Shown here: positions 1 to 57,504 of the stretch, in pieces | Position numbering within the stretch: position 1 is the first letter of the stretch | Layout of the letters: every line of letters starts with the position of its first letter | IMG/VR virus record: IMGVR_UViG_3300027822_000014 | Span: 1 to 57,504 of that record | Length of the DNA: 57,504 bases | From: a virus | Strand: one strand, 5' to 3' | Made by a program: the position numbers and the translations under genes | The notes under the pieces: generated by a model | Told to the model about the DNA's origin: nothing | The model's input: only the letters and a program-made list of their open reading frames with translations | Databases searched by the model: none

Positions 1-134
1 GTGTCGGGCTGGCCAGCGGTGATCACCCAGGCCACATATAGTGAAACCGACGGCCAAACAGCCAGACGGTGACGTACAGCCGGAACCCCTGCCCGCGCGT
101 GATCAGATGAGCCCGCCCAGGCAGGGTGCAATTC
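1..134. repeat. Terminal direct repeat, left copy
   Basis: These 134 bases recur at 57371-57504. The two copies differ at one position (T at 127, G at 57497). The repeat carries the 3' half of a structured intergenic element (bases 1-27) and ends inside the stop codon of the 133-435 gene. It marks either true terminal redundancy or the overlap of a circular assembly; sequence alone cannot separate these. Confidence 0.95.
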
Positions 135-435
135 AATCGCATTCGGTGTGGAACCGCTGCGACACGTCCAGCTTGGTCAAGCGCCCTTCGCATTCCTGCT
201 CCACCAGCTTGGCCTTGAACTGGCGGAACCCGTTGTTGCTAACGCCTTCAGAGCGGTAGATCAGGAACCGGGCGAACTGTGACGGACGGCAGGTGATCTC
301 CGCACAGTTGAACCAGAGCTTATCGGCTTCGTGGTGTTTCAGCTTGAAGGCTCGCATGGCCGCGTCCATAGCGGCCCGCTTGTTGCTGTCGCAATCGGTG
401 AACTTGAATTTTACACGGTCACGTGACTGTGGCAT
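133..435 (-). CDS. Hypothetical protein, 100 aa
   Basis: I do not recognise this protein. It is small, basic in its first half and has scattered cysteines, with no signal peptide or membrane segment. I chose the start at 435 because a strong AGAGGAGAGA ribosome site sits just upstream; the longer open frame to 525 would run through the structured element at 461-526. It follows the DUF932 gene on the same strand and is separated from it only by that element. Its stop codon touches the end of the terminal repeat, so on a circular map the 56932-57315 gene comes next. Confidence 0.7.
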   Translation of the reverse strand: MPQSRDRVKFKFTDCDSNKRAAMDAAMRAFKLKHHEADKLWFNCAEITCRPSQFARFLIYRSEGVSNNGFRQFKAKLVEQECEGRLTKLDVSQRFHTECD

Positions 436-460
436 GTCTCTCTCCTCTTGTTGTCGTGCA

Positions 461-526
461 GGTGCGCACGGTAGGGCCGCGCCGGACGGTCTAGACCGTG
501 CTCGGCGCGACCCAGCGGTGTGCACC
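461..526 (-). repeat. Structured intergenic element E1 (type B outer stem)
   Basis: On the plus strand: outer arm GGTGCGCAC (461-469), invariant GGTAGG (470-475), a long inner GC hairpin centred on ACGGT-ctag-ACCGT, invariant CCAGCG (512-517), outer arm GTGTGCACC (518-526). The outer arms pair with one G-U. In mRNA sense it lies between the stop of the DUF932 gene and the ribosome site of the 133-435 gene. It belongs to the same family as 1631-1679, 2778-2832, 3266-3313, 3518-3570 and 57341-57397. Confidence 0.85.
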
Positions 527-535
527 TAGTCCAGG

Positions 536-1600
536 TTAGGCAGCTTCAGCGAACGCGTGCCACTGTGAGCGGTCCAGCTCCAGGATTTTACCGCCCAGCT
601 CTTCAAGCTCGGTTGACCGGTCATAGCTCTCAACCGTCTGGGCCGTGGCCGTGACGGCGTTCAACAGCCCGTAGCGTGTCAGGTCACCGTTTTCGATGAG
701 TGACGTCAGCACGCCGTTTTTCTCGGTCTCATTGAGCTGGTGCGATTTGGCCAGCACCTCGACAGCTTCCACCGGGCGCACGATCTTTTCACCCTCGGCA
801 GCTTCGCGGAACTTGTTGACCTGCTGATCAAAGAACGCTTGCTCCAGCGACGCCTTCACAACGTCGCGCATCTTGAGCATGATCGCATTGTCATCGGCCC
901 GCAGGGTTTCGTCCGACAGCATCGCGTAAACGCTCTCTGACGTGTCAGCCTGTGCGCCGACATGAGCCTTGCGGAACTTGGCGTCATTGATCACGCAACC
1001 GTTCAGGCACCAGAGACGATGCACGATCGGTGTCACGCATGCCGCGCCAAAACCGATTTCGGAATTGGTGATCATCACGCCAGCCTCGACAACATCATCC
1101 TTGCGCACATCAGCCCGCAACCGCTCATTGACTGCCTTGATGTACAGCCGCCGCTCGGTCACCTCGCAAGAGGCGATAGCAATGCCCGGCGTGTTCATCA
1201 GGACCGGCAGAATGGCCTCGGCAATGTGTTCGTTGTCAATCCGCTGGTAGCGGTCAGACAGGAATGCACGCGCCTTGCCGTCCAGGGTGCGCACCATGCG
1301 CCGCTCGGCGTTGTTCTCAAACCAGTGATTGACGTTGGTTGCGAGCAACTCCGGCGCGGTCTCGCGCATGCGGTCATAATACGCCGCCGGGATATTGGTG
1401 CGCTGGCCAATCTGGCGGTGTGCAGTCTGCTGGATAGGAAACGTCTGCACCTCACCGGCCACCGGCACCACAAGAGCGGGCGCGGCGTCTGCCGTGGCAC
1501 GCATCTGCAGTTGCTGGGTGTCTGCAACGAAGTCCGCTTTCGCGTCCTGACGGCGCTGGATTTCGTTAGCCAGTTCAACAATCGTTTTTCCATGCTTCAT
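536..1600 (-). CDS. DUF932 family phage/plasmid-like protein
   Basis: The 354-residue protein matches the DUF932 (phage/plasmid-like, TIGR03299-type) pattern by eye. It has an N-terminal region leading to a Q-T-A-H-R-Q-I stretch, a central block with FLSDRYQRIDN near residues 112-123 and a MITNSEIGFGA stretch near 175-185, and a helical C-terminus. Family members are common in phages and plasmids; their biochemical role is not established. The start at 1600 follows a good AGAGGAGAGT ribosome site. The gene is flanked on both sides by structured intergenic elements (1631-1679 upstream, 461-526 downstream). Confidence 0.85.
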   Translation of the reverse strand: MKHGKTIVELANEIQRRQDAKADFVADTQQLQMRATADAAPALVVPVAGEVQTFPIQQTAHRQIGQRTNIPAAYYDRMRETAPELLATNVNHWFENNAERRMVRTLDGKARAFLSDRYQRIDNEHIAEAILPVLMNTPGIAIASCEVTERRLYIKAVNERLRADVRKDDVVEAGVMITNSEIGFGAACVTPIVHRLWCLNGCVINDAKFRKAHVGAQADTSESVYAMLSDETLRADDNAIMLKMRDVVKASLEQAFFDQQVNKFREAAEGEKIVRPVEAVEVLAKSHQLNETEKNGVLTSLIENGDLTRYGLLNAVTATAQTVESYDRSTELEELGGKILELDRSQWHAFAEAA

Positions 1601-1630
1601 ATGTCTTACTCTCCTCTAGGGTTATCGTGC

Positions 1631-1679
1631 GGTGTGCACGGTAGGACCGCACCCAGGGTGCGGCCCAGCGGTGAACACC
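1631..1679 (-). repeat. Structured intergenic element E2 (type B outer stem)
   Basis: Plus-strand order: GGTGTGCAC (1631-1639), GGTAGG (1640-1645), inner hairpin CCGCACC/GGTGCGG (1647-1663), CCAGCG (1665-1670), GTGAACACC (1671-1679). The outer arms pair with one mismatch. The stop codon of the upstream gene abuts the outer arm, and the DUF932 ribosome site lies just beyond. The inner hairpin sequence is shared with E3 although the outer stem is the other type. Confidence 0.85.
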
Positions 1680-1903
1680 TAAGCAAACCAGACAAAGCCA
1701 TTAAAGCGCGGTTCATTGTTGCCGCTGGTGCGCTGGTACGGCGTGTACCGGGCAACACCCCAGCTTGCAGGCTTGTTGCCTTCGTACCATGAATGCGGCA
1801 TGACCTTGTACGTCGCGTCCGCAGGTTCATCACGGTTGCAATGCCCCGCCTTGACGTTGCGCATTGCCTGCCGTGCTTCGTCTCTGGTCTTAAACCCGTA
1901 CAT
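1679..1903 (-). CDS. Hypothetical protein, 74 aa
   Basis: The protein is not recognised. It is rich in aromatic residues (W, Y, F) and basic residues, and ends in FVWFA. The start codon overlaps the end of the 1890-2579 gene by 14 bases, which suggests translational coupling. A GAGGAGAGA-type ribosome site lies just upstream of 1903. The stop codon sits directly against structured element E2. Confidence 0.75.
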   Translation of the reverse strand: MYGFKTRDEARQAMRNVKAGHCNRDEPADATYKVMPHSWYEGNKPASWGVARYTPYQRTSGNNEPRFNGFVWFA

Positions 1904-2579
1904 TTTTCTCTCCTCTTGTGACTGCCGTCACCTTCAGACGCTGTGATCCGTGCGCCGGGAACCCGACAACCGTCTCGCGCTGGCGCTGGCAAAGCTGGCA
2001 CGTGGCACAGCTCACATCGTCACGCGTGACCGCCGGGCAGATGACGATTGTCCGACCTGCCGGTGTTTCGCTGTTGGTCGTCTGGTCAGACGGCAGCACA
2101 GTGACAACCGGCCCGATCTCCAGCGCGGCCAGCTCGTCAGCGTGCGCGGGCGAGTTGGCAGACAGATTAATGGTGAACCCGTCACGGTTCGCCCTAGCGA
2201 TGGCGTCACGCTCGCGCTGTGTGGTCAGAGGCTTGTGCGTGTAGGTGAACCCGCGCGAGCGGCCATTGGCACTCGTCAGCTCGTCAACACACATCACGCC
2301 CAGGTTATCGCCAGTGCCGGGCAGGTCACCTGCCTGATTATGCCGCCAGAGCTGGCCAGCCGGCAGCGCGCGCACCTTGGCCACGAACGTCTGCCAGTCA
2401 CTGCCGACATTCGGCTGTTTCATCATCCGGCCCCACCACAGCGACAGCGGCCCGCCTTGCGCATAGCACCCGGCGTCCAGAAACGGGCAGGACGTCGGGC
2501 AGGTGTCGCGGTGGCTGGTGCTGACCGGTATCGGGCCGACCTTGCGGTTACGTGACACGGGTGTCAGGTGGTACTTCAT
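1890..2579 (-). CDS. Cysteine-motif phage protein (possible metal-binding), 229 aa
   Basis: The N-terminal third contains CPTSCPF followed by GCYAQGG (residues about 27-43), and near the C-terminus there is CATCQLCQ (about 190-200). This pattern occurs in phage hypothetical proteins that resemble the cysteine clusters of radical-SAM-like or other Fe-S proteins. I infer metal binding but cannot name a reaction. The start overlaps the stop of the 2576-2752 gene by four bases (ATGA), and the 3' end overlaps the 1679-1903 gene, so the three form one coupled unit. No signal peptide or membrane helix is visible. Confidence 0.75.
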   Translation of the reverse strand: MKYHLTPVSRNRKVGPIPVSTSHRDTCPTSCPFLDAGCYAQGGPLSLWWGRMMKQPNVGSDWQTFVAKVRALPAGQLWRHNQAGDLPGTGDNLGVMCVDELTSANGRSRGFTYTHKPLTTQRERDAIARANRDGFTINLSANSPAHADELAALEIGPVVTVLPSDQTTNSETPAGRTIVICPAVTRDDVSCATCQLCQRQRETVVGFPAHGSQRLKVTAVTRGEKNVRV

Positions 2580-2752
2580 ACAGCCTCACAATCCAGCGCG
2601 TGACGCTGTGCATGGTGAAACTGCACCATTGCCGCGTCTATCTCGCCCAGTGCAAAGGTCTTGACGTCAAGCCCGTATCGCACATGCAATTGAAAGCTGG
2701 TCTTGATCAGCGCGACATCATTAACGGTGTCGTGCGCCAGAAACTGCAACAT
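2576..2752 (-). CDS. Hypothetical protein, 58 aa
   Basis: A small, mostly hydrophilic protein with several histidines near the C-terminus; not recognised. The start at 2752 is preceded by an AGAGGAGAGAA ribosome site. An upstream extension of the frame would pass through structured element E3 and is rejected. The stop overlaps the next start as ATGA (2576-2579), which is strong evidence that the frame is translated. Confidence 0.7.
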   Translation of the reverse strand: MLQFLAHDTVNDVALIKTSFQLHVRYGLDVKTFALGEIDAAMVQFHHAQRHALDCEAV

Positions 2753-2777
2753 GTGGTTCTCTCCTCTTGTCATGCGG

Positions 2778-2832
2778 GATTGCATGGTAGGGCCGCACCC
2801 AGGATGGCAGGGTGCGGCCCAGCGATGCAATC
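2778..2832 (-). repeat. Structured intergenic element E3 (type A outer stem)
   Basis: Plus-strand order: GATTGCAT (2778-2785), GGTAGG (2786-2791), GCCGCACCC (2792-2800), a short loop, GGGTGCGGC (2810-2818), CCAGCG (2819-2824), ATGCAATC (2825-2832). Both stems are perfect. The upstream gene stops at 2838-2840 and the downstream ribosome site follows a GCATGAC box. Confidence 0.9.
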
Positions 2833-2837
2833 GCGGT

Positions 2838-3239
2838 CTAGTCGTCCGCTTCGTCAGTCTCGGCGCTGTTCAGGTATCCGCCGAATGCCTTCCACGTGAA
2901 ATCGCGGCAATCGATCACGCACACCCCGGCGTCGCCGTGGCTTTCGCTGGCCAGCACGCTGGCCGCTGCCTTGCTGGTCGGGTCCGCTGTGATCTGCAGG
3001 ACTGCAGCTTGCAGGTCGGCGTCCGCATTCCAGATACCCAGCGAAAGATTGCCGCTGATCTGTTCATGCGCAAGGCCAACGAAGCGAGCGGCGGCATACT
3101 GCACATCGCCCTTGCGGTCGGCCATCAGCTTTTCGTGTGCTGCCGCGAGCTGCGGCACCTCGCTGCCTGACCAATGCAGGTAAATCACCGGTGAAACGGT
3201 GGTGTCATCGTGAAAAATTACAAGTGCGCGGTCACCCAT
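2838..3239 (-). CDS. Hypothetical protein, 133 aa
   Basis: The protein is not recognised. It is acidic and soluble-looking, with no membrane segment. The start at 3239 follows AGAGGAGAGACACCC, a strong site. It is flanked by structured elements E4 (upstream) and E3 (downstream), like most genes in this part of the early block. Base composition and codon use look like its neighbours. Confidence 0.75.
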   Translation of the reverse strand: MGDRALVIFHDDTTVSPVIYLHWSGSEVPQLAAAHEKLMADRKGDVQYAAARFVGLAHEQISGNLSLGIWNADADLQAAVLQITADPTSKAAASVLASESHGDAGVCVIDCRDFTWKAFGGYLNSAETDEADD

Positions 3240-3265
3240 GGGTGTCTCTCCTCTAGTTCATGCAG

Positions 3266-3313
3266 GATTGCATGGTAGGCCAGCCGGTTGCCCGGCTGGC
3301 CAGCGATGCAATC
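3266..3313 (-). repeat. Structured intergenic element E4 (type A outer stem)
   Basis: Plus-strand order: GATTGCAT (3266-3273), GGTAGG (3274-3279), CCAGCCGG (3280-3287), loop TTGC, CCGGCTGG (3292-3299), CCAGCG (3300-3305), ATGCAATC (3306-3313). Both stems are perfect. The outer arm overlaps the stop codon of the 3312-3491 gene. The inner CCAGCC/GGCTGG hairpin resembles that of E6. Confidence 0.9.
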
Positions 3314-3491
3314 AGCAGGAATAGATTGACGGATCGACGCAGCGGCAGAACCGCACGGCGTTCAGGTCCACACATTCAAAATGCACCCGGAAGGCGTCCA
3401 GCGCCTCGCGGTCACTGTCGCTGATCTGCTCGGCGCGGTGTGCATCTTCCAGCGCTGCCCATTCGATCAATTCAGCTTGCAAGTCAAACAT
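3312..3491 (-). CDS. Hypothetical small acidic protein, 59 aa
   Basis: The frame starts MFDLQAELIEWAALEDAHR and ends with a cysteine-rich tail (CRC then SIYSC). It is acidic and predicted helical in its first half, with no known family. The start is preceded by AGAGGAGAGAGAACG. The stop codon TGA is embedded in the outer arm of element E4, the same arrangement as at the MTase stop, which supports this reading of the interval between E4 and E5. Confidence 0.7.
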   Translation of the reverse strand: MFDLQAELIEWAALEDAHRAEQISDSDREALDAFRVHFECVDLNAVRFCRCVDPSIYSC

Positions 3492-3517
3492 CGTTCTCTC
3501 TCCTCTAGGTCATGCGG

Positions 3518-3570
3518 GGTTGCATGGTAGGCCAGCGCGCCGTTGCCGGGCGCTGTCCAGCGATGCAATC
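3518..3570 (-). repeat. Structured intergenic element E5 (type A outer stem)
   Basis: Plus-strand order: GGTTGCAT (3518-3525), GGTAGG (3526-3531), CAGCGC (3533-3538), loop, GCGCTG (3550-3555), CCAGCG (3557-3562), ATGCAATC (3563-3570). The outer stem has one G-U-compatible change relative to E3 and E4. The MTase stop codon (3569-3571) overlaps the outer arm. Confidence 0.9.
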
Positions 3571-4252
3571 AAGCGGTGGCCATTGGCGAGCTGCCAACGG
3601 GCGGGAAGTCATAGACGGCGTTCAATGCAGCGCCACCCCATTGCCGTGCCATGGCAGCGGCCATGCCGGGGAAAAAGCGGCTACGCTCGGTTGCACGGTT
3701 CGCGCCGGGCGCTGCCTTGTGGACGCTGTCGCGGGCCGTGGTGCCGTCAAGCTGGCCGGTGGCTGTCAGTTTGGGCAGGTTCTTCAGCCAGAAGCATGTG
3801 CGCTTTTTCTCATTGTCGGCGCTGTCTTCAGACTGGGCGAATTGCCACGGCTGAACGGACTGGGCAAACGGCTGATAGTTGGTGATGCGGGCTTTTGCAT
3901 ACTTGTGCATCACCGGGTTCTCGACAGCGATGCGCGGCACGTCTGCATTCCAGCACGCGGAGAACAACGCAGCGCCTTCGTCAAGGTCGGCCCACATCTC
4001 GCCAAGGGTGCGGCCCGGTGGTGCTTTCTTCAGCCAGCGCACGCCGGAATTGCACAGCCGCGTGCAGGGCGGATGCATGACGGCGAGCAAGTCCCATTGG
4101 CTGAAGGCGAGCACGTTGCGCACATCGTCTTGAATGTGCCGGTTGCTTGGTGTCTCGGATGGTTTCAGGTCGCATGACCACGCGTCATGGCCAAGTGCCA
4201 GAAACGCGTCGCGGACCGTGCCGCTACATTCGCATGCTATCAGGACTTTCAC
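3569..4252 (-). CDS. DNA cytosine methyltransferase-like protein, 227 aa
   Basis: The N-terminus carries a motif-I-like nucleotide-binding stretch (ACECSGTVRDAFLALGHDAW, about residues 6-25) and a second acidic strand. A PPC motif follows (HPPCTRLCNSG, about 60-70), the position of the catalytic cysteine in C5-cytosine methyltransferases, and an ENP motif lies near 113-115. At 227 residues it is shorter than typical C5 enzymes and shows no obvious target-recognition domain, so it may be a minimal enzyme or act on free nucleotides. It is the first gene of the leftward block, directly downstream of promoter 4333-4362. Its ribosome site is AGAGGAGAGACAACC. A role protecting phage DNA is inference. 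Confidence 0.7.
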   Translation of the reverse strand: MKVLIACECSGTVRDAFLALGHDAWSCDLKPSETPSNRHIQDDVRNVLAFSQWDLLAVMHPPCTRLCNSGVRWLKKAPPGRTLGEMWADLDEGAALFSACWNADVPRIAVENPVMHKYAKARITNYQPFAQSVQPWQFAQSEDSADNEKKRTCFWLKNLPKLTATGQLDGTTARDSVHKAAPGANRATERSRFFPGMAAAMARQWGGAALNAVYDFPPVGSSPMATA

Positions 4253-4300
4253 GGTTGTCTCTCCTCTAGGTGCACCAGATGGTGCGATACGGTATCAAAT

Positions 4301-4332
4301 CGGCATGTGCACGGCATGTGCGCCGTGTGCAC
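4301..4332. repeat. Tandem decamer repeats at the leftward promoter (operator-like)
   Basis: CGGCATGTGC occurs at 4301-4310 and again at 4312-4321, an 11-base period (about one helical turn). A diverged third copy ending in GTGTGCAC follows at 4323-4332. They lie just downstream of the -10 box at 4333-4338, around the expected transcript start, where a repressor could block initiation. Confidence 0.55.
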
Positions 4333-4362
4333 ATTATATGCACAAATGCATGTAAAGTGCAA
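4333..4362 (-). promoter_or_regulatory. Leftward early promoter, sigma70-like
   Basis: On the minus strand TTGCAC (4362-4357) is followed after 18 bases by a perfect TATAAT (4338-4333). This is the best sigma70 match in the control region. It points at the MTase gene and, through it, the leftward block. Confidence 0.75.
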
Positions 4363-4533
4363 GAAAAAACGCACGAAGCTATAAGTTGTTGATATTGCTG
4401 GGCTTTTATCCAGGGTGGCAAAATGTGAGCGATGGCGTGATTTCGGGTCCGAAAATGGCCGTTTGCTGTGAGCGTGATTACGGCAGGAATGTGACGAAGT
4501 GTAACGGGTGCCAGTTGTGCACGTCTGGGTTGT

Positions 4534-4915
4534 GCTAGGTCGCACGGATCGTGCAATCTGGCAAAATACATATTCAGTTGTCGGCATGTATAATATGGCT
4601 AAAAAGTGTTGGCTCACACCCTGGGTGCCAGAATGTTCAATGATTTCAGTAAAAATAAGGGTGTGAGCTGTGAGCACTGTTCCAAAAAGTTTGACAAAAT
4701 CCGAAAGGGGGGTTCAGGAATTACTAAATAGTTTTGAACCATGGCTCACAGCTCACACCCCTCACACCCTGTTCGGGTAGCGTCACCGTTTGCGGCACTG
4801 ATATTGTGTGAGTTAACCACATTCCCGTTAACGTGGCGTACGCGCAAAATCGCGCCGGTTTCTGGTCGCCGTGTGGCACGTGGCTAGTTTGCACGGATTT
4901 TGCAATGTAGCAAAA
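4534..4915 (+). repeat. Pair of imperfect 33-base direct repeats
   Basis: Copies at 4534-4566 and 4883-4915 share GCTAG, GCACGGAT, TGCAAT and GCAAAA blocks in the same spacing, with six mismatches. The 17-base inverted repeat lies between them. Paired long repeats in an AT-rich region suggest protein binding, for example an origin or regulator. Confidence 0.65.
4659..4760. repeat. 17-base perfect inverted repeat with extra half-sites
   Basis: GGGTGTGAGCTGTGAGC at 4659-4675 is the exact reverse complement of 4744-4760. Further CTCACACCC copies lie at 4613-4621 and 4761-4769. Four copies of one 9-mer within 160 bases look like an iterated binding site. Confidence 0.75.
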
Positions 4916-5063
4916 CGGTACTCCAATACCACATGACTTGCACGCCGCACGGCGACGCTGTAGGCTCGCGCACGTGGCATATTCCACTGCAGAGCGTGTT
5001 TATCGACGCAACGTGATCATTACGGCCATCGCGGCGGACCTGACGGCCAGCAACACCACGTTT

Positions 5064-5082
5064 GCGCGCGCCCGGCGCGCGC
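5064..5082. other. Strong GC hairpin in the control region
   Basis: Eight-base perfect stem (5064-5071 with 5075-5082) of alternating GC around a 3-base loop. No T-tract follows on either strand, so it is not a classical terminator. Confidence 0.6.
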
Positions 5083-5210
5083 GCCACTAGGAAAAACGTG
5101 CGAAGCTCCATACAGAAAACCATATATAGCGGTGCCCCCTTTTAGAAAGTTCAGTGCCCATTGACCCACACAACAAATACGGATCAAAATCGAAAATAAC
5201 AGCTTCCAGT

Positions 5211-5237
5211 TGCACTGTCGGTGCATCTTAATTTTTT
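5211..5237 (+). terminator. Terminator-like hairpin before the late genes
   Basis: TGCAC-tgtcg-GTGCA (5211-5225) is followed by TCTTAATTTTTT. The stem is short, so it could be a weak terminator or attenuator for leader transcripts reading rightward. A second TGCACG-ttt-CGTGCA hairpin sits at 5269-5283. Confidence 0.4.
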
Positions 5238-5247
5238 CCAAACAGAT

Positions 5248-5276
5248 TTGACATTTTAAGCTTTAAGATGCACGTT
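5248..5276 (+). promoter_or_regulatory. Candidate late promoter (consensus -35 only)
   Basis: A perfect TTGACA lies at 5248-5253, about 50 bases before the terminase start. No good -10 follows: the hexamer at 17-base spacing is CACGTT. It may need an activator, or the true start may use another site such as TTGACC at 5161. Confidence 0.3.
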
Positions 5277-5299
5277 TCGTGCAAAGTAGGATTCAGCTC

Positions 5300-6319
5300 A
5301 TGACCCAGGCCCCGAGCCCGAATAATTTTTTGAAATCAGCCGGCACCCCAAAACCCCCGCGGGGCAAACGGGCCAAGGCCCCGCCGCCCGAAATTGACGA
5401 CGAGCAAGTCGAAGAAGACGGCGATGATGGTGAGCCAAAAACTGCCATCCAGCGCATGCGCGAGTTCATGCACGAGCAAAGCTCCGACATCACACGTTTC
5501 TGGGATGCGCGCTCGAGTTATGGTGACGCACCGTTTTTTGCCCTGCCTGACCAGCTGTGGGAGGCCTCTCGCGAGTACTTCGCTTGGTGTGAAGAGCACC
5601 CGCTGTGGGAGGCGAAAGTCGTCAGCTACAAGGGCGATGCCAGCATTGTGCCGCTGAAGAAGATGCGCGCGATGACCATGACCAGCCTGCTGAATTTCCT
5701 CGATATCTCGGCAGATACGTGGGAAGGCCTGCGAAAAAAGCCCGAATTTCTGCCAACCGTCACCCGCGTGGAGAGTGTTATCCATGACCAGAAGTTGCAG
5801 GGTGGCCTGGCTGATCTGCTGAATGCGAACGTGGTGGTCCGTGATTTGAAGCTGAAGGACCACAGCGAAGTCAGCAACACGGGCGTCGTGCCAATGAGCG
5901 GCACTGACGTCACCACCCTCGAGCTGGCGAAAGCCGTAGCCCTGCTGCTGACTAAGGGCGTCTCAGTGCTCGACATACCGGCACACCCGTCGGATAACGC
6001 AAAGGATGTGACACACCATGCCCAGGATGAAAACGAAAGTAAGCAACCGAAACCGCAGACAACTGCCGAAAAAGAGGAACAAGAACCGCCTCGGCAAACA
6101 GAAGCAGGGCCTCGTGCACTCGAGGGCGAAGTCGGAAACCCCGGCCAAGGGCAAGACAGCGCAGGCCAGAGCGGCGATGGCGAACCAGCCACAAAAAGAC
6201 CCGGACGATCTAAGGCCCGGCGGATCGCTGGACCCGGCGAAGAACCCGATCCCACAGACAAATACGGACCCGGGGCTTCAAGAAAACTCTCTGAACACGG
6301 CACAGACGGGAAACTCTGA
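5300..6319 (+). CDS. Terminase small subunit
   Basis: Residues about 65-215 resemble the DNA-packaging gp3 / terminase small-subunit family. A helix-turn-helix-like stretch around TMTSLLNFLDISADTWEGL precedes a conserved block ending in GGLADLLNANVVVRDLKLKD, the family's signature around its C-terminal boundary. These proteins bind the packaging site and regulate the large subunit. The N-terminal 60 residues are charged, and the last 110 (P, G, K, Q and E rich) look disordered. I chose ATG 5300, preceded by TAGGA, over an upstream GTG at 5279. It overlaps the large subunit start by one base. Confidence 0.85.
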   Translation: MTQAPSPNNFLKSAGTPKPPRGKRAKAPPPEIDDEQVEEDGDDGEPKTAIQRMREFMHEQSSDITRFWDARSSYGDAPFFALPDQLWEASREYFAWCEEHPLWEAKVVSYKGDASIVPLKKMRAMTMTSLLNFLDISADTWEGLRKKPEFLPTVTRVESVIHDQKLQGGLADLLNANVVVRDLKLKDHSEVSNTGVVPMSGTDVTTLELAKAVALLLTKGVSVLDIPAHPSDNAKDVTHHAQDENESKQPKPQTTAEKEEQEPPRQTEAGPRALEGEVGNPGQGQDSAGQSGDGEPATKRPGRSKARRIAGPGEEPDPTDKYGPGASRKLSEHGTDGKL

Positions 6320-8316
6320 TGACGATCGACCCGGACAAGCGCCGGCAGGCCAGAGCGGAACGCAGGCAGACGAAGGCGCAGCCAACCCGGCGCACCTCCA
6401 CCCACGCTTCAGAGGCGTTGACGCTGGAGCCGATGCGGAATCTGGCAGCGACGGTGACGGGGCCGGAACCGATAACACCGGAACCGTTCTCGCCAACGCA
6501 GACCGAGGCCCTGACAGCGGGCCAGACAGCCTTGCCGGAGACGCCGAAAGCGACGGAGATACCGCCGACGCCGATGGCGCAACTGCCGCAGCAGATACCA
6601 CTCGACTTAGGTGATCTGACGAAGGTCATCGACGCGCTCAGCGCCGATGACCGCACTGCGCTGGTCCAGATGACCCAACAGATTCTGGCCCAGCCGTTTA
6701 TCTCCTCTGTGGGGCCGCAAACCAATGCGCTCCACTCGGAGGCAGACTTGCTGCTGTACGGTGGGGCTGCCGGCGGCGGCAAGTCAGCTCTCGAGGTCGG
6801 GTGCATGGCGCTCGAGCACCGCGAGGGCATCGTTTTCAGGCGTGAGGCGACGCAGCTCGACGGCCTGATCGAGTTCAGCCACGAGGTGCTGGGCGAGATC
6901 GGCGACTACAACAAGGTCGAGAAGCTGTGGGTGTTTGAACGCCCAGGCCAACCCACCCCGGACAAGCCGGACCCGAAGCCAGAGCGCTGCAGGCTGAAAT
7001 TTGCAGGCCTGCCGCAGGAGCTGGACTGGCGAAAGCACGCCGGTGTGGCCCGCGATTACATGGCATTCGACGAGGCCGGTGAGTTTACCCGCTCACAGGT
7101 GTTCAGCCTGCTCGCATGGCTCAGAACTACCACTGAAGGACAGCGCACCCGCGTCATTCTGGGCTCGAACCCGCCACGTGGTGGCGAGGGCGAGTGGATG
7201 ATGCAGGAGTTTGCGCCATGGTTGCAGCCGAAACACCCGTTTGCCGCCGCTCCGGGCGAGTTGAGGTGGGCGATCGTGGTCGGAAACGAGACCGAGTGGG
7301 TTGACGGGCCGGGCGTGTACGTCAGGAATGGTGAGGAATATGAAGCACTTAGCAGGACGTTCATCAAAGCCCAGCTCGACGATAATCCCTATCTACGAAA
7401 CACTCAGTATCGAGCACAGCTTCAATCGCTCCCGGAACCGCTACGATCTCAGCTTTTGTATGGCTCCTTCACGGCGGGTCGTGATGATCACGAATGGCAG
7501 GTCATCCCCAGCCACTGGATTACCCAGGCGCAGGAGCGCTGGGTGGACCGGCCCGAGGCTGGAAAACTCATGACCGCGACCGCAGCCGACATGGTGCAGG
7601 GCGGCAACGACAAGTTTCAGGTGCAGTCGAGATACGATGACTGGTTCTCGCGCTTCCTGTCGAAGAAAGGCCAGGAGATACCGGATGGGCCAACCGCGGC
7701 TGCCGAGATCGTCAAGGTCATGCGCGATCGCTGCAGGGTTGTGCTCGATGCCGGTGGCGGTTACGCTGGCGACGCACTGACACAACTAGCGCACGCTGAT
7801 ATTGACTGTTTCGCCTTTGATGGGTCACGGAGTGCATCGGGAAAATCACGCGATGGGTTGTTCACGTTTCGTAATTTCAGGGCTCAGGCCGTATGGTTGC
7901 TGCGCGAAGCGCTCGACCCGGCATTCAACTCTACGATTATGCTGCCGCCAGACCCGGAACTCTATGCGGACCTTACTGCGTATCGCTACGAGGTCAAAGG
8001 CACCCGGAAAGCCGGTGGCGAGATCACGGTGGGGCCGAAGGAAGAGATGAGGGAACGGTTGGGGCGGTCGCCTGACAAGGGCGACACCACGATCATGCTT
8101 CACGTGAGCCACTCGGGTGTGCTAAAGAGGCCGAAGGCCGCACAGGACCGCCAGTCGCGGAAACCGACGCAGCTCAAGGCGATAACATCGTCGAAGACGA
8201 AGATGGACCCCCGCGGTAAGAGGCGGAAAAAGTTCAAACGGAAGGATCACGATCATGTCGAAACTGTTCGCCCCGGACATTCCAGAGCAGGAAGATCCCG
8301 CACCTCTCCCAGATGA
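6319..8316 (+). CDS. Terminase large subunit
   Basis: The ATPase has Walker A GGAAGGGKS (about residues 149-157), a Walker B-like MAFDEAGEF (about 250-258), and coupling motif GSNPP (about 282-286). The C-terminal nuclease half begins with LDAGGGYAGD (about 476-485), an acidic RNase-H-type strand, and has further acidic residues downstream. It cuts and pumps DNA into the prohead through the portal. The first 110 or so residues are a T/P/Q-rich low-complexity extension not usual in the family; all three forward frames are open across that stretch (6018-6614). The C-terminus is a long basic tail. The start at 6319 overlaps the small-subunit stop. Confidence 0.93.
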   Translation: MTIDPDKRRQARAERRQTKAQPTRRTSTHASEALTLEPMRNLAATVTGPEPITPEPFSPTQTEALTAGQTALPETPKATEIPPTPMAQLPQQIPLDLGDLTKVIDALSADDRTALVQMTQQILAQPFISSVGPQTNALHSEADLLLYGGAAGGGKSALEVGCMALEHREGIVFRREATQLDGLIEFSHEVLGEIGDYNKVEKLWVFERPGQPTPDKPDPKPERCRLKFAGLPQELDWRKHAGVARDYMAFDEAGEFTRSQVFSLLAWLRTTTEGQRTRVILGSNPPRGGEGEWMMQEFAPWLQPKHPFAAAPGELRWAIVVGNETEWVDGPGVYVRNGEEYEALSRTFIKAQLDDNPYLRNTQYRAQLQSLPEPLRSQLLYGSFTAGRDDHEWQVIPSHWITQAQERWVDRPEAGKLMTATAADMVQGGNDKFQVQSRYDDWFSRFLSKKGQEIPDGPTAAAEIVKVMRDRCRVVLDAGGGYAGDALTQLAHADIDCFAFDGSRSASGKSRDGLFTFRNFRAQAVWLLREALDPAFNSTIMLPPDPELYADLTAYRYEVKGTRKAGGEITVGPKEEMRERLGRSPDKGDTTIMLHVSHSGVLKRPKAAQDRQSRKPTQLKAITSSKTKMDPRGKRRKKFKRKDHDHVETVRPGHSRAGRSRTSPR

Positions 8317-8449
8317 GGCGACAGCGTCAAAAGCGCGCCGGCGCCGGATTACCGCGCTGCGCACACGCCGTGGGCGTGCTTCAACCGCCCTGACGGGTGA
8401 TGGTGGCAAGGGCTTCGGTACGGAGTTTTCGCGCACGTTGCTTGGCTGA
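8255..8449 (+). CDS. Small conserved phage protein downstream of terminase
   Basis: The 64-residue protein ends in RRGRASTALTGDGGKG...SRTLLG. The RRGRAST / TLLG pattern is seen in small proteins that follow the large terminase in many podoviruses; function unknown. The first 30 residues are acidic and proline-rich, the rest basic. It starts inside the terminase 3' end (62-base overlap) with an AAGGA ribosome site 10 bases upstream. Confidence 0.75.
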   Translation: MSKLFAPDIPEQEDPAPLPDEATASKARRRRITALRTRRGRASTALTGDGGKGFGTEFSRTLLG

Positions 8450-8453
8450 GCTG

Positions 8454-8630
8454 ATGCACGGTCACTCAAGACGCGGGCCGAAGACCCCTTTCGAGCTGCC
8501 CAGCACCGGGTGCGTGATGTCTTTCGTGGCGTTGGTGATCATCTGGGTGTTCGCGGCTGCCTACATGAAGGGCGAGTTCGCGTCTGAGCCCACGGAAACG
8601 GCGATGCCGGAGCAGGAGAGCCAACAATGA
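8454..8630 (+). CDS. Small membrane protein, one helix
   Basis: I take the ATG at 8454, four bases after the preceding stop. An N-terminal basic stretch is followed by one clear transmembrane helix (about residues 21-37, MSFVALVIIWVFAAAYM) and an acidic tail. The stop overlaps the portal start as ATGA, supporting translation. No role can be assigned; small membrane proteins at this position are seen in related phages. Confidence 0.6.
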   Translation: MHGHSRRGPKTPFELPSTGCVMSFVALVIIWVFAAAYMKGEFASEPTETAMPEQESQQ

Positions 8631-10285
8631 GCCAGCAAGGCAAAGACCTCCTGTCGCTATGTGACCGGATGTTCGGGCAAAAGGAAACGTGGGACAGTCT
8701 CTGCCAGGAGATTGGCTACTTTTTTGCCCCGCACAAGGCCGACTTCACCGACGAGATTTATCTCGGCGAGGAGTTCGCCTCGCATATCACCGACCCCACG
8801 CCACTGATCATGGCGCGCGACTTAGGCGACAGTTTTGGCACCATGCTGCGCTCCGAGGAGTGGTTCAAGATCGCCGTTGACGACGATCGGATCATGAACA
8901 AGCAGGAAAACCGCGTTTTTCTGGACTATATGACCGAGGTTACCCGGTCGATGCTGTACGACAAGCGTGGTGGTTTCACCCGCATGGCCAAGGAGCACGA
9001 GCATGACTTCGCCCAGTTCGGCGGCGGGGTCTCGAGCATCAATCTGAACAAGCAATACGACGGGTTCACGTGCCGTAACTGGCACATGCGCGACACCGCC
9101 TTCAACACCAACGACGACAACGAGATCGACCGGCTGGGGCGCAAGATCAACACCACCGCACGCAACTGCGTGACGAAATTCGACGGTGCGCCGCGCGCAA
9201 AAGTGCCGCAACACTTGAAAGAAACCTACGACAACGACGCCGACGCCAAAGTAAAACTGCGACATATTGCCATACCTCGGGATATGTATTCCGAAGAGGT
9301 GCGCAACATTCCCAACGATGCCAAATTCGTGAGCGTTTACCTGTCCGATCAGGGCGAAGTCATCCAGGAACTGCCGGAAATGGAGTTCCCGTACATCGTC
9401 TCACGCTGGCGCACAGTCTCAGGCTGGGGCGCCTACCCCTTCTCGCCGGCCACAATGGCTGCTCTGCCCATGTCTCGGGGCCTCCAGACCATGATGCAGA
9501 CCTTCATCGAGGCTGGCGAGAAGCAGGTCGACCCACCGCTGATTGCTACCAGCGAGGCGATTTCTTCTCCAGTGGACATCACTTCGGGCGGCATCACGTG
9601 GGTCGATGCTGAATACGACGAGCGCATGGGAGCGCCGCTGGTGCCGCTCGAGCTGGGCAAGAACGTCAAGCTCGGCGAGGCCATGCTGATGACCTTCCAC
9701 CGCCTCATGGGCGAGGCCTTATACATTTCGAAGCTGAACATGCCGCAGGCTGCCGGCGAAGGCACTGCCTACGAGATGAGCCAGCTGATCCAGCAGAACA
9801 TCAGGCAGCTGGTGCCGATCTTCGAGCCCGCGCAGGACGAGATCGTGTACCGCTACCTTGACCGCATTGTCACCACGGCCATGCGGCTGGGGGCATATGG
9901 CCCGATCGAGAACATCCCACGCGACCTGCTGGCTCAGAACATCACCTACACCTTCAACAATCCGCTGCAGGCCGAGCGTGATCGCAAGAAAGCGGCCCAG
10001 TTCCAAGAGGCCATGGGCATCGGCAGCGCTGCGCTGCAGCTCGATCCGAGCCTCGCTACCGAGCTGAACCCGATTCAGTGGGTCAGGGACGCCATGCAGG
10101 GCATTGGAGCACCTGCAGACTGGCTGAAGCCTGAAGAAATCGCCATGCAGGAGCGCATGCAGATGGCCGCACAGCAGCAGCAGCAGCAGGAGCAGCAGCA
10201 AATGGCCCAGATGGCCGACACCCTGCAGCGTGGCGGCACCGGCGTGAACCAGATCGCGCAAGCTGAAGCGGCTGGTGCGCAATGA
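8627..10285 (+). CDS. Portal (head-to-tail connecting) protein
   Basis: The 552-residue protein fits the podovirus head-to-tail connector family. It follows the terminases and precedes scaffold and capsid, and contains the WRTVSGWGAYPFSPA stretch (about 259-273) and a helical region with EAGEKQVDPPL, typical of these proteins. It forms the dodecameric ring through which DNA is packaged and ejected. The C-terminus is glutamine-rich (a run of CAG codons near 10174-10200), which suggests a coiled barrel or disordered crown. It starts in an ATGA overlap and ends in another with the next frame. Confidence 0.92.
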   Translation: MSQQGKDLLSLCDRMFGQKETWDSLCQEIGYFFAPHKADFTDEIYLGEEFASHITDPTPLIMARDLGDSFGTMLRSEEWFKIAVDDDRIMNKQENRVFLDYMTEVTRSMLYDKRGGFTRMAKEHEHDFAQFGGGVSSINLNKQYDGFTCRNWHMRDTAFNTNDDNEIDRLGRKINTTARNCVTKFDGAPRAKVPQHLKETYDNDADAKVKLRHIAIPRDMYSEEVRNIPNDAKFVSVYLSDQGEVIQELPEMEFPYIVSRWRTVSGWGAYPFSPATMAALPMSRGLQTMMQTFIEAGEKQVDPPLIATSEAISSPVDITSGGITWVDAEYDERMGAPLVPLELGKNVKLGEAMLMTFHRLMGEALYISKLNMPQAAGEGTAYEMSQLIQQNIRQLVPIFEPAQDEIVYRYLDRIVTTAMRLGAYGPIENIPRDLLAQNITYTFNNPLQAERDRKKAAQFQEAMGIGSAALQLDPSLATELNPIQWVRDAMQGIGAPADWLKPEEIAMQERMQMAAQQQQQQEQQQMAQMADTLQRGGTGVNQIAQAEAAGAQ

Positions 10286-10470
10286 CAGTACCAACGAGAC
10301 CAGCAATACAACCCAGTTTGGTAACATCACGTGACGATGACGGCATGTGGCAAGCGGGGTGGCGGCACAGAGCATGCGGTTTGCCGCTAGACATGAAGTC
10401 GCCAACACCGTTCATCGCGGGCTGGACAGCCCGCGCCATGGCGGGGAAACGTAACTCAAATGGCCGTTGA
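10282..10470 (+). CDS. Hypothetical basic protein, 62 aa
   Basis: Short basic frame overlapping the portal stop (ATGA, 10282-10285) and the start of the Bbp19-like gene. It has a tryptophan-rich middle and a conserved-looking FIAGWTARAMAG segment near its end. The overlapping start-stop arrangement is the main argument that it is translated; no family recognised. Confidence 0.5.
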   Translation: MTVPTRPAIQPSLVTSRDDDGMWQAGWRHRACGLPLDMKSPTPFIAGWTARAMAGKRNSNGR

Positions 10471-10867
10471 CCCAGACAAAAAGCGCCCTGGCGGCGATAA
10501 TAAACCAGTGCGGGTGGCGCCGAGCCCCCGCGCTGAAGGCGCTACCACGCCCCCGAATCGGGCGTGGAAGCCGTGTGTCGTGTCCGCTGAGCCCTCTTTG
10601 AGGGATTTACCGGGAGTTTTGCACACGGCGGATGTCCGGGCTCTCCACGCCGTCGCGTGTGGCAGGGCGAACGCGGACCAACAGAAGCGTGCGATACTGG
10701 CAGTTCATAAAATCTGTCAAACGCACGACATCAGCTATCGACCCGACGATCACGGCGGGGAGCGGGATACTGTGTTTGCGGAAGGCAAGAGATTTGTCGG
10801 CCTACAGATGCAGAAGTTCATCCAGCACCAGTCGAAATTCGTCTCCGATGAAACCGAACAGGCGTAA
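10460..10867 (+). CDS. Bbp19-like phage protein
   Basis: The C-terminal half has the pattern of the BPP-1 Bbp19 family: a helix with DQQKRAILAVHKICQ, then SYRPDDHGGERDTVFAEGKR and FVGLQMQKFIQ. Family members sit between portal and scaffold genes in BPP-1-like phages; function not established. The N-terminal 50 residues are proline-rich and variable. Its start overlaps the previous frame by 11 bases and has a GGGGA site upstream. Confidence 0.7.
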   Translation: MAVDPDKKRPGGDNKPVRVAPSPRAEGATTPPNRAWKPCVVSAEPSLRDLPGVLHTADVRALHAVACGRANADQQKRAILAVHKICQTHDISYRPDDHGGERDTVFAEGKRFVGLQMQKFIQHQSKFVSDETEQA

Positions 10868-10893
10868 GCCTTTGACATTTTAGGAGATTTGTC

Positions 10894-11970
10894 ATGACTT
10901 TTCAGCTTCGACGCTGGCCATTTATGCCGGTGTATGCACCACCAGACCCACCTGCCGGTGGTGATCCTCCAGCCGGCGACCCTCCGCCCGCCGGAGATCC
11001 GCCACCTGCAGGCGATCCACCGCCCGCCGGTGACCCACCTCCAGCCGGTGACCCACCTCCAGCCGGTGACCCGCCATCTGCAGGCGACCCGCCACCAGCC
11101 GGTGACCCACCGCCCGGCGGCAGCCTACTCGATGACCCAGGAGATCCGCCCGGCCCCGGCCCTGCGGCGTTCCCGGACGACTGGCGCGAGCAGATGGCTG
11201 GCGACGACACTGCCATGCTGACGCAGCTCAAACGGGTGAAGACCCCTGCTGATCTGGCCCGGCGTGTCGTGGACCTTCAGGCCAAAATATCCAAGGGTGT
11301 CAAGCCTTTGGTGGTGGATGCTGAGAGTTCGGATGAAGATGTGGCCGCATATCGCGAGGCCGTCGATATCCCTGATGAGGTCACAGACTACCGTGAAAAC
11401 ATCAACTTCTCTGAGACCGTTCAGCCGACAGAGCGTGATACCGCCCTGCTGGAATCGTTCACTCAGACGACGCACGACTTCAACATTCCGGCAGAGCAGG
11501 CCCAAGGCATGCTCAACTGGTATGAAGAGACCGTCGAAGCCCAACAGCAAGATCGTGCTGAAGGCGCTGTCAGAGCCCGTGCCGAAACTGCGGATACCCT
11601 GCGTGGTGAATGGGGCGGCGAGTATGCCGGCAATGTCAACGCCGTGAAAACATTTCTCGATTCCCAGCTGGGAGAAGAGGGCGCCACCGGTCTGGTGCAG
11701 AAGCAGTTCACGGACGGGACATTCCTGGGTGACAATGTGCATTTCCTGCGCATGATGGCTCAAGTCGCCACCGACACTCTCGGTCCGAACGCCATCTTCT
11801 CAGGAGACACGCAGCAAATGAGCACTGATCTCAACGCCCGTAAGGACGAATTGCTGAAGCTGCGTGGCGGTGACAAGGACCAGCAGGCCGAATACAAATC
11901 GGACAAAGTCCAATCCGAACTCACCGAGATTTACGCCAAGCTCGATCGTCTGAAGCAGCGAGAGGCTTGA
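10894..11970 (+). CDS. Scaffolding protein with proline-rich tandem repeat
   Basis: Position between the Bbp19-like gene and the capsid, an acidic composition, and a long helical C-terminal half ending in a short basic patch all fit a podovirus capsid assembly scaffold. Residues about 16-73 are a tandem repeat of DPPPAG/DPPSAG units, which is unusual. The following block (PDDWREQMAGDD then LKRVKTPADLARRVVDLQ) is the typical scaffold N-terminal domain. The start has a strong AGGAGA site. Confidence 0.8.
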   Translation: MTFQLRRWPFMPVYAPPDPPAGGDPPAGDPPPAGDPPPAGDPPPAGDPPPAGDPPPAGDPPSAGDPPPAGDPPPGGSLLDDPGDPPGPGPAAFPDDWREQMAGDDTAMLTQLKRVKTPADLARRVVDLQAKISKGVKPLVVDAESSDEDVAAYREAVDIPDEVTDYRENINFSETVQPTERDTALLESFTQTTHDFNIPAEQAQGMLNWYEETVEAQQQDRAEGAVRARAETADTLRGEWGGEYAGNVNAVKTFLDSQLGEEGATGLVQKQFTDGTFLGDNVHFLRMMAQVATDTLGPNAIFSGDTQQMSTDLNARKDELLKLRGGDKDQQAEYKSDKVQSELTEIYAKLDRLKQREA

Positions 11971-11982
11971 CATAAATCAAGG

Positions 11983-12025
11983 ACGGGGGTTACATTTGTC
12001 ACTGCATCGTGACGAAGACCCCCGT
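11983..12025 (+). other. Nested hairpin between scaffold and capsid genes
   Basis: Outer stem ACGGGGGT (11983-11990) pairs perfectly with ACCCCCGT (12018-12025), and inside it GTCAC/GTGAC (11998-12002, 12009-12013) forms an inner stem. No T-tract follows. It may stabilise the capsid mRNA or serve as a processing site. Confidence 0.6.
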
Positions 12026-12182
12026 TCACACGGCCCTTTCGTCACCCCGAACTTGATACGCAGACCAGCGTTGCCCAGACTTACAGCGGCAGAGCCCCGG
12101 AATACCGGACCCCCTCAGAGCAGCTGTCCCGTCTGATTCCCAATGAGCGTTTTCGTGAACGTTAACCTATTGGGAGAGCATA

Positions 12183-13019
12183 ATGGCTTACCAAATCACT
12201 AGGGAACAGTACCGCGATGAATGGATCGTGGCGTTCCAGCGTGGTGAAACAGCCTTGCGTCATGTCACCACTCCCGAGATGATCATTCAGGGCAACCAAG
12301 CGGTCTTCCCGATCCAAGGTGCCTCGAATGGTGCGACATCTCGCGGTGTGAACGGCCTGATCCCGTCAGACAATCCGACGGATACGCAGGTTACGATTCC
12401 TCTCGAGGAACGTCACCGCAAGGAAACCCAGACGGGTTTCAATATCTTCACCGCTCACGGTAATCTGCGTGAGGCTATGCAAAACCGCGGCGCACTCGCC
12501 CTGGCTCGTGAAGTGGACGACAAGATCATCGCTGATGCTCTGCAGTCTGCCACCAACGAGTACAACGGTGGTGCCGCTATCACGGTCACGTATAACCACA
12601 TTCAGACCATCATGGCTGAGCTGCTTGAAAACAACGTTTTCGCCATGGACCAGCTCTGCTTTGTCTGGACCCCAATGGCATGGGCTCGCCTGTTGACGTT
12701 TTCCGAGTGGACCAGCTCTGACTACGTCCAGGACAAGTTCCTGCTCGGCGGAGCCACCCAGCAGCCTCGTATGTGGAACGGTGCAATGCACATGGTTCAC
12801 ACCGGCCTGCCGAATATCGGCCTTGCTACTGCAGAAAGCTTCGTTTTTGCGAAGTCGTCCGTGGGTTATTGCATGAACACTGGTGGCATCGACGTCGCGA
12901 TCGGTTATGATGAAGAGGACGACTACAGCTTCGCCCGCCATACTATTTTCCATGGCTCGGAAGTGCTGCAGCAGGCCGGTATCATCAAAATCGTCCACGA
13001 CGACACCGCGGCCATTTAA
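12183..13019 (+). CDS. Major capsid protein
   Basis: The 278-residue protein sits directly after the scaffold and has the features of a HK97-fold podovirus coat protein: an early RDEWIVAFQRGETALRHV segment, a helix with NLREAMQNRGALALAREVDDKIIADAL (spine-helix-like), and a C-terminal strand region near DVAIGYDEED. Length is on the short side for the BPP-1-like group. It has a GGGAGAGC ribosome site. The 210 bases before it contain a hairpin and a protein-like frame without a start codon (see findings). Confidence 0.88.
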   Translation: MAYQITREQYRDEWIVAFQRGETALRHVTTPEMIIQGNQAVFPIQGASNGATSRGVNGLIPSDNPTDTQVTIPLEERHRKETQTGFNIFTAHGNLREAMQNRGALALAREVDDKIIADALQSATNEYNGGAAITVTYNHIQTIMAELLENNVFAMDQLCFVWTPMAWARLLTFSEWTSSDYVQDKFLLGGATQQPRMWNGAMHMVHTGLPNIGLATAESFVFAKSSVGYCMNTGGIDVAIGYDEEDDYSFARHTIFHGSEVLQQAGIIKIVHDDTAAI

Positions 13020-13033
13020 CGGAGGACTGACGA

Positions 13034-13345
13034 ATGGCATATAATTCCGAAGGCCTCAGCCTTGTTAACGGCTCTCTGTCCGGTGGCGGTCCCAACCGCT
13101 GGCTGCTTCAGACTGCGGACGCCTTGACGGCGGTTCGTGTATCTGGGTACGTCTCGGACGGTGAAGCTCGCGGCATGCAGGTTGGCGACATGGTTGACGT
13201 GGTTCAGTGGACGTCGTTCACTGACCAGTACACCAAGGCCTCCCCGATCCTCGGCTACAGCACGACTATCGTGTTGTCTGTGGAATCGGACGGCTCCGTC
13301 GATCTGGCTGATGGCACAGGCTTTACGATCACTGACACCGACTAA
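13034..13345 (+). CDS. Probable head-associated protein, 103 aa
   Basis: A small beta-rich, acidic protein with no membrane segment, 14 bases after the capsid stop, with a GGAGGACTGACG site. Position and size suggest a capsid decoration or head fibre-like protein, but no family is recognised. A probable terminator (13371-13392) follows, so it closes the capsid transcription unit. Confidence 0.7.
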   Translation: MAYNSEGLSLVNGSLSGGGPNRWLLQTADALTAVRVSGYVSDGEARGMQVGDMVDVVQWTSFTDQYTKASPILGYSTTIVLSVESDGSVDLADGTGFTITDTD

Positions 13346-13370
13346 GGTGCCGGCGATCGCGACGAACCGG

Positions 13371-13392
13371 GTGCTCTGCTCTAGCAGGGCAC
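13371..13392 (+). terminator. Hairpin terminator after the capsid unit
   Basis: GTGCTCTGC-tcta-GCAGGGCAC forms a 9-base-pair stem (one G-U) with a 4-base loop. The following bases are only moderately T-rich, so it may terminate partially or protect the mRNA 3' end. Confidence 0.6.
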
Positions 13393-13426
13393 CTTCAATC
13401 ATTTGCCAATTTTAGGAGTTTGACCT

Positions 13427-13963
13427 ATGGCACGAAAAGTAATCAACCGCGTCGCAGCGGAAAAAGGTAAACTGCTTCCGGGCGGCTGCCTAAAAGAATC
13501 TGACTATCTGGTTCGCCGGTTCACGGCGAAAGTACCAGTCACCCACACCCTCAAGGATATTGAAGCGCCGAACTACTTCCAGTTCTACGCCGACACCCTG
13601 GCCAAGGCCCGCGGTTTCGGTCCTGTGAAACTCGAGGTGATCTCGGATGACTGCTCGCTCCATGCGGAATATCTGGTCCTCGAGGCCACGCGCGGTGGCG
13701 TGAGGCTGCGTCGGATCACAGTGCACTACGACGCCAGCCAAATCCCTGAAGCCCCTGAAGGGTCGCTTCAGGATACGACAGGCAATGACCTCGAGTTCAC
13801 TAAAAACTGGTCAGCGAAGGAAAAAAACCGCATATTGCAGCACGGCAAGGTTGTCTTGCAGAATATCCAATCAAAGGATATGTGCGACGAAATCCTTGAT
13901 CGGCTCAACGCCGGCACGCTTGATCTGGACGACGTAGCGACGGAATACAGCGTGTCTGCCTGA
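13427..13963 (+). CDS. Conserved structural-region protein, 178 aa
   Basis: I do not recognise a named family. The protein is mixed alpha/beta, without signal or membrane helix, and lies between capsid and tail adaptor genes, where podoviruses keep head-completion proteins. An AGGAG site lies 9 bases before ATG 13427. Ends NAGTLDLDDVATEYSVSA. A virion role is inferred from position only. Confidence 0.7.
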   Translation: MARKVINRVAAEKGKLLPGGCLKESDYLVRRFTAKVPVTHTLKDIEAPNYFQFYADTLAKARGFGPVKLEVISDDCSLHAEYLVLEATRGGVRLRRITVHYDASQIPEAPEGSLQDTTGNDLEFTKNWSAKEKNRILQHGKVVLQNIQSKDMCDEILDRLNAGTLDLDDVATEYSVSA

Positions 13964-13977
13964 CAATGAGGTAGGCC

Positions 13978-14667
13978 ATGGCCACTAAACTGCAACTCTA
14001 TAACAGGGCTCTATATCACCTTGGGGAAGGCCAGATTTTTGACACCGATCCGGCTGTTGATGACACCGAACCCACGCATGTGCTTGACGAGATATGGCCG
14101 ACAGTCATCCTTGATGCGCTATCCAGATCAGATTGGAACTTTGCTACCGTCACGGCTGAGATCAGCCAATCTGGCAGCACCACTGTTATCGCCAACTATG
14201 AATACGCGTTCGATCACCCCGGTGACTGGATCAGGACGGTAGCGTTCTCGTTCGATGGTGATTTTACTGACAGTGCGGCTTACGATATTGATTCGTTCGA
14301 TGTATACGACGAACGTGGATCGTGGTTCACCAACTCCGACACGCTCTACGTCCGCTACATCACAACTGATGCTGCTGCTGATGCCGAGATCGACAGCTAT
14401 CCCCCGAGCTTCTTCGAGTTTTGCGCACTGCTGCTGGCGTACCAGAGTTGCGAACGCATTACCCAAGGCACAGACAAACAAGATGATCTCGAAGCGCGCA
14501 TGGATAAGCAGCTCTTAAAGGCCAAGTCCAACGACGCCCGAAACATGCCGAAGACGGCGATCCGTCAGGGCAAATGGTTGCGCTCGTTCCGTGGCGCCGG
14601 CTGGCGCGGCAACCGCGAAGGCACGCTGGTGGGCGGTGAGATTAACACCACCGAAGGCAACACCTGA
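13978..14667 (+). CDS. Tail tubular protein A-like adaptor
   Basis: The start (KLQLYNRALYHLGEG) and the block EIWPTVILDALSRSDWNFA are characteristic of the T7 gp11-like adaptor family (head-to-tail ring below the portal). The PPSFFEFCALLLAYQSCERIT helix (about 141-161) matches the family's central helix. At 229 residues it is slightly longer than T7 gp11. It precedes the much larger tail tubular B-like gene, the standard order. Confidence 0.85.
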   Translation: MATKLQLYNRALYHLGEGQIFDTDPAVDDTEPTHVLDEIWPTVILDALSRSDWNFATVTAEISQSGSTTVIANYEYAFDHPGDWIRTVAFSFDGDFTDSAAYDIDSFDVYDERGSWFTNSDTLYVRYITTDAAADAEIDSYPPSFFEFCALLLAYQSCERITQGTDKQDDLEARMDKQLLKAKSNDARNMPKTAIRQGKWLRSFRGAGWRGNREGTLVGGEINTTEGNT

Positions 14668-14737
14668 CAGTATCACCCTTGCGTCGTTGCGCTTTTCGGG
14701 TAGATTTGCATTCTAGCAATGTTGAGAGGATCTACTC

Positions 14738-17446
14738 ATGGCCCGCGCTCAGGCTCCAGTCTATGCGTTGAACGGTGGCGAAGTCGGCAAAGAGAGCGTG
14801 CAACGCCTCGACATCGACAAGATGCGGTTCAGCGGCGAGCTGTACGAAAATATCTTCCCGAAGGTGATCGGCTCCTTCCAGTTCCGGGGCGGGTTCGGCT
14901 ACAAGGCCGACGCCCCGGTCAACGAGGCCGACAACATATTCCTCAAGTTCATCTTCGGCTCTTCGCAGAACGCGCTGCTGCACTTCTCATCGGACGGCAT
15001 GCGGATTTTCGATGCCGACAGCGACAGCTACCTGACGCGCGCGGCGGTCTCCACCACGATCAGCGAGGGTGATTTCGATGCCCAGGGTGAATGGACCGAC
15101 GAGAGCGATGCCGGCGCCACGGCTGTCATCAGCGGTGGTAACTGCACGCTGACCGGTGCGTCCGGGTCTGAGGCGTCCATCGAGCAGGACATCGCCGTCT
15201 CCGGCACTGATGACACGACCGAGCACGCACTCGAGATAGAAGTGCTTGCCGGTCCGGTCGGCCTGTCCATCGGCACCACGTCAGGTGGCGAGGAGATCCT
15301 CGGCTACACTGGTCTAGAAGAAGGCTTCCATTCGCTGGCGTTCACGCCCGGCGACGGCGTCAGCACGGTTTACATCCGGCTCACCAACGCCGAGGAGAAG
15401 GAAGCGGTGGTCACAAAATGCGACATTGCTCCGTCCGGCACCATTGTCGTGGAACATCCATGGGCTACCGCGGATCTCCGGGGCCTCAACTATGCTCAGT
15501 CGAGCGACGTGATATTTGTCGCGTCCGACGGCACCTACCAGCAGCGCCGCATCGAGCGCCGTAGCACCACCTCGTGGTCGGTGGTGCGCTACAAGGTGGA
15601 CGACGGCCCGTTCGACATCCTGCCTGATGAGAGCGTGTCGCTGACGTCTGACGGGCTTTCAGGCAACGTCACGCTCACTGCGGATACCCCGATTTTCTCC
15701 GAAGACGATGTTGGTTCGCTATTCCGGCTAGTCCACTATTCCCAGTTCGTCGAGGCCTCCTTCACGGCTGCCGCCCAGACGTCCAACAACATTGTCGTCA
15801 CCGGCTCCGGCGGCAATGACCGGCGGTTCGACTATGCGATTACCGGCACGTGGGTCGGCTCAGTTGCGATTGACCGGGCCATCGGCAACGACGTCTCGTT
15901 CTCGAGGTACGTCACATATACGGCCAACATCACAGACGATCTCAATGATGGGCTCGACAACTCGACGGTTTACTACCGCTGGCGCGCCGTTGACATAACC
16001 AGCGGTCAGGCCGACGTGGAGCTGGACTTCGAGGGCGGTGTCACCTACGGCGTCCTGCGCATCACTGCCTACACTGACGAGAGCACACTTGAAGCCGAGG
16101 TGCTATCGCCGATCGCGGAGACTGACAGCACGACACAATGGGACCGGGGAACGTGGTCCGACCGCAACGGGTGGCCTTCATCAGTCACGTTCTTCGACGG
16201 ACGTTTGTGGTGGGGCAGAGGAGGAGTGGTTTATGGATCGACTTCGGATGCTTTTGATGTCTACGACGACCTGTCGGAAGATGATGCCGGAGATTCCGCG
16301 CCCGTCGTCCGCTCTATCGGTACTGACACCAGCCAGGGTGTCCTCTGGCTGCTTGGCCTTCAGCGCCTTATCGCCGGCACTGACACGGCAGAGATATCTA
16401 TTCGTGCCTCCTCATTCGACGAGCCGATTACAGCCTCTAGTTTCGTGCCGCGTGTTGCCTCAACGCGCGGTTCCGTCGATGTGCAGGCCGTCCAGGTCGA
16501 CAGTGAGGGGATTTACGTCCAGCGCTCCAATGCGCGGGCCTACCGGTTCGCTTTCGACAGCGGTCGCAATGACTACTTCTCATTCGAGCTAACCAAGCTG
16601 CACCGCGAGATCATCGAGGACGGCGTCGTCAAGATGGACGTGCAGCGCCATCCTGACACACGGGTATGGTTCCTGCTCGAAACCGGCGAGGCGCGTGTGC
16701 TTACGCTTGAGGTCGAGGAAGGGGTCGTGGCGTGGTCACGTGTCACCACGGAGAACGGCATCGTAGAGGATATTGCCGTCCTGCCGTCAGCAGGCGAGGA
16801 CCGGGTGTTCGCGATAGTTAAGCGCACCATCGACAGCAGCGAAGTCCGCTACATCGAGGAACTGGCTCCACTCAGCGAGAGTATCGGCAGCGCTCATAAC
16901 TGCATGGCCGACAGCTACGTGAAAGGCACCCAGGTGGCCTCGACCACCATCAGCGGACTGGACCATCTCGAGGGCGAAGAAGTGGTTGTCTGGGCTGACG
17001 GCGCTTCACTGCACAATCAAGATAACATGATGACGGTGTCCGGCGGTGAGATCACGGTCAGCGAGGCAGTGACAGACTATGTTGTCGGCCTCGCGTACAG
17101 CGGTTACTGGACATCCACCGATCTGGCATATGGCTCCGATCTCGGCACTGCACTCACGCAACGCAAACGCGTGTCGCACCTGGGTCTGGTGATGAACGAC
17201 GTCGCGCTCGACGGCCTCCGAATCGGCAAGTCGTTTGACGACCGGGATCTGCGGCGTATCCGGCAGGAGAAAGGCGGCAAACAGATAGACGGTGGTGAAG
17301 TGCTGGCCAAATACAATTACGATGCGACCTCGTTCCCCGGCGGCTGGGACACGGAGAGCCGCGTGAACATTCAGATGAAAGCACCGTATCCTGCGACGAT
17401 CTCGGCTATGGTGTTGAGCATGAAAACAAAGGACATGGCGGGATGA
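14738..17446 (+). CDS. Tail tubular protein B-like nozzle
   Basis: The 902-residue beta-rich protein follows the adaptor and has the N-terminal pattern of podovirus nozzle proteins (ARAQAPVYALNGGEVGKESV, then a segment ending FQFRGGFGY). Near residue 480 the block FFDGRLWWGRGG is the typical propeller strand of this group. It forms the tail tip closing the channel. The start at 14738 has a GAGAGGATC site. Its stop overlaps the next start. Confidence 0.87.
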   Translation: MARAQAPVYALNGGEVGKESVQRLDIDKMRFSGELYENIFPKVIGSFQFRGGFGYKADAPVNEADNIFLKFIFGSSQNALLHFSSDGMRIFDADSDSYLTRAAVSTTISEGDFDAQGEWTDESDAGATAVISGGNCTLTGASGSEASIEQDIAVSGTDDTTEHALEIEVLAGPVGLSIGTTSGGEEILGYTGLEEGFHSLAFTPGDGVSTVYIRLTNAEEKEAVVTKCDIAPSGTIVVEHPWATADLRGLNYAQSSDVIFVASDGTYQQRRIERRSTTSWSVVRYKVDDGPFDILPDESVSLTSDGLSGNVTLTADTPIFSEDDVGSLFRLVHYSQFVEASFTAAAQTSNNIVVTGSGGNDRRFDYAITGTWVGSVAIDRAIGNDVSFSRYVTYTANITDDLNDGLDNSTVYYRWRAVDITSGQADVELDFEGGVTYGVLRITAYTDESTLEAEVLSPIAETDSTTQWDRGTWSDRNGWPSSVTFFDGRLWWGRGGVVYGSTSDAFDVYDDLSEDDAGDSAPVVRSIGTDTSQGVLWLLGLQRLIAGTDTAEISIRASSFDEPITASSFVPRVASTRGSVDVQAVQVDSEGIYVQRSNARAYRFAFDSGRNDYFSFELTKLHREIIEDGVVKMDVQRHPDTRVWFLLETGEARVLTLEVEEGVVAWSRVTTENGIVEDIAVLPSAGEDRVFAIVKRTIDSSEVRYIEELAPLSESIGSAHNCMADSYVKGTQVASTTISGLDHLEGEEVVVWADGASLHNQDNMMTVSGGEITVSEAVTDYVVGLAYSGYWTSTDLAYGSDLGTALTQRKRVSHLGLVMNDVALDGLRIGKSFDDRDLRRIRQEKGGKQIDGGEVLAKYNYDATSFPGGWDTESRVNIQMKAPYPATISAMVLSMKTKDMAG

Positions 17447-17823
17447 GACCGGAGATACACGACGCTGATGACACTGATTTCGCCCGGTTTTTTAAAACAC
17501 AGGCACCGGCCACGCGGTGGCGCGGCAAGTGTATTCGGAAGGGTGATCTGGTCAAAGCCATGGCGGGGGTGGTACTAAGTGACGACGGTCGTTATTTTGC
17601 ATTTATGGAATTGCGCGGGGCCGGGCGCTTCCCGTTGGTGTTTAGACGCGTTTTACGTTTTCTCGAAAACACGATAGAAGACTTCGAAATTGATGAGGTT
17701 TTTGCATTTTGCGATGACCGCTACCCACGCGCGCATCAGTTCATTGAACGCCTCGGTTTCGTGAAGACCGAAGAAGAACACGATCAAGGAAAGGTTTGGA
17801 GATGGCGGGCATCGGAACAATAA
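17443..17823 (+). CDS. GNAT acetyltransferase-like protein, 126 aa
   Basis: The C-terminal half has a GNAT-like pattern: a beta strand followed by FAFCDDRYPRAHQFIERLGFVKTEE, where the RAHQF-helix and LGF turn resemble the end of the acetyl-CoA-binding fold. Similar proteins occur between nozzle and ejection genes in BPP-1-like phages. The usual Q/RxxGxG/A loop is not clear, so activity is uncertain. Starts in an ATGA overlap with the nozzle gene and overlaps the next gene by 22 bases. Confidence 0.65.
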   Translation: MRPEIHDADDTDFARFFKTQAPATRWRGKCIRKGDLVKAMAGVVLSDDGRYFAFMELRGAGRFPLVFRRVLRFLENTIEDFEIDEVFAFCDDRYPRAHQFIERLGFVKTEEEHDQGKVWRWRASEQ

Positions 17824-18290
17824 TGACGATCGCATCCACCGCCATGGGGGCGGTGGGCACGTTAGCTGAGATGAGTTCAAAAGCTGCGCAGCACAAGATC
17901 CAACAGCAGCAGCTCGAGCGTCAGGCGACTGAGGCCCGGGCTATCGGCACCCAGAAGGCAGCCGAGCGTAAACGCGAGGCCAACCTGCTGTTCTCCAACC
18001 AGATTGCCAGAGCAGCAGCATCGGGTGGCGCCAGCGATCCCTCGGTGGTCAAACTGTTCGGCGACACGGCAGCTGAAGGAGAACGCAATGTCCAAACGGA
18101 ACTCGCGCTTGCGGAGAACACGGCGCAAAACTACGACTACGCAGCCCAAGCCGAAGCTTACTCGGCGAAGAGCGCAAAAACGGCGGGCCTCGTCGGTTTC
18201 GCTTCGTCGATCCTAGGTGGGGGGTCTTCGCTCTACACGAAGTTCGGGCAGCGCTCGACAACCCAGCAATCCAGTTACATGTACGGGTGA
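17802..18290 (+). CDS. Internal virion (ejection) protein, gp14-like
   Basis: The protein begins with a hydrophobic, glycine/alanine-rich helix (AGIGTIMTIASTAMGAVGTLA), then a long Q/E/R/A-rich helix, and ends with another glycine-rich segment. This is the pattern of T7 gp14-like internal proteins that leave the virion and insert in the outer membrane during ejection. ATG 17802 is preferred over an upstream TTG because GGAG-like bases are optimally spaced. Confidence 0.7.
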   Translation: MAGIGTIMTIASTAMGAVGTLAEMSSKAAQHKIQQQQLERQATEARAIGTQKAAERKREANLLFSNQIARAAASGGASDPSVVKLFGDTAAEGERNVQTELALAENTAQNYDYAAQAEAYSAKSAKTAGLVGFASSILGGGSSLYTKFGQRSTTQQSSYMYG

Positions 18291-18296
18291 CGTCTG

Positions 18297-21143
18297 ATGC
18301 CAGCATTCCCAGGACCACCGGTCAGCACACAGGCTCGCCAGCAGGGCGGCGGCGCACGCGTCGCACGAGCTGACGAGAACATCAACCGGGTAGAACCGCG
18401 TGCTGCGGGCCGGGCGACAGCGAGGCCGGTAAATTATATGGGCTCGGCTCTGAAGCAGGCTAGCAGCGCGCTGAACAAGTTCGCGGTCACAGTTGAGAGC
18501 CAGGAGCAGAGCAAGTCCAACTTCGACACTCAAGCCAAGTATATCGAGTTCTCGAATGCCGAGCGTCGGCGCGTCGTGGAAAGTTCCGAGAACGTGAACG
18601 GCCTCGGTGCAGCTGCGTTCGAAACCGACACCCTGAAGGAGTTCGATACGCAGGCCCGTACGTACTTCAACGGCGTGCCTGACGATCAGAAGCCAGCGGT
18701 TGATTTGAAGCTGCGCAAGCTGCGCTGGACGCTGTCGAATGCGGCCTACGCCAAGCAGACCGAGGCGGTGCAGCAGTACTATTCCGAGAGCATCACCACG
18801 AATGTGAACAACAGTCTGGTGGCTGTGCGCGATGACCCGACCATTTTGGAGGGCCAGTTCGAGCAAGTCTCGGAGCTGATCAACGCGGCTGACATTGACG
18901 ACAGCAAGAAGCGGCAGGCCATCTCGGCTGCGCGCTCGGAGATGGTCGAGCAGGCCATCTACGGCCACGCGGCCAAGGGCGATTTCAAAGCGGCCACCGG
19001 GCTGATGAAGAGCTTCACCGCTGCAGCGATTCAGAACGGCACCGGCGTGACCAAGGATCAGGGTGGCCTCGTTGACAAGATCATCGGTATCGAGAGCGGC
19101 GGCAAGGCCAACGCCAAGAACCCACGCTCCACCGCGACAGGCGCAGGCCAGTTCATCGACAGCACGTGGCTGAACATGATGGCAAAGCATCGCCCCGGCT
19201 TGGCGCGCCGGATGTCCAAGGACGCCCTGCTGGAGCTGCGCAAGAACCCCGGGCTGGCCCGGGAGATGACGGCCCGGTATGCCGAGGAGAACGTGTCGGT
19301 GCTCAAGGCTGCGGGCATCGAGCCCACTGCTGGCAACGTCTATCTCGCCCACTTCCTCGGCCCGGGCGGTGCCAAGACAGCGCTCAAGAACAGCGATGAC
19401 ACAGCGCTCAGCGCGATCCTGCCGGCAGACGTGATGAAGGCGAACCCGTTCCTGAAGGAGCGCTCTGTCGGGTGGCTGCGGAACTGGTCGTCCAAGAAAA
19501 TGGGCAAGGCCAGCGTTACCACTAACGTGGAGATCGGCCCGAAGTGGGTCGACCGCGTGAACAGGAAAGTCGAAGCGATCCGCACGAATACCGTGAACGA
19601 CGCGTCTACCGCGGCGCGCGACACTGGTATGCAGGCGATTTTGATGACGCCCGAGGCCGTGACCGAGGAATCGATCCTCGCGACCGAAGACCTGACCACC
19701 GCGCACAAGAACGAACTGATCAAGGCGCTGCGCAGCGAACTGAAGAAGGGTAACGATCTTCGCTCTGGTCGCATCAGGCTCGAGCAGGGTGACGATGCCA
19801 GTTCATTCTTCAACGAACGCGACCCTGACGACAGAAAAGCAGTTGACGCGCTCGCTACCGATCCAGAGACTTTGCCGGGTATTAAGGTCGGGTCACCCGA
19901 GCGCGCCATAGAGCTGACCCGGCGCACGGGCATTGCCGACAGGCAAGCAGTGCGCACCTCCCTCTCTGGGCTCAACTCCCGAGACCAGGGTGAGTTCCGG
20001 TCATCGATAGAGTTCGCCGCCCAGCTCTATGGTGTGTCGAACCGGGCTTTTGACGGAGTAGACGGCGCGGGTCAGCTTAAAGATTATGTGCGTGATTACA
20101 ATGAGTTCCGCCGTAACGGGTACAGCCCAGAGGAGGCCGCACAGTCGATTTTTGACGTGCGACATCCCGAGGGCCGCGGTAACGTTACCCAGCTCACGTC
20201 ATCGGCAAACGAATACCTGAAGGCGCAGGAGCTGACGCCGACTGCAGTTGTGTCTGCGGTCGGCGAGACCACTCTCGGCATGAGCCCCGATGCCGCACTC
20301 GACGGCCAGTTCGGCCCCGGGATCGTGGCTGACTACAAGCGGATCTGGAAAGATCAGTACATCAAGTCGAACGGCAGCACTGAGTATGCCTCGCTCAGCA
20401 CGAAGCAGAAAATGAGCCAGCTCTACGGCACCAGTCAGGTGGCCGGGTCTTCGCTGTTCGGCATGCAGGGCGACTTCGTTAAGTACCCGTTCGAGAATTA
20501 TTACAAGCCGATCGATGGCGCCCACAACGTGTACCGGGCCGATGCAGCGACGCACCTATCAAAGGCGCTTGGTCGGGACATAAAGCCTGATGACGTGGCA
20601 ATCATCGCGGACCCCCGTGTCACCGGCGACGACATCCAGAGTAACAAGCAGCCACGCTTCCGGCTCTACTACCGCACGGAGATCGATGGCGACGAGATGA
20701 TGCACACGCCGGTCGGCGATGTGTTCTACCAGCCTGACCAGAGCGCGCTGGTTAAGCAGAGCTATGCGTCCAAGACTGCCGAGCGGTTGCGCCGCCAGCG
20801 CCTCGAGCAGGCACCGGACGATGTCACCATCGCGATCGACAACAACGGCAACGAGGTGCTCGTTGATGTCATGTCTCGCGAGGTGGTGCAGGATAACGAC
20901 GGTGTGATCACACCGACTGGCGAGGTATACGTCCCTCCAACCACCGTCAGGACGCCGAACCGGCGCGCCCAGACAGTCAACCAGGAGACCGACTTCGTGC
21001 AGCCATCGTCACGGGGCATGCGACTGCGCAAGCCGTCCGATTTTGGGGATGATCAGCGCACGCGCTGGAACGAACAACAGAAAAGCCTTAAGAACAGACC
21101 GTCTATGGGTGATGCTGTTGGCGGCACCGGGGGAACGCGGTAA
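18297..21143 (+). CDS. Internal virion protein with lytic transglycosylase domain
   Basis: Residues about 255-365 form an SLT (lysozyme-like) domain. The catalytic glutamate lies in IIGIESGGKANAKNP (about 261-275), followed by ATGAGQFIDSTW (about 281-292) and a downstream NVYLAHFLGPGGA motif. The domain locally opens peptidoglycan during DNA ejection. The rest is helical and forms part of the ejection conduit, like T7 gp15/gp16. The 948-residue length is typical. The start follows a weak ribosome site seven bases after the gp14-like stop; it ends in a TAATG overlap. Confidence 0.9.
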   Translation: MPAFPGPPVSTQARQQGGGARVARADENINRVEPRAAGRATARPVNYMGSALKQASSALNKFAVTVESQEQSKSNFDTQAKYIEFSNAERRRVVESSENVNGLGAAAFETDTLKEFDTQARTYFNGVPDDQKPAVDLKLRKLRWTLSNAAYAKQTEAVQQYYSESITTNVNNSLVAVRDDPTILEGQFEQVSELINAADIDDSKKRQAISAARSEMVEQAIYGHAAKGDFKAATGLMKSFTAAAIQNGTGVTKDQGGLVDKIIGIESGGKANAKNPRSTATGAGQFIDSTWLNMMAKHRPGLARRMSKDALLELRKNPGLAREMTARYAEENVSVLKAAGIEPTAGNVYLAHFLGPGGAKTALKNSDDTALSAILPADVMKANPFLKERSVGWLRNWSSKKMGKASVTTNVEIGPKWVDRVNRKVEAIRTNTVNDASTAARDTGMQAILMTPEAVTEESILATEDLTTAHKNELIKALRSELKKGNDLRSGRIRLEQGDDASSFFNERDPDDRKAVDALATDPETLPGIKVGSPERAIELTRRTGIADRQAVRTSLSGLNSRDQGEFRSSIEFAAQLYGVSNRAFDGVDGAGQLKDYVRDYNEFRRNGYSPEEAAQSIFDVRHPEGRGNVTQLTSSANEYLKAQELTPTAVVSAVGETTLGMSPDAALDGQFGPGIVADYKRIWKDQYIKSNGSTEYASLSTKQKMSQLYGTSQVAGSSLFGMQGDFVKYPFENYYKPIDGAHNVYRADAATHLSKALGRDIKPDDVAIIADPRVTGDDIQSNKQPRFRLYYRTEIDGDEMMHTPVGDVFYQPDQSALVKQSYASKTAERLRRQRLEQAPDDVTIAIDNNGNEVLVDVMSREVVQDNDGVITPTGEVYVPPTTVRTPNRRAQTVNQETDFVQPSSRGMRLRKPSDFGDDQRTRWNEQQKSLKNRPSMGDAVGGTGGTR

Positions 21144-24100
21144 TGGCCCTCGTAGGAGCCGACGGTGGAACCATCACGGACTTCACTCTCCAACAAGCGA
21201 CGGATCCGCCTGCGCTACAGAAGGCGCTTGCGCCGGCGCCTCTCCCGGAAAGTCCCGGCGTGGGCGAGACGCTGGGCTCGGCATTCCGCACGGAAAATAT
21301 CGTGGGCTCATATATCTCTAATTACCGTGGTGATGTTGATTACGATGCTGTCGATCCTGACTGGACTGATCGTTGGAGCGAGCTGAAGGGCACGCCCTAC
21401 GAAGAGCACTCCGATCTGTTCATGGACATCTTCAACAACGACGCGTGGGAAACCCGAAAAGCTCAGCTCGACCAAGAGATGGGCGACCGCGAGACCTTGC
21501 AGAACGCAGGGTGGATGGGGATGGCAGCATCAATGGCCGGAGGGCTTGTAGACCTGCCGTCCCTCATTCCCGGCTCCGTGGTGCTTCGCGGCGCGCATGG
21601 CGGCATCAAGGTGGGGCGCACGGCGCTGTCCACCGCTACGCTCGGCCTGGGCGCGTCTGCCGGCACTGAAGTCGCGCTGCATAACCAGCAGCAGCTCAGG
21701 ACGCAGGGCGAGAGCGCGTTCGCTATCGGGGGCACCACCATCGTGTCAGCGTTGCTCGGCGCTGGCGTGGCCCGCTCGCTCAGCAAGGGCGAACAGAACA
21801 GGTTGGCTGCATCATTCATGGACGAGCTGGCCGACGCGCCGGATGGCGTCGGTATCGACGACGTGCAAGAGGCAGTTCGCCAGTATTATGCCACCGGGTC
21901 ACTGTCCGCTGGCGCTGCGGCTCCTGGCAAGGCCAACTCTACGTTCTCGAACACGATCCAGAAAGCCCTCGGGACACTGCAGAAGTGGTCGCCCGGCATG
22001 CGTGGCATCGGCTACGAGAACAAGGTCGGCTCCGACCTGACGGCCCAGCTGGTCGAGGTGCCGTCGCTGAAGATGACCAACGTCGAGGAAGGCTCGATCA
22101 GCCAGCCGCAGTCGGTCGAGACGCTGATGAACCTGCAGATCGATGGCCGGGGCAACGCCCTGCGCGCTGACGTCCAGACGATTTTCAAGGAAGCCCGGAG
22201 CGCAGGGCAAGGCATGGCAGAGCGTGAGTTCCACAAGCGGGTGGCGTTCGCTATGCGGCGCGGGGATATGGACCCGGGCGGCAACGAGTTCGTGAACAGG
22301 GCCGCAGCACGCAACCGCGAGGTACTGGACTACTTTGCCGAGGAAGGCCAGAAACTAGGCCTCCTGCCTGAAGACCTGACACCGACGACTGCCACCAGCT
22401 ACCTGTCGCGGGTCTGGGATGTAGACAAGGTCACTACCGGGCGGTCCAGGTTGCGCGGCATCGTTGCCAAAAACATACACCGCTCAGTGCGCGCACTGGA
22501 ATCGAAAGGGGGCGGCTCGCTGAGCGAAGCGGACCTCGAAGAATATGTGCTGGACGTCGCCGACGAGATTATCGACAAGCTGGAAGGAGGTAATTACGAC
22601 CTGACGAAACTTGACTACCTGCGCACGACACGCAATGGCCCGCTGAGGGGCCGCACGCTTAACGTGCCCGACGAAGAGGTCGAGGAGTTTCTGGTCAACG
22701 ACGCCGAGTTCCTGATGAGCCGATACATCCGTGTGATGGCCGGCCACACCGAGTTCCAGCGCCGCTTCGGCACCACCAACATTGAAGAGATCCTCGAGGA
22801 CACGAAGATTGAGATGGAGAAAATGCGCGCCGACGCCGAGCAGATGGTCGAAGGCAAGAAGCGCGACAAGCGCCTGAGCAAGATCAAAAGCGACTGGCTG
22901 CGGTTCGAGAAGGACACAATTGCCCTGCGCGACAGGCTGTTCGGAACACTTTACCTGAACGAACGGACGAGTAAGGTTGGCACGATGGTCGATGCGGCCA
23001 ACACCCTGGCGTATGTATCTTTCGGCGGGTTCTTTTCTCTCGCCTCGCTGCCGGAGATGGGCGCCATGGTCCTACACGACATGGTTCGTCCGTTCACCAA
23101 ACAGGGCGTTGGCAAACTCGCCAAGGACGTTAGCGCGCTGAAGCTAGTCAGGTCCGAGCTGCATGACCTGGGTGTCGGCATCGATCTGGTGCGCGACCAC
23201 AGGTTGTCGATCCTGACGGGCACGGCTGACATACTCGATCGCGGCAGCCCGATCCGCAACTTCTCACGCGAGGCGCGCCGTGTCTTCTCCCGGGCCAGCG
23301 GCCTGACCTACTTCACCCACGCGATGAAGTCGGTGGCTGGCGTGTCGGTACACCAGCGCGTGCTGCGCAACGCGATCGACGCCAACGGCAAGGGTTTCGA
23401 TGCACTGCCTGACTTCGAGAAGCAGTGGATGGCCAGCCTCGGCCTCGGCAGGGGCGATGCGGAAAAGCTGGGCAAGCAGTTTGGCGTGGCGGGCGAGACC
23501 TCTGAAGGGGGCGCGTTCATCCCACACACTAACCAATGGGACGCAACTGACGAGGCCACGCAGGACTTGGCGCGCCGCTTCCATGCAGCTGTGAAGAAAG
23601 CCACGGACCAGACGATCATCACGCCCGGCGCTGGTGACATGCCGATCTACGCCGACAGCAACCTGGGCCGTCTGCTCTCGCTGTTCACCTCGTACACCTT
23701 CGCCTCGCTGTCACGGCTCAGCATGAACGCGACCAATAGCTCATCCTACGGCATCATGTCGGGGCTCATCGTCATGTCGGGCCTCGGCACGCTGTCCTAC
23801 GTGCTGCGCGAGAAGGCCAAGGGCCGCGAGATCACGAATAACCCTGGCACGCTGATCGCCGAGGGGATCGACCGCGCTGGCTTTTCGGGAATGATCAGCT
23901 ATGGTAACAATGTTTTTGAGAGGGTATCGGGCCTGCCGGGCATGACAACCGGCGCATCGGCTCTATTCCCTAAGCATGATCAGTCGCCGCCTGCTTCACG
24001 GTTTGTGGGGCGTCGAGGGGTCTTCAGCTCACTTGCCGGCCCTGCGGTCGGATGGGGAGAGGATGCCTTCGCAACGTGGCACGCGCTGCTTGACGATAAT

Positions 24101-24199
24101 CCTATGAGCCCAGGTGAGAGAAAAAGGGCATTGAAAATGCTCCCGGGCAACAACCTGTTCTACCTGCAGGGGACGTTGCAATCGAGCATCGAGGAATAG
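21143..24199 (+). CDS. Large internal virion protein
   Basis: The 1018-residue protein starts in a TAATG overlap with the transglycosylase gene. It is largely helical with several hydrophobic glycine-rich segments (about 120-205 and 605-640; another about 860-890) separated by charged coils. This is the pattern of the largest ejection protein in podoviruses. No enzymatic motif is visible. It probably forms the periplasmic or inner-membrane part of the DNA channel. Confidence 0.75.
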   Translation: MALVGADGGTITDFTLQQATDPPALQKALAPAPLPESPGVGETLGSAFRTENIVGSYISNYRGDVDYDAVDPDWTDRWSELKGTPYEEHSDLFMDIFNNDAWETRKAQLDQEMGDRETLQNAGWMGMAASMAGGLVDLPSLIPGSVVLRGAHGGIKVGRTALSTATLGLGASAGTEVALHNQQQLRTQGESAFAIGGTTIVSALLGAGVARSLSKGEQNRLAASFMDELADAPDGVGIDDVQEAVRQYYATGSLSAGAAAPGKANSTFSNTIQKALGTLQKWSPGMRGIGYENKVGSDLTAQLVEVPSLKMTNVEEGSISQPQSVETLMNLQIDGRGNALRADVQTIFKEARSAGQGMAEREFHKRVAFAMRRGDMDPGGNEFVNRAAARNREVLDYFAEEGQKLGLLPEDLTPTTATSYLSRVWDVDKVTTGRSRLRGIVAKNIHRSVRALESKGGGSLSEADLEEYVLDVADEIIDKLEGGNYDLTKLDYLRTTRNGPLRGRTLNVPDEEVEEFLVNDAEFLMSRYIRVMAGHTEFQRRFGTTNIEEILEDTKIEMEKMRADAEQMVEGKKRDKRLSKIKSDWLRFEKDTIALRDRLFGTLYLNERTSKVGTMVDAANTLAYVSFGGFFSLASLPEMGAMVLHDMVRPFTKQGVGKLAKDVSALKLVRSELHDLGVGIDLVRDHRLSILTGTADILDRGSPIRNFSREARRVFSRASGLTYFTHAMKSVAGVSVHQRVLRNAIDANGKGFDALPDFEKQWMASLGLGRGDAEKLGKQFGVAGETSEGGAFIPHTNQWDATDEATQDLARRFHAAVKKATDQTIITPGAGDMPIYADSNLGRLLSLFTSYTFASLSRLSMNATNSSSYGIMSGLIVMSGLGTLSYVLREKAKGREITNNPGTLIAEGIDRAGFSGMISYGNNVFERVSGLPGMTTGASALFPKHDQSPPASRFVGRRGVFSSLAGPAVGWGEDAFATWHALLDDNPMSPGERKRALKMLPGNNLFYLQGTLQSSIEE

Positions 24200-24202
24200 A
24201 CC

Positions 24203-26755
24203 ATGTCAGCAGCCGCATTCGACTATACCACAGACATGATGGTGATCATCGATACCACGCTTGGTACGACGCTTACCAACAACAACGTTTTCAGGCTCCC
24301 GGTCGGGGAAGCTGCGGTGGCCGCGTTTATCCAGAACGGGCTGTTCGCCACCCGGTTTGCGGACCCCAGTACCGTGGCGCCGGTCGATACGACCCAGATC
24401 TGGCCCGACACCAACTCGAATCCGACAATCTACAGGCATTGGGATGGTGCAGCGTGGTCGCAAGCCGACTGGTATGACATTTGGTCATCTGCTTCGCCGC
24501 TCACCACAAAAGGTGACATGTACGGGTTTAGCACTTTCGATGCTCGCCTCCCTGTAGGCGCAGACGGACAGGTAATCGTTGCTGACAGCACCGAAAATCT
24601 GGGTGTGAAATGGGACGACACTCCTTTGCCGTTTTACGCCGACCGTGCGACGGCCATTGCAGCCACCATTTCTACTGGCGTGAACCAGATAAGCGTCGTG
24701 GCTCCGAACGGAGACATACTCAAGTATCGGCGAGACACCACGAACGGAACGGCACTGACAACCAACGGCGGCACTGTAGATTGGTCGCCAGATGGCATTA
24801 TAACGCCTGACCACTGGGGCGAAAACACGACGCCTGGCACCACCGATATGCAGGCCGCCGCTCACAGCGCCATTGATTACCTCGAGGCCACAAGCGGCGG
24901 TGTTCTGGTCTTGCGCAGCGGTATTGATTATTATTTCGGGTCATCAGTTCCGGTTGCGGCAAGTGACATCAAGGTTTATGCGCACGGCGCAAGCATTACA
25001 GCAGCTGCCACTCTCGGGTCGGAAACTCAAAACCGACCTGACGGGGTGTTCAACTTCATCGGAACCGAAGCGGCGTCTACAACCTTGTCTGCAGATGTCG
25101 CGCTGTACGCTGAGACCGTTTCAGTCACCAGTGCAGCCGGCATGGCTGTAGGTCAAGTGATCCGTTTCTACGCCGCAACCGATCTGTGGTACACCGAGAA
25201 CGTTACCACTATTGGCCGCAATCACGTCAACCGCATCAAAGCCATCTCGGGCACAACCATCACGTTGGATACGCCTGTCCCGCGAGCTTTCACTGCTTCG
25301 ACTTTCACATGTGATGTGAGCACATGGGATGGCTTGAGTAATGTCGGCATCGAAGGCGGTAGCTGGGAAGGCGGCGGTTTCGACCACAACCTCAATAATG
25401 GCATCGGCACCGCGGCTGTATTCTTCGAATACGTCCAGAATGCTGTGTTCAAGCCCGAGTTTGTCGGCGGATTTTCTGGCGCTCAGATGTGGGCAACCAT
25501 GTGGTACGGGCTTTACGCCGAAGTACCGAATATGCGGGGGCATGTTTTGGGTTATGCTGATGCTATTGTCGAGGGTCAAAACTCTGGGTTCTATGGACTG
25601 CGTGTTGATGATGGGCGATCCGCCGCATTGTATGGCGGCGTCTCCATAAATATACGCCACACGACAGACGGCACGCGCGCAGAAGACGTGAAGTGCGATG
25701 GCTGGAGCACCTACAACAACCACAGACCACCACATGGCTCGCACAGCGGTTGTACTGACTGGAAGTTCACTAACTGTAACAGTGAAGGCCCGTTCGGGAT
25801 GGTGTTGTGGCGCGGGTTTGACGCGATGATGGACAACTGTAGTCTGGTTTCTCCAAACAGCGTCACACCTATTTTCTACGATGTGGTTGGCGCTGTTGGC
25901 GATTTGGCTCGCACTTATAACTTTTCGAACCTCAAGGCTATCGTTGCCAGAGAATGCTTGCGGCTTGAAGCGGTAATAGGCACCTGTCATCTCACCGCGC
26001 CTGATTTCGAAGGTGCGATAGAGAGTGTAGGCTTCGCAGCGATCACGATCAACACGCCTGACATCGAGGCATTCATATGCACAGGCGGGCACCTCAGGGC
26101 TAATGACGCCAACCATGCCGTCAAGGTGGCCAGCTCACCTAACCTCAGAGACCTGATCCAGTTCAACGGCACCCGGTTTTCTGACTACACGAGCGCTGCG
26201 GTCCAGTGTTACGCTGTAACCGACGAGACTTCGTTGATCATGCAGGGCGTGACATTCAATGACGGAAACTCGGTCACTGATCATGTTGACGATCAGGGAA
26301 CATTCGATCATCTAGACGTTTACGGGTTTGACTACGCGGGAGCAGTTTATGCGCTTGGCAACCAAGGTAGCTATGATCCAGTGTTCGGGGATTCAACAAT
26401 AGATTGCACGCTGGATGCTGTGTCAGAAATATCATGGACCAGACGCGGCGAGCGTGTGTGGATCAACGGAGAGATCAGACTTACCAGCACAAACAGTGTG
26501 GCTGGTAATTTGTTGCTAAAAAATCTGCCTTTCCCTATAGCGCCGTTAAATCGAGCGGGCGCTGGCGGGCTTGTCACATGGTCCTCCGGCCTGTCTCTCT
26601 CTGCGGCCTCGATAATCACGTTGCGGGCGCTTGCAAGCGGTACTGAAATGGGGTTCTACGTGGCAGGCACGGCAGGAGGAACCAGCCTTGCATCTACCGA
26701 TATCACAGCTACCTCGCGCTTCTTGATTGCCGCTCAGTATGTGACGGACGAATGA
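24203..26755 (+). CDS. Tail spike with beta-helix (pectate-lyase-like) body
   Basis: The N-terminal 90 residues resemble a virion-binding domain. The block SPLTTKGDMYGFST to GVKWDD (about 94-137) is a linker motif common in phage tail fibres. From about 205 (TTDMQAAAHSAIDYLEATSGGVLVL) the sequence has the start of a right-handed parallel beta-helix, as in pectate lyase-like spikes, followed by repeating G/N-rich coils. The last 130 residues look like a separate trimerisation/tip domain. It likely binds and cleaves host surface polysaccharide. The GAGGAA site fixes the start. Confidence 0.85.
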   Translation: MSAAAFDYTTDMMVIIDTTLGTTLTNNNVFRLPVGEAAVAAFIQNGLFATRFADPSTVAPVDTTQIWPDTNSNPTIYRHWDGAAWSQADWYDIWSSASPLTTKGDMYGFSTFDARLPVGADGQVIVADSTENLGVKWDDTPLPFYADRATAIAATISTGVNQISVVAPNGDILKYRRDTTNGTALTTNGGTVDWSPDGIITPDHWGENTTPGTTDMQAAAHSAIDYLEATSGGVLVLRSGIDYYFGSSVPVAASDIKVYAHGASITAAATLGSETQNRPDGVFNFIGTEAASTTLSADVALYAETVSVTSAAGMAVGQVIRFYAATDLWYTENVTTIGRNHVNRIKAISGTTITLDTPVPRAFTASTFTCDVSTWDGLSNVGIEGGSWEGGGFDHNLNNGIGTAAVFFEYVQNAVFKPEFVGGFSGAQMWATMWYGLYAEVPNMRGHVLGYADAIVEGQNSGFYGLRVDDGRSAALYGGVSINIRHTTDGTRAEDVKCDGWSTYNNHRPPHGSHSGCTDWKFTNCNSEGPFGMVLWRGFDAMMDNCSLVSPNSVTPIFYDVVGAVGDLARTYNFSNLKAIVARECLRLEAVIGTCHLTAPDFEGAIESVGFAAITINTPDIEAFICTGGHLRANDANHAVKVASSPNLRDLIQFNGTRFSDYTSAAVQCYAVTDETSLIMQGVTFNDGNSVTDHVDDQGTFDHLDVYGFDYAGAVYALGNQGSYDPVFGDSTIDCTLDAVSEISWTRRGERVWINGEIRLTSTNSVAGNLLLKNLPFPIAPLNRAGAGGLVTWSSGLSLSAASIITLRALASGTEMGFYVAGTAGGTSLASTDITATSRFLIAAQYVTDE

Positions 26756-26769
26756 AGCAGACCGTCTCC

Positions 26770-26997
26770 CTATTTGGAATTATGAATTTTGTGCATAGCT
26801 TCAACATCCAGCACGCCGATGGTGCCGCCGCTTTCACATGTCAAAGATGGTTCCCACAATTTAACGCGCCGTTGAAGGTCTTCAATCTCCCTTTTGGCTT
26901 CGCGCAAAAACCAAGCGGTATCAGTGTCGCCCTCGCGTGGTGAGAGTTTCGATAAATGCTCTTGAATGCGATCAACGATATTCACCGGCAGTTCCAT
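26770..26997 (-). CDS. Hypothetical protein, 75 aa
   Basis: Acidic/basic helical protein (VNIVDRIQEHLSK then TAWFLREAKREIEDLQRRV), probably a short coiled coil. It is the last gene of the island's leftward operon. No good ribosome site is visible before 26997, so translation may depend on coupling with the previous gene, whose stop lies seven bases upstream. Confidence 0.6.
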   Translation of the reverse strand: MELPVNIVDRIQEHLSKLSPREGDTDTAWFLREAKREIEDLQRRVKLWEPSLTCESGGTIGVLDVEAMHKIHNSK

Positions 26998-27003
26998 TAA
27001 TGG

Positions 27004-27171
27004 TTAAACATTTTTCACAATTGTTGCTTCAGGACATCCCCTATAAAACACATCAACCCCAAGGCGCGGCCTAGACAACAATTTTATTCCAGCGTCTCGC
27101 ATTGCCTGTAAACGGTTCAGTCTATGAATTAACTTTGATGCCATTTCTTCCGGTGACAAATCTTCTGGCAT
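27004..27171 (-). CDS. Hypothetical protein, 55 aa
   Basis: The frame runs MPEDLSPEEMASKLIHRLNR and ends ATIVKNV. It is short and has a GGAG ribosome site nine bases before its ATG (27171). It sits in line with its neighbours in the leftward operon, with an 11-base gap to the upstream gene. The first half looks helical; no family recognised. Confidence 0.6.
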   Translation of the reverse strand: MPEDLSPEEMASKLIHRLNRLQAMRDAGIKLLSRPRLGVDVFYRGCPEATIVKNV

Positions 27172-27182
27172 GCGAAATACTC

Positions 27183-27428
27183 CTATTTTGTCGGTACTAT
27201 TTTAAAGCCGCTCTCATCAATCGCGTCCAAAACCTTTTGCGCATACGGATCGCAACCACATGCAGGCCAATCACAATCGGATTGCTCGCCCGCATGGTTG
27301 TTGCCCGCCTTTGCCTTGCAAACAAAATCGGCAAGAATATATCTGTTGTGATTATCCATCGCAAAAGTCTCGAATTTGCGTTTGCCGTGAAGTTCACGCG
27401 CCCAAATCTCAACTGGCAATTCGCTCAT
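27183..27428 (-). CDS. Hypothetical cysteine-containing protein, 81 aa
   Basis: Starts MSELPVEIWARELHGKRKFE after a GGGAGA site. The middle has CDWPACGCDP, three cysteines close together that could bind metal together with C38. No family recognised. It lies nine bases after the zinc-motif gene on the same strand. Confidence 0.65.
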   Translation of the reverse strand: MSELPVEIWARELHGKRKFETFAMDNHNRYILADFVCKAKAGNNHAGEQSDCDWPACGCDPYAQKVLDAIDESGFKIVPTK

Positions 27429-27437
27429 AACGTCTCC

Positions 27438-27824
27438 CTACTTGCTCATTCTATTTTTGACAGTGGTCCGGTCGGCAATGTTTTGACATGGGCAATAATC
27501 GTTACTACCGAAACAACTACACCGACCTGCCTGCTGCACCTTCTCACTAGTCGAAAGGATTTCTGATGCCACGTCTGATATTTCATCGCATCCGATGCCG
27601 TCACACTCGGGACACTTGCCGCGATTGATCTCATAATACGGATCATCGTTTTGAGGGTGGTGTTCGTATAACGTGCCTTCTACACAGCGTTGATCGCACT
27701 TCATGATCATGTCTCCTAAATTACAAGTTGAACAATCTTTTACTTCTTCCGAATTATCGCGCCCGAGATATCGTAAGTAGCCGGTGCCACCGCAATCTGA
27801 ACATTCCTCTGATGAAACCTGCAT
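27438..27824 (-). CDS. DnaJ-type zinc-motif protein, 128 aa
   Basis: Contains repeated CxxC(x)GxG-like motifs: CSDCGGTG near the start, CSTCNLGD, and CPECDGIG further on, plus a C-terminal cysteine cluster (CSCFGS..CPC). This is the zinc-binding pattern of the DnaJ central domain without J domain. Such stand-alone modules occur in phages and may assist folding or bind nucleic acid; the role here is unknown. I took ATG 27824 because GGAG is optimally placed; an in-frame ATG at 27839 is possible. Confidence 0.65.
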   Translation of the reverse strand: MQVSSEECSDCGGTGYLRYLGRDNSEEVKDCSTCNLGDMIMKCDQRCVEGTLYEHHPQNDDPYYEINRGKCPECDGIGCDEISDVASEILSTSEKVQQAGRCSCFGSNDYCPCQNIADRTTVKNRMSK

Positions 27825-27853
27825 CGACCACGTCTCCATTAATGGTGTTTCTT

Positions 27854-28006
27854 TTATTGCAAATATGTATGAATGAAACTGTTGATGATTGAAACCATAC
27901 TGTCTGCAACTATAGCTACCGTTATCACCCAAAAACACCACCTTGGTGCCGAAAAAACGCACGTGTATTGTACTCTAAGTGGTGTATCATCATTCATGTC
28001 ATTCAT
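27854..28006 (-). CDS. Possible small membrane protein, 50 aa
   Basis: The frame starts MNDMNDDTPLRVQY and contains one hydrophobic helix (about residues 17-40, with WCFWVITVAIVADSM). It fits neatly between the Tat-signal gene and the zinc-motif gene in the same orientation. The ribosome site (AGAGAGACG) is poorly spaced, so confidence is moderate. Confidence 0.45.
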   Translation of the reverse strand: MNDMNDDTPLRVQYTCVFSAPRWCFWVITVAIVADSMVSIINSFIHTYLQ

Positions 28007-28037
28007 CGCTCAACGTCTCTCTGTTTTTGTTATCCAA

Positions 28038-28217
28038 TCATGTGGCTTCCGTGAATTCCCCTGTGTCGATATCGAATGTGTATCTAGCCACCATTTTTAC
28101 AGTGTAAACGTATCTTTTGACACTTGGTGTGGACGACCAACCTTCACCAAGTGTGGACGGCCAAACTGCAGTAGCTGCTACTGAGCAAAACAAAAAGTTC
28201 CGTCTACTTAAATCCAT
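28038..28217 (-). CDS. Microprotein with twin-arginine (Tat) signal, 59 aa
   Basis: The N-terminus MDLSRRNFLFCSVAATAVWP matches the Tat signal pattern: SRRxFL followed by a moderately hydrophobic helix and a polar turn. The mature part would be about 35-40 residues, beta-rich, ending YTFDIDTGEFTEAT. GGAGAC lies seven bases before the ATG (28217), and the gene is 12 bases after the recombinase stop. The DNA contains a short internal duplication (CGTCCACAC twice) and a CACTTGGTG/CACCAAGTG inverted repeat. Tat export folds proteins before transport, so a folded periplasmic factor is possible; the function is unknown. Confidence 0.6.
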   Translation of the reverse strand: MDLSRRNFLFCSVAATAVWPSTLGEGWSSTPSVKRYVYTVKMVARYTFDIDTGEFTEAT

Positions 28218-28229
28218 AGCTCATGTCTC

Positions 28230-28844
28230 CTATTGCAACAGTTTGGGCCGAGGCCCTTTGACATTGAACCCGGCGTCTGCGAGCGCCTTTGCGCGCACAC
28301 CGGGGAAGTGATTGTTCAGAGTTGTCACCGATTTATACCCATGCATTTCTGCGACTTTCTTGAGTGGTATGGATACGTCCTGAATGTCCGCCAGCATGGC
28401 TTGACGCTTGTCGCCTACAATCTTACTCGGACGGCCAAAGGTCGCGCCACGCGCCCGCGCAGCCGCCATACCGGCTTTTGTGCGCTCTTTGGTCATGTCA
28501 CGCTCCAGTGTTGCCAGACTGGCCAGCAGATGGAACATGAACTTGCCCATCGGCGACTTTGTGTCGATCTGCTCAGTGATGCTCTTGAACTCGATGTTCT
28601 GAGAATTCATGACATCTGACAATTGGATCAGTTCACCAATGTTACGGCCCAGACGATCAAGTTTCCACACGACAAGAGTGTCACCGGCCCGAATGCTTTT
28701 CTTCAACAGTTCAAGCTGCGCTCGATGCATTGACGCACCTGACGTTTTCTCTTTGAAGATGTAGTGACAACCGGCTTTTTCCAGTGCCTGGATTTGCATA
28801 TCAAGGTTCTGGTCTTCCGTGCTGACACGGGCGTACCCGTACAT
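28230..28844 (-). CDS. Serine recombinase (resolvase/invertase type)
   Basis: A small serine recombinase of about 204 residues. It has catalytic serine in YARVST (about residue 8), the LVVWKLDRLGRN active-site motif (about 61-72), SITEQIDTKSPMGKFMFHLLA (arm and helix E start) and LERDMTKERTKAG (about 118-130). The C-terminus, after GRPSK, has a Hin-type helix-turn-helix. This group inverts or resolves DNA between short sites, and some are mobile. I see no clear invertible segment. It is the first gene of the island's leftward operon. The start at 28844 has no strong ribosome site; a GTG precedes it directly. Confidence 0.88.
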   Translation of the reverse strand: MYGYARVSTEDQNLDMQIQALEKAGCHYIFKEKTSGASMHRAQLELLKKSIRAGDTLVVWKLDRLGRNIGELIQLSDVMNSQNIEFKSITEQIDTKSPMGKFMFHLLASLATLERDMTKERTKAGMAAARARGATFGRPSKIVGDKRQAMLADIQDVSIPLKKVAEMHGYKSVTTLNNHFPGVRAKALADAGFNVKGPRPKLLQ

Positions 28845-28999
28845 CACTGATGTGTCTTTTTGTTCTTTTTCTGAATTATGCAACTGAAAACCTCTTGACT
28901 TAATGGTGTCGAATGTGACTGTATAGACGAATAGCCACAAAGGCAAACACTATTTATACCAGAGAAGGCCGGTTTGGCCGCAACACAAGGAACGATGAA
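28845..28999. promoter_or_regulatory. Divergent promoter region of the accessory island
   Basis: Between the recombinase and vWA genes. Leftward: TTAAGT (28903-28898) and CATAAT (28880-28875) at 17-base spacing. Rightward: TTGACT (28895-28900) with TGTATA (28920-28925) at a long 19-base spacing. The two -35 boxes overlap, so one regulator could control both operons. GGCC-ggttt-GGCC lies just before the vWA gene. Confidence 0.45.
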
Positions 29000-29605
29000 A
29001 TGAAAGTTTACATGCTGATAGATCAATCAGGATCGATGGCAACCAATTGGGCTGAGACCGTAGGCGCGGTGAATTCCTACGTTAAAAAGATGACGAGTGA
29101 CAAGCCCAAGAAACTGCGCCTGAACGTTGCTGCTTTCGATGCAGACAGTGGGTTGAATTTCACCGAATTGCGCAGAGATGTGAAAATCAAAGATTGGACG
29201 GACATCACTAATGATGACGCCACCCCAAGGGGATCAACACCGCTGTTTGATGCGATTGGCAAGCTGTGCACATGGATTGATGTAGACAAACCAGACCGAG
29301 CGCTCATCGCAATAATCACGGACGGTCATGAAAACTCTAGTCGCGAAGTATCCAAGGATGCAGCCAAAGCAATGCTGGATAAGTTTCGTGAAAAGAAATT
29401 CGACATTGTGTTTATTGGCGCAGATTTTGACGCATTTGGACAGGCTGCAACTTTGGGTAATGCCAGGGGTCAAACCTTAAACATGAGCCCCGGTAACTAT
29501 GCTGCGGCCAGTGCTTCTCTGGCCTCTAGAACAACAGCATATGCCGCGTCTGGCGCTGTGATGGATTGGTCTGATGAAGACCGTAAAGCTGCGAGTGAAA
29601 AGTAA
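29000..29605 (+). CDS. von Willebrand factor A (vWA) domain protein
   Basis: The 201-residue protein is almost entirely a vWA domain. The MIDAS metal site is visible: DQSGS at residues 8-12, the conserved threonine region (DATPRGSTPLFDAI, about 74-87) and the third element ITDGHEN (about 106-112). Such domains mediate metal-dependent protein-protein contacts. Cellular relatives work with MoxR ATPases or tellurite-resistance proteins, but no such partner is visible here. It leads the island's rightward operon. The ribosome site is AAGGAACG. Confidence 0.85.
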   Translation: MKVYMLIDQSGSMATNWAETVGAVNSYVKKMTSDKPKKLRLNVAAFDADSGLNFTELRRDVKIKDWTDITNDDATPRGSTPLFDAIGKLCTWIDVDKPDRALIAIITDGHENSSREVSKDAAKAMLDKFREKKFDIVFIGADFDAFGQAATLGNARGQTLNMSPGNYAAASASLASRTTAYAASGAVMDWSDEDRKAASEK

Positions 29606-29625
29606 CACCACGAAAGGCCACGAAA

Positions 29626-29958
29626 ATGTATGGACTATGCCTAAACATGATGCGAGACCGGGCTGAACGGGTCGATTTGGTTGCCACGGCAGCTACGCCA
29701 GAGGCTCTGTGCGCGTTTATGGATCAGCATAAGGTTGAGGAATACTCAGACGGGTCAACTAGTGCGTTCAGTGGAACGCTGAGAAAAACTTTTGCCGCTG
29801 GAAGTCCGCTTGAATATTACAACCCACCGTTTTCCATTGAAGTCGATAACCCTGGCGTTTTCGGTGACGGCATTATCTCAATCATGTCCCGTGAAGATGC
29901 AATCCAACGTGCGGCAGAAAATTGGGATAACGAAGTCGCGTCAAAGCGCATAGATTAA
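29626..29958 (+). CDS. Hypothetical protein, 110 aa
   Basis: Acidic, soluble-looking, starting MYGLCLNMMRDRAERVDLVA; no family recognised. The middle (AGSPLEYYNPPFSIEV) is aromatic and proline-rich. It is preceded by CACGAAAGGCCACGAAA, one of the repeated leaders. Second gene of the rightward operon, 20 bases after the vWA gene. Confidence 0.7.
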   Translation: MYGLCLNMMRDRAERVDLVATAATPEALCAFMDQHKVEEYSDGSTSAFSGTLRKTFAAGSPLEYYNPPFSIEVDNPGVFGDGIISIMSREDAIQRAAENWDNEVASKRID

Positions 29959-29981
29959 TACCAACACGAAAGGCCACGCAG

Positions 29982-30161
29982 ATGCACACTATGAAAAAGC
30001 TGTTCAGCACATTGAAGATTTGCGCAACGCTTTTTGCTGCAAGAACCTTCGGAGAATATGAGCACTCAGGATTTTATGTGGATTTTGAATACGCCAGATA
30101 CAGGCTATTCGGTAAGAGTTGGTGCATCCCGAAAACACCATTCATAGAAACAACAGAATAG
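29982..30161 (+). CDS. Hypothetical small protein, 59 aa
   Basis: Starts MHTMKKLFSTLKICATLFAA, a basic residue pair and short hydrophobic stretch that could be a weak signal or membrane anchor, then an aromatic-rich tail ending PFIETTE. Preceded by the CACGAAAGGCCACGCAG leader, which nearly repeats that of the previous gene. Confidence 0.6.
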   Translation: MHTMKKLFSTLKICATLFAARTFGEYEHSGFYVDFEYARYRLFGKSWCIPKTPFIETTE

Positions 30162-30170
30162 GCCGGGATC

Positions 30171-30365
30171 ATGAAAGAGCAATGGGTAGCGTTCTGGAAT
30201 GGCAGCACAATGCACTGCATCACAGGAGCCACAGATGTCACATATGACAGCTTGAAGCACTGCAAATCTATCAACTCTGGTGCAGAAGGATTTGCTAAGA
30301 TTGCCATCAATGACGGCGTTCTGAAAATAGTAGAGCAGGTTAAAAATGAAAGAAGGACAACATGA
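30171..30365 (+). CDS. Hypothetical protein, 64 aa
   Basis: Compact, mixed composition, probably beta-rich at the start (KEQWVAFWNGSTMHCITGAT). No family recognised. The upstream ATAGGCCGGGATC is a diverged form of the AAAGGCC leader overlapping the previous stop. Its end overlaps the next start by four bases. Confidence 0.65.
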   Translation: MKEQWVAFWNGSTMHCITGATDVTYDSLKHCKSINSGAEGFAKIAINDGVLKIVEQVKNERRTT

Positions 30366-30574
30366 CTGACTTGGAAAGAGAGATTGCCGCCGTGCTGAAT
30401 ACACACAGTGCGGAGAATGACAGCAATTCACCAGACTGGTTGCTGGCTCAATTCCTGACGAATTGCCTAGCCGCATTTAATGGTGCAGTTCAGAAGCGTG
30501 AAAATTGGTACGGGCGAGACCCTAGACCGTCTCATGTTGACGGACCAAAACCACCTGAAACAAATACACAGTAA
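30362..30574 (+). CDS. Hypothetical protein, 70 aa
   Basis: Helical N-terminal half (LEREIAAVLNTHSAENDS then WLLAQFLTNCLAAFNGAVQKREN) with a disordered proline-rich tail. Small proteins with this layout are frequent in phage accessory regions; function unknown. It has a conventional AGAAGGA site rather than the AAAGGCC leader and starts in an ATGA overlap. Confidence 0.65.
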   Translation: MTDLEREIAAVLNTHSAENDSNSPDWLLAQFLTNCLAAFNGAVQKRENWYGRDPRPSHVDGPKPPETNTQ

Positions 30575-30583
30575 AGGCCCGAC

Positions 30584-30799
30584 ATGAAACCGAGAAACTG
30601 CAGAACCACAGAAGATTTGCTCAAGTGCCGGACTGATAATTTCCCAGGCATTGGTGATCGTTGGTCAATACTCAATCAAGAACAATGTGTGTCTCTTCAC
30701 CAGCCCAACGGCGGTGGGTGGGTCACAATCCCGCGCAAGGACTTCAATGCAATTGTTGACTGGTATAATCGGGACCAGAAACCAGCAAAGCGTAAATAG
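30584..30799 (+). CDS. Hypothetical protein, 71 aa
   Basis: Contains WSILNQEQCVSLHQPNGGGW and WVTIPRKDFNAIVDWYN, which look like two beta strands and a helix. No family recognised. Leader is TAAAGGCCCGAC. Ends in a basic tail. Confidence 0.65.
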   Translation: MKPRNCRTTEDLLKCRTDNFPGIGDRWSILNQEQCVSLHQPNGGGWVTIPRKDFNAIVDWYNRDQKPAKRK

Positions 30800-30815
30800 A
30801 TATAAAGGGCCGGTT

Positions 30816-31073
30816 ATGAAACGTCAGCCAATAGATACGGCACCCAAAGACGGTACAGTAATATTGGTCTATGGCGAAAATTCAAACAGGTCTCATAAAT
30901 GTATATGGAACCCAGAAATGAACTCATGGAATGAAGATTGTTCCGATCTGGTTGATTCTGGATGTTGGGAAACTCTTTGTTGCCACGGATGGTTTGAACC
31001 GTCAGAAGTAAAGTTTTGGCAACCGCTTTCAAAGTCTGGAAAGTGTGGATGTGAATTAGAAATTTACTACTGA
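30816..31073 (+). CDS. DUF551-like protein, 85 aa
   Basis: The beginning QPIDTAPKDGTVILVYGEN resembles the WQPIxxAPKDGTxIL signature of small DUF551-type phage proteins, and the later EVKFWQPLS fits the family's repeated tryptophan strand. Function unknown. I use ATG 30816, directly after the ATAAAGGGCCGGTT leader; a longer upstream reading would cover the previous gene. Several cysteines cluster in the second half. Confidence 0.65.
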   Translation: MKRQPIDTAPKDGTVILVYGENSNRSHKCIWNPEMNSWNEDCSDLVDSGCWETLCCHGWFEPSEVKFWQPLSKSGKCGCELEIYY

Positions 31074-31111
31074 AATGAACCAACCGATTAACGCCAGAAA
31101 GGGCCGAGAAC

Positions 31112-31369
31112 ATGGACTGGAACCCGATTAAAAGCATGCCATATCAGGAAATCTGTTGGGTGAAAAATTCGATTATGAAGAAACCAGTGTTGGCCACTAG
31201 GGGTCATGACACCCCAGCAGGAGTTCATCCAGACAACACGTTCTGCACTACTGTTTTCACTCCAGACAAGATGTTCCCCACCCCTTCTGGAAATCTTGTC
31301 TGTCCTGATTTGTGGCGGAAGGTTGAAGAAGATTACCAACCGGAAGCAGATATCAACGGTGACTTCTAA
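31112..31369 (+). CDS. Hypothetical protein related in style to DUF551, 85 aa
   Basis: Starts MDWNPIKSMPYQEICWVKN, like the W-P-I-x-x-x-P opening of the previous gene, suggesting the two are diverged copies of one small fold. The remainder has PDLWRKVEED near the end. Leader is GAAAGGGCCGAGAAC. It is the last gene of the island before the high-GC late region resumes. Confidence 0.6.
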   Translation: MDWNPIKSMPYQEICWVKNSIMKKPVLATRGHDTPAGVHPDNTFCTTVFTPDKMFPTPSGNLVCPDLWRKVEEDYQPEADINGDF

Positions 31370-31452
31370 ACACACAGAAAAGGCCCAGGCCTTGCATATT
31401 TCACGCGAATGGCGATGATGACGGCGTTTGAAATTTTACAAGGAGAGCCAAC

Positions 31453-31869
31453 ATGGCCACGAAAGCCAAGTCCGCTGCTGTGCCGAATCGCCAGCAGCGC
31501 CGCAAGACCGCCGCCACCAAGAAAAACTCCACCCCGCAGAAGACCCCTGCTGAGACAGGCAGTCAGCCCAATCAGCTCCTGCAGAACTTCGACATGGTCC
31601 ACAAGGCCATTGCCGACAACCAGATCAACTGTGTCGTCGGCGTCGCTGTGCTACGCAATGGCGTCATGATCGACATGTTTGGCACTGCCGGCGAGTTGCT
31701 CGGTGAATGCGCTGCGCTCGTGCAACTACAGAACCTGGGTGACAATATGCGAGGGATGCAGCAGCGCCGCATACAGGCTCAGCAGCAGGCAGCGCGTGAC
31801 GCTCAGGCGAAGATCACCCCGCCGGGGGTGAACGCCGGGAAGCCTCCGAAGAAGGCTGCTCAGACGTAG
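31453..31869 (+). CDS. Hypothetical protein, 138 aa
   Basis: The N-terminal 40 residues are basic and disordered (K, R, Q, T, P). The central 60 residues look folded (NCVVGVAVLRNGVMIDMFGTAG), and the C-terminus is again Q/A/P/K-rich. No family recognised. An AAGGAGAG site precedes it, and GC-rich codon use matches the late genes, so it belongs to the phage backbone rather than the island. Its 3' end overlaps the convergent lipoprotein gene by 56 bases. Confidence 0.7.
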   Translation: MATKAKSAAVPNRQQRRKTAATKKNSTPQKTPAETGSQPNQLLQNFDMVHKAIADNQINCVVGVAVLRNGVMIDMFGTAGELLGECAALVQLQNLGDNMRGMQQRRIQAQQQAARDAQAKITPPGVNAGKPPKKAAQT

Positions 31870-32098
31870 GCTGGACGCCGCATATTGTATCGCGGGCGGC
31901 GTTGCCCTCGCGAATCTGCTCAATAGTTGGAAGGGTGTCCGATATCTCCGGGCGCCCTTTTGTGTAAGTGAAGTCGATCTCGGGTGCCTGGGTACAGTAC
32001 AACCGTTTTGCCACGAGGGCATCCACGGCTTCGTTCAAGGCCTCGCTGCTGGTGCAGCCTGACAGCCCAATGGCTACCACTACCAGTGCATACCGCAT
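31814..32098 (-). CDS. Small lipoprotein (o-spanin-like candidate), 94 aa
   Basis: ATG 32098 is preceded by GGAGG at good spacing. The N-terminus MRYALVVVAIGLSGC is a short lipoprotein signal with lipobox LSGC (cysteine at 15). The mature part is proline- and serine-rich at the end. Beside the endolysin it could be an outer-membrane spanin, but it is on the opposite strand from the lysis genes, which is unusual. Alternatively it is an envelope protein with its own timing. Confidence 0.6.
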   Translation of the reverse strand: MRYALVVVAIGLSGCTSSEALNEAVDALVAKRLYCTQAPEIDFTYTKGRPEISDTLPTIEQIREGNAARDTICGVQPTSEQPSSEASRRSPPAG

Positions 32099-32169
32099 GT
32101 CGTCCCTCCGTGCTCGACTTGTAAACAACGCCCATAATTGGTACTCATTTCACAGGAGAAAAGCATACC

Positions 32170-33033
32170 ATGGCCAGCATTAGCAACCACAGACTGCTCT
32201 CAGGAACGCCCGGCAACCCCGTACCATTCGTTCAATCACCGCACACGAGCCGAACGTTCGCGCCCGAGGGCATCGTCCTGCACGACACCGCAGGGCGCCT
32301 GAAGCCGTTCTCAGCCACGCTGAACTGGTTCGCCGACCCGTCAGCCAAGGCGTCCGCCCACTTTACCGTGGACCGGGCGGGTGGCGTCGGCCAGTCGGCG
32401 CTGACCAACCAGTGCGCATGGCATGCCGGCAAGTCGCAATACAAGGGCCGCAAGTCCGTGTCGCGGTTCACGTTCGGCATCGAGATGGTCAACCCGGGCC
32501 GTATGGAGGTGGTCAACGATTTCACTGGCAAGGCGTGGTACGGCCAGAAGTTCAAGAGCAGCGACGAGTATGACGTGTCGTACGTGGAGACCCCGGAGCA
32601 TGGCGCCGGCATGTGGATGGACTACACCGACACCCAGATCGATTCCGTGGTCACCCTGTGCCGGACGCTCGTCAAGGAGTTCGACCTTGATTTCATTACC
32701 ACCCACTGGGCAATATCGCCAGGGCGTAAAGTGGACCCGAACCCGCTGTTCCCGCTTCAGCACGTCCGCGATACGGTGTTCGGACGGGTCGAACCGCCAG
32801 TGGATGCAGTCGAGAAGTTCGGCGACGCCACGACGATTGTGGACGCCAACGTCCGGCCATGGCCACACCGGACATCCGAGCCGACAGGGCTTGCAAAATT
32901 CGGCACACGGGTAGATGTTATTCGTAGTGGGGTCTGGAACGACCCCAACTTCGGCCAGGAGCAGTGGCATTTGTGCCGCTGCGAGGACGGCAGTGAGGGG
33001 TGGATCTTCGCCCTTCTGATTGACATGGACTGA
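32170..33033 (+). CDS. Endolysin: N-acetylmuramoyl-L-alanine amidase with C-terminal SH3-like domain
   Basis: Residues about 25-185 match the amidase_2/PGRP fold: GIVLHDTAG (zinc histidine, about 34-42), SAHFTVDRAGGV (about 64-75), CAWHAGKS (about 81-88, second histidine) and TTHWAISPGRKVDPNPLF (about 176-193, third histidine and catalytic lysine region). The last 80 residues (VRPWPHRTSEPTGLAKFGTR to GWIF) look like a bacterial SH3 wall-binding domain. It cleaves the bond between muramic acid and peptide. There is no signal peptide, so release depends on a holin, probably the next gene. Confidence 0.9.
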   Translation: MASISNHRLLSGTPGNPVPFVQSPHTSRTFAPEGIVLHDTAGRLKPFSATLNWFADPSAKASAHFTVDRAGGVGQSALTNQCAWHAGKSQYKGRKSVSRFTFGIEMVNPGRMEVVNDFTGKAWYGQKFKSSDEYDVSYVETPEHGAGMWMDYTDTQIDSVVTLCRTLVKEFDLDFITTHWAISPGRKVDPNPLFPLQHVRDTVFGRVEPPVDAVEKFGDATTIVDANVRPWPHRTSEPTGLAKFGTRVDVIRSGVWNDPNFGQEQWHLCRCEDGSEGWIFALLIDMD

Positions 33034-33049
33034 TCGAAAGGAAACACCC

Positions 33050-33298
33050 ATGGCTGAAACTCAAACATCTAAATGGATTGGCAAATCGCTGACCGTGTGG
33101 GGCGTTATTGTCACTGTAGCTTCCACACTCTCCCCGGTTTTCGGTCCGATTCTCGGCTGGGATATCAGCCCGACAGACATCCAGGCCGCCGGCGCTAGCA
33201 TCACTGACATGCTATCCGCTATAGGCTTCGGTATCGGCTCTCTTATGACGATCATCGGTCGCATGCGGGCGCAGGGACCAGCTACCCTTCTGGGCTGA
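33050..33298 (+). CDS. Holin candidate, 82 aa
   Basis: Two hydrophobic segments (about 17-36, WGVIVTVASTLSPVFGPILG, and 52-68, MLSAIGFGIGSLMTIIG) and a short basic C-terminus, directly after the endolysin with an AAAGGA site. This fits a class II holin forming the lysis pore. A strong terminator follows, closing the endolysin-holin unit. Family not identified. Confidence 0.65.
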   Translation: MAETQTSKWIGKSLTVWGVIVTVASTLSPVFGPILGWDISPTDIQAAGASITDMLSAIGFGIGSLMTIIGRMRAQGPATLLG

Positions 33299-33308
33299 TA
33301 TGACTACT

Positions 33309-33342
33309 GGCGCCGCCTTCCCGGGCGGCGCCTTTATATTTT
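33309..33342 (+). terminator. Rho-independent terminator after holin
   Basis: Perfect 9-base stem GGCGCCGCC/GGCGGCGCC (33309-33317, 33324-33332) with a 6-base loop, followed by TTTATATTTT. Confidence 0.9.
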
Positions 33343-33395
33343 GACCATTTGCATATTTGTGCTGGGAAGGGGAGCAACTAGAGAAAGTATGCACA

Positions 33396-33611
33396 ATGGA
33401 CAAAGCACTAGAATGGGTGTTCAGCCAGGACACCGTCGTCGTCATCCTAATCGCGATCAACTATATACAGTACCGTGAGCGAGGACGACTATTGGCCAGC
33501 GCCTTAGAGACGGCACAATATCTGGGCACAGTGGACCGGTCACTTAACCATCTCGTTCAGATCCACCAAATTCGGACCGGACTGGTCCAGGATGGAGAGA
33601 AAAAGGACTGA
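33396..33611 (+). CDS. Small membrane-anchored protein, 71 aa
   Basis: One hydrophobic N-terminal segment (VVVILIAINYI, about 12-22) followed by a charged helix (YRERGRLLASALETAQYLG). The layout fits an inner-membrane lysis accessory such as an i-spanin or antiholin. It is the first gene after the terminator, two bases before the next start. The ribosome site is weak (GAGAAAG). Confidence 0.5.
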   Translation: MDKALEWVFSQDTVVVILIAINYIQYRERGRLLASALETAQYLGTVDRSLNHLVQIHQIRTGLVQDGEKKD

Positions 33612-33613
33612 CT

Positions 33614-33865
33614 ATGTGGAAAGCCGTTACCGCTGCGCTGGGAATGTTCAAACACCTGTTCAGCTGGCTCAATGAGCGCACTGTGAACGAGCGCCTGAAG
33701 GGCGCTAAAAAAGCCGGCGCTGATGAGGCTGCGATCAAAGGATCGCAGGAAGTTGACCAGCTGATACTTGACGCAGAGCGTACGAAAGGGCAAATTTCTC
33801 ATACAGAAGACGCCATCCTTAATGACCCACGAAACAGGGCGCGCCAGCGCTCGGAGGAATCATGA
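33614..33865 (+). CDS. Hypothetical lysis-region protein, 83 aa
   Basis: The N-terminus (WKAVTAALGMFKHLFSWL) is amphipathic and the rest is a charged helix. Possibly an i-spanin-like protein, but no clear transmembrane helix is present. AAGGA site before ATG 33614; its stop overlaps the next start as ATGA. Confidence 0.55.
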   Translation: MWKAVTAALGMFKHLFSWLNERTVNERLKGAKKAGADEAAIKGSQEVDQLILDAERTKGQISHTEDAILNDPRNRARQRSEES

Positions 33866-34080
33866 TGTGTTTGCAGAGATTGCTAGGATTCGGGCGCACC
33901 AAGGCCGAGGCGGACGTATCGAAGAAGCTGCACCAGCTGGGTGACAGCTTGTCACGTACACGGGCCGCATTGAAGGCCGAGAACGCCCGTTTGAGATCAC
34001 GCAGTGCCAAGGCCAGAGACGAGCAGCATGATCAGCCTGTTTTCATCGGCCCGAAATTGGTCAACGGTTCTGGTGGGTAA
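33862..34080 (+). CDS. Hypothetical protein, 72 aa
   Basis: A basic, helical protein (SKKLHQLGDSLSRTRAALKAE, about 20-40) with a short polar tail. Starts in an ATGA overlap after GGAGGAATC, so it is coupled to the previous gene. No family recognised. A promoter and hairpin follow. Confidence 0.55.
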   Translation: MMCLQRLLGFGRTKAEADVSKKLHQLGDSLSRTRAALKAENARLRSRSAKARDEQHDQPVFIGPKLVNGSGG

Positions 34081-34102
34081 CGCCGGTTTCCTCGTCTTAT
34101 AC

Positions 34103-34131
34103 TTGACATCGGATGCGAGACCGGCGATACA
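34103..34131 (+). promoter_or_regulatory. Sigma70-like promoter, rightward
   Basis: TTGACA (34103-34108), 17 bases, GATACA (34126-34131). The -35 is perfect. It starts about 50 bases before a strong terminator, so it would make a roughly 95-base RNA unless read-through feeds the 34304-37396 genes. Confidence 0.65.
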
Positions 34132-34137
34132 TAACAC

Positions 34138-34233
34138 ACTCAGAACTCACAGAACGTGTGTTTTCTCTCCGAACAACGCACAGTGGATCAGGCCCGCCCC
34201 CGGGAAACCGGGACGTGGGCCTGATCTCGTTTT
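34138..34233 (+). ncRNA. Candidate short RNA (promoter-to-terminator unit)
   Basis: Expected transcript from about 34138 to the terminator at 34186-34233. It contains a CACAC/GTGTG pairing near its 5' end and no ribosome site or sensible frame. Either a small regulatory RNA or a leader with attenuation for the second tail-spike gene. Confidence 0.4.
34186..34233 (+). terminator. Rho-independent terminator
   Basis: GATCAGGCCC (34186-34195) pairs with GGGCCTGATC (34217-34226). An inner CCCGG/CCGGG stem closes on a GAAA tetraloop, and TCGTTTT follows. Confidence 0.85.
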
Positions 34234-34303
34234 GGGCGCTCTTTGCGATCCGCGCTTATTGTGCTAAACGAGGTACAGTCATTTTCGCACGGAGGAGATA
34301 AAC

Positions 34304-34603
34304 ATGGCCAGCGTCTGGGTAACCGAATATAGAGGTCTTGCCGAAGGCGGGTTAGGGCAGCTCATCCAGGCCAAGAGCTGGCCGGCCATCAAGACCACCT
34401 TCCTGGATTTCACCGGCGAAGACAGCTCGATCACCATCGATAACACCACCCGGATAGTCCGTATATACGCCGACGCGGCAGTTTACGTGGATCTCGACAA
34501 CACGGCGGATGATACCAGTGAACCGATCAAGGCCGATACGCCGACTGATCGAACGCTGGCGACGGGCGGACAGGTGCTGCATATCAGCGATGGAACCAAC
34601 TAG
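34304..34603 (+). CDS. Hypothetical protein, 99 aa (tail-spike partner)
   Basis: A beta-rich, acidic protein without signal peptide (residues 45-70 alternate hydrophobic and charged, IVRIYADAAVYVDLD). Strong GGAGGAGA site. It directly abuts the second tail-spike gene, so it may be an adaptor or capping protein of that appendage; this is inference from position. Confidence 0.65.
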   Translation: MASVWVTEYRGLAEGGLGQLIQAKSWPAIKTTFLDFTGEDSSITIDNTTRIVRIYADAAVYVDLDNTADDTSEPIKADTPTDRTLATGGQVLHISDGTN

Positions 34604-37396
34604 GTGGGCGAGGAACTGCAAGTCGAAACGCTTGATACGCTGTTCAACGGGGGGCATGGCGGCTCTCCACTGTCTATCTCTGCGCCAAGTGTATATGTTG
34701 ATCTAATTACCGCATACCCAAAGAACATCGGCGGGACGATCAGCTTTTCTGACATCGAGGATGTGGGCGGGACATATGTAGCCACGCTTACAGTCGCAGC
34801 CGGAACAACTCTGACAGTCACGCAACCGGGTTGGACAGGCAGCGGCACCAATGTGCTAACCAAAACCGCCACACTGTCAGTTCTCAATGCAGACATTGAC
34901 CTGCTGTCGGAACTTGTTCTGGATATCGCTGCTGCCGGTAATGACACGTTGAATATCACTCTGGTTCGCAGTGCTGATGGCGAAGCTGCTTCACCTAGAA
35001 ACACCAGCATCTCAGCATATCCACCGCTCGCGCTTACTGGAACTGTTCCAATTGACAATGCGACCGGTGTTTCTGACCACGCCGACCTTGCTGCTACTTT
35101 CAGCAGGCCAATTCAATTCGGAACGGGCAACATCGTTTTACGCAAAAATGACGGAGGTTTTGCGGACTTTGAGACGTTTGATGTCTCAACGGCAGTTGGG
35201 GGTGTCGTCACTGGATCGCCCAATGGGTACACGCTAACTCTAAATAATGACACAAACACAATAAGCACCAATGGCCAAGACATGGGGGACCTCACGGAGT
35301 TCGCCATTAGGATTGCCGCCACTGCTATAGATGGTGCCTTGCTTGGCACGTCAGACAGCTATGCAGGCATTGCCGACGACACGTCTTGGAGCTGGACGAC
35401 TGGTATCGACATGACGATCGCCATCACTGCGATGGAGGAAAACAAGGTCTGGCAGCGTGAAGCTGGTACGACAAGCGCGACCGTTACATTTTCCGGCACA
35501 TCAGCAGACGGAACGCCTACAGCAGTGCAGATAAGGGTTCTGGATGCAAGTGATGATAGCGTAGTCGTAAACTGGACAACTGTTGATGCATCACCTGACG
35601 TTAGCACTTGGTCCGGAACATTGTCAGTTCCCGAAGGTGCGACGGCTGCGACTAAATACTATGCGCAGGCGAGAGACAGTGTTGAGACCACGATAACTGA
35701 TGAAGATTTGACAGAGTGGGCCGTTGGTGTAGTGATTGCTGCTTACGGGCAAAGCAACATGAACTTCATGTTCTCAACTGCGTCCAGTCCTGCTGTCGCA
35801 TCTGCGGGCACGTACTATTTCAACGGGTCGAGTTGGACTACTGTACCGTCTGCAAACGGTGTGCGCGAACTTTGTAATACATTCGTTGCCAAATCAGACA
35901 TCCCGGTTGGTATTTTGAACGGGTCCGTCCCGGCAACTCCAATAGCTTTGCTGGCAAAGGGTGCAGCGAATACTAATTATTCTGATTTCATCCAGCAGAT
36001 AACCGATAGCGGTGGAGACGTCGAGTTTATTATCTGGCACCAAGGTTCTGGTGATGCTGCGAATGGCACTGCGGCTGCAACTTATCAAACAGCAGTAGAA
36101 ACGATGCATAGTGACATTGTTGGTGATATAGGCAGGACTGGTGCCCAATGCCCGTTTGTTCTTGCTTCACTTGGCATTGAAAACGACGCCATATACACAG
36201 AGCCGAATTGGATGCTCATTCAGCAAGGCTTGAGGGGGGCGGCAAATGATAATGCAGATATTCATTATTCCCATTCAAACGAAGATGTAACGCTATCTGA
36301 TAGTGTTCATTGGACTGCTGCAGGATATGGAAATGCAGGCAAGAGATATGCTCAAACCTTGGCATTTTTGTTGGGCGATGAAACCGGTCCTGCAGCATGG
36401 TTCGTGACGAGTGCGCAGAGCATAAGTGGCACTCAAACGGATGTTACGGTTGCCCACGGTAACGGTTCCACATTCACACCAACGTCTGGAATAACGGGCT
36501 TTGAAATCGCAGATGGTGGTGCATATGAAAGCCCATCAGCGGCGGTCCTGCAAAACTCAACAACCATTCGGCTCACTCATTCTGATCTCGGGGTGGACGC
36601 CAAATCGTTGCGCTATTTGTGGGGAAGTGATGCACATGATACGTCAGACATAGTTTATGACAATTCATCAGAGCCGTATCCGTTGTGCCAAATTCCAACT
36701 GATCTCACTGTTGCTGCTGTTGTTTCTGCAGACCCACCAGTTGTTGAGGGAACTATTGCTACAGGATTTAATTTCAATTCTTCAAGCTACAATGCCCCGC
36801 TACCGGCTTCGATTGCATCTGGTGAATTGTTGGTTCTCGGGGTTTCTGTTCATGATCAATCGTCAATAACAAGCATAAACACTCCAAGCGGATGGACGCT
36901 ACTTGCTGATCCTGGGGTGGTCGTCGATGCAGAGGGTGTTTACACTGCGATATTCTATAAAACGGCAACCGGTAGTGAAGGCTCAACCGTAAATGTATCT
37001 TGGGTTGGTGGGAATGGCAGGCCGAAAACCTGGTCTGCACGTATATCAGGCTGGAATGATATTGAGGCTGAGCAGGGCTCACATGCTTCGGGAATAGTTG
37101 ATTGGACACCACCAGCTATTACACCAAGCTGGGGCAGCAATAAAAATCTTTATATTGTGTTTGGTGTTGCAGATAGTAATTCTGTGTCTGGAAGCGGCTG
37201 GATTAGTTCTTATCCTTCCGGTTACGCAGATAATCAACTGACTGAGGCTGATGCCAACAGTGATGCGGTAGGGCTAACACTCGCAACACGGGAAGCCTCT
37301 ACAGCGCAGACAACAGAAACGCCGGGTGTGTTTTCTTGTTCGAATGCCGCCATGACCGCTGGCCACACATTTACTATAGCGATTGAGCCTGCGTAA
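34604..37396 (+). CDS. Tail-spike-like protein with SGNH esterase domain
   Basis: The 930-residue protein has two immunoglobulin-like beta stretches in the first 370 residues, with a T/V/G-rich region resembling cadherin-type Big domains around 145-255. Then an SGNH/sialate O-acetylesterase domain follows: AAYGQSNM (nucleophile serine, about 379-386), FIIWHQGSGDA (about 474-484) and a D-x-x-H pair in LSDSVHWT (about 562-569). The last 250 residues are again beta-rich. It likely removes acetyl groups from host surface polysaccharide, complementing the beta-helix spike. The start is GTG immediately after the previous stop, with a weak ribosome site. Confidence 0.75.
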   Translation: MGEELQVETLDTLFNGGHGGSPLSISAPSVYVDLITAYPKNIGGTISFSDIEDVGGTYVATLTVAAGTTLTVTQPGWTGSGTNVLTKTATLSVLNADIDLLSELVLDIAAAGNDTLNITLVRSADGEAASPRNTSISAYPPLALTGTVPIDNATGVSDHADLAATFSRPIQFGTGNIVLRKNDGGFADFETFDVSTAVGGVVTGSPNGYTLTLNNDTNTISTNGQDMGDLTEFAIRIAATAIDGALLGTSDSYAGIADDTSWSWTTGIDMTIAITAMEENKVWQREAGTTSATVTFSGTSADGTPTAVQIRVLDASDDSVVVNWTTVDASPDVSTWSGTLSVPEGATAATKYYAQARDSVETTITDEDLTEWAVGVVIAAYGQSNMNFMFSTASSPAVASAGTYYFNGSSWTTVPSANGVRELCNTFVAKSDIPVGILNGSVPATPIALLAKGAANTNYSDFIQQITDSGGDVEFIIWHQGSGDAANGTAAATYQTAVETMHSDIVGDIGRTGAQCPFVLASLGIENDAIYTEPNWMLIQQGLRGAANDNADIHYSHSNEDVTLSDSVHWTAAGYGNAGKRYAQTLAFLLGDETGPAAWFVTSAQSISGTQTDVTVAHGNGSTFTPTSGITGFEIADGGAYESPSAAVLQNSTTIRLTHSDLGVDAKSLRYLWGSDAHDTSDIVYDNSSEPYPLCQIPTDLTVAAVVSADPPVVEGTIATGFNFNSSSYNAPLPASIASGELLVLGVSVHDQSSITSINTPSGWTLLADPGVVVDAEGVYTAIFYKTATGSEGSTVNVSWVGGNGRPKTWSARISGWNDIEAEQGSHASGIVDWTPPAITPSWGSNKNLYIVFGVADSNSVSGSGWISSYPSGYADNQLTEADANSDAVGLTLATREASTAQTTETPGVFSCSNAAMTAGHTFTIAIEPA

Positions 37397-37470
37397 TGAA
37401 GCGGCCCGCCTGACTGCGCAAACAGATCAGACGAGCCTAACCGCAACAAAGGTGCGCCGCGTCATCTTGT

Positions 37471-38040
37471 TCATGCACCGGGCCTCTTGGCGTCCAGCAT
37501 CTTGCTGATGCTGGGCAATGTCTCGACCTCCTGCTGCTGCACCAGAATGTCCGTGACCGCTTCCGCTGCCTCGATGATGTACAGCCAGTTGCTCAGCTGG
37601 GTCACACCGCCGGCCATGATGCGGGCAACGGACTGACACAGGGTATCCAGCGCCTCACGCTGGAGAGGCGAAGCGGCTGCCGCGGCCTCCGGGTCCATGT
37701 TCTTAGCGATGAACACCTTCAGGGCCTGCGAGTAGTCCGCCACGGCCTCAAAACTGGGCGATGCTGGCTCGTATGTGCTGTCCTTACTGTTGTAGACCAG
37801 CTGGGCATAGCCGCCGATGTCGCGCCAATGGTCAGGCTCGGCGATTCTCCCGCTCAGGATCCGGCTCATTTTGAGACAGATCATGTCGATGGCTTCCCGG
37901 GCGACGAAGCTCCAGGAGCCGTCGATCGACGGGTAGATCAGCGACTTGAGTTCTTGCGACAGCTGCGCGTTGCGCTCGAAGCTGCCGTGGGTTGAGTTAC
38001 GTGGACCAGCTTCGCTGACCAGTTCCTGTGATGTGCTCAT
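37471..38040 (-). CDS. DUF6378-like protein, internally duplicated, 189 aa
   Basis: Two copies of a similar segment are visible: AIDMICLKMSRILSGRIAEPD with WRDIGGYAQL, and ALDTLCQSVARIMAGGVTQ with WLYIIEAAEAV. This resembles the (K)xARIxxG..xHxDxWxDIAGYAxL signature of DUF6378-type phage proteins, whose role is unknown. GAGGAGAGAACC precedes ATG 38040. It is the last gene of the leftward block and converges with the tail-spike gene across 74 bases. Confidence 0.65.
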   Translation of the reverse strand: MSTSQELVSEAGPRNSTHGSFERNAQLSQELKSLIYPSIDGSWSFVAREAIDMICLKMSRILSGRIAEPDHWRDIGGYAQLVYNSKDSTYEPASPSFEAVADYSQALKVFIAKNMDPEAAAAASPLQREALDTLCQSVARIMAGGVTQLSNWLYIIEAAEAVTDILVQQQEVETLPSISKMLDAKRPGA

Positions 38041-38064
38041 GGTTCTCTCCTCTTGCACGGTTGA

Positions 38065-38379
38065 TTAATCGCCGACTGTTATATCGGTGTTGTTCCAGAT
38101 GAACTCGTCAAGCGGGAAGTGCTTTTGGCAGCCCACGCAGAACGTGCCGCTATAGAACTTCGGGTCTCTGGCGAACGTCTCCGCAATGGACTGCCCGATA
38201 ACGGTGGCCGTGCCACAGGTCTTGTGAACATACTTCCGGCGCACCGGGCGCACGAAGCCTTTGGCCCGCTCCTCTTCGGATAACACCACGTAGCCTTTCT
38301 GCTGGCCGTCAGGCCTCAGTTCGCGATGATCGTCAGTGACAGGCGAACCGTCTGTCAGGGTTGTTTTCGCTTTGGTCAT
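38065..38379 (-). CDS. Zinc-ribbon-like protein, 104 aa
   Basis: Residues about 52-90 have HKTCGTAT and CVGCQKHFPLDEF, which give a plausible zinc site. The first 40 residues are polar and probably disordered. AAGGAACG site before ATG 38379; an upstream extension would overlap the primase-helicase end and is rejected. Sits at the 3' end of the replication genes; possible DNA-binding accessory. Confidence 0.65.
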   Translation of the reverse strand: MTKAKTTLTDGSPVTDDHRELRPDGQQKGYVVLSEEERAKGFVRPVRRKYVHKTCGTATVIGQSIAETFARDPKFYSGTFCVGCQKHFPLDEFIWNNTDITVGD

Positions 38380-38399
38380 TTGGTCGTTCCTTTCGATGA

Positions 38400-40751
38400 T
38401 TAGAGCATTTCGATACCATCCGGGCTCCATCGTTTGAACCCGATTCCTCTCCCTGATTTGGCCAACTCGCCCTTGATCATCTCGGCGTCCGGTGAGCCAT
38501 TGTTTAAATCTCTGCGCCAATGATCGCTTCGTCTCAGGGCACGTATTTCTTCTGGTTGCCCGCCCCTTGCGCGCGACCTGAAGCCGTTCTTTTCGCTGCT
38601 TCCCAGCCGGGGCAACGACTGCCACAGCTTGTCCACCAGACGGCGCTGCATGTTGTTGGTTATGCTGTTTTCCAGATGCTCGCATCGTTCGGCTTCCTCC
38701 CATAGATCGAACAGCATGTGCCGGGTGACCAGCTCGCCTTGCGCGCGTTCCTTGATGACGTCGGCGATGATCTGGCCCGGTGCTGCCGAGCGCTCGATCA
38801 TCAGTTTCTTGGCTTCAGTCTCTGGCGGGGTCGAGTGCTTGAACTTTGACACGTCACGCTCGATCAGAAACTTGTACACGGCTGACGCCAGCTCTTCAGG
38901 ATTGTTGCTGTAGGTGTTCCAGAGCGTGGTGTAGTAGTCCTCGCCCAGCTTCTGGGTGGGGTTGGCGTAGACGGCCAACCGCCGCTCGCCCCGAGGCAAG
39001 TTGAAGGCGTCGGCGTGGTTGGAGAACACCAGCAGGTTGAACCACACACGCTCCTGGCGCTTCGATCCGTACTTGGCGTTGATCTGCATCATGGTGACAC
39101 GCGGATCGACCAGCGTCTTGATCCGTTCGTAGGCCTTGAAGTGGGTTTGGTTGTCGCTGTCGTGGGCCTCCTCGATGATCACCACCTGAGAGCCTGACGC
39201 CCAGTCGTTGAACCCGGAAGACGCGCCGTGGCCGGTGAGGTCGCCGATGTCGACAGCCTGGACATTGCCAGACGTCCACACTGCTCGCAACACATCACCG
39301 AGCCACGACCGTCCTACCCCAAACGTATCCTCGGCGACCATAACGACACCGTAGGACCGCTTGCGTGGGTTCTGTAGCTTGAAGGCCAGCCAGTCGAGAA
39401 ACAACTCGTTGTCGGTGTTGTCAGGCAACAGGTAGTTGATGTGTCTGAGGAACACCTCGAGCGATTTCTCCGACGGTTTGGCGTCATGCGCCGGTGGCCG
39501 GTAGGTGTTGATAATCTTCTCCCCGACCTCGTCGATGATGATGCCGGCGTATTTCTTCTCGCCCAGCGTGTGCGGAATGACGTCATAGCGCCGGACCTTG
39601 GGGGTGTTCTCCTCTTCCATAAACGCCGTCTTCACCTTCACGTAGCGCTTCTTGTCCTTGGGCGTCGGCATGTGGATATTCATATGGGCGTAGATGTCGC
39701 TGAACTCATCCAGCGAACAGTCATACAGCCCGCCCCGGGACAGGCTCTGCATGTCGCAAATGCGGCGCCCTTCCTGTATGTAGGTGTAGCGCTGCTGCAG
39801 GAACGGTATCGGATCATAGCGCCGGGCGAACGGCCCGCCGTGCTCTTTCACCCAGCCGAGGAAATCGAAGTCGGCGCAGTGTTCGTGGAAACATTTGAAG
39901 CCACGCTGCATCTGCCACTTGTCACCGCCCCGGCCCAGCGGGGAGTAGCGTGCGGTGTCGTCACCGGTGGTGTGGGAATCACAGTTCGGGCACTCGATGG
40001 TCAGCCACTCGTCGTCGTCATCGATGACCATGGCGTTGTCGAACATCCAGTCGGCCACCGGATCATCGACCTCGAGGTCCAGGACTTCCATCGCCGAGAC
40101 CTTGGTGTGCCGCTCGCGTGCCTTGACCACGCCGATCTCGACATCGAACGCCTGCGCCAGATCATCGACGGTGCCGAACGACAGGTCGGGATTCCACGCA
40201 TGGATCACAGCCTTGAAGTTGTCGCGCCCGGGCTTGGTGTTCACCGAGCCGGGGATGCGCATCAGACGGTTGAACCCTTTGGCACCGCCGTCCGTGTACA
40301 TGGCGTCCGCCATGGTGTCCATTAGCGCAGAGAAGCGCGACAGCTCCTCGGTGGGGTCGATGATGTAGCCCCACTGGAAGTTGCCGGGCGACGTCTCCAG
40401 TATCCATGACGGCTCGACCTTGATGGGCGGGCCTATGAACTCTTTGCCCTTGCGCAGTTTGTAGAAGCACCCGTCCTCGTTGATGTCATCCAGCACCATG
40501 CAGTAGACAGCCTGACAGTCCTCCGAGCGGCGGCGCAGGTAGTCATCCTCGTCGTCCTCGTCAGGCACACGCACGGTGGCGATGTTGAAATATAGTGCAG
40601 CCTTGCCTCGGTTGAGCCAGCTCTCGAACGCGCGGCCCGGGTGCGTGGTGTTGCTGAACCCCTGACCGCGTTGCTTCGCAATGAGAACCGTCTCACCTTC
40701 AGGAACATCTGCGAACACTGTGTCGAGAAATTCTTGGGCATCAACGGTCAT
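38400..40751 (-). CDS. Primase-helicase
   Basis: The N-terminal region (about 90-215) matches RepB-like archaeo-eukaryotic primase style (VLDDINEDG, ILETSPGNFQWGY, RLMRIPGSVNTKPGRDNF). A cysteine/histidine cluster follows (CPNCDSH ... CFHEHC, about 253-292). The C-terminal half is a D5/DUF5906-like helicase: VAEDTFGVGRSWLGD (Walker A, about 478-492), VVIIEEAHD (Walker B, about 531-539), NLLVFSNHADAF (sensor). Walker A has arginine where lysine is usual. It unwinds and primes DNA for the family A polymerase. Start 40751 is set by GGAGG. Confidence 0.85.
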   Translation of the reverse strand: MTVDAQEFLDTVFADVPEGETVLIAKQRGQGFSNTTHPGRAFESWLNRGKAALYFNIATVRVPDEDDEDDYLRRRSEDCQAVYCMVLDDINEDGCFYKLRKGKEFIGPPIKVEPSWILETSPGNFQWGYIIDPTEELSRFSALMDTMADAMYTDGGAKGFNRLMRIPGSVNTKPGRDNFKAVIHAWNPDLSFGTVDDLAQAFDVEIGVVKARERHTKVSAMEVLDLEVDDPVADWMFDNAMVIDDDDEWLTIECPNCDSHTTGDDTARYSPLGRGGDKWQMQRGFKCFHEHCADFDFLGWVKEHGGPFARRYDPIPFLQQRYTYIQEGRRICDMQSLSRGGLYDCSLDEFSDIYAHMNIHMPTPKDKKRYVKVKTAFMEEENTPKVRRYDVIPHTLGEKKYAGIIIDEVGEKIINTYRPPAHDAKPSEKSLEVFLRHINYLLPDNTDNELFLDWLAFKLQNPRKRSYGVVMVAEDTFGVGRSWLGDVLRAVWTSGNVQAVDIGDLTGHGASSGFNDWASGSQVVIIEEAHDSDNQTHFKAYERIKTLVDPRVTMMQINAKYGSKRQERVWFNLLVFSNHADAFNLPRGERRLAVYANPTQKLGEDYYTTLWNTYSNNPEELASAVYKFLIERDVSKFKHSTPPETEAKKLMIERSAAPGQIIADVIKERAQGELVTRHMLFDLWEEAERCEHLENSITNNMQRRLVDKLWQSLPRLGSSEKNGFRSRARGGQPEEIRALRRSDHWRRDLNNGSPDAEMIKGELAKSGRGIGFKRWSPDGIEML

Positions 40752-40890
40752 CTTGCATCCTCCGCTTGGCATCCTCCAGCTGTTTCATCAGCTTCTCGCC
40801 GTGATTTCCAGGCTGGGGCTCACCAGTCAGCGCGCCAATGCAATCGCATGGCTTGGTGAGATCTTCCTCTCCACAAAAATCGCACTTCAT
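40741..40890 (-). CDS. Small zinc-ribbon protein, 49 aa
   Basis: Starts MKCDFCGEEDLTKPCDCIGA: CxxC and CxC motifs make a compact metal site, followed by a charged helix (LMKQLEDAKRRMQDDR). The start overlaps the polymerase stop (ATGA) and the end overlaps the primase-helicase start by 11 bases, so it is coupled to both and probably part of the replisome. Ribosome site GAGG. Confidence 0.7.
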   Translation of the reverse strand: MKCDFCGEEDLTKPCDCIGALTGEPQPGNHGEKLMKQLEDAKRRMQDDR

Positions 40891-42896
40891 TTTTTGTACC
40901 TCGGTCCTGTCCAGACTTTGCAGTTGAGAGGCAGGTTACCAGACCAAGCGGTCGGTGTCTTCATCACCCAGTTCATGTGCGCCACGCATTCATCGACATC
41001 CTCGTCATCGACCTCGGCCAGCAGCTCATCGTGCGTGTGGCCGACGACCGGCCAGTCGTAGTCTTCCATGCGGTGCATACCGCAGAGCAGGATCTCGGCG
41101 CTGACGGCCTGGGTGGCGTTCTCGCACAGCAGCCCGCCATAGAGATCGACGCGCGGCCACTTGGTTTCGCCCGCTGCAGGTGACCAGTTGGCCTTGATGC
41201 AGGTGAGCGTGTCGTCCTTCAGCCGTGGCCGTGGGTAGGCCAGCGACTTGCCGGACGGCAGGATGCACCACAGCACGTCCCAGTCCTCGTCATAGACATA
41301 GTACAGTTTCTTTGCCTTGTAGGCGTGGCCGGGATACTTCACCGCTTTCTTGGCAGCAGCTTCAGCGCTGTACCAGAACGACGACGCCCACTTGTTGGCG
41401 GCTCTCCACTTTTTCTTCACGCGATCAGCGACCGCGTCTTCCACATGCACCTTGTAGTTCAGCGCCATCGACTGGAAGGCCTTGACGCCACCCTGGTAGC
41501 CGAGGCTCAGCTCAGCCACCTTGCCGAGCTGGCGGTCGCCCATACCCATGGAAGCGGCGGTGCGTTCATACATGTCGGGCGCGTTGGGATCGGCGAACAC
41601 CTCGCGCCACTCGTCGAGCCGGGCCTCGGCATCAGCCAGCCACGGCAGCACCACGGCTTCGATGGACGACCAGTCACCGCACACGAATGTCTTGCCCACG
41701 TCGGCCATGATGGCAGGGCGCAGCATCGAGGCCAGCGTATCCATCACATTGTTGAGCGGAGTGCCGCTCAAGATCAGTTCACGTGTGGCTTCAGGGTCTT
41801 CAGCACAGTCGCGGGTGAAGTTATGGACCTGGAGTCCCACCGAGCTGAAGCGGCCTGTCTGGACAGCTCCGTTGCACATGTAGGCACCACGCACGCGGAC
41901 GTCCTCGGCGTCAGCACGCATGCACATGGCGGTGAACTTGGATGTGGAGCTGCGCCCGGCCTCATCGATCAGGCTCACCAGCGGGCGGACCTCGGGGTCG
42001 AACTCGTGGTCGGACCCCATGATGTTGGCGCGTGCCGTCTTGTCGAGGGTGATTTTTTTGGTGGTCTCTTTGGTCTTCCGGTCGGTCTTGTACCGCGTCA
42101 TCATCTTGCGCAGCACATCGTCCTCTTCCATCAGCGGTGCGAAGTAGTCCTTCAACCGCTGGAACTGGCGAGGCCGGGTGATCTCACCATCGGTCAACCT
42201 GTCCAGCTCCTCGCCGATGGCGTCAGTCTCTTCCGCAGCGTATTCGGCGGCAGCTTCAGCCAGCTCGAAGTCGATCAGCAGGCCGCGGTCGTTGATCTTC
42301 TCGGCCACGATGTAGTCAGCGAACTCCTCGTCGGTGAGCGGCGGCGACATCTGGGCAGCGGCACGCTCCACTTCCACGTCGATGGCACAGTACTCATAGA
42401 ACTGGCGCAGCAGCTCGGGGTCTTCATTGAACTCGCCGTTCTCGAAATCAATCTTGCCGTTGAGCCACGGGATGCAGAGCTTGCGGATCAGTTGCTTGCC
42501 TGCCAGTGACTTCTGCATGTCCAGCTTCAGCGCCTTGCCGAGCTTGTCCAGCCCGCCCGGCAGTGCACGACGGCGAGCCTGGGTGGCAGTGCAGTAGAAC
42601 GACGCCAGCGGTGGCTCGGGCAGGTCCAGCTCAGGGCACATAACATACCATGTGATCAGCCGCTCGAACGCTGCGTTGTGTGCGTGGTTGGAGCGGTCTT
42701 CGCCCTTGTGCCAGTGGTCCTTGATGCGGTCGGGGAACTTGTCGCCCGGCGTCCACATCGCAACGTCCTCATCGTTGAAAGCCCAGCCGACGCAATGCGC
42801 CTGCGTGCTCTCGTCCATTGCGTAGTTGTAGACACCCTGGGTCAGCAGATCGACACGGCTGCGGGTCTCGTAGTCGAAGTGTAAAACGTCTTGCAT
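40887..42896 (-). CDS. DNA polymerase I (family A)
   Basis: The N-terminus has the 3'-5' exonuclease motif Exo I (HFDYETRS, about 6-13), NHAHNAAFE (Exo II-like, about 71-79) and YCAIDVEVE (Exo III-like, about 167-175). The polymerase half shows motif A FVCGDWSSIEA (about 402-412), motif B RQLGKVAELSLGYQGG (about 453-468) and motif C VGHTHDELLAEV (about 618-629). It is the replicative enzyme. There is no 5' nuclease domain. It is preceded by a structured intergenic stretch and followed by overlapping genes. Confidence 0.93.
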   Translation of the reverse strand: MQDVLHFDYETRSRVDLLTQGVYNYAMDESTQAHCVGWAFNDEDVAMWTPGDKFPDRIKDHWHKGEDRSNHAHNAAFERLITWYVMCPELDLPEPPLASFYCTATQARRRALPGGLDKLGKALKLDMQKSLAGKQLIRKLCIPWLNGKIDFENGEFNEDPELLRQFYEYCAIDVEVERAAAQMSPPLTDEEFADYIVAEKINDRGLLIDFELAEAAAEYAAEETDAIGEELDRLTDGEITRPRQFQRLKDYFAPLMEEDDVLRKMMTRYKTDRKTKETTKKITLDKTARANIMGSDHEFDPEVRPLVSLIDEAGRSSTSKFTAMCMRADAEDVRVRGAYMCNGAVQTGRFSSVGLQVHNFTRDCAEDPEATRELILSGTPLNNVMDTLASMLRPAIMADVGKTFVCGDWSSIEAVVLPWLADAEARLDEWREVFADPNAPDMYERTAASMGMGDRQLGKVAELSLGYQGGVKAFQSMALNYKVHVEDAVADRVKKKWRAANKWASSFWYSAEAAAKKAVKYPGHAYKAKKLYYVYDEDWDVLWCILPSGKSLAYPRPRLKDDTLTCIKANWSPAAGETKWPRVDLYGGLLCENATQAVSAEILLCGMHRMEDYDWPVVGHTHDELLAEVDDEDVDECVAHMNWVMKTPTAWSGNLPLNCKVWTGPRYKK

Positions 42897-42904
42897 GGTT
42901 CTCT

Positions 42905-43012
42905 CCGATGTGTGAAGTCCGGGCAGCCATCCAAATATGGGGGGCTTGGAACACGGCTGCCCGGGTCTTGGCGTCAGATCACTCTGACCTTCCGGCGATA
43001 GTCCGCCGGGTG
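42905..43012 (-). other. Three consecutive hairpins before the polymerase gene
   Basis: In mRNA order: CGGCG-gactat-CGCCG, then GTCAGA-gtga-TCTGAC, then CCGGGCAGCC paired with GGCTGCCCGG across a 26-base loop that includes CCAA/TTGG. They fill the space between the 43013 gene and the polymerase ribosome site. Probably mRNA processing, attenuation or translation control of the polymerase. Confidence 0.7.
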
Positions 43013-43843
43013 CTAGGAACGGCGCCTGCGACGGCGCGGGGCTGGTGCTTCATCGGGCTCAGGCGCGGGCGCATCGCCCTCGTCGTCACCCGCGTCAGCA
43101 TCTGCATCGGCAGTCGTATCGGCATCAGGCTTTGCCTTGTGGCGGGAGCGTGACTTGGGCTCCTCCTCCGGCTCTGCCTTGTCCTTTGCCCTGCGTGATC
43201 GCGTCGAAGGCTTGGCTTCCTTCTCGGGCTCAGCGTCGTCGTCGCCTGTGGACTGGCCACTCACGTCAAGCCAGTCGACAATCTCCAGCACAGGAGTGTA
43301 GATTTTACCGTACTTCTTGTGCTTATACCAATCGTTCTTGAGCGCAATAACAGGGATCGGCGCGCCGTCAGCTTCGACCTGACCGATGATATCATCAATC
43401 AAAGCGTTCAGCTCGCGAACACCGGACTTCGAGTTGGTCTTGTAGACGACCTCGACGTCCTTGTCCTCGCCGTTCATGCACTTCATGCCGATCGACAGCT
43501 GGTCCGTCCACTCACCGCCTTCACGGTGCGGCATGTCAGCCAGGAAAGGAATGTCATCACCGGCGTCGTACATCTGCTCGTCGAGTGGACCGCCGCCACG
43601 GTCTTCCTCATTTCGCGGCCAGCAGATGTAGCCTTGCTGGACGGAGTTGGGGTTGCATGCCCACCGGCTGTCTTCCTCGGGGATCTCTTCCTCGGCACCG
43701 AATGACCACTCGCCATCCTTTGCCATCTTGAGGAAGATCGAGCCGTCGGACGACTTCGGGCGGGTCTGCTTGAACCGGCTCAGCCGATCCTGCAGTGCGT
43801 TCTTCGCGAGGGGCTTGCCCTCGAATGGTGCTACCTGATTCAT
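43013..43843 (-). CDS. Putative single-stranded DNA-binding protein, 276 aa
   Basis: The first 195 residues look like one folded, beta-rich domain (GEWSFGAEEEIP; HKKYGKIYTPVLEIVDWLDV near the end). The last 80 are an acidic/basic low-complexity tail ending in PRRRRRRS. Position between a DUF2800 nuclease and a family A polymerase is where DUF2815-type ssDNA-binding proteins sit in other phages. An acidic tail also suits an SSB, but the final arginine run is unusual. Assignment rests mainly on context. Confidence 0.5.
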   Translation of the reverse strand: MNQVAPFEGKPLAKNALQDRLSRFKQTRPKSSDGSIFLKMAKDGEWSFGAEEEIPEEDSRWACNPNSVQQGYICWPRNEEDRGGGPLDEQMYDAGDDIPFLADMPHREGGEWTDQLSIGMKCMNGEDKDVEVVYKTNSKSGVRELNALIDDIIGQVEADGAPIPVIALKNDWYKHKKYGKIYTPVLEIVDWLDVSGQSTGDDDAEPEKEAKPSTRSRRAKDKAEPEEEPKSRSRHKAKPDADTTADADADAGDDEGDAPAPEPDEAPAPRRRRRRS

Positions 43844-45033
43844 GCTTCTATACCTTTCAGTTTGCTCAGTTTCTCGTTGGTAGTTTCCACCGCCGGGCGC
43901 TTGTCAGATTCCGGCGCCAGGGTGGTGCCTGAGGAGTGACTTGTGATCAGCTCCTCAAACTTGTTGGTGCGAATGGTGGTCGCACGTCCTTCAGGCGTGT
44001 TGGCCTTGAGCCACGTCTCTGCCTGTGGTGCCGTGATGAGCTTGGCGGGGAAGATTTCCGCCTTCTTCATCCGACAGCCCTTGAGGAATTTGGCCGCTGC
44101 TTCGTCATCGATCCACTTACGGGTGGCTCGCTTGTTCACCAGCTTCCAGTTGTCGATGCGCACGCCGCGCTCCATCTCCTCGTGGGCGTATTTCTTCACT
44201 GCCTTGGCCCACTCCTCGGCGTCGGTGGCCATGGACAGCAGCTCGCTCAGGTCTTTGCCCTCGATGTATTCGTTCTCGGGCAGGCTGGTGCGCTGGATGT
44301 TAAGTGTCTGAACACGCTTGATCTTCTCGTGCTTGGCCGGGCACAGGGCCTTGGCCGGGCAGAACATGCAGTGGCTGCCTTCCTTCAGGGGGGCGTCTTC
44401 GACTTTCTGCCACGCTGCCTCCAGCTCTTCCTCGAACTGATCGACGTCGTCGTGCGTGAACTGCCACACATCGGGATCGTGACTGAAGCCGGGCTGTACA
44501 ATGATGCCGAAGATCTTGTCGCTCTGGAACATCTTCGGGTGGGTTTCACGGCCAGCCGATGCACAGAACAGGAGTTGTTTATTGTCTTCAGCCGGGACGG
44601 CCACGCCGCGCCCGAACTTCCAGTCGAGGATGGCGCTGTAGCTTTCGCCGGCGCCTTTAACGTCGAGCTGGCCGAGGACGTCAGCGGTGCCGAACGCGCC
44701 GGGCACGATGTCGTCAGGCAGGTGACAAATCTGCTCGGTCAGGTACTCGAACCGGTCATCGAACAGCTTGTCGAACGCCTTCATGGCGGGGTCGACCATC
44801 TCGTAATACAGCTCCTGGGTGACCGTGCCCCATTCGGTCTCCATGCCGATGACGTCCGTGTCTTTATCGACCCCGCCGTTGAGGATGACCTCGCATGCCT
44901 CGTGCAGCATGCTGCCCTCGGCAGCGTACGAACTCTCAACGTTGGGGATGTCTTTGGATAGTGTGAAGCTACGGGGGCAGGCGATTACGCGTGCTGCCGT
45001 CGAGCTACCGACGGTCTTCGAATGTTTCGTCAT
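43840..45033 (-). CDS. DUF2800 family PD-(D/E)XK nuclease
   Basis: The start (SSTAARVIACPRSF, about 10-23) and EGSMLHEACE (about 39-48) are typical of the Cas4/RecB-like DUF2800 family. The nuclease core is GTADVL (about 114-119) and ILDWKFGRG (about 134-142, the D-x-K pair). A cysteine cluster CMFCPAKALCP (about 242-252) suggests a Fe-S or zinc site as in Cas4/AddB. It probably processes DNA ends in recombination. First gene downstream of promoter 45099-45127; overlaps the next gene as ATGA. Confidence 0.8.
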   Translation of the reverse strand: MTKHSKTVGSSTAARVIACPRSFTLSKDIPNVESSYAAEGSMLHEACEVILNGGVDKDTDVIGMETEWGTVTQELYYEMVDPAMKAFDKLFDDRFEYLTEQICHLPDDIVPGAFGTADVLGQLDVKGAGESYSAILDWKFGRGVAVPAEDNKQLLFCASAGRETHPKMFQSDKIFGIIVQPGFSHDPDVWQFTHDDVDQFEEELEAAWQKVEDAPLKEGSHCMFCPAKALCPAKHEKIKRVQTLNIQRTSLPENEYIEGKDLSELLSMATDAEEWAKAVKKYAHEEMERGVRIDNWKLVNKRATRKWIDDEAAAKFLKGCRMKKAEIFPAKLITAPQAETWLKANTPEGRATTIRTNKFEELITSHSSGTTLAPESDKRPAVETTNEKLSKLKGIEA

Positions 45034-45062
45034 GTCTCTTCTCTCCTCATCTGTCTTTTCGG

Positions 45063-45127
45063 GTTTCGTATAGCTGATCCGTGGATCACCTTGCCCAAAG
45101 TCTACGAAACGCCAACAAGAATGTCAA
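45063..45127 (-). promoter_or_regulatory. Leftward promoter with overlapping inverted repeat
   Basis: TTGACA (45127-45122), 17 bases, TAGACT (45104-45099) on the minus strand, driving DUF2800 and the replication genes. A perfect inverted repeat GTTTCGTA/TACGAAAC (45063-45070, 45103-45110) touches the -10, so a regulator may bind there. A second TTGACA (45141-45136) lies 14 bases upstream. GATCC-gt-GGATC lies between the arms. Confidence 0.75.
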
Positions 45128-45137
45128 TTTAAAAATG

Positions 45138-45674
45138 TCAACTGGGCGAACTTTTTGTTACCACATTGAAAAAACCACGGTGATCCATCTGCAGGGTCAG
45201 CATGAACGGCTCAGTCCTGGACACCTGCACCGATTTGTTGAGGTGCAGGGTCCGTGTCGTCACTGCTTTGGCCAGCACACCCCGGCCCTCGAACAGGGTC
45301 TTCACGCCCCCGTTCTCGCCCAGCCACCCGGCCAGATCGGTGCCGCTGATGTCACGCTTGGCTGCTTCGCGCATGGCTGAGCAGTACCGCCAGGACGATC
45401 CCCGGTTCAGCTCAGGCTCGAACACCGCCCGGCCCACCACGATGTAGACGTCCGACTTCCTCTCGGCGTACACCCTGTTGCGGTCGGCCTTGGCCTGCGC
45501 TGCAATTTGTACGCGGAACGTCTCCTGAAGGCCGTTCTTCTCGACCTCCTCGCACAGCGACAGGGTCTCGGCCAGCACGGCGTACAGCTCTCTGTCCTTC
45601 CGGCGTTTGGCCATGAAGAACCCGGCCTTTTCCTTGATCGCATCGACCCGGGTGTTCAACTCAGCCAGATTCAT
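45138..45674 (-). CDS. Hypothetical protein, 178 aa
   Basis: First 75 residues are helical and basic/acidic (MNLAELNTRVDAIKEKAG). The rest has mixed strands with GGVKTLFEGRGVLAKAV. Not recognised. The start is set by GGAG seven bases upstream of ATG 45674. The end of the gene overlaps the -35 of the promoter for the replication genes. Overlaps the next upstream gene by 14 bases. Confidence 0.65.
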   Translation of the reverse strand: MNLAELNTRVDAIKEKAGFFMAKRRKDRELYAVLAETLSLCEEVEKNGLQETFRVQIAAQAKADRNRVYAERKSDVYIVVGRAVFEPELNRGSSWRYCSAMREAAKRDISGTDLAGWLGENGGVKTLFEGRGVLAKAVTTRTLHLNKSVQVSRTEPFMLTLQMDHRGFFNVVTKSSPS

Positions 45675-45960
45675 CTTCACGCTCCGGTGGCAGGACTTCC
45701 ATCCTCACGGTGGCGCCGATCACCTTGGACAGCGCTGTCTCAGCCGCCTCGATATCGATGGCTGGCACTGTCGTGTCGATGGCCGGCACCTGTATCGTGG
45801 CCTGCAGCGATGGCCGGGTGAACAAACTGAGCGGCAGCTCCACGTTGCAGTGCATACCACGCTCGTCAGTGTGCAGGCCGGGCGCTCGCTTCGTCGCTTT
45901 CACTGAGCCGTTGCGGCCCAGCGTCAGCCAGAAATCATACTTGATCATGCGTTCAGACAT
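45661..45960 (-). CDS. Hypothetical protein, 99 aa
   Basis: Beta-rich (YDFWLTLGRNGSVKATK), with VPAIDTTVPAIDIE, a short internal repeat, in the middle. No signal or membrane segment. GGGAGATGAAGC precedes ATG 45960. Overlaps both neighbours, so co-translated. Confidence 0.65.
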   Translation of the reverse strand: MSERMIKYDFWLTLGRNGSVKATKRAPGLHTDERGMHCNVELPLSLFTRPSLQATIQVPAIDTTVPAIDIEAAETALSKVIGATVRMEVLPPEREDESG

Positions 45961-46153
45961 GCTTCATCTCCCTTATCAATTTGGCCGCGTCGTTCGCGGT
46001 CATCGATTTGTCGATAGCGCTCGCTGCCTCCTCGAGCTTGTTGTTCACGAGGTTGTCAACCATCGCGGCCAGCGTGCGAGTGTCCGAGGCCAGCAACCAG
46101 CTCCAGTGGCTGGCGATCTCCCACGCCTCGGTGCTATGGATTTTCATCGACAT
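45953..46153 (-). CDS. Hypothetical helical protein, 66 aa
   Basis: Entirely helical by appearance (TEAWEIASHWSWLLASDTR; LVNNKLEEAASAIDKSM). GGAGG lies six bases before ATG 46153. Overlaps the DUF3268-type gene by 20 bases and the next gene by eight. Function unknown. Confidence 0.65.
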   Translation of the reverse strand: MSMKIHSTEAWEIASHWSWLLASDTRTLAAMVDNLVNNKLEEAASAIDKSMTANDAAKLIREMKHV

Positions 46154-46559
46154 CGAGTGCCTCCTTCTGCAGCTGCCGTGCTGCCCTGAATGCGAGCCGA
46201 CAGTCCAGCTCGTTGTTGAGCTGGGCCGTGTGGAAGTCGTGAAACCCCAGCCGCTTACTCATCTCTCGGTAGATGGCGCTGCGATCCCACGTCCCTGTCT
46301 TCCACAGCGGGTCCAGCACACGATGAACGTCCTGGCGGAGCCGACGTATGGAGCTGGTCGGTATCGAGCCCAGCGGCTCGCCCGTGGCCCCGTGCGTGCC
46401 GACATACAGGTCGTCGAACGGGCACTGCCAGAACAGTTTCTTGTGCAGGGCCTTGCGGTGCGGGTAAACGTCCGCGCCGGTGATGCAGACAGCGTCGACA
46501 AGGCCAGCGCACGAGCAGCAGTAGATTTCCTCGGTGTCACCCGGCTTACGTATCGTCAT
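46134..46559 (-). CDS. DUF3268-type zinc-finger-containing protein, 141 aa
   Basis: CCSC near residue 14, then CPFDDLYVGTHGATGEPLG (about 43-61) and LRQDVHRVLDPLWKTG (about 70-85) match the zinc-finger-containing DUF3268 family found in phages. Function unknown; nucleic-acid contact is plausible. I start at ATG 46559 with GGGGG upstream, which overlaps ThyX by 14 bases. Confidence 0.75.
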   Translation of the reverse strand: MTIRKPGDTEEIYCCSCAGLVDAVCITGADVYPHRKALHKKLFWQCPFDDLYVGTHGATGEPLGSIPTSSIRRLRQDVHRVLDPLWKTGTWDRSAIYREMSKRLGFHDFHTAQLNNELDCRLAFRAARQLQKEALDVDENP

Positions 46560-47220
46560 CGCGCACCCCCTTATGGGTAACCAACACCGTCCACGAGACC
46601 GGGAACTGCGCGCCGCACAGCGTGCTGATCCGCTCGGCAACCTGGGTGGTCTCGGGCTGGGAGTGGCTGTCGAGCCGGAGATTGCACACCCGCGCGAACG
46701 CATAGAGGGTGCCGGTCCAGACCCACTCGGTCATCATGTTCAGCGGCAGCACCATACGTGCCATCTCCGGGGCCACACCCTGCTTCAGCAGGCTGTTGTA
46801 CCCGAGGAGTGCAGTCGTGCCCACGTGGTCAAGCACCTCATCGCATAGACTCTGGTCCAGACCTGCGCCATCGCTCGAGCCTTGCTTGGCGCCGTCGGTC
46901 GGTGCTGCACGCCACTGCTCAGGCAGGAAGAACTCAGGCTCGTCCGACACGTACCGGCGGCTGACTTCGTTCCAGCTCAGGCCGATCTGGTGCTTGACGA
47001 GCTGCCGGGCCACGAAGATCGGGGCCTTGATGCGCACCGACAAGGCGGCGTGTGCGAACGGCGACCAGTGGTCGTGGTCAGCAAGGTACTTGATCAGCTT
47101 CGCATCGCTGTCCTTCATCTGCGCGACGTGCTTGCCGAACGATACGCGGGCGGCGTTGACGACGGTCAGGTCACCACCCATGTGGTCTACGTATTCAACC
47201 GCGATCGGTGCGATTTTCAT
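46546..47220 (-). CDS. thyX: Flavin-dependent thymidylate synthase
   Basis: The ThyX motif is present as VKHQIGLSWNEVSRRY (about residues 73-88), a variant of RHRxxSxNExSxRY in which the first arginine is lysine and the second is glutamine. Flanking blocks VNAARVSFGKH (about 21-31) and HWSPFAHAALSVRIKAP (about 51-67) are typical. It makes dTMP from dUMP using methylenetetrahydrofolate, FAD and NADPH, supplying phage DNA synthesis along with MazG. Ribosome site AGAGGAGAG before ATG 47220. Confidence 0.92.
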   Translation of the reverse strand: MKIAPIAVEYVDHMGGDLTVVNAARVSFGKHVAQMKDSDAKLIKYLADHDHWSPFAHAALSVRIKAPIFVARQLVKHQIGLSWNEVSRRYVSDEPEFFLPEQWRAAPTDGAKQGSSDGAGLDQSLCDEVLDHVGTTALLGYNSLLKQGVAPEMARMVLPLNMMTEWVWTGTLYAFARVCNLRLDSHSQPETTQVAERISTLCGAQFPVSWTVLVTHKGVRDDDT

Positions 47221-47437
47221 TTGCTCTCTCCTCTTGTTGGATCTCGCGGTCCAGATACCACCGCGCTTTCTTCAGGTCTTTCAGCCGCCCCTCGCCGGGC
47301 TTGACACCAGCGCGGCAGATGTACTTGGCGGTGTTACCTAGGCAGAAGCCCAGACCCCACGCCTCGATCACCTTGATGGCTTCGTACGGGTCGTCCTCGC
47401 CACCGTAGTGGACGGGATGGTTGACAGCCTCACCCAT
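47195..47437 (-). CDS. DUF3310 protein (SaV-like family), 80 aa
   Basis: The signature VNHPVHYGGEDDPYEAIKVIEAWG and CLGNTAKYICRAG followed by LKDLKKARWYLDREI covers the entire DUF3310 domain. Family members are sometimes annotated as nucleotide kinases, but this is not firmly supported. Sits between MazG and ThyX, consistent with nucleotide metabolism. ATG 47437 overlaps the MazG stop by eight bases. Confidence 0.82.
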   Translation of the reverse strand: MGEAVNHPVHYGGEDDPYEAIKVIEAWGLGFCLGNTAKYICRAGVKPGEGRLKDLKKARWYLDREIQQEERANENRTDRG

Positions 47438-47849
47438 CGTCAGGCACCCCCGGCAGCGGCGAGAACTGCGGTTTGTTGGCATTCTTCTGCCGGATACGCT
47501 TCATCACATCGGGGTGACGCACCCGATTCATCTCCTCGATGGAACAGTCGAGCATGTTCAGATCGCACGCGCCGCACAGCACAGCCAGAGTGACGCAGAC
47601 GCCACCGACTTCCTGCGACGGACGGCCTTCGTCCCGGTCAAAGACATGGTTGACTAGCTGGTACGCGTCTGTCCGGGTGAAGCCGAGAGACTGCACCAGC
47701 TCGAGCGCCTCCTCGAGGAAGCGGGCGCAGCATTCGTTCTTGTTGGCGACAGTCTCCTCGCCGAAGCAGAATTTGGCCCAGTCGTGGGCGATCTCCTGGA
47801 AGGTGGGCGGGCGGGTGTCAACCGGCGCGCCGTTCATGTCATCAGTCAT
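47430..47849 (-). CDS. MazG-like nucleotide pyrophosphohydrolase, 139 aa
   Basis: All-alpha NTP pyrophosphatase pattern: RFLEEALELVQSLG (metal-binding E-x-x-E, about 43-56) and GRPSQEVGGVCVTLAVLC (about 75-92). These enzymes hydrolyse dNTPs to monophosphates; in phages they adjust dNTP pools or remove (p)ppGpp-like signals. Adjacent to DUF3310 and ThyX. Confidence 0.75.
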   Translation of the reverse strand: MTDDMNGAPVDTRPPTFQEIAHDWAKFCFGEETVANKNECCARFLEEALELVQSLGFTRTDAYQLVNHVFDRDEGRPSQEVGGVCVTLAVLCGACDLNMLDCSIEEMNRVRHPDVMKRIRQKNANKPQFSPLPGVPDDG

Positions 47850-47879
47850 GTGTTTTCTCTCCGATAGTTGGGGGTGGGT

Positions 47880-48332
47880 TTACTCGACGGTCTCCGTCGT
47901 GTCTTCGCTGGTAGACTGGATGGTAGGGTAGCCACTGCCGTCCGCCACTGGCACGCTGCCGAACCTGTTTTTCTTGATGACGGAGTTGCGCATCGTCAGC
48001 TCGAAGCACGTGTGGTAGACGGACGCCTTCCCGTTGGCGACGGCAGTCTGCACCTCCAGGTCGTGCATCTTGGCCTCGCGCTCGGCGACAGCAACCTCAC
48101 GCGCACCGCATCTCTCTTCGCGAACCGCGATCCGATCTATCTCCCGGTGGAAGTTGTCGCGCTCACGCTTGACGAGTGCCAGCCTGTTGTTGGTCTCCTC
48201 GAGCTGCTTCTCCTGCTCTTCGACCTTGTCCGCCAGCACGCTCATTTGCTTGAGCGCATCAGCCTTCAGCGATGTGCTGTTCAGGTAGTCGCGGATCGCT
48301 TGCGATACGTTTTCGGGAAGTTCTTTGCTCAT
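47880..48332 (-). CDS. Coiled-coil protein, 150 aa
   Basis: Residues about 25-100 form a long charged coiled coil (VEEQEKQLEETNNRLALVKR and so on). The C-terminal 50 residues contain VIKKNRFGSVPVADGSGYPT. No family recognised. GGAGAGAAG site before ATG 48332. Possibly a scaffold or regulatory subunit. Confidence 0.7.
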   Translation of the reverse strand: MSKELPENVSQAIRDYLNSTSLKADALKQMSVLADKVEEQEKQLEETNNRLALVKRERDNFHREIDRIAVREERCGAREVAVAEREAKMHDLEVQTAVANGKASVYHTCFELTMRNSVIKKNRFGSVPVADGSGYPTIQSTSEDTTETVE

Positions 48333-48343
48333 GTCTTCTCTCC

Positions 48344-48526
48344 TCAGTTGAAGGTTACATACATCGTCACCACGATGGCTACGACGGTCAGGATGACACC
48401 GGTTTGTATCATCAGTCCTGTGTCACGTTCGGGTTGCGGAAGGCGTTCTTCAGTATCCGCAGGCCGATGAAGATGCTTGCGCAGCATGCCAGCTCCGCCG
48501 CTGCGTGTTCTGGGCTGGTCAGTCAT
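48344..48526 (-). CDS. Small single-pass membrane protein, 60 aa
   Basis: The first 37 residues are basic and polar; the last 20 form one transmembrane helix (GLMIQTGVILTVVAIVVTMY). The tail-anchored layout with the basic part inside is unusual. ATG 48526 overlaps the previous stop by eight bases. Confidence 0.65.
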   Translation of the reverse strand: MTDQPRTRSGGAGMLRKHLHRPADTEERLPQPERDTGLMIQTGVILTVVAIVVTMYVTFN

Positions 48527-48743
48527 CTCCGGGCTCCATCAGCCGCCGCTTGCAAGCCTCCAGCAGCCATACCACTGTTGCGCCACTGGCTATGGATGAT
48601 GCGAAGTAGAGTTCGCCATTCTTATCCCAGCCCATGATCACGACACCATCGTCGTCGAACTCACCGATGGCCGCCTTAAGGACGCGATCGGGGGGTATGT
48701 TCAGCCGAGTGATGTTTCCGAGAGGGACTACTTTTTCGCTCAT
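48519..48743 (-). CDS. Conserved small phage protein, 74 aa
   Basis: The pattern LNIPPDRVLKAAIGEFDDDG then VVIMGWDKNGELYFASS and TVVWLLEACKRRL recurs in many proteobacterial phages; function unknown. GGAGAGAAAAC precedes ATG 48743. A hairpin (48765-48784) separates it from the outer-membrane barrel gene. Confidence 0.75.
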   Translation of the reverse strand: MSEKVVPLGNITRLNIPPDRVLKAAIGEFDDDGVVIMGWDKNGELYFASSIASGATVVWLLEACKRRLMEPGDD

Positions 48744-48764
48744 GTTTTCTCTCCGTGTTAGTGA

Positions 48765-48784
48765 CGCCGGGCCGGAGCCCGGCG
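48765..48784 (-). terminator. GC hairpin downstream of the barrel gene
   Basis: CGCCGGGC-cgga-GCCCGGCG, eight perfect pairs with a tetraloop, immediately after the barrel stop in the direction of transcription. No T-tract follows, so attenuation or 3'-end protection is as likely as termination. Confidence 0.5.
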
Positions 48785-48798
48785 CCACCCCCTGCCAA

Positions 48799-49455
48799 TC
48801 AGAAGTGGAAGATCAGTGCAGCCTCGACACCGTGAGACCATGTGCCGTCCACAGTCACACCCTTGTCCCCGGTTTCGTTGATGTGCTGCAACCGATAGCC
48901 GCCCCGAAAAGCGAGCCGATCAGTCAGCGGCACAGTCACGCCGGCCAGCACCTGCTGGGCAAACGCCATGTCATCGCCACTGAAAGCCAGACCACCAATC
49001 ACAGCGTCTGTGTCCACGAATGCTAACCCGACACCTGCGCCGACATACGGGGTCAGCGCGAAGGGGCCTATCGGCACCTGGATCGCATGAACATCGTACA
49101 GGACGTTGAGCATCAGCGTGGTGGCCGTGGTCTCAGAGGTAGACACCGTCGTTGCGGTGTCCGTGGCAGCTCGTGTTGCCTCGATTTCGGCACGGATGGC
49201 GTCAGTGAGTTTCACACCGACAAATGCACCGAACCTGATGCCGGGATCAACGGTCACATCATATGTGGTTCCGGCGAACTCGGCTTCCGTGTCGTGTGTG
49301 AACACACCACCGATCAGTGCCCCGCCATAGAACATAGAAGGCGCGGTGGTCACCTGTGTCTTCGGCGCCACCATGTCAGCAGCAGACGCCACGCTCATGG
49401 TGGCGAGGGCAAGTCCAGCCGCGACGGCGATAGACATCAAAGCTCTCTTAATCAT
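48799..49455 (-). CDS. Outer-membrane beta-barrel protein with signal peptide
   Basis: The signal peptide MIKRALMSIAVAAGLALATM to SASA (cleavage about residue 26) is clear. The mature 190 residues alternate hydrophobic and polar residues in about eight strands (GALIGGVFTHDTEAEF; IRFGAFVGVKLTDAIRAEIE; LTPYVGAGVGLAFVD; LAFRGGYRLQHI) and end in ALIFHF, a terminal phenylalanine as required for barrel insertion. It resembles Omp25/Omp31-type proteins of alphaproteobacteria. Made early in infection, it could mask or replace the receptor (superinfection exclusion). That function is inference. ATG 49455 follows AGAGGAGAT. Confidence 0.8.
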   Translation of the reverse strand: MIKRALMSIAVAAGLALATMSVASAADMVAPKTQVTTAPSMFYGGALIGGVFTHDTEAEFAGTTYDVTVDPGIRFGAFVGVKLTDAIRAEIEATRAATDTATTVSTSETTATTLMLNVLYDVHAIQVPIGPFALTPYVGAGVGLAFVDTDAVIGGLAFSGDDMAFAQQVLAGVTVPLTDRLAFRGGYRLQHINETGDKGVTVDGTWSHGVEAALIFHF

Positions 49456-49534
49456 TGGTAATCTCCTCTCTGTGCGCCTTGGCGCGTTGCGATATTGCTG
49501 TGGTAACATCGCTCAAGCTGAGCGAATTTGCAAA

Positions 49535-49741
49535 TCACGCCTTCCCCCTCTTTGCTTCAACAAGCTCGTCCTCGAGCCGGTCAACTTCCAGCTCGAGATG
49601 CTCGATGTATTTGTAGACATCGAGATGATGCTGCCTGACCATGTCACTGATCTGGCGGCTGATGACACCGTAGCCATGCTTGTCCACCAGATGTGGAGTC
49701 TGCGGGCTGCGAAGTCTGGGGCGTGGTGCTTTGTCAGTCAT
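49535..49741 (-). CDS. Hypothetical coiled-coil protein, 68 aa
   Basis: After a basic, proline-containing start it has a helix SRQISDMVRQHHLDVYKYIEHLELEVDRLEDELVEAK-like heptad pattern to the end. ATG 49741 overlaps the previous stop as ATGA. Function unknown. Confidence 0.65.
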   Translation of the reverse strand: MTDKAPRPRLRSPQTPHLVDKHGYGVISRQISDMVRQHHLDVYKYIEHLELEVDRLEDELVEAKRGKA

Positions 49742-50091
49742 GTGAATATCCTCAGAATGTTGCGGACCTTCTGCTCCGCCGGGCCATAGATGCCTTCCTC
49801 CCACATCAGGTGCAATATCTCGAGCAGCTCGGTGCGCAGCGGGCCATACAATTCTTCCGTCATGACGTGCACGGCTTTGGCATGCCCATACTGCAGCGCC
49901 TCGCCGTCGTCCGGCAGGATTATGCGGAACTGAAACTTGGCCTCGTAGGTGATGCGGTACTGCACATCGCGCGCCACATAGGAGCCTTCCGGCTCCGAGT
50001 GCCGGCTCACCGACATGCGTGACGTCACCGGTATGACCTCACGTGCCCCGCGCAGCTCATACATTGCCTTTTTCAGTGGCAGTTCCATCAT
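49738..50091 (-). CDS. Hypothetical protein, 117 aa
   Basis: Beta-rich first half (YRITYEAKFQFRIILPDDGEA), helical second half (LLEILHLMWEEGIYGPAEQ). No membrane segment. GGAGAGAAAAA precedes tandem ATGs at 50091/50088. Not recognised. Confidence 0.65.
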   Translation of the reverse strand: MMELPLKKAMYELRGAREVIPVTSRMSVSRHSEPEGSYVARDVQYRITYEAKFQFRIILPDDGEALQYGHAKAVHVMTEELYGPLRTELLEILHLMWEEGIYGPAEQKVRNILRIFT

Positions 50092-50150
50092 TTTTTCTCT
50101 CCGTTGCATTGGCCGAAAAATTTTTTCCGGGATTTTGAGCTGTGTAAAAC

Positions 50151-50564
50151 CTAGTCCTTCTGGATCGCATGCTTCAATGCACGAGTGGCGCCAGCCTTGC
50201 TGAACATCGGGCCGTACAGCCGGTGCGACAGCCGCCGAGCCGTCTCTGCCAGCGCCCGGCGACGTGCCGATCGGCCACCACCTTCCATGGCGGCACGGTC
50301 GTGGTACTCCATGACATGGGCCACCAACTCCTCGTTGCGCCGGAACTGGATGTCAGTAAGGTACTTGTCCCACCACCCGGCAGGATCATCGCCCTGGCGT
50401 TCGATGTGCAGCGCCTCGTGGTTGTGCAGCACCTTCGGCAGCTCGCCGCCGCGTGGCGCATAAATGTACGGTGCGTAGGCGAAAAACACCTCCATGCCCC
50501 GCGCATGCGGGAACACTTCGAGGATCCGCTCGTAATTCGGCGGACGCTCTTTGACGATTTCCAT
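50151..50564 (-). CDS. HExxH-motif protein, possible metallopeptidase, 137 aa
   Basis: VLHNHEALHIERQGDDPAGW (about residues 45-64) contains HEALH, an HExxH zinc-peptidase motif. It is followed by WWDKYLTDIQFRRNEELVAH, where the glutamates could supply the third ligand. Similar short domains appear in phage and prophage proteins. No signal peptide. Whether it is an active peptidase is uncertain. It is the gene after the membrane/SPFH pair. Confidence 0.6.
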   Translation of the reverse strand: MEIVKERPPNYERILEVFPHARGMEVFFAYAPYIYAPRGGELPKVLHNHEALHIERQGDDPAGWWDKYLTDIQFRRNEELVAHVMEYHDRAAMEGGGRSARRRALAETARRLSHRLYGPMFSKAGATRALKHAIQKD

Positions 50565-50566
50565 GA

Positions 50567-50935
50567 CTACTCCTCATGTCCTGTGAGATCGCGCATCTGC
50601 TTGATGCGGTCCTGGTCTTTGGTCACCTTCGGCGACAGGTCTTGCATCGGCGGCAGCTCGGTGGTCTTCGGCGCTGTGAACCGTGGCGTGTCCAGTGTCA
50701 CGCGTGGGCCGTAGGTGGCCGACGTGCCGAACGCCATCCAGATGCACGGCACCAGCCACAGGCCGAGGAACAGGAAGTTGATGAGCCTGCGTTCTTTCTT
50801 GGTGTGCTTCATGTTGCTCGATACAGTGATGCGCCAGAACGCCCAGCGGGCCAGCGCGATGGTGAGGCCGAACAGGCTCGCGAAAATTGCGAGCCTCACG
50901 GCACCGAACCCGAGGTTCAGGAGCTGCCAGTCCAT
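50567..50935 (-). CDS. Two-helix membrane protein, 122 aa (SPFH partner)
   Basis: Two transmembrane helices (about 10-34, FGAVRLAIFASLFGLTIALA, and 50-70, INFLFLGLWLVPCIWMAFG) with a basic loop between them, then a 50-residue polar tail (periplasmic or cytoplasmic) containing TAPKTTELPP. The gene overlaps the SPFH lipoprotein stop by one base, so the two proteins are made together and may form a complex. Confidence 0.7.
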   Translation of the reverse strand: MDWQLLNLGFGAVRLAIFASLFGLTIALARWAFWRITVSSNMKHTKKERRLINFLFLGLWLVPCIWMAFGTSATYGPRVTLDTPRFTAPKTTELPPMQDLSPKVTKDQDRIKQMRDLTGHEE

Positions 50936-51834
50936 TATTGACCTGCCTTTCCGACGAACACGCGCTGGTTCATGCCGACCGAGCCGAGCGCTTCCATAGG
51001 CACGAACACCGTGTTGGGGTTCTTGGCCAGCGCCTCGAGCACCTCGAGCCTGCGGTAATCCAGGTACTTGTCGGTCACTGATTCCGCATAGATGGCGTTC
51101 TCCTCGCGGGCAGCCTCGGCTTTCTCACGCCGCACTGACCGGTTCAGCTTCGCCTTTTCCAGCTCGGTCTGCAGTTGCACCAGAGCGATCTGCTTTTTGG
51201 CTTCCTGCTCCTCGATCTCGATGCGCCGCTGGGCCGCAACTTCCTTCTGCTTGGTGATCACGTCAGGGAACTGGACGTCGGCAATCGAGAACCGCTTGAT
51301 GGTGATCGGCGTGCTGCCGAGTGCCCCCGCGACGGCCTCGGTCAGCTCAGCGTTTACACGCTCGCGGCTGCTGGCCACCTCGTTGATGGAGTACTTCGCC
51401 ATGGCCGAGCGGACGACCTCGCGCATGGCCGGTTTGCCGTAGATCGCATAGATACGCTCTGTCGTGATCAGCGCTTGGTTGTAGTTCTCGTACCGCTTAG
51501 GCACGACCCGGTTGAAGACGCTGTCGATGCTGGCCTCGTCGTCCCGGATGGCCAGGATGAACCGCACATCGAAGCTCATGTTGAGCTGGTCGCGCGGCAT
51601 GAACAGCCGGAACGTTTCCTTGATGCCCTCATCACCGGCCTGCATCAGTATCAGCTTGTCGCAATACGCCCAGCACGGTGCCAGCCTGAACTTGCTGGGT
51701 GTCACCGTCTCCGGTGCATAGCCGTTCTTGGTCAGGATCTTGCCCTTGTGGGCCGGTGGCACCTGCACGCTCTCACCGCAGGCGGCAAGGGCAAGCAGAC
51801 TGCCCATCACAATCATTGTCATAATACGTTTCAT
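50935..51834 (-). CDS. SPFH/Band-7 domain lipoprotein
   Basis: The N-terminus MKRIMTMIVMGSLLALAAC is a lipoprotein signal with lipobox LAAC (cysteine about residue 19). Residues about 30-190 resemble the SPFH/Band-7 fold (SFDVRFILAIRDDE; VVPKRYENYNQALITTERIYAIYGKPAMREVV). A coiled coil (VAAQRRIEIEEQEAKKQIAL onward) follows, as in prohibitin/HflC proteins, which scaffold membrane complexes and regulate FtsH-type proteases. A lipid anchor instead of a membrane helix is unusual. Starts with AGAGGAGAGACTAG. Confidence 0.78.
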   Translation of the reverse strand: MKRIMTMIVMGSLLALAACGESVQVPPAHKGKILTKNGYAPETVTPSKFRLAPCWAYCDKLILMQAGDEGIKETFRLFMPRDQLNMSFDVRFILAIRDDEASIDSVFNRVVPKRYENYNQALITTERIYAIYGKPAMREVVRSAMAKYSINEVASSRERVNAELTEAVAGALGSTPITIKRFSIADVQFPDVITKQKEVAAQRRIEIEEQEAKKQIALVQLQTELEKAKLNRSVRREKAEAAREENAIYAESVTDKYLDYRRLEVLEALAKNPNTVFVPMEALGSVGMNQRVFVGKAGQ

Positions 51835-51900
51835 CTAGTCTCTCCTCTGGCCGTTACTGTGTGCCGATCTGCGCCTCGGCCATGGCGCAGCTCGCATGTG

Positions 51901-53256
51901 TTACTGCCTGCTCATCTCTTCCTGCAGGCCTTTCATCATCTCTTCATCGAACAGCCGCTCCTGCTCGACACGATCCATGGCATCCTGATCGACGGTGTCC
52001 TCGGCCATGATCACGTGGCTGAACACCGGCTTGGTCTGGCCGGAGCGCAGCAGTCGCTTGATCACCTGCGAGAACTCCTCGTAGGACCACGTCAGGCCGA
52101 GCCACACCAGCACGTTGCCGCCATACTGCAGGTTCAGGCCGTGACCTGCGCTGCGCGGGTGGACGTACAGGTTGGTGATGGCTTTGCGGTTCCACGCGTC
52201 CACCACCTCTTCAGGGTCTTCCTCGTTCATGACCGTGCCGGGGAAACGCTTCATCATGGCGTCCAGCTCGTGCTTGTAGCGGTAGACGATCATGGTCGGC
52301 GCGCCCTGCTGGCTGTCGATGATCTCGTCCAGCGCATCAAGCTTGGCGTCGTGAATTTTGACCGCGGTCACCGGTGATTTCTTACCCGTCTTCGGATCGA
52401 AGACACCGCCGGCATACGCCCAGCCGTTAGCAATCTGCTGCAGCTTGTTGTTCAGCGCCGCCGCGTTGGGTGTGAACAGGATGTCCGGCCCGTGCGTGGC
52501 GATGTATTCCTTCATCAGCTCGCTGTAGGTCTCGCGTGCTTCCTTCGGCAGTTGCACCTTGATGATGTTAGGCACCAATGGCGGCAGCGTGGACAGGTAT
52601 TCCTCGTCGGTCACCGTGAACGCGATGTTGGCGACCCGCTTCATAATCTGGCGCAGCGAGAACGGTTTCGGCTTCCAGTCCCAGTCCATGAAACCTTTGA
52701 TCATGAACGCGGCACGGAACGCGGTCAGCGTCTTGCCCAGCCGTTTGCCGCCATCGATGGCGCGCACCTGGGCATAGGTATCGATCACGCCCTTGGCTGT
52801 GAACGTGCCGGTCAGGCCGATGAACCGCTCGAACTTTTTGCGGCGCTTGATGTAGGCCTTGAAGCGTTTCGACTTCCAGTTCTTCATGCCGGTCAGCTCG
52901 TCGAAGATGATGGCATCATAGTCCAGCACCTGGGTCTCGAGAAACCATGTCAGGTTGTCGTAGTTGACGATGGTGACCTCGGCATCCTGCTCCATGGCAC
53001 GTTTGCGCTTGCGCAGCTCGCCGTGGACGACGCGATGAGTGACGCCCGGCGCCCAGAAGTTCAGCTCTTTCGGCCACACCGTCAGGCACACGCGTAACGG
53101 TGCCACCACCAGCACGCGGATGTCCCAGTCGGCGATCCAGTCACAGCAGATCGCCGTCTTGCCAGCGCCCATGGGCAGTAGCATCAGGACGAAGCGGCGC
53201 GCTACGATCCACGCCTTGCCGCGCAGTTGGTATGGTCTGAGCTTAGGCGTCTTCAT
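51901..53256 (-). CDS. SF2 DEAD/SNF2-like helicase
   Basis: Helicase motifs in order: I MGAGKT (about residues 29-34), Ia VLVVAPLRV (about 48-56), II FDEL (about 118-121), III LTGT (about 148-151), V SAGHGLNLQYGGN (about 367-379) and VI QVIKRLLRSGQ (about 397-407). At 451 residues this is the compact phage SNF2/Rad54-like type. It probably acts in replication restart or recombination. The start overlaps the next upstream gene by four bases. Confidence 0.87.
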   Translation of the reverse strand: MKTPKLRPYQLRGKAWIVARRFVLMLLPMGAGKTAICCDWIADWDIRVLVVAPLRVCLTVWPKELNFWAPGVTHRVVHGELRKRKRAMEQDAEVTIVNYDNLTWFLETQVLDYDAIIFDELTGMKNWKSKRFKAYIKRRKKFERFIGLTGTFTAKGVIDTYAQVRAIDGGKRLGKTLTAFRAAFMIKGFMDWDWKPKPFSLRQIMKRVANIAFTVTDEEYLSTLPPLVPNIIKVQLPKEARETYSELMKEYIATHGPDILFTPNAAALNNKLQQIANGWAYAGGVFDPKTGKKSPVTAVKIHDAKLDALDEIIDSQQGAPTMIVYRYKHELDAMMKRFPGTVMNEEDPEEVVDAWNRKAITNLYVHPRSAGHGLNLQYGGNVLVWLGLTWSYEEFSQVIKRLLRSGQTKPVFSHVIMAEDTVDQDAMDRVEQERLFDEEMMKGLQEEMSRQ

Positions 53257-53408
53257 TTGTCGGTTATCTCCTCATCGAACAGACGCTCGTAAACTCCCCG
53301 ATCTATATCGCCGTTGGCTCGAGCATACTCGATAGCCAGTTGCTGCAGTCTGCTGCGCCCGATGGTGCGCGGCTGTAAATGGGGTTTGCTGAGCTTAGGC
53401 GTCGTCAC
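53253..53408 (-). CDS. Hypothetical protein, 51 aa
   Basis: A basic start (VTTPKLSKPHLQPRTIGRSR) then a helix ending YERLFDEEITDK, which echoes the RLFDEEMMKG end of the helicase. The GTG start overlaps the stop of the zinc-ribbon gene (GTGA). Function unknown. Confidence 0.55.
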   Translation of the reverse strand: MTTPKLSKPHLQPRTIGRSRLQQLAIEYARANGDIDRGVYERLFDEEITDK

Positions 53409-53548
53409 CGGCCATACCCCCAGTACTCCTCGAGACAGTCCTCGCACAGGCCGTAGCCGTTGATCCGCATCAGGCTGTGGCAGACGTCACAAGGCATGTA
53501 TCGCGGGGTATGCAGCAGGCCTCTCAGCCATTCCATGAACCTTCCCAT
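53405..53548 (-). CDS. Small zinc-ribbon protein, 47 aa
   Basis: Basic start (GRFMEWLRGLLHTPRYM), then CDVC and CEDC about 20 residues apart, giving a four-cysteine zinc ribbon, and an aromatic tail (EEYWGYGR). GGAGAGAAAAC precedes ATG 53548. Coupled to both neighbours, so probably a DNA-metabolism accessory. Confidence 0.65.
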   Translation of the reverse strand: MGRFMEWLRGLLHTPRYMPCDVCHSLMRINGYGLCEDCLEEYWGYGR

Positions 53549-53835
53549 GTTTTCTCTCCGTTGTTGTCATCCAGTAGTGCGTTGAACTCCTCAACAGAGG
53601 TGATCGTGGCCACCTCCATCCCGAACACGTTGCGCAGCACGTCTGCCCAGTACTGCTGTATCTTCTCAGGCCTTCCGCCCGGCGGCTTGAACTCTATGAA
53701 CGTGACCCTGCCGGGCCTGAGCAGTATGCGATCCATCACCCCCCGGTTGCCGGGGCTCGACCACTTCGGCATCAGGTAATCACGAGCCTCGGCGAGCTTG
53801 AGGCATTTGCGCTCCAGCTCGCCTTCAGCGGGCAT
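53524..53835 (-). CDS. VRR-NUC domain nuclease, 103 aa
   Basis: Nearly the entire protein is the VRR-NUC (PD-(D/E)XK) fold: ELERKCLKLAEARDYL, GVMDRILLRPGRVTFIEFKP (D, then E-x-K at about 55-68) and QYWADVLRNVFGMEV. These stand-alone domains cut branched DNA such as Holliday junctions. It precedes the helicase, a common pairing. Starts in a TAATG overlap. Confidence 0.85.
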   Translation of the reverse strand: MPAEGELERKCLKLAEARDYLMPKWSSPGNRGVMDRILLRPGRVTFIEFKPPGGRPEKIQQYWADVLRNVFGMEVATITSVEEFNALLDDNNGEKTWEGSWNG

Positions 53836-54050
53836 TACAGGTCCGCTTGCTCGACCGGTATGCAGGTAGTCAAGCTTTTCCACACGCGTACGTTCATGCT
53901 CGTCGAGAACTCGGCGTCCACGCGCTTGACCATGTCGGCGGCACGTTCCATGCACCCGACCAGGGTGGTGGAGTAAAACTTCGGCTCGTCCTGCATGTTG
54001 ATCGAGATTCCGTTCGACAAGCCTATGGTCATCAAGAGTTTAAACAGCAT
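53835..54050 (-). CDS. Hypothetical protein, 71 aa
   Basis: A short hydrophobic start (MLFKLLMTIGLSNGISI) could be a weak signal or membrane segment; the remainder is soluble with a C-G/C-I pair of cysteines. GGGGGATGCA precedes ATG 54050. Overlaps the VRR-NUC start. Confidence 0.6.
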   Translation of the reverse strand: MLFKLLMTIGLSNGISINMQDEPKFYSTTLVGCMERAADMVKRVDAEFSTSMNVRVWKSLTTCIPVEQADL

Positions 54051-54059
54051 TGCATCCCC

Positions 54060-54359
54060 CTATTTACCGCGCAGCTTGGCCTGCTGCTCGGCAAGTTGTT
54101 GTTCCTGTTCAACCAACTCACGCTTGCGCGCGATGGCATCCAGCTCGGTCAATTCCATTTCGCCCAGACCATGGCCAATTCGACGAACAAGGTACTTCAG
54201 CGGAATGCCGGTTACCTCGTGCACCTTCTCGATGTACGGGGTCCGCAGGTACTCGCGATTGAGCATCTGGGACACACCCGATCGTGTCAGGTTCAGATCG
54301 TGCGATAGGGCGAGCCGTCGTCCTTGCTTGGCGTCCAGCCAGCGAATTAAAGCATCCAT
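54060..54359 (-). CDS. Cro/C1-type helix-turn-helix regulator, 99 aa
   Basis: The N-terminal half is a lambda-Cro-like HTH: ALIRWLDAKQGRRLALSHDL then LTRSGVSQMLNREY (recognition helix about 27-37), with TGIPLKYLVRRI after it. The second half is a coiled coil (KRELVEQEQQLAEQQAKLRG), probably for dimerisation. It lies directly downstream of a promoter that overlaps repeats (54361-54419), so it probably represses its own promoter. No partner repressor or integrase is seen, so it may time early transcription rather than lysogeny. Confidence 0.85.
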   Translation of the reverse strand: MDALIRWLDAKQGRRLALSHDLNLTRSGVSQMLNREYLRTPYIEKVHEVTGIPLKYLVRRIGHGLGEMELTELDAIARKRELVEQEQQLAEQQAKLRGK

Positions 54360-54360
54360 T

Positions 54361-54419
54361 TAGTTTACCTCGTTTCTGTAAGGTGGACGTAGTTTACGCT
54401 ATGTGAAAAGCTACGTCAA
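54361..54419 (-). promoter_or_regulatory. Promoter and operator of the Cro-like gene
   Basis: TTGACG (54419-54414), 17 bases, TAAACT (54396-54391) on the minus strand. GACGTAG (54386-54392) and CTACGTC (54411-54417) form an inverted repeat across the promoter, and TAGTTTAC occurs twice (54361-54368, 54390-54397). This is the expected layout for autorepression. Confidence 0.75.
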
Positions 54420-54433
54420 TCACCTTGTTGCGT

Positions 54434-55021
54434 TTACCAGTACAAATCGCCCGGGTTTTCGTCCGTGACCATGCCGACAATGTCAATCGGAATCAGCGCC
54501 TTCAGCCGCTCATCCTTGTACATGGCGGTGATGATCTCTTTCGCTGGCCAGCCCTCAACCGGCGTCTGCGCCAGATGATACCAGCCGCGCACGTCCAGGC
54601 CGTGGCCGATCAGCGTGAAGAACGCCGCCGCCTCGCTGGACCACTCAACGTCCAGCGTGATCTCATCCTCGTAGGCTGGCGGCGGCGGGCCGTGCTGCAT
54701 GAAGTGACCGGTGCCGTGCGGCACATAGGCTGTGGCCTCTGGCGTCATCGACAGGGCCACGTCGATGTGTGGCTCGGTCCACTTGGGCCTGTAGCTCCAC
54801 AGCGTGGCGTCGTAGATGGTGGCATTCCGGTCATATGGTGAGCCGGTGGTCACCCATGAGTGCTGGCTGTAGCCAACAACAGGGTGGTGTCCACGCGCCA
54901 CGCGTGAACCTTCAGGCAGCAGGCCGCTGCGGATCATGGCAAGGCTTGCCGCGTGGCATTGCTTGCTCCATTTCTCAGCACCGCCAATGGCGGCTGAAAG
55001 TGTCGTGAGGTTCACGTCCAT
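54434..55021 (-). CDS. Possible cysteine-hydrolase-fold protein, 195 aa
   Basis: The first third contains CHAASLAMIRSG (about 22-33), then GYSQHSWVTTG (about 50-60) and YDATLWSYRP (about 70-79): a cysteine, histidine and aspartate in the order of the transglutaminase/papain-like fold. Similar phage hypotheticals exist. The rest is unlike any enzyme I know, and activity is speculative. It lies upstream of the Cro-like gene. The ribosome site is weak (GGAGAG). Confidence 0.55.
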   Translation of the reverse strand: MDVNLTTLSAAIGGAEKWSKQCHAASLAMIRSGLLPEGSRVARGHHPVVGYSQHSWVTTGSPYDRNATIYDATLWSYRPKWTEPHIDVALSMTPEATAYVPHGTGHFMQHGPPPPAYEDEITLDVEWSSEAAAFFTLIGHGLDVRGWYHLAQTPVEGWPAKEIITAMYKDERLKALIPIDIVGMVTDENPGDLYW

Positions 55022-55051
55022 GTTGATCTCTCCAAAATTTTTTTAACGGGG

Positions 55052-55261
55052 CTATGTTGCAAAAACGGCTTGTGGCGGTTCCTGCTTCCCTGCTTTCTTA
55101 AACACTTGAGCCCTGAACTCGTTGCAAAGCCGGTCCAGGGTCAGCGGGTCCAGGTCTTTGATTGATATGGCTGTCCCCTCTTCGTCATTGCTCAATGATT
55201 TGGTACGCACGAAATTGGGTACTGAAAATGCTTCAAGGTCTATTTCGATGGTCGCTTTCAT
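55052..55261 (-). CDS. Hypothetical protein, 69 aa
   Basis: A small protein with a beta N-terminus (KATIEIDLEAFSV) and a helix (LDRLCNEFRAQVFKKAG). GAAAGGA precedes ATG 55261. Not recognised. Confidence 0.65.
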   Translation of the reverse strand: MKATIEIDLEAFSVPNFVRTKSLSNDEEGTAISIKDLDPLTLDRLCNEFRAQVFKKAGKQEPPQAVFAT

Positions 55262-55324
55262 GGCCCGGTCCTTTCTGGGTATGGGCGGGGAAAACAGGGG
55301 GCCGGAACCCCCCGCTCAGGATCG

Positions 55325-56215
55325 TCAGGCTGACCAATGCAGATAGAACTGCTCCGGCGTGTCATGCTTCAGGACGAACTCGCACATCTCCGCAGTGATG
55401 CGCAGGCTGTCCACGTAGGACTTCAGCCGGTCATCCGAGCCACGGCACACCAGATAGGTGCACGGCTTGGAACCCGCGCCGCCAACCAGTGACGCCATGA
55501 TGTTGTCCGAGCCACCGTGGATGATGCCGACAAGCTGCAGCGGATCGTTGATGTAGAACTCGCCGATGCCGTTGCTGTAGCCGCCACCGCCGAACGGCTC
55601 GCTGTCTTTGTTCTTTTCCAGCTCGTCCTTGAATAGCTTCAGCGCGTCCTCTTTCGACGAGCATCTGGCAGCCACCTCGGCAGGGTCCGAGAACATATTG
55701 ACCGACGCCTCCATGACGATCAGGTCGCCGCCGTTCGCTTCGGCGTTGGCTTCCAGCTCGCGGGCAAGCTCCAGCGCCCGCATGTGCGACTGATTCCAGT
55801 CAGGCTGGAACCGGTATTCCTCGTCGCGCTCGCGGTCGAAAATCCAGTACAGCCCGTCCTTGCCGGTGGCGATCTTGGCCACGTGGTTGACCCCGCCCTC
55901 GTTGTAGCTGGAACGCAGATAGTTCAGCTTGAACATATGCTCGGGGTCGATCTCGGAATCCGGCACCACGGCCTCGCGCTGGATCGTGTCCGGGATAGAA
56001 TGCCAGCCGTACTCGCCTTTGACCATGCCCAGCTTGTCACCCAGCTCGGCAGACTGCTTGCGCGCTTCGTCCTTTTCGGCGTCGCTGCACTTGTCGTAGC
56101 CCTTGCCGCCGGTGATCTTGTCCCAGATAGCGGTGGTGCCTTTGTCGTAGGCGTCCTCCATCTCGTCGGCTTTGGCCACGTCGAAATACTGATACAGATG
56201 TACGTCTAAACCCAT
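55325..56215 (-). CDS. Conserved phage hypothetical protein, 296 aa
   Basis: Starts MGLDVHLYQYFDV, an opening seen in a family of phage proteins of unknown role. Acidic, soluble, with a helix-rich centre (MRALELARELEANAEANGG) and several glycines near 200-215. No enzyme motif is visible. GGAGAGAAAATC precedes ATG 56215. A structured leader (E7) and a two-codon minigene lie just upstream. Confidence 0.7.
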   Translation of the reverse strand: MGLDVHLYQYFDVAKADEMEDAYDKGTTAIWDKITGGKGYDKCSDAEKDEARKQSAELGDKLGMVKGEYGWHSIPDTIQREAVVPDSEIDPEHMFKLNYLRSSYNEGGVNHVAKIATGKDGLYWIFDRERDEEYRFQPDWNQSHMRALELARELEANAEANGGDLIVMEASVNMFSDPAEVAARCSSKEDALKLFKDELEKNKDSEPFGGGGYSNGIGEFYINDPLQLVGIIHGGSDNIMASLVGGAGSKPCTYLVCRGSDDRLKSYVDSLRITAEMCEFVLKHDTPEQFYLHWSA

Positions 56216-56246
56216 GATTTTCTCTCCTGGTTAGTGGGGTCATGCT

Positions 56247-56296
56247 GGCGCATGGAAACGGGGCAGGGGTGGGGCCTGCCCGTAACGATGCGTCAT
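56247..56296 (-). repeat. Divergent structured intergenic element E7
   Basis: Plus-strand order: GGCGCATGG, AAAC, GGGCAGG (56261-56267), loop, CCTGCCC (56275-56281), GTAA, CGATGCGT. It keeps the CATGG...CGATG frame, inner GC hairpin and downstream GCATGAC box of elements E3-E5 but has lost the GGTAGG and CCAGCG hexamers. An 18-residue frame (56240-56296) overlaps it. Confidence 0.55.
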
Positions 56297-56305
56297 CACC
56301 TTGGG

Positions 56306-56314
56306 TTAGCGCAT
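56306..56314 (-). CDS. Two-codon minigene (ATG CGC TAA)
   Basis: TAGAGGAGAGAAAC, one of the best ribosome sites in the genome, is followed by ATG CGC TAA. Minigenes of this form in lambda (bar region) sequester peptidyl-tRNA. Here it could be a leader peptide, a remnant of a deleted gene, or a landing site. It is the first translated unit after the promoter at 56356-56384. Confidence 0.45.
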   Translation of the reverse strand: MR

Positions 56315-56355
56315 GTTTCTCTCCTCTAAAAACGTTACATTTGCAGTATCAACTA

Positions 56356-56384
56356 TGTTCACACATTGTGGACTATGGTGTCAA
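56356..56384 (-). promoter_or_regulatory. Candidate leftward promoter with palindrome
   Basis: TTGACA (56384-56379) is perfect; the hexamer at 17-base spacing is TGAACA (56361-56356), poor. GTTCACA-cat-TGTGGAC (56357-56373) forms a near-perfect palindrome in the spacer, suggesting regulated use. Confidence 0.45.
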
Positions 56385-56387
56385 TGC

Positions 56388-56720
56388 CTACCAGTCGAAT
56401 TTTTTCGTCCGTGACGTGAAAGCCACGTTACAGAACGGCACCTCCGCCTTGATTTCCACGTCCACGTCCGGCCCGATATCGTCGTGCACGTCCTTGCCGT
56501 TGATCTCTTCGGCCATGCGTTCGGCAATGAAATGCATGACGCCGGAGCGGCACACTTCCAGCGCCTCGTTTGTCGAGCTGGTGTGCTGCCGTGCCATGTG
56601 CAGCAGGTTGCCGATCATGTCACCGATCTGGGTGGTGATCTCCTCGTCCTGGGTTCCCATGGTGTTGGCGAACTCGGCCAGATGGCCCTCTATGCTTTCG
56701 ATTCTCTGCTCGTTGTTCAT
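56388..56720 (-). CDS. Hypothetical acidic protein, 110 aa
   Basis: Helical and acidic throughout the first 75 residues (NNEQRIESIEGHLAEFANTM; EITTQIGDMIGNLLHMARQ), with a strand-rich end (DVDVEIKAEVPFCNVAF). No family recognised. Its start overlaps the previous stop by four bases, and its end abuts the promoter at 56384. Confidence 0.65.
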   Translation of the reverse strand: MNNEQRIESIEGHLAEFANTMGTQDEEITTQIGDMIGNLLHMARQHTSSTNEALEVCRSGVMHFIAERMAEEINGKDVHDDIGPDVDVEIKAEVPFCNVAFTSRTKKFDW

Positions 56721-56935
56721 GCGTCCTCGCTTTCATCGATTTTCCAGTGGTGCGCCGGGAACGATACCCAGCTATGGGTTAAGTCGAGCGGCAGGTCGGT
56801 GACATTATCGAACTGCGCGCGCAGGTGACCGCCCAGGCCAGATGGCTGGAGCAAGGCGGTCTGCCCTTTGAGTTTGATGGTCCGGCCATGCCGGGCCACC
56901 ACGGTTTCGTTGCCGGTGTACGTGCCGTGCATCAT
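56717..56935 (-). CDS. Hypothetical protein, 72 aa
   Basis: Beta-rich with several G and T (MMHGTYTGNETVVARHGR; LQPSGLGGHLRAQFD) and HSWVSFPAHHW near the end. Overlaps neighbours on both sides by four bases, so co-translated. Function unknown. Confidence 0.65.
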   Translation of the reverse strand: MMHGTYTGNETVVARHGRTIKLKGQTALLQPSGLGGHLRAQFDNVTDLPLDLTHSWVSFPAHHWKIDESEDA

Positions 56936-57315
56936 TCGCTGGCCTTCGCTTTGTCATCACCGATCCACAGCCACGCCTGCACATAGGCACCGCCGTCAGC
57001 ACTCGGCGACACCAAAGCCTCGCCGTCGATTTCGATCTTGCCATCCTCCGCCCAGTGTTCGCGCGCAGCGTCGCGGTAGTTGTCGTCCGCGATGGCATCG
57101 TCATCGATCAGGTCCAGCTCTTGCCAGTCGTGGCTCAGGCTCAGCTCTGTTATCCGAACCCCTTCGTCCATCTTGCTGTTGTACCCGGTCAGGAAATTGT
57201 CGTCGGGCTCGCAGCAGTCCAGCACCTCGCTGGCCAGCTTGCGGGCGGCGTCTTCATTCACAGCCGTCACCCTGACCACAGCGTTCAGCCTGCAGTCGAA
57301 TCCAAATTGTTTCAT
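56932..57315 (-). CDS. Hypothetical acidic protein, 127 aa
   Basis: The start FGFDCRLNAVVRVTAVNEDAA looks like a beta-hairpin and helix; the remainder is very acidic (DLIDDDAIADDN). No family recognised. AGAGGAGAGACGC precedes ATG 57315, and structured element E6 lies just upstream. On a circular map the 133-435 gene is next upstream. Confidence 0.7.
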   Translation of the reverse strand: MKQFGFDCRLNAVVRVTAVNEDAARKLASEVLDCCEPDDNFLTGYNSKMDEGVRITELSLSHDWQELDLIDDDAIADDNYRDAAREHWAEDGKIEIDGEALVSPSADGGAYVQAWLWIGDDKAKASE

Positions 57316-57340
57316 GCGTCTCTCCTCTTGTTGTCATGCG

Positions 57341-57397
57341 GGTGTGCACGGTAGGCCAGCCTGACACGTTGTGTCGGGCTGGCCAGCGGTGATCACC
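57341..57397 (-). repeat. Structured intergenic element E6 (type B outer stem)
   Basis: Plus-strand order: GGTGTGCAC (57341-57349), GGTAGG (57350-57355), CCAGCCTGACAC (57356-57367), GTT loop, GTGTCGGGCTGG (57371-57382), CCAGCG (57383-57388), GTGATCACC (57389-57397). The inner stem pairs along 12 positions with one mismatch. Its second half is also found at 1-27 because the element spans the repeat boundary. Confidence 0.85.
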
Positions 57398-57504
57398 CAG
57401 GCCACATATAGTGAAACCGACGGCCAAACAGCCAGACGGTGACGTACAGCCGGAACCCCTGCCCGCGCGTGATCAGATGAGCCCGCCCAGGCAGGGGGCA
57501 ATTC
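57371..57504. repeat. Terminal direct repeat, right copy
   Basis: Matches 1-134 except position 57497. See the left copy. Confidence 0.95.

Follow-up and report, generated by a model that had tools for sequence, protein, structure and literature searches.

Short untranslated gaps between the early genes of this phage carry a repeated pair of hexamers, and the question raised by the locus is whether the repeat acts as RNA or as DNA and what it may do at the gene boundaries where it lies. The window, that is the whole stretch of DNA analysed, is a single virus record from IMG/VR, 57,504 bases long, and a 134-base overlap between its ends implies that the genome is a circle or is circularly permuted, with a length of about 57,370 bp. 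Its gene content is that of a tailed phage that has podovirus-like head-tail adaptor and tail proteins, and it also encodes a family A DNA polymerase, a primase, a helicase and a terminase. Among 50,697 phage records, none was a near DNA match to the first 8 kb. An outer-membrane beta-barrel gene (OMP_b-brl, Surface_Ag_2) is located amid the phage genes at 48799-49509 on the minus strand, and an intragenic array of 18-bp repeats at 10930-11138 codes for a proline-rich run.

Copies of the element and their place in the operon

The pattern GGTAGG-N(10-40)-CCAGCG matched the window seven times where 0.21 matches were expected, and the maximum in 100 shuffles was two. One match, at 9404-9437 on the minus strand, was rejected as a chance match. 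The other six are the copies E1 to E6 of the preliminary description, which had placed all of them correctly. The genes flanking the element run leftwards, so that the mRNA corresponds to the minus strand, and each copy lies on that strand in the leader of a gene. E1 (461-526, or 453..526 with its GCACGAC box; 71.1 bits) precedes the gene at 133-435, E2 (1631-1679, or 1624..1679 with its GCACGAT box; 68.8 bits) precedes the DUF932 gene at 536-1600, and E3 (2778-2832, or 2769..2833 with its GCATGAC box; 80.6 bits) precedes the gene at 2576-2752. E4 (3266-3313, or 3257..3314 with its GCATGAA box; 71.8 bits) leads the gene at 2838-3239, E5 (3518-3570, or 3509..3571 with its GCATGAC box; 71.1 bits) the gene at 3312-3491, and E6 (57341-57397, or 57333..57397 with its GCATGAC box; 77.8 bits) the gene at 56932-57315, with E6 also continuing into the terminal overlap at window positions 1-27. 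A divergent seventh copy, E7, occupies 56239..56296 with its GCATGAC box, again on the minus strand, in the leader of the gene at 55325-56215. It was detected blind and in the correct orientation by a covariance model whose sole input was E1-E6 (20.9 bits, E 0.003).

In the mRNA sense, every copy is ordered as 5' arm, CGCTGG, inner hairpin, CCTACC, 3' arm, GCAYGAC box, ribosome site and start codon. The box had been described as GCAYGAC throughout and is exact in five of the seven copies, the exceptions being the boxes of E2 and E4. The ribosome site AGAGGAGAGA, which had been counted as part of the element, is instead the general site of this phage, found in 11 copies that are all on the minus strand; only five of these accompany E1-E6, and E2 has AGAGGAGAGT in its place. 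The distance from the stem base to the start codon is usually 25 nt (25, 30, 24, 25, 25, 25 and 31 nt in E1 to E7). It had also been proposed that each copy begins at or inside a stop codon, which holds for E2, E4 and E5, where the element overlaps the upstream stop codon, but not for E1, E3, E6 and E7, which are separated from the upstream stop by 9, 4, 105 and 91 nt, respectively. From E2 to E5 the element occupies nearly the entire intergenic gap. At 56300-56327 on the minus strand a perfect AGAGGAGAGA is followed by a frame of two codons (ATG CGC TAA), which sits 9 nt ahead of the 5' arm of E7; the remaining eleven AGAGGAGAG sites each precede a frame of at least 58 codons.

The first gene of the leftward operon is DNA methyltransferase-like (phrog_757; 3569..4252, minus strand), and an intrinsic-terminator-like hairpin (55297..55313, minus strand) follows directly past the last element-bearing gene, at 55325-56215. 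Between these two genes, with gene calls chosen from the table of open reading frames and ribosome sites used as a guide, there are 11 gene junctions. All seven junctions with an untranslated gap hold one element each, and none of the four at which the genes overlap holds one. A covariance-model search of the window found no element in the operons beyond the terminator-like hairpin. We infer that the element-bearing genes are cotranscribed. A possible promoter of the leftward operon, unflagged by the consensus scan, is present at 4325-4362 on the minus strand (TTGCAC, 18 nt, TATAAT). The divergent control region at 4534-5289 contains repeated operator-like palindromes such as TTGCACGGATTTTGCAA and ATGCACGTTTCGTGCAA, and positions 4612-4770 hold repeated CTCACACCC and GGGTGTGAG words together with a 44-nt inverted repeat, which may be an origin or a regulatory site.

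The element as a conserved RNA structure

The element is a conserved RNA structure and not a DNA palindrome. Minimum free energy folding gave the same topology for all eight sequences, namely E1-E7 and a copy from a related phage (G001, see below): an outer stem, a C.C mismatch, a lone G-C pair, a 2x2 loop and an inner stem, with folding z scores of -2.1 to -5.8. The GG of CGCTGG and the CC of CCTACC are bases of the inner stem, so that the true loop is 5'-CGCU / UACC-3'. Among E1-E6, standard pairs fill 90.8% of the pair cells and nine of the 20 pairs show change on both sides; the covariation score of 0.457 was not reached in any of 500 shuffles (0.156, sd 0.040), and covariation was lost on sliding the partner strand. 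With E7 and the related copy included, double compensatory change is seen in 16 of the 20 pairs and 145 of the 160 cells are paired, a level of pairing that was not equalled in 10,220 permutations of whole 3' arms. These eight-sequence counts come from a hand alignment that leaves out the loops and one bulged base of E7; a MAFFT alignment of all eight sequences put E7 and the related copy in the wrong register.

While nearly all other pairs vary, a core of CAYCGYY / YWCCRUG is conserved, comprising C-G and A-U pairs from the outer stem, both the C.C mismatch and the lone G-C pair, and loop positions rich in pyrimidines. The loop itself is CGCU/UACC in six copies, CGUU/UUCC in E7 and CGCC/CACC in the related phage. 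Pairing of RTGC in the 3' arm with GCAY in the downstream box is possible in all of E1-E6, and 90 of 500 shuffles scored as high. The outer stem comes in two versions and inner hairpins are shuffled between them, just as the preliminary description had it: E2 and E3 have one inner hairpin in common, as do E4 and E6, and within each pair the outer stems differ. This suggests that the mosaic copies arose by recombination between copies at the fixed loop core. The proposal that leaders between early genes share a conserved RNA fold is thus borne out by strong covariation within the window together with the copy in a related genome, and the orientation check proposed with it gave one direction relative to transcription for every copy.

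The related phage was the one relative returned by the first polymerase search of IMG/VR contigs, with a DNA polymerase 68% identical to that of the present phage. Its gene at 38649-39053 is the orthologue of the E4 gene (protein 46% identical) and is preceded by a hairpin of the same build, 26 nt from stem to start. Of the 20 pairs compared between E4 and this hairpin, nine are the same, nine differ on both sides and two are unpaired; no pair differs on just one side. The hairpin was the top model match in a 20-kb stretch (L330), though a weak one (14.1 bits, E 0.057). A strict structural descriptor matched only three times in 3.4 Mb of other DNA, and no ribosome site and start codon followed any of these matches, so a chance match at this site is very unlikely. 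The related copy apparently occupies the leader of an operon's first gene and not a gap between genes, and the orthologue of the E7 gene in that genome has no stable leader hairpin (z -0.19).

Among the virus contigs listed by the searches, element carriers so far are two genomes, the present phage and this relative. A third genome has an orthologue of the E4 gene and lacks the element, and searching 79 other polymerase relatives with the model yielded no convincing match, although the sensitivity was limited, as the same search also missed the copy in the related phage. When IMG/VR and the GTDB species genomes were scanned with loose motifs, only chance matches appeared, and a stricter IMG/VR pattern that included the ribosome site gave six matches, of which only the one in the related phage folds. 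In Rfam no family matched at its curated gathering score; the only match was a weak one between E1 and a microRNA hairpin, which scored 29.7 bits where the cut-off is 66. In an unrelated contig (L046, 8580-8975), an array of many GCGCACGGTAGG repeats was observed whose fold differs from that of the element.

Possible roles at gene boundaries

We predict, at a probability of roughly 0.45, that the element is an mRNA processing site at gene boundaries. This reading is favoured because the early mRNA of phage T7 is the closest working parallel (see below). The structured RNA would fill the untranslated gaps of one polycistronic phage mRNA and mark the boundaries at which an endonuclease cuts it. 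After a cut at or close to the internal loop, the upstream message would end in a hairpin that protects its 3' end, and the downstream message would have a short leader with a free ribosome site. Each unit of element, ribosome site and one gene or coupled gene group would then be both an independent message and a movable cassette. In the folds of all copies the ribosome site lies outside the stems of the element and is not masked. A U run after the hairpin, or a terminator call, was found at none of the elements, so they are not intrinsic terminators, and no promoter-like site was found within any of them. Host RNase III would be the most likely endonuclease. RNase III has little sequence requirement. 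The fixing of the core while almost every other pair changes raises doubt over RNase III, and suggests that CAYCGYY / YWCCRUG has a specific reader. The symmetry of the loop, which is asymmetric in T7 R1.1, and the apparent position of the related copy ahead of the first gene of its operon also count against processing.

The main rival to mRNA processing is an RNA regulon, in which the fixed internal loop would be the putative site for one phage or host protein that jointly controls the translation or stability of the seven messages. We consider this possible, with a clearly smaller chance of being right. Such a regulon might be new and sequence-specific, with one protein reading the fixed 4x4 loop at every open junction, although this too is doubtful; a similarly tentative corollary is that the rest of the hairpin drifts and that each gene cassette has its own control handle. 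Between the two genomes only the loop core and the pairs that flank it are conserved, the stems being otherwise replaced, and all copies are in one operon at a near-fixed distance from the start codon, which is consistent with such a protein. However, no candidate RNA-binding protein was found among the proteins scanned, and the exposed ribosome site does not indicate repression of the classic masking type.

Both the near-constant 25 nt between stem and start and the position of the ribosome site clear of the stems would also suit a passive insulating or stabilising role, in which a hairpin that borders the initiating ribosome on its 5' side keeps the leader open and protects message ends and needs no dedicated reader. 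In silico deletion of E4 lowered the accessibility of the ribosome site from 0.41 to 0.07, but deletion of the other copies caused little change or higher accessibility, and a passive stem leaves the fixed loop core unexplained. Such a role is unlikely.

Least probable is a DNA element, that is an operator, promoter or recombination site with palindromic arms acting as double-stranded DNA: the outer arms are indeed inverted repeats, the inner/outer mosaic between copies suggests recombination and other short inverted repeats with TGCA half-sites occur in the divergent control region at 4250-5290, but the distance between the arms varies from 31 to 48 bp, the two hexamers do not mirror each other, a search for sigma-70-like promoters found none inside the elements, the stem pairs covary with all copies in one orientation, and the palindromes of the control region are 17 bp long and have another sequence. 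Of the roles listed in the preliminary description, those at the mRNA level hence remain and those at the DNA level are disfavoured.

The element represents a structured RNA family not described before, and the proof of its fold is unusually clear. The paralogous copies in one genome and the orthologous copy in another amount to natural compensatory mutants, and they offer a direct route to asking what reads the fixed loop core. The arrangement also suggests a way in which phages may exchange genes as self-contained message cassettes.

Comparison with known systems

The nearest parallel proposed previously was with the start-associated sequences of cluster K mycobacteriophages, and it fails on RNA pairing. 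The likeness is that ESAS/SAS are inverted repeats ahead of the start codons of several non-structural genes, and similar repeats occur in Microbacterium phages of clusters EF and EG. However, the changes in the ESAS arms break RNA pairing, which the arms do not support (PMC3203893), whereas the arms of the present element covary. ESAS also carry SigA-like -35 and -10 hexamers within the repeat, and more recently the sites have been interpreted as SigA-like promoters (PMC11373665), whereas the elements here contain no promoter-like site. Finally, a 13-bp SAS, GGGATAGGAGCCC, stands at the start site in cluster K, where the present phage has its ribosome site AGAGGAGAGA. The 17-bp repeats of cluster O mycobacteriophages are likewise a multi-copy inverted repeat within one phage; their arms are invariant, they have no meaningful orientation, and about a third are intragenic and not tied to starts (PMC4351075).

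The likeness to T7 is one of anatomy and placement, and no sequence similarity is claimed. Folded with one script, the T7 early gaps 0.4/0.5, 0.7/1, 1/1.1 and 1.2/1.3 gave hairpins of 44-66 nt with internal loops, and these are the gaps that we take to hold the known RNase III sites. The gap 0.6/0.7 gave only a weak, irregular fold, and T7 genes that overlap or abut have no gap to house a hairpin. The present element, too, folds into an irregular hairpin, about 60 nt long and interrupted by an internal loop; it is found in untranslated gaps between early genes that are presumably cotranscribed, and is absent where genes overlap. The difference lies in the loop: R1.1, a 60-nt hairpin between genes 1.0 and 1.1 of T7, has an asymmetric internal loop of 4/5 nt (PMC6121014), whereas the 4x4 loop core of the element is symmetric and nearly invariant. 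Gene-boundary RNA elements, best known from T7 early mRNA, are here seen in an unrelated phage in a form with a fixed loop core.

Follow-up and report, generated by a model that had tools for sequence, protein, structure and literature searches.

A phage SPFH lipoprotein and its conserved two-transmembrane partner as a probable functional unit of the cell envelope

Two overlapping genes in the stretch of viral DNA analyzed here ("the window," a virus record of 57,504 bases) encode an SPFH/Band-7 lipoprotein and a small membrane protein with two transmembrane (TM) helices. These proteins very probably act jointly in the cell envelope, because nearly all phage relatives and many bacterial relatives of the SPFH gene adjoin such a partner. 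We assign a probability of roughly 0.55 to the reading that the pair is one functional unit, i.e., a periplasm-facing SPFH scaffold with a dedicated two-TM partner in the inner membrane, and suggest that it may be an SPFH cage of two components that supports the envelope, or the quality control of membrane proteins, during infection, in analogy to SPFH-NfeD and HflK/C-FtsH. The fold, the lipobox, the conserved pairing and the gene overlap are established computationally. While the lipoprotein alone is of an already known kind, the partner is a new element, and the literature that we searched on phage SPFH lipoproteins makes no mention of a dedicated one.

The lipoprotein ORF (50935-51834, minus strand; 299 aa) is preceded by a strong Shine-Dalgarno sequence (CCAGAGGAGAGACTAGATG) and opens with a signal peptide that ends in the lipobox LAAC (Cys19). 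The partner ORF (50567-50935, minus strand; 122 aa) follows, and the stop of one and the start of the other overlap in TAATG (50933-50937, minus strand), such that the genes share one base rather than lying one base apart, as the first-pass annotation had it. Both sit in a block of minus-strand genes that includes those for helicase, ThyX, DNA polymerase and primase. The same block encodes an outer-membrane beta-barrel protein with a signal peptide (48799-49509, minus strand; OMP_b-brl, E 8e-12), and an ORF upstream of the helicase (53524-53955, minus strand) matches the endonuclease family phrog_93 (E 1.9e-19). What had been called an early block is thus a replication-gene block by content, with the timing read from position; early expression of the pair would be expected from its place in that block.

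Both sequence and predicted structure place the first protein in the SPFH/Band-7 superfamily. Specifically, the Pfam family Band_7 (PF01145) matches residues 78-215 (E 1.1e-9) with a score of 39 bits, above the curated cut-off of 23.6, and the AF2 model (mean pLDDT 88.5) has SPFH1/SPFH2 domains (residues ~21-190) followed by a long coiled-coil helix, CC1 (191-252, 62 residues), a second helix (255-271) and a low-confidence C-terminus. Its top matches among solved structures are cage-forming SPFH complexes (prohibitin PHB1 at Z 16.3, flotillin, Erlin, HflK/C, and QmcA). Prohibitin is also its best sequence-profile match, the profile being nearer to prohibitin/stomatin than to HflK/C, and no HflK/HflC family model matched in NCBIfam at E<=0.01. 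The earlier proposal of an SPFH fold anchored by a lipid in place of a membrane helix is therefore borne out, since the predicted fold is SPFH and the lipobox Cys is kept in 59 of 60 aligned SPFH rows. In PHROG, the "lipoprotein" family phrog_200 covers nearly the whole chain (residues 1-295, E 3.2e-34); with this full-length match and the lipobox the protein belongs to that family. Relatives were found by tblastn in 140 phage records, with identities of 27.9-40.3% to those of Alteromonas phage V22, KVP40 and Nankokuvirus. Reports of phage SPFH proteins go back to 2006 or earlier; a list of SPFH ORFs from T4-like phages appeared in that year (PMC1524935). In V22, the "stomatin-like" gene was assigned to membrane-protein quality control (PMC7289586), and authors writing in 2026 found it unclear why a phage should carry an SPFH lipoprotein (PMC13239085). 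We came across no tested function for these proteins in the literature.

The partner has little precedent in the databases. Searches with it in Pfam, in NCBIfam and, by tblastn, in phages gave no match, and those in PHROG marginal ones only; its AF2 model, which gave no match in Foldseek, contains helices only (2-39, 46-75, and 107-118). The TM helices fall in the first two of these; the tail is extended and hydrophilic, carries a conserved D-x-S-type motif and ends in the third helix. Its family was nonetheless recovered from genomic position: a profile built from the two-TM genes that neighbor SPFH relatives in phages, viral contigs and bacterial genomes, with the window copy left out, recovers the window partner at E 3.1e-8, and a profile of downstream partners only does so at E 3.1e-6. 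Alignment queries were needed to find these relatives, as single-sequence scans of viral contigs with either protein gave no match. Copies of the KVP40 type have a PHROG of their own (phrog_15523, function unknown). Two identities considered for this family were rejected. For eight family members, no match to NfeD came up in Pfam at E<=1, and the partner model has no strands and no C-terminal OB-fold. An old annotation of the KVP40 partner as FxsA (PF04186) was not reproduced, this family likewise being absent at E<=1.

Pairing was assessed in 60 non-redundant loci (42 viral and 18 bacterial; 4969 ORFs scanned). In 41 of the 42 viral loci the SPFH gene has a partner beside it, homologous or a look-alike with two TMs, a count made with an iterated profile that included some upstream genes; the co-occurrence that the first-pass annotation had anticipated is thus widespread. 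The partner is downstream in 36, mostly directly adjacent and in a few cases separated by one or more genes (at most 937 bases), and immediately upstream in five (PS119XW, pf16, Miami, Joad, and RVTF4). The one locus outside the 41 is that of PS24, where an upstream two-TM gene qualifies as a partner by position and topology only. Elsewhere in these loci, the partner profile gave a single weak match (E 0.041). With the downstream-only profile, of the upstream genes only that of PS119XW reaches significance (E 1.5e-5); the others lie at E 0.036-7.2, and the four of them that are counted among the 41 at E 0.036-2.6. When a profile of six upstream genes was compared with that of the downstream family, the match had 92% probability over 32 tail columns. 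We accordingly regard the swap of gene order as firm, by sequence, for PS119XW and as moderately supported for the remaining upstream loci. Overlaps of 1 or 4 bases between the two genes recur among relatives in both gene orders, which suggests translational coupling of the pair. The two-TM character is itself distinctive: each of the 17 partner genes examined in annotated phage loci encodes two TMs, as opposed to 4 of 79 small CDS from the same loci. Of these four, one is the PS24 partner itself and another had been taken from the wrong strand. Operons that join an SPFH gene to a partner are a known arrangement (PMC13086221).

The first-pass annotation had pointed to an HExxH protein as the next gene, and this ORF is real (50151-50564, minus strand, starting 2 bases past the partner gene), but it is not a conserved companion of the pair: in none of the other 41 viral loci do the first 1.8 kb downstream of the SPFH gene contain an HExxH ORF, and we rejected it as a third member of the module. 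Nor did it match anything in phages, Pfam or PHROG. Three mutually unrelated phages (V22, pf16, and Miami) carry NAD-salvage or PRPP genes near the SPFH gene. A reading of the locus as a defense system was rejected, there being no PADLOC match.

The pair also occurs in bacteria, where a partner adjoins the SPFH gene in 13 of the 18 non-redundant loci and is not detectable in the other five. Around six of these bacterial loci (Microbulbifer elongatus, Neiella, Planctobacterium, Comamonas testosteroni, Thiopseudomonas, and Lampropedia) the ORFs were read, with Pfam run on eight proteins from three of them, and no phage structural genes were obvious by eye. At two loci (L072 and L079) the SPFH gene lies near a contig end without a partner, and the frames beyond look transposase-like by eye. 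Of 48 Microbulbifer genomes, 23 carry a full-length SPFH gene. All 13 Microbulbifer loci (L076-L078 and L080-L089) have a divergent DUF350-type ORF, identified by Pfam in one and by sequence pattern in the other 12, within 600 bases upstream of the SPFH gene; envelope-stress operons are a recurrent setting for DUF350 and Band-7 genes (PMC11237479). The Neiella protein is the closest to the window SPFH protein (56% identity), and in a midpoint-rooted tree the latter branches beside a group that unites a Microbulbifer/Neiella clade with most phages, with support at this fork below the starred level.

Sequence features place the soluble parts of both proteins, by prediction, in the periplasm. This placement follows from the lipobox, the lack of free cysteines, the joint retention or loss of a CxxxC pair, and a positive-inside topology. 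The pair of cysteines at positions 54/58 (CWAYC in the window) is present in 49, absent from 11 and half-present in none of 60 SPFH proteins, although it is missing in few lineages and its co-loss represents few independent events. The mature regions of the same 60 proteins contain no other cysteine, where a set of window proteins has a Cys content of 0.77%. In the partner family, 51 of 51 members have no K/R before TM1 and the inter-TM loop is the most K/R-rich segment in 46 of 51; the predicted topology is N-out/C-out, with a periplasmic tail of 59 residues (median).

On this basis, the SPFH chains would be held by their lipid, face the periplasm and, by homology of fold, oligomerize into a dome-like ring, the form that SPFH proteins take on membranes (PMC12624060). 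The published regression of subunit number on CC1 length (y = 0.1782x + 10.22; PMC12624060) gives 21.3, i.e., a predicted ring of about 21 subunits, for a CC1 of 62 residues. The partner would sit in the inner membrane, reach with its tail into the compartment of the scaffold and contact it there, as a functional counterpart rather than a homologue of NfeD proteins (YbbJ beside QmcA) or of FtsH in its complex with HflK/C. Most likely, the phage pair would organize or protect membrane proteins and keep the envelope working during infection.

The lipid may sit in either membrane. Under the enterobacterial +2 rule, lipoproteins without Asp at +2 go to the outer membrane, although the rule is not universal outside enterobacteria. 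Asp occupies +2 in none of the 59 lipobox rows (G 45, S 7, A 3, F 2, Y 1, H 1), which points to the outer membrane within the limits of that rule. It is tentatively conceivable that a Lol-carried lipoprotein forms a dome hanging into the periplasm, with the inner-membrane partner reaching up to it in a trans-envelope assembly; the long tail, predicted to be periplasmic, would suit such a span. Early assembly with the partner could instead hold the lipoprotein in the inner membrane, where the well-studied Gram-negative SPFH cage, HflK/C, resides (PMC12624060). The broader proposal, that a trans-envelope SPFH machine of this kind is common to phages and bacteria, is more speculative still. We know of no SPFH cage described on a bacterial outer membrane.

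An inner-membrane position is required if the pair instead imitates HflK/C, or takes its place, around host FtsH and so shields phage or host membrane proteins from degradation. The fold is similar to HflK/C (7wi3, 9cz2, and 7vhq), and phages do target FtsH, lambda CIII being an example (PMC1838920); given the missing HflK/C family match and the prohibitin/stomatin-like profile, we consider this role unlikely. Less probable again is superinfection exclusion or a block to DNA entry by an early envelope protein. Phage lipoproteins in such roles exist, e.g., Ltp (PMC3952083), and a role in adsorption or DNA entry has been speculated for a phage SPFH lipoprotein (PMC13239085). However, an exclusion role confined to phages is made less likely by the bacterial pairs, several in ordinary-looking chromosomal neighborhoods, and by the Microbulbifer SPFH genes, and these weaken the superinfection reading. 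Control of lysis, e.g., by a spanin-like pair, appears very improbable: an outer-membrane lipoprotein and an inner-membrane protein with a periplasmic tail would resemble a two-component spanin in layout, but an SPFH fold and two TMs do not fit spanins, bacteria carry the pair too, and phage PS24 has annotated Rz-like spanins in addition. Upstream of the pair at one locus (L011:1217-1854) lie two overlapping small genes of Rz/Rz1-like appearance, with no PHROG match.

A functional unit of SPFH scaffold and two-TM partner would matter in two respects. The conserved, overlapping partner offers a concrete handle on phage SPFH proteins such as that of KVP40, with a bacterial version in Microbulbifer and Comamonas, and the pair raises the question of SPFH cages at the outer membrane.

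Compared with known systems, the SPFH protein belongs with the phage lipoproteins labeled phrog_200, "stomatin-like" or "SPFH domain/band 7," matching phrog_200 over its full length, while the dedicated partner is absent from the description of that family. The QmcA-YbbJ/SPFH-NfeD operons likewise set an SPFH gene beside a gene for a small membrane protein, and the lipoprotein fold matches 8z5g; here, however, the anchor is a lipid instead of a TM helix, and the partner has neither an NfeD match nor OB-fold strands. With HflK/HflC-FtsH the pair shares the SPFH fold and the periplasmic side of the envelope, whereas it has a single, lipid-anchored SPFH protein, no HflK/C match and no FtsH gene. 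Prohibitins (PHB1/2), the best structural and sequence-profile match, have N-terminal TM helices and form hetero-oligomers (PMC12624060), unlike the lipid-anchored phage protein. In place of the i-spanin/o-spanin architecture of two-component spanins, the pair combines two TMs in one protein with an SPFH fold in the other.
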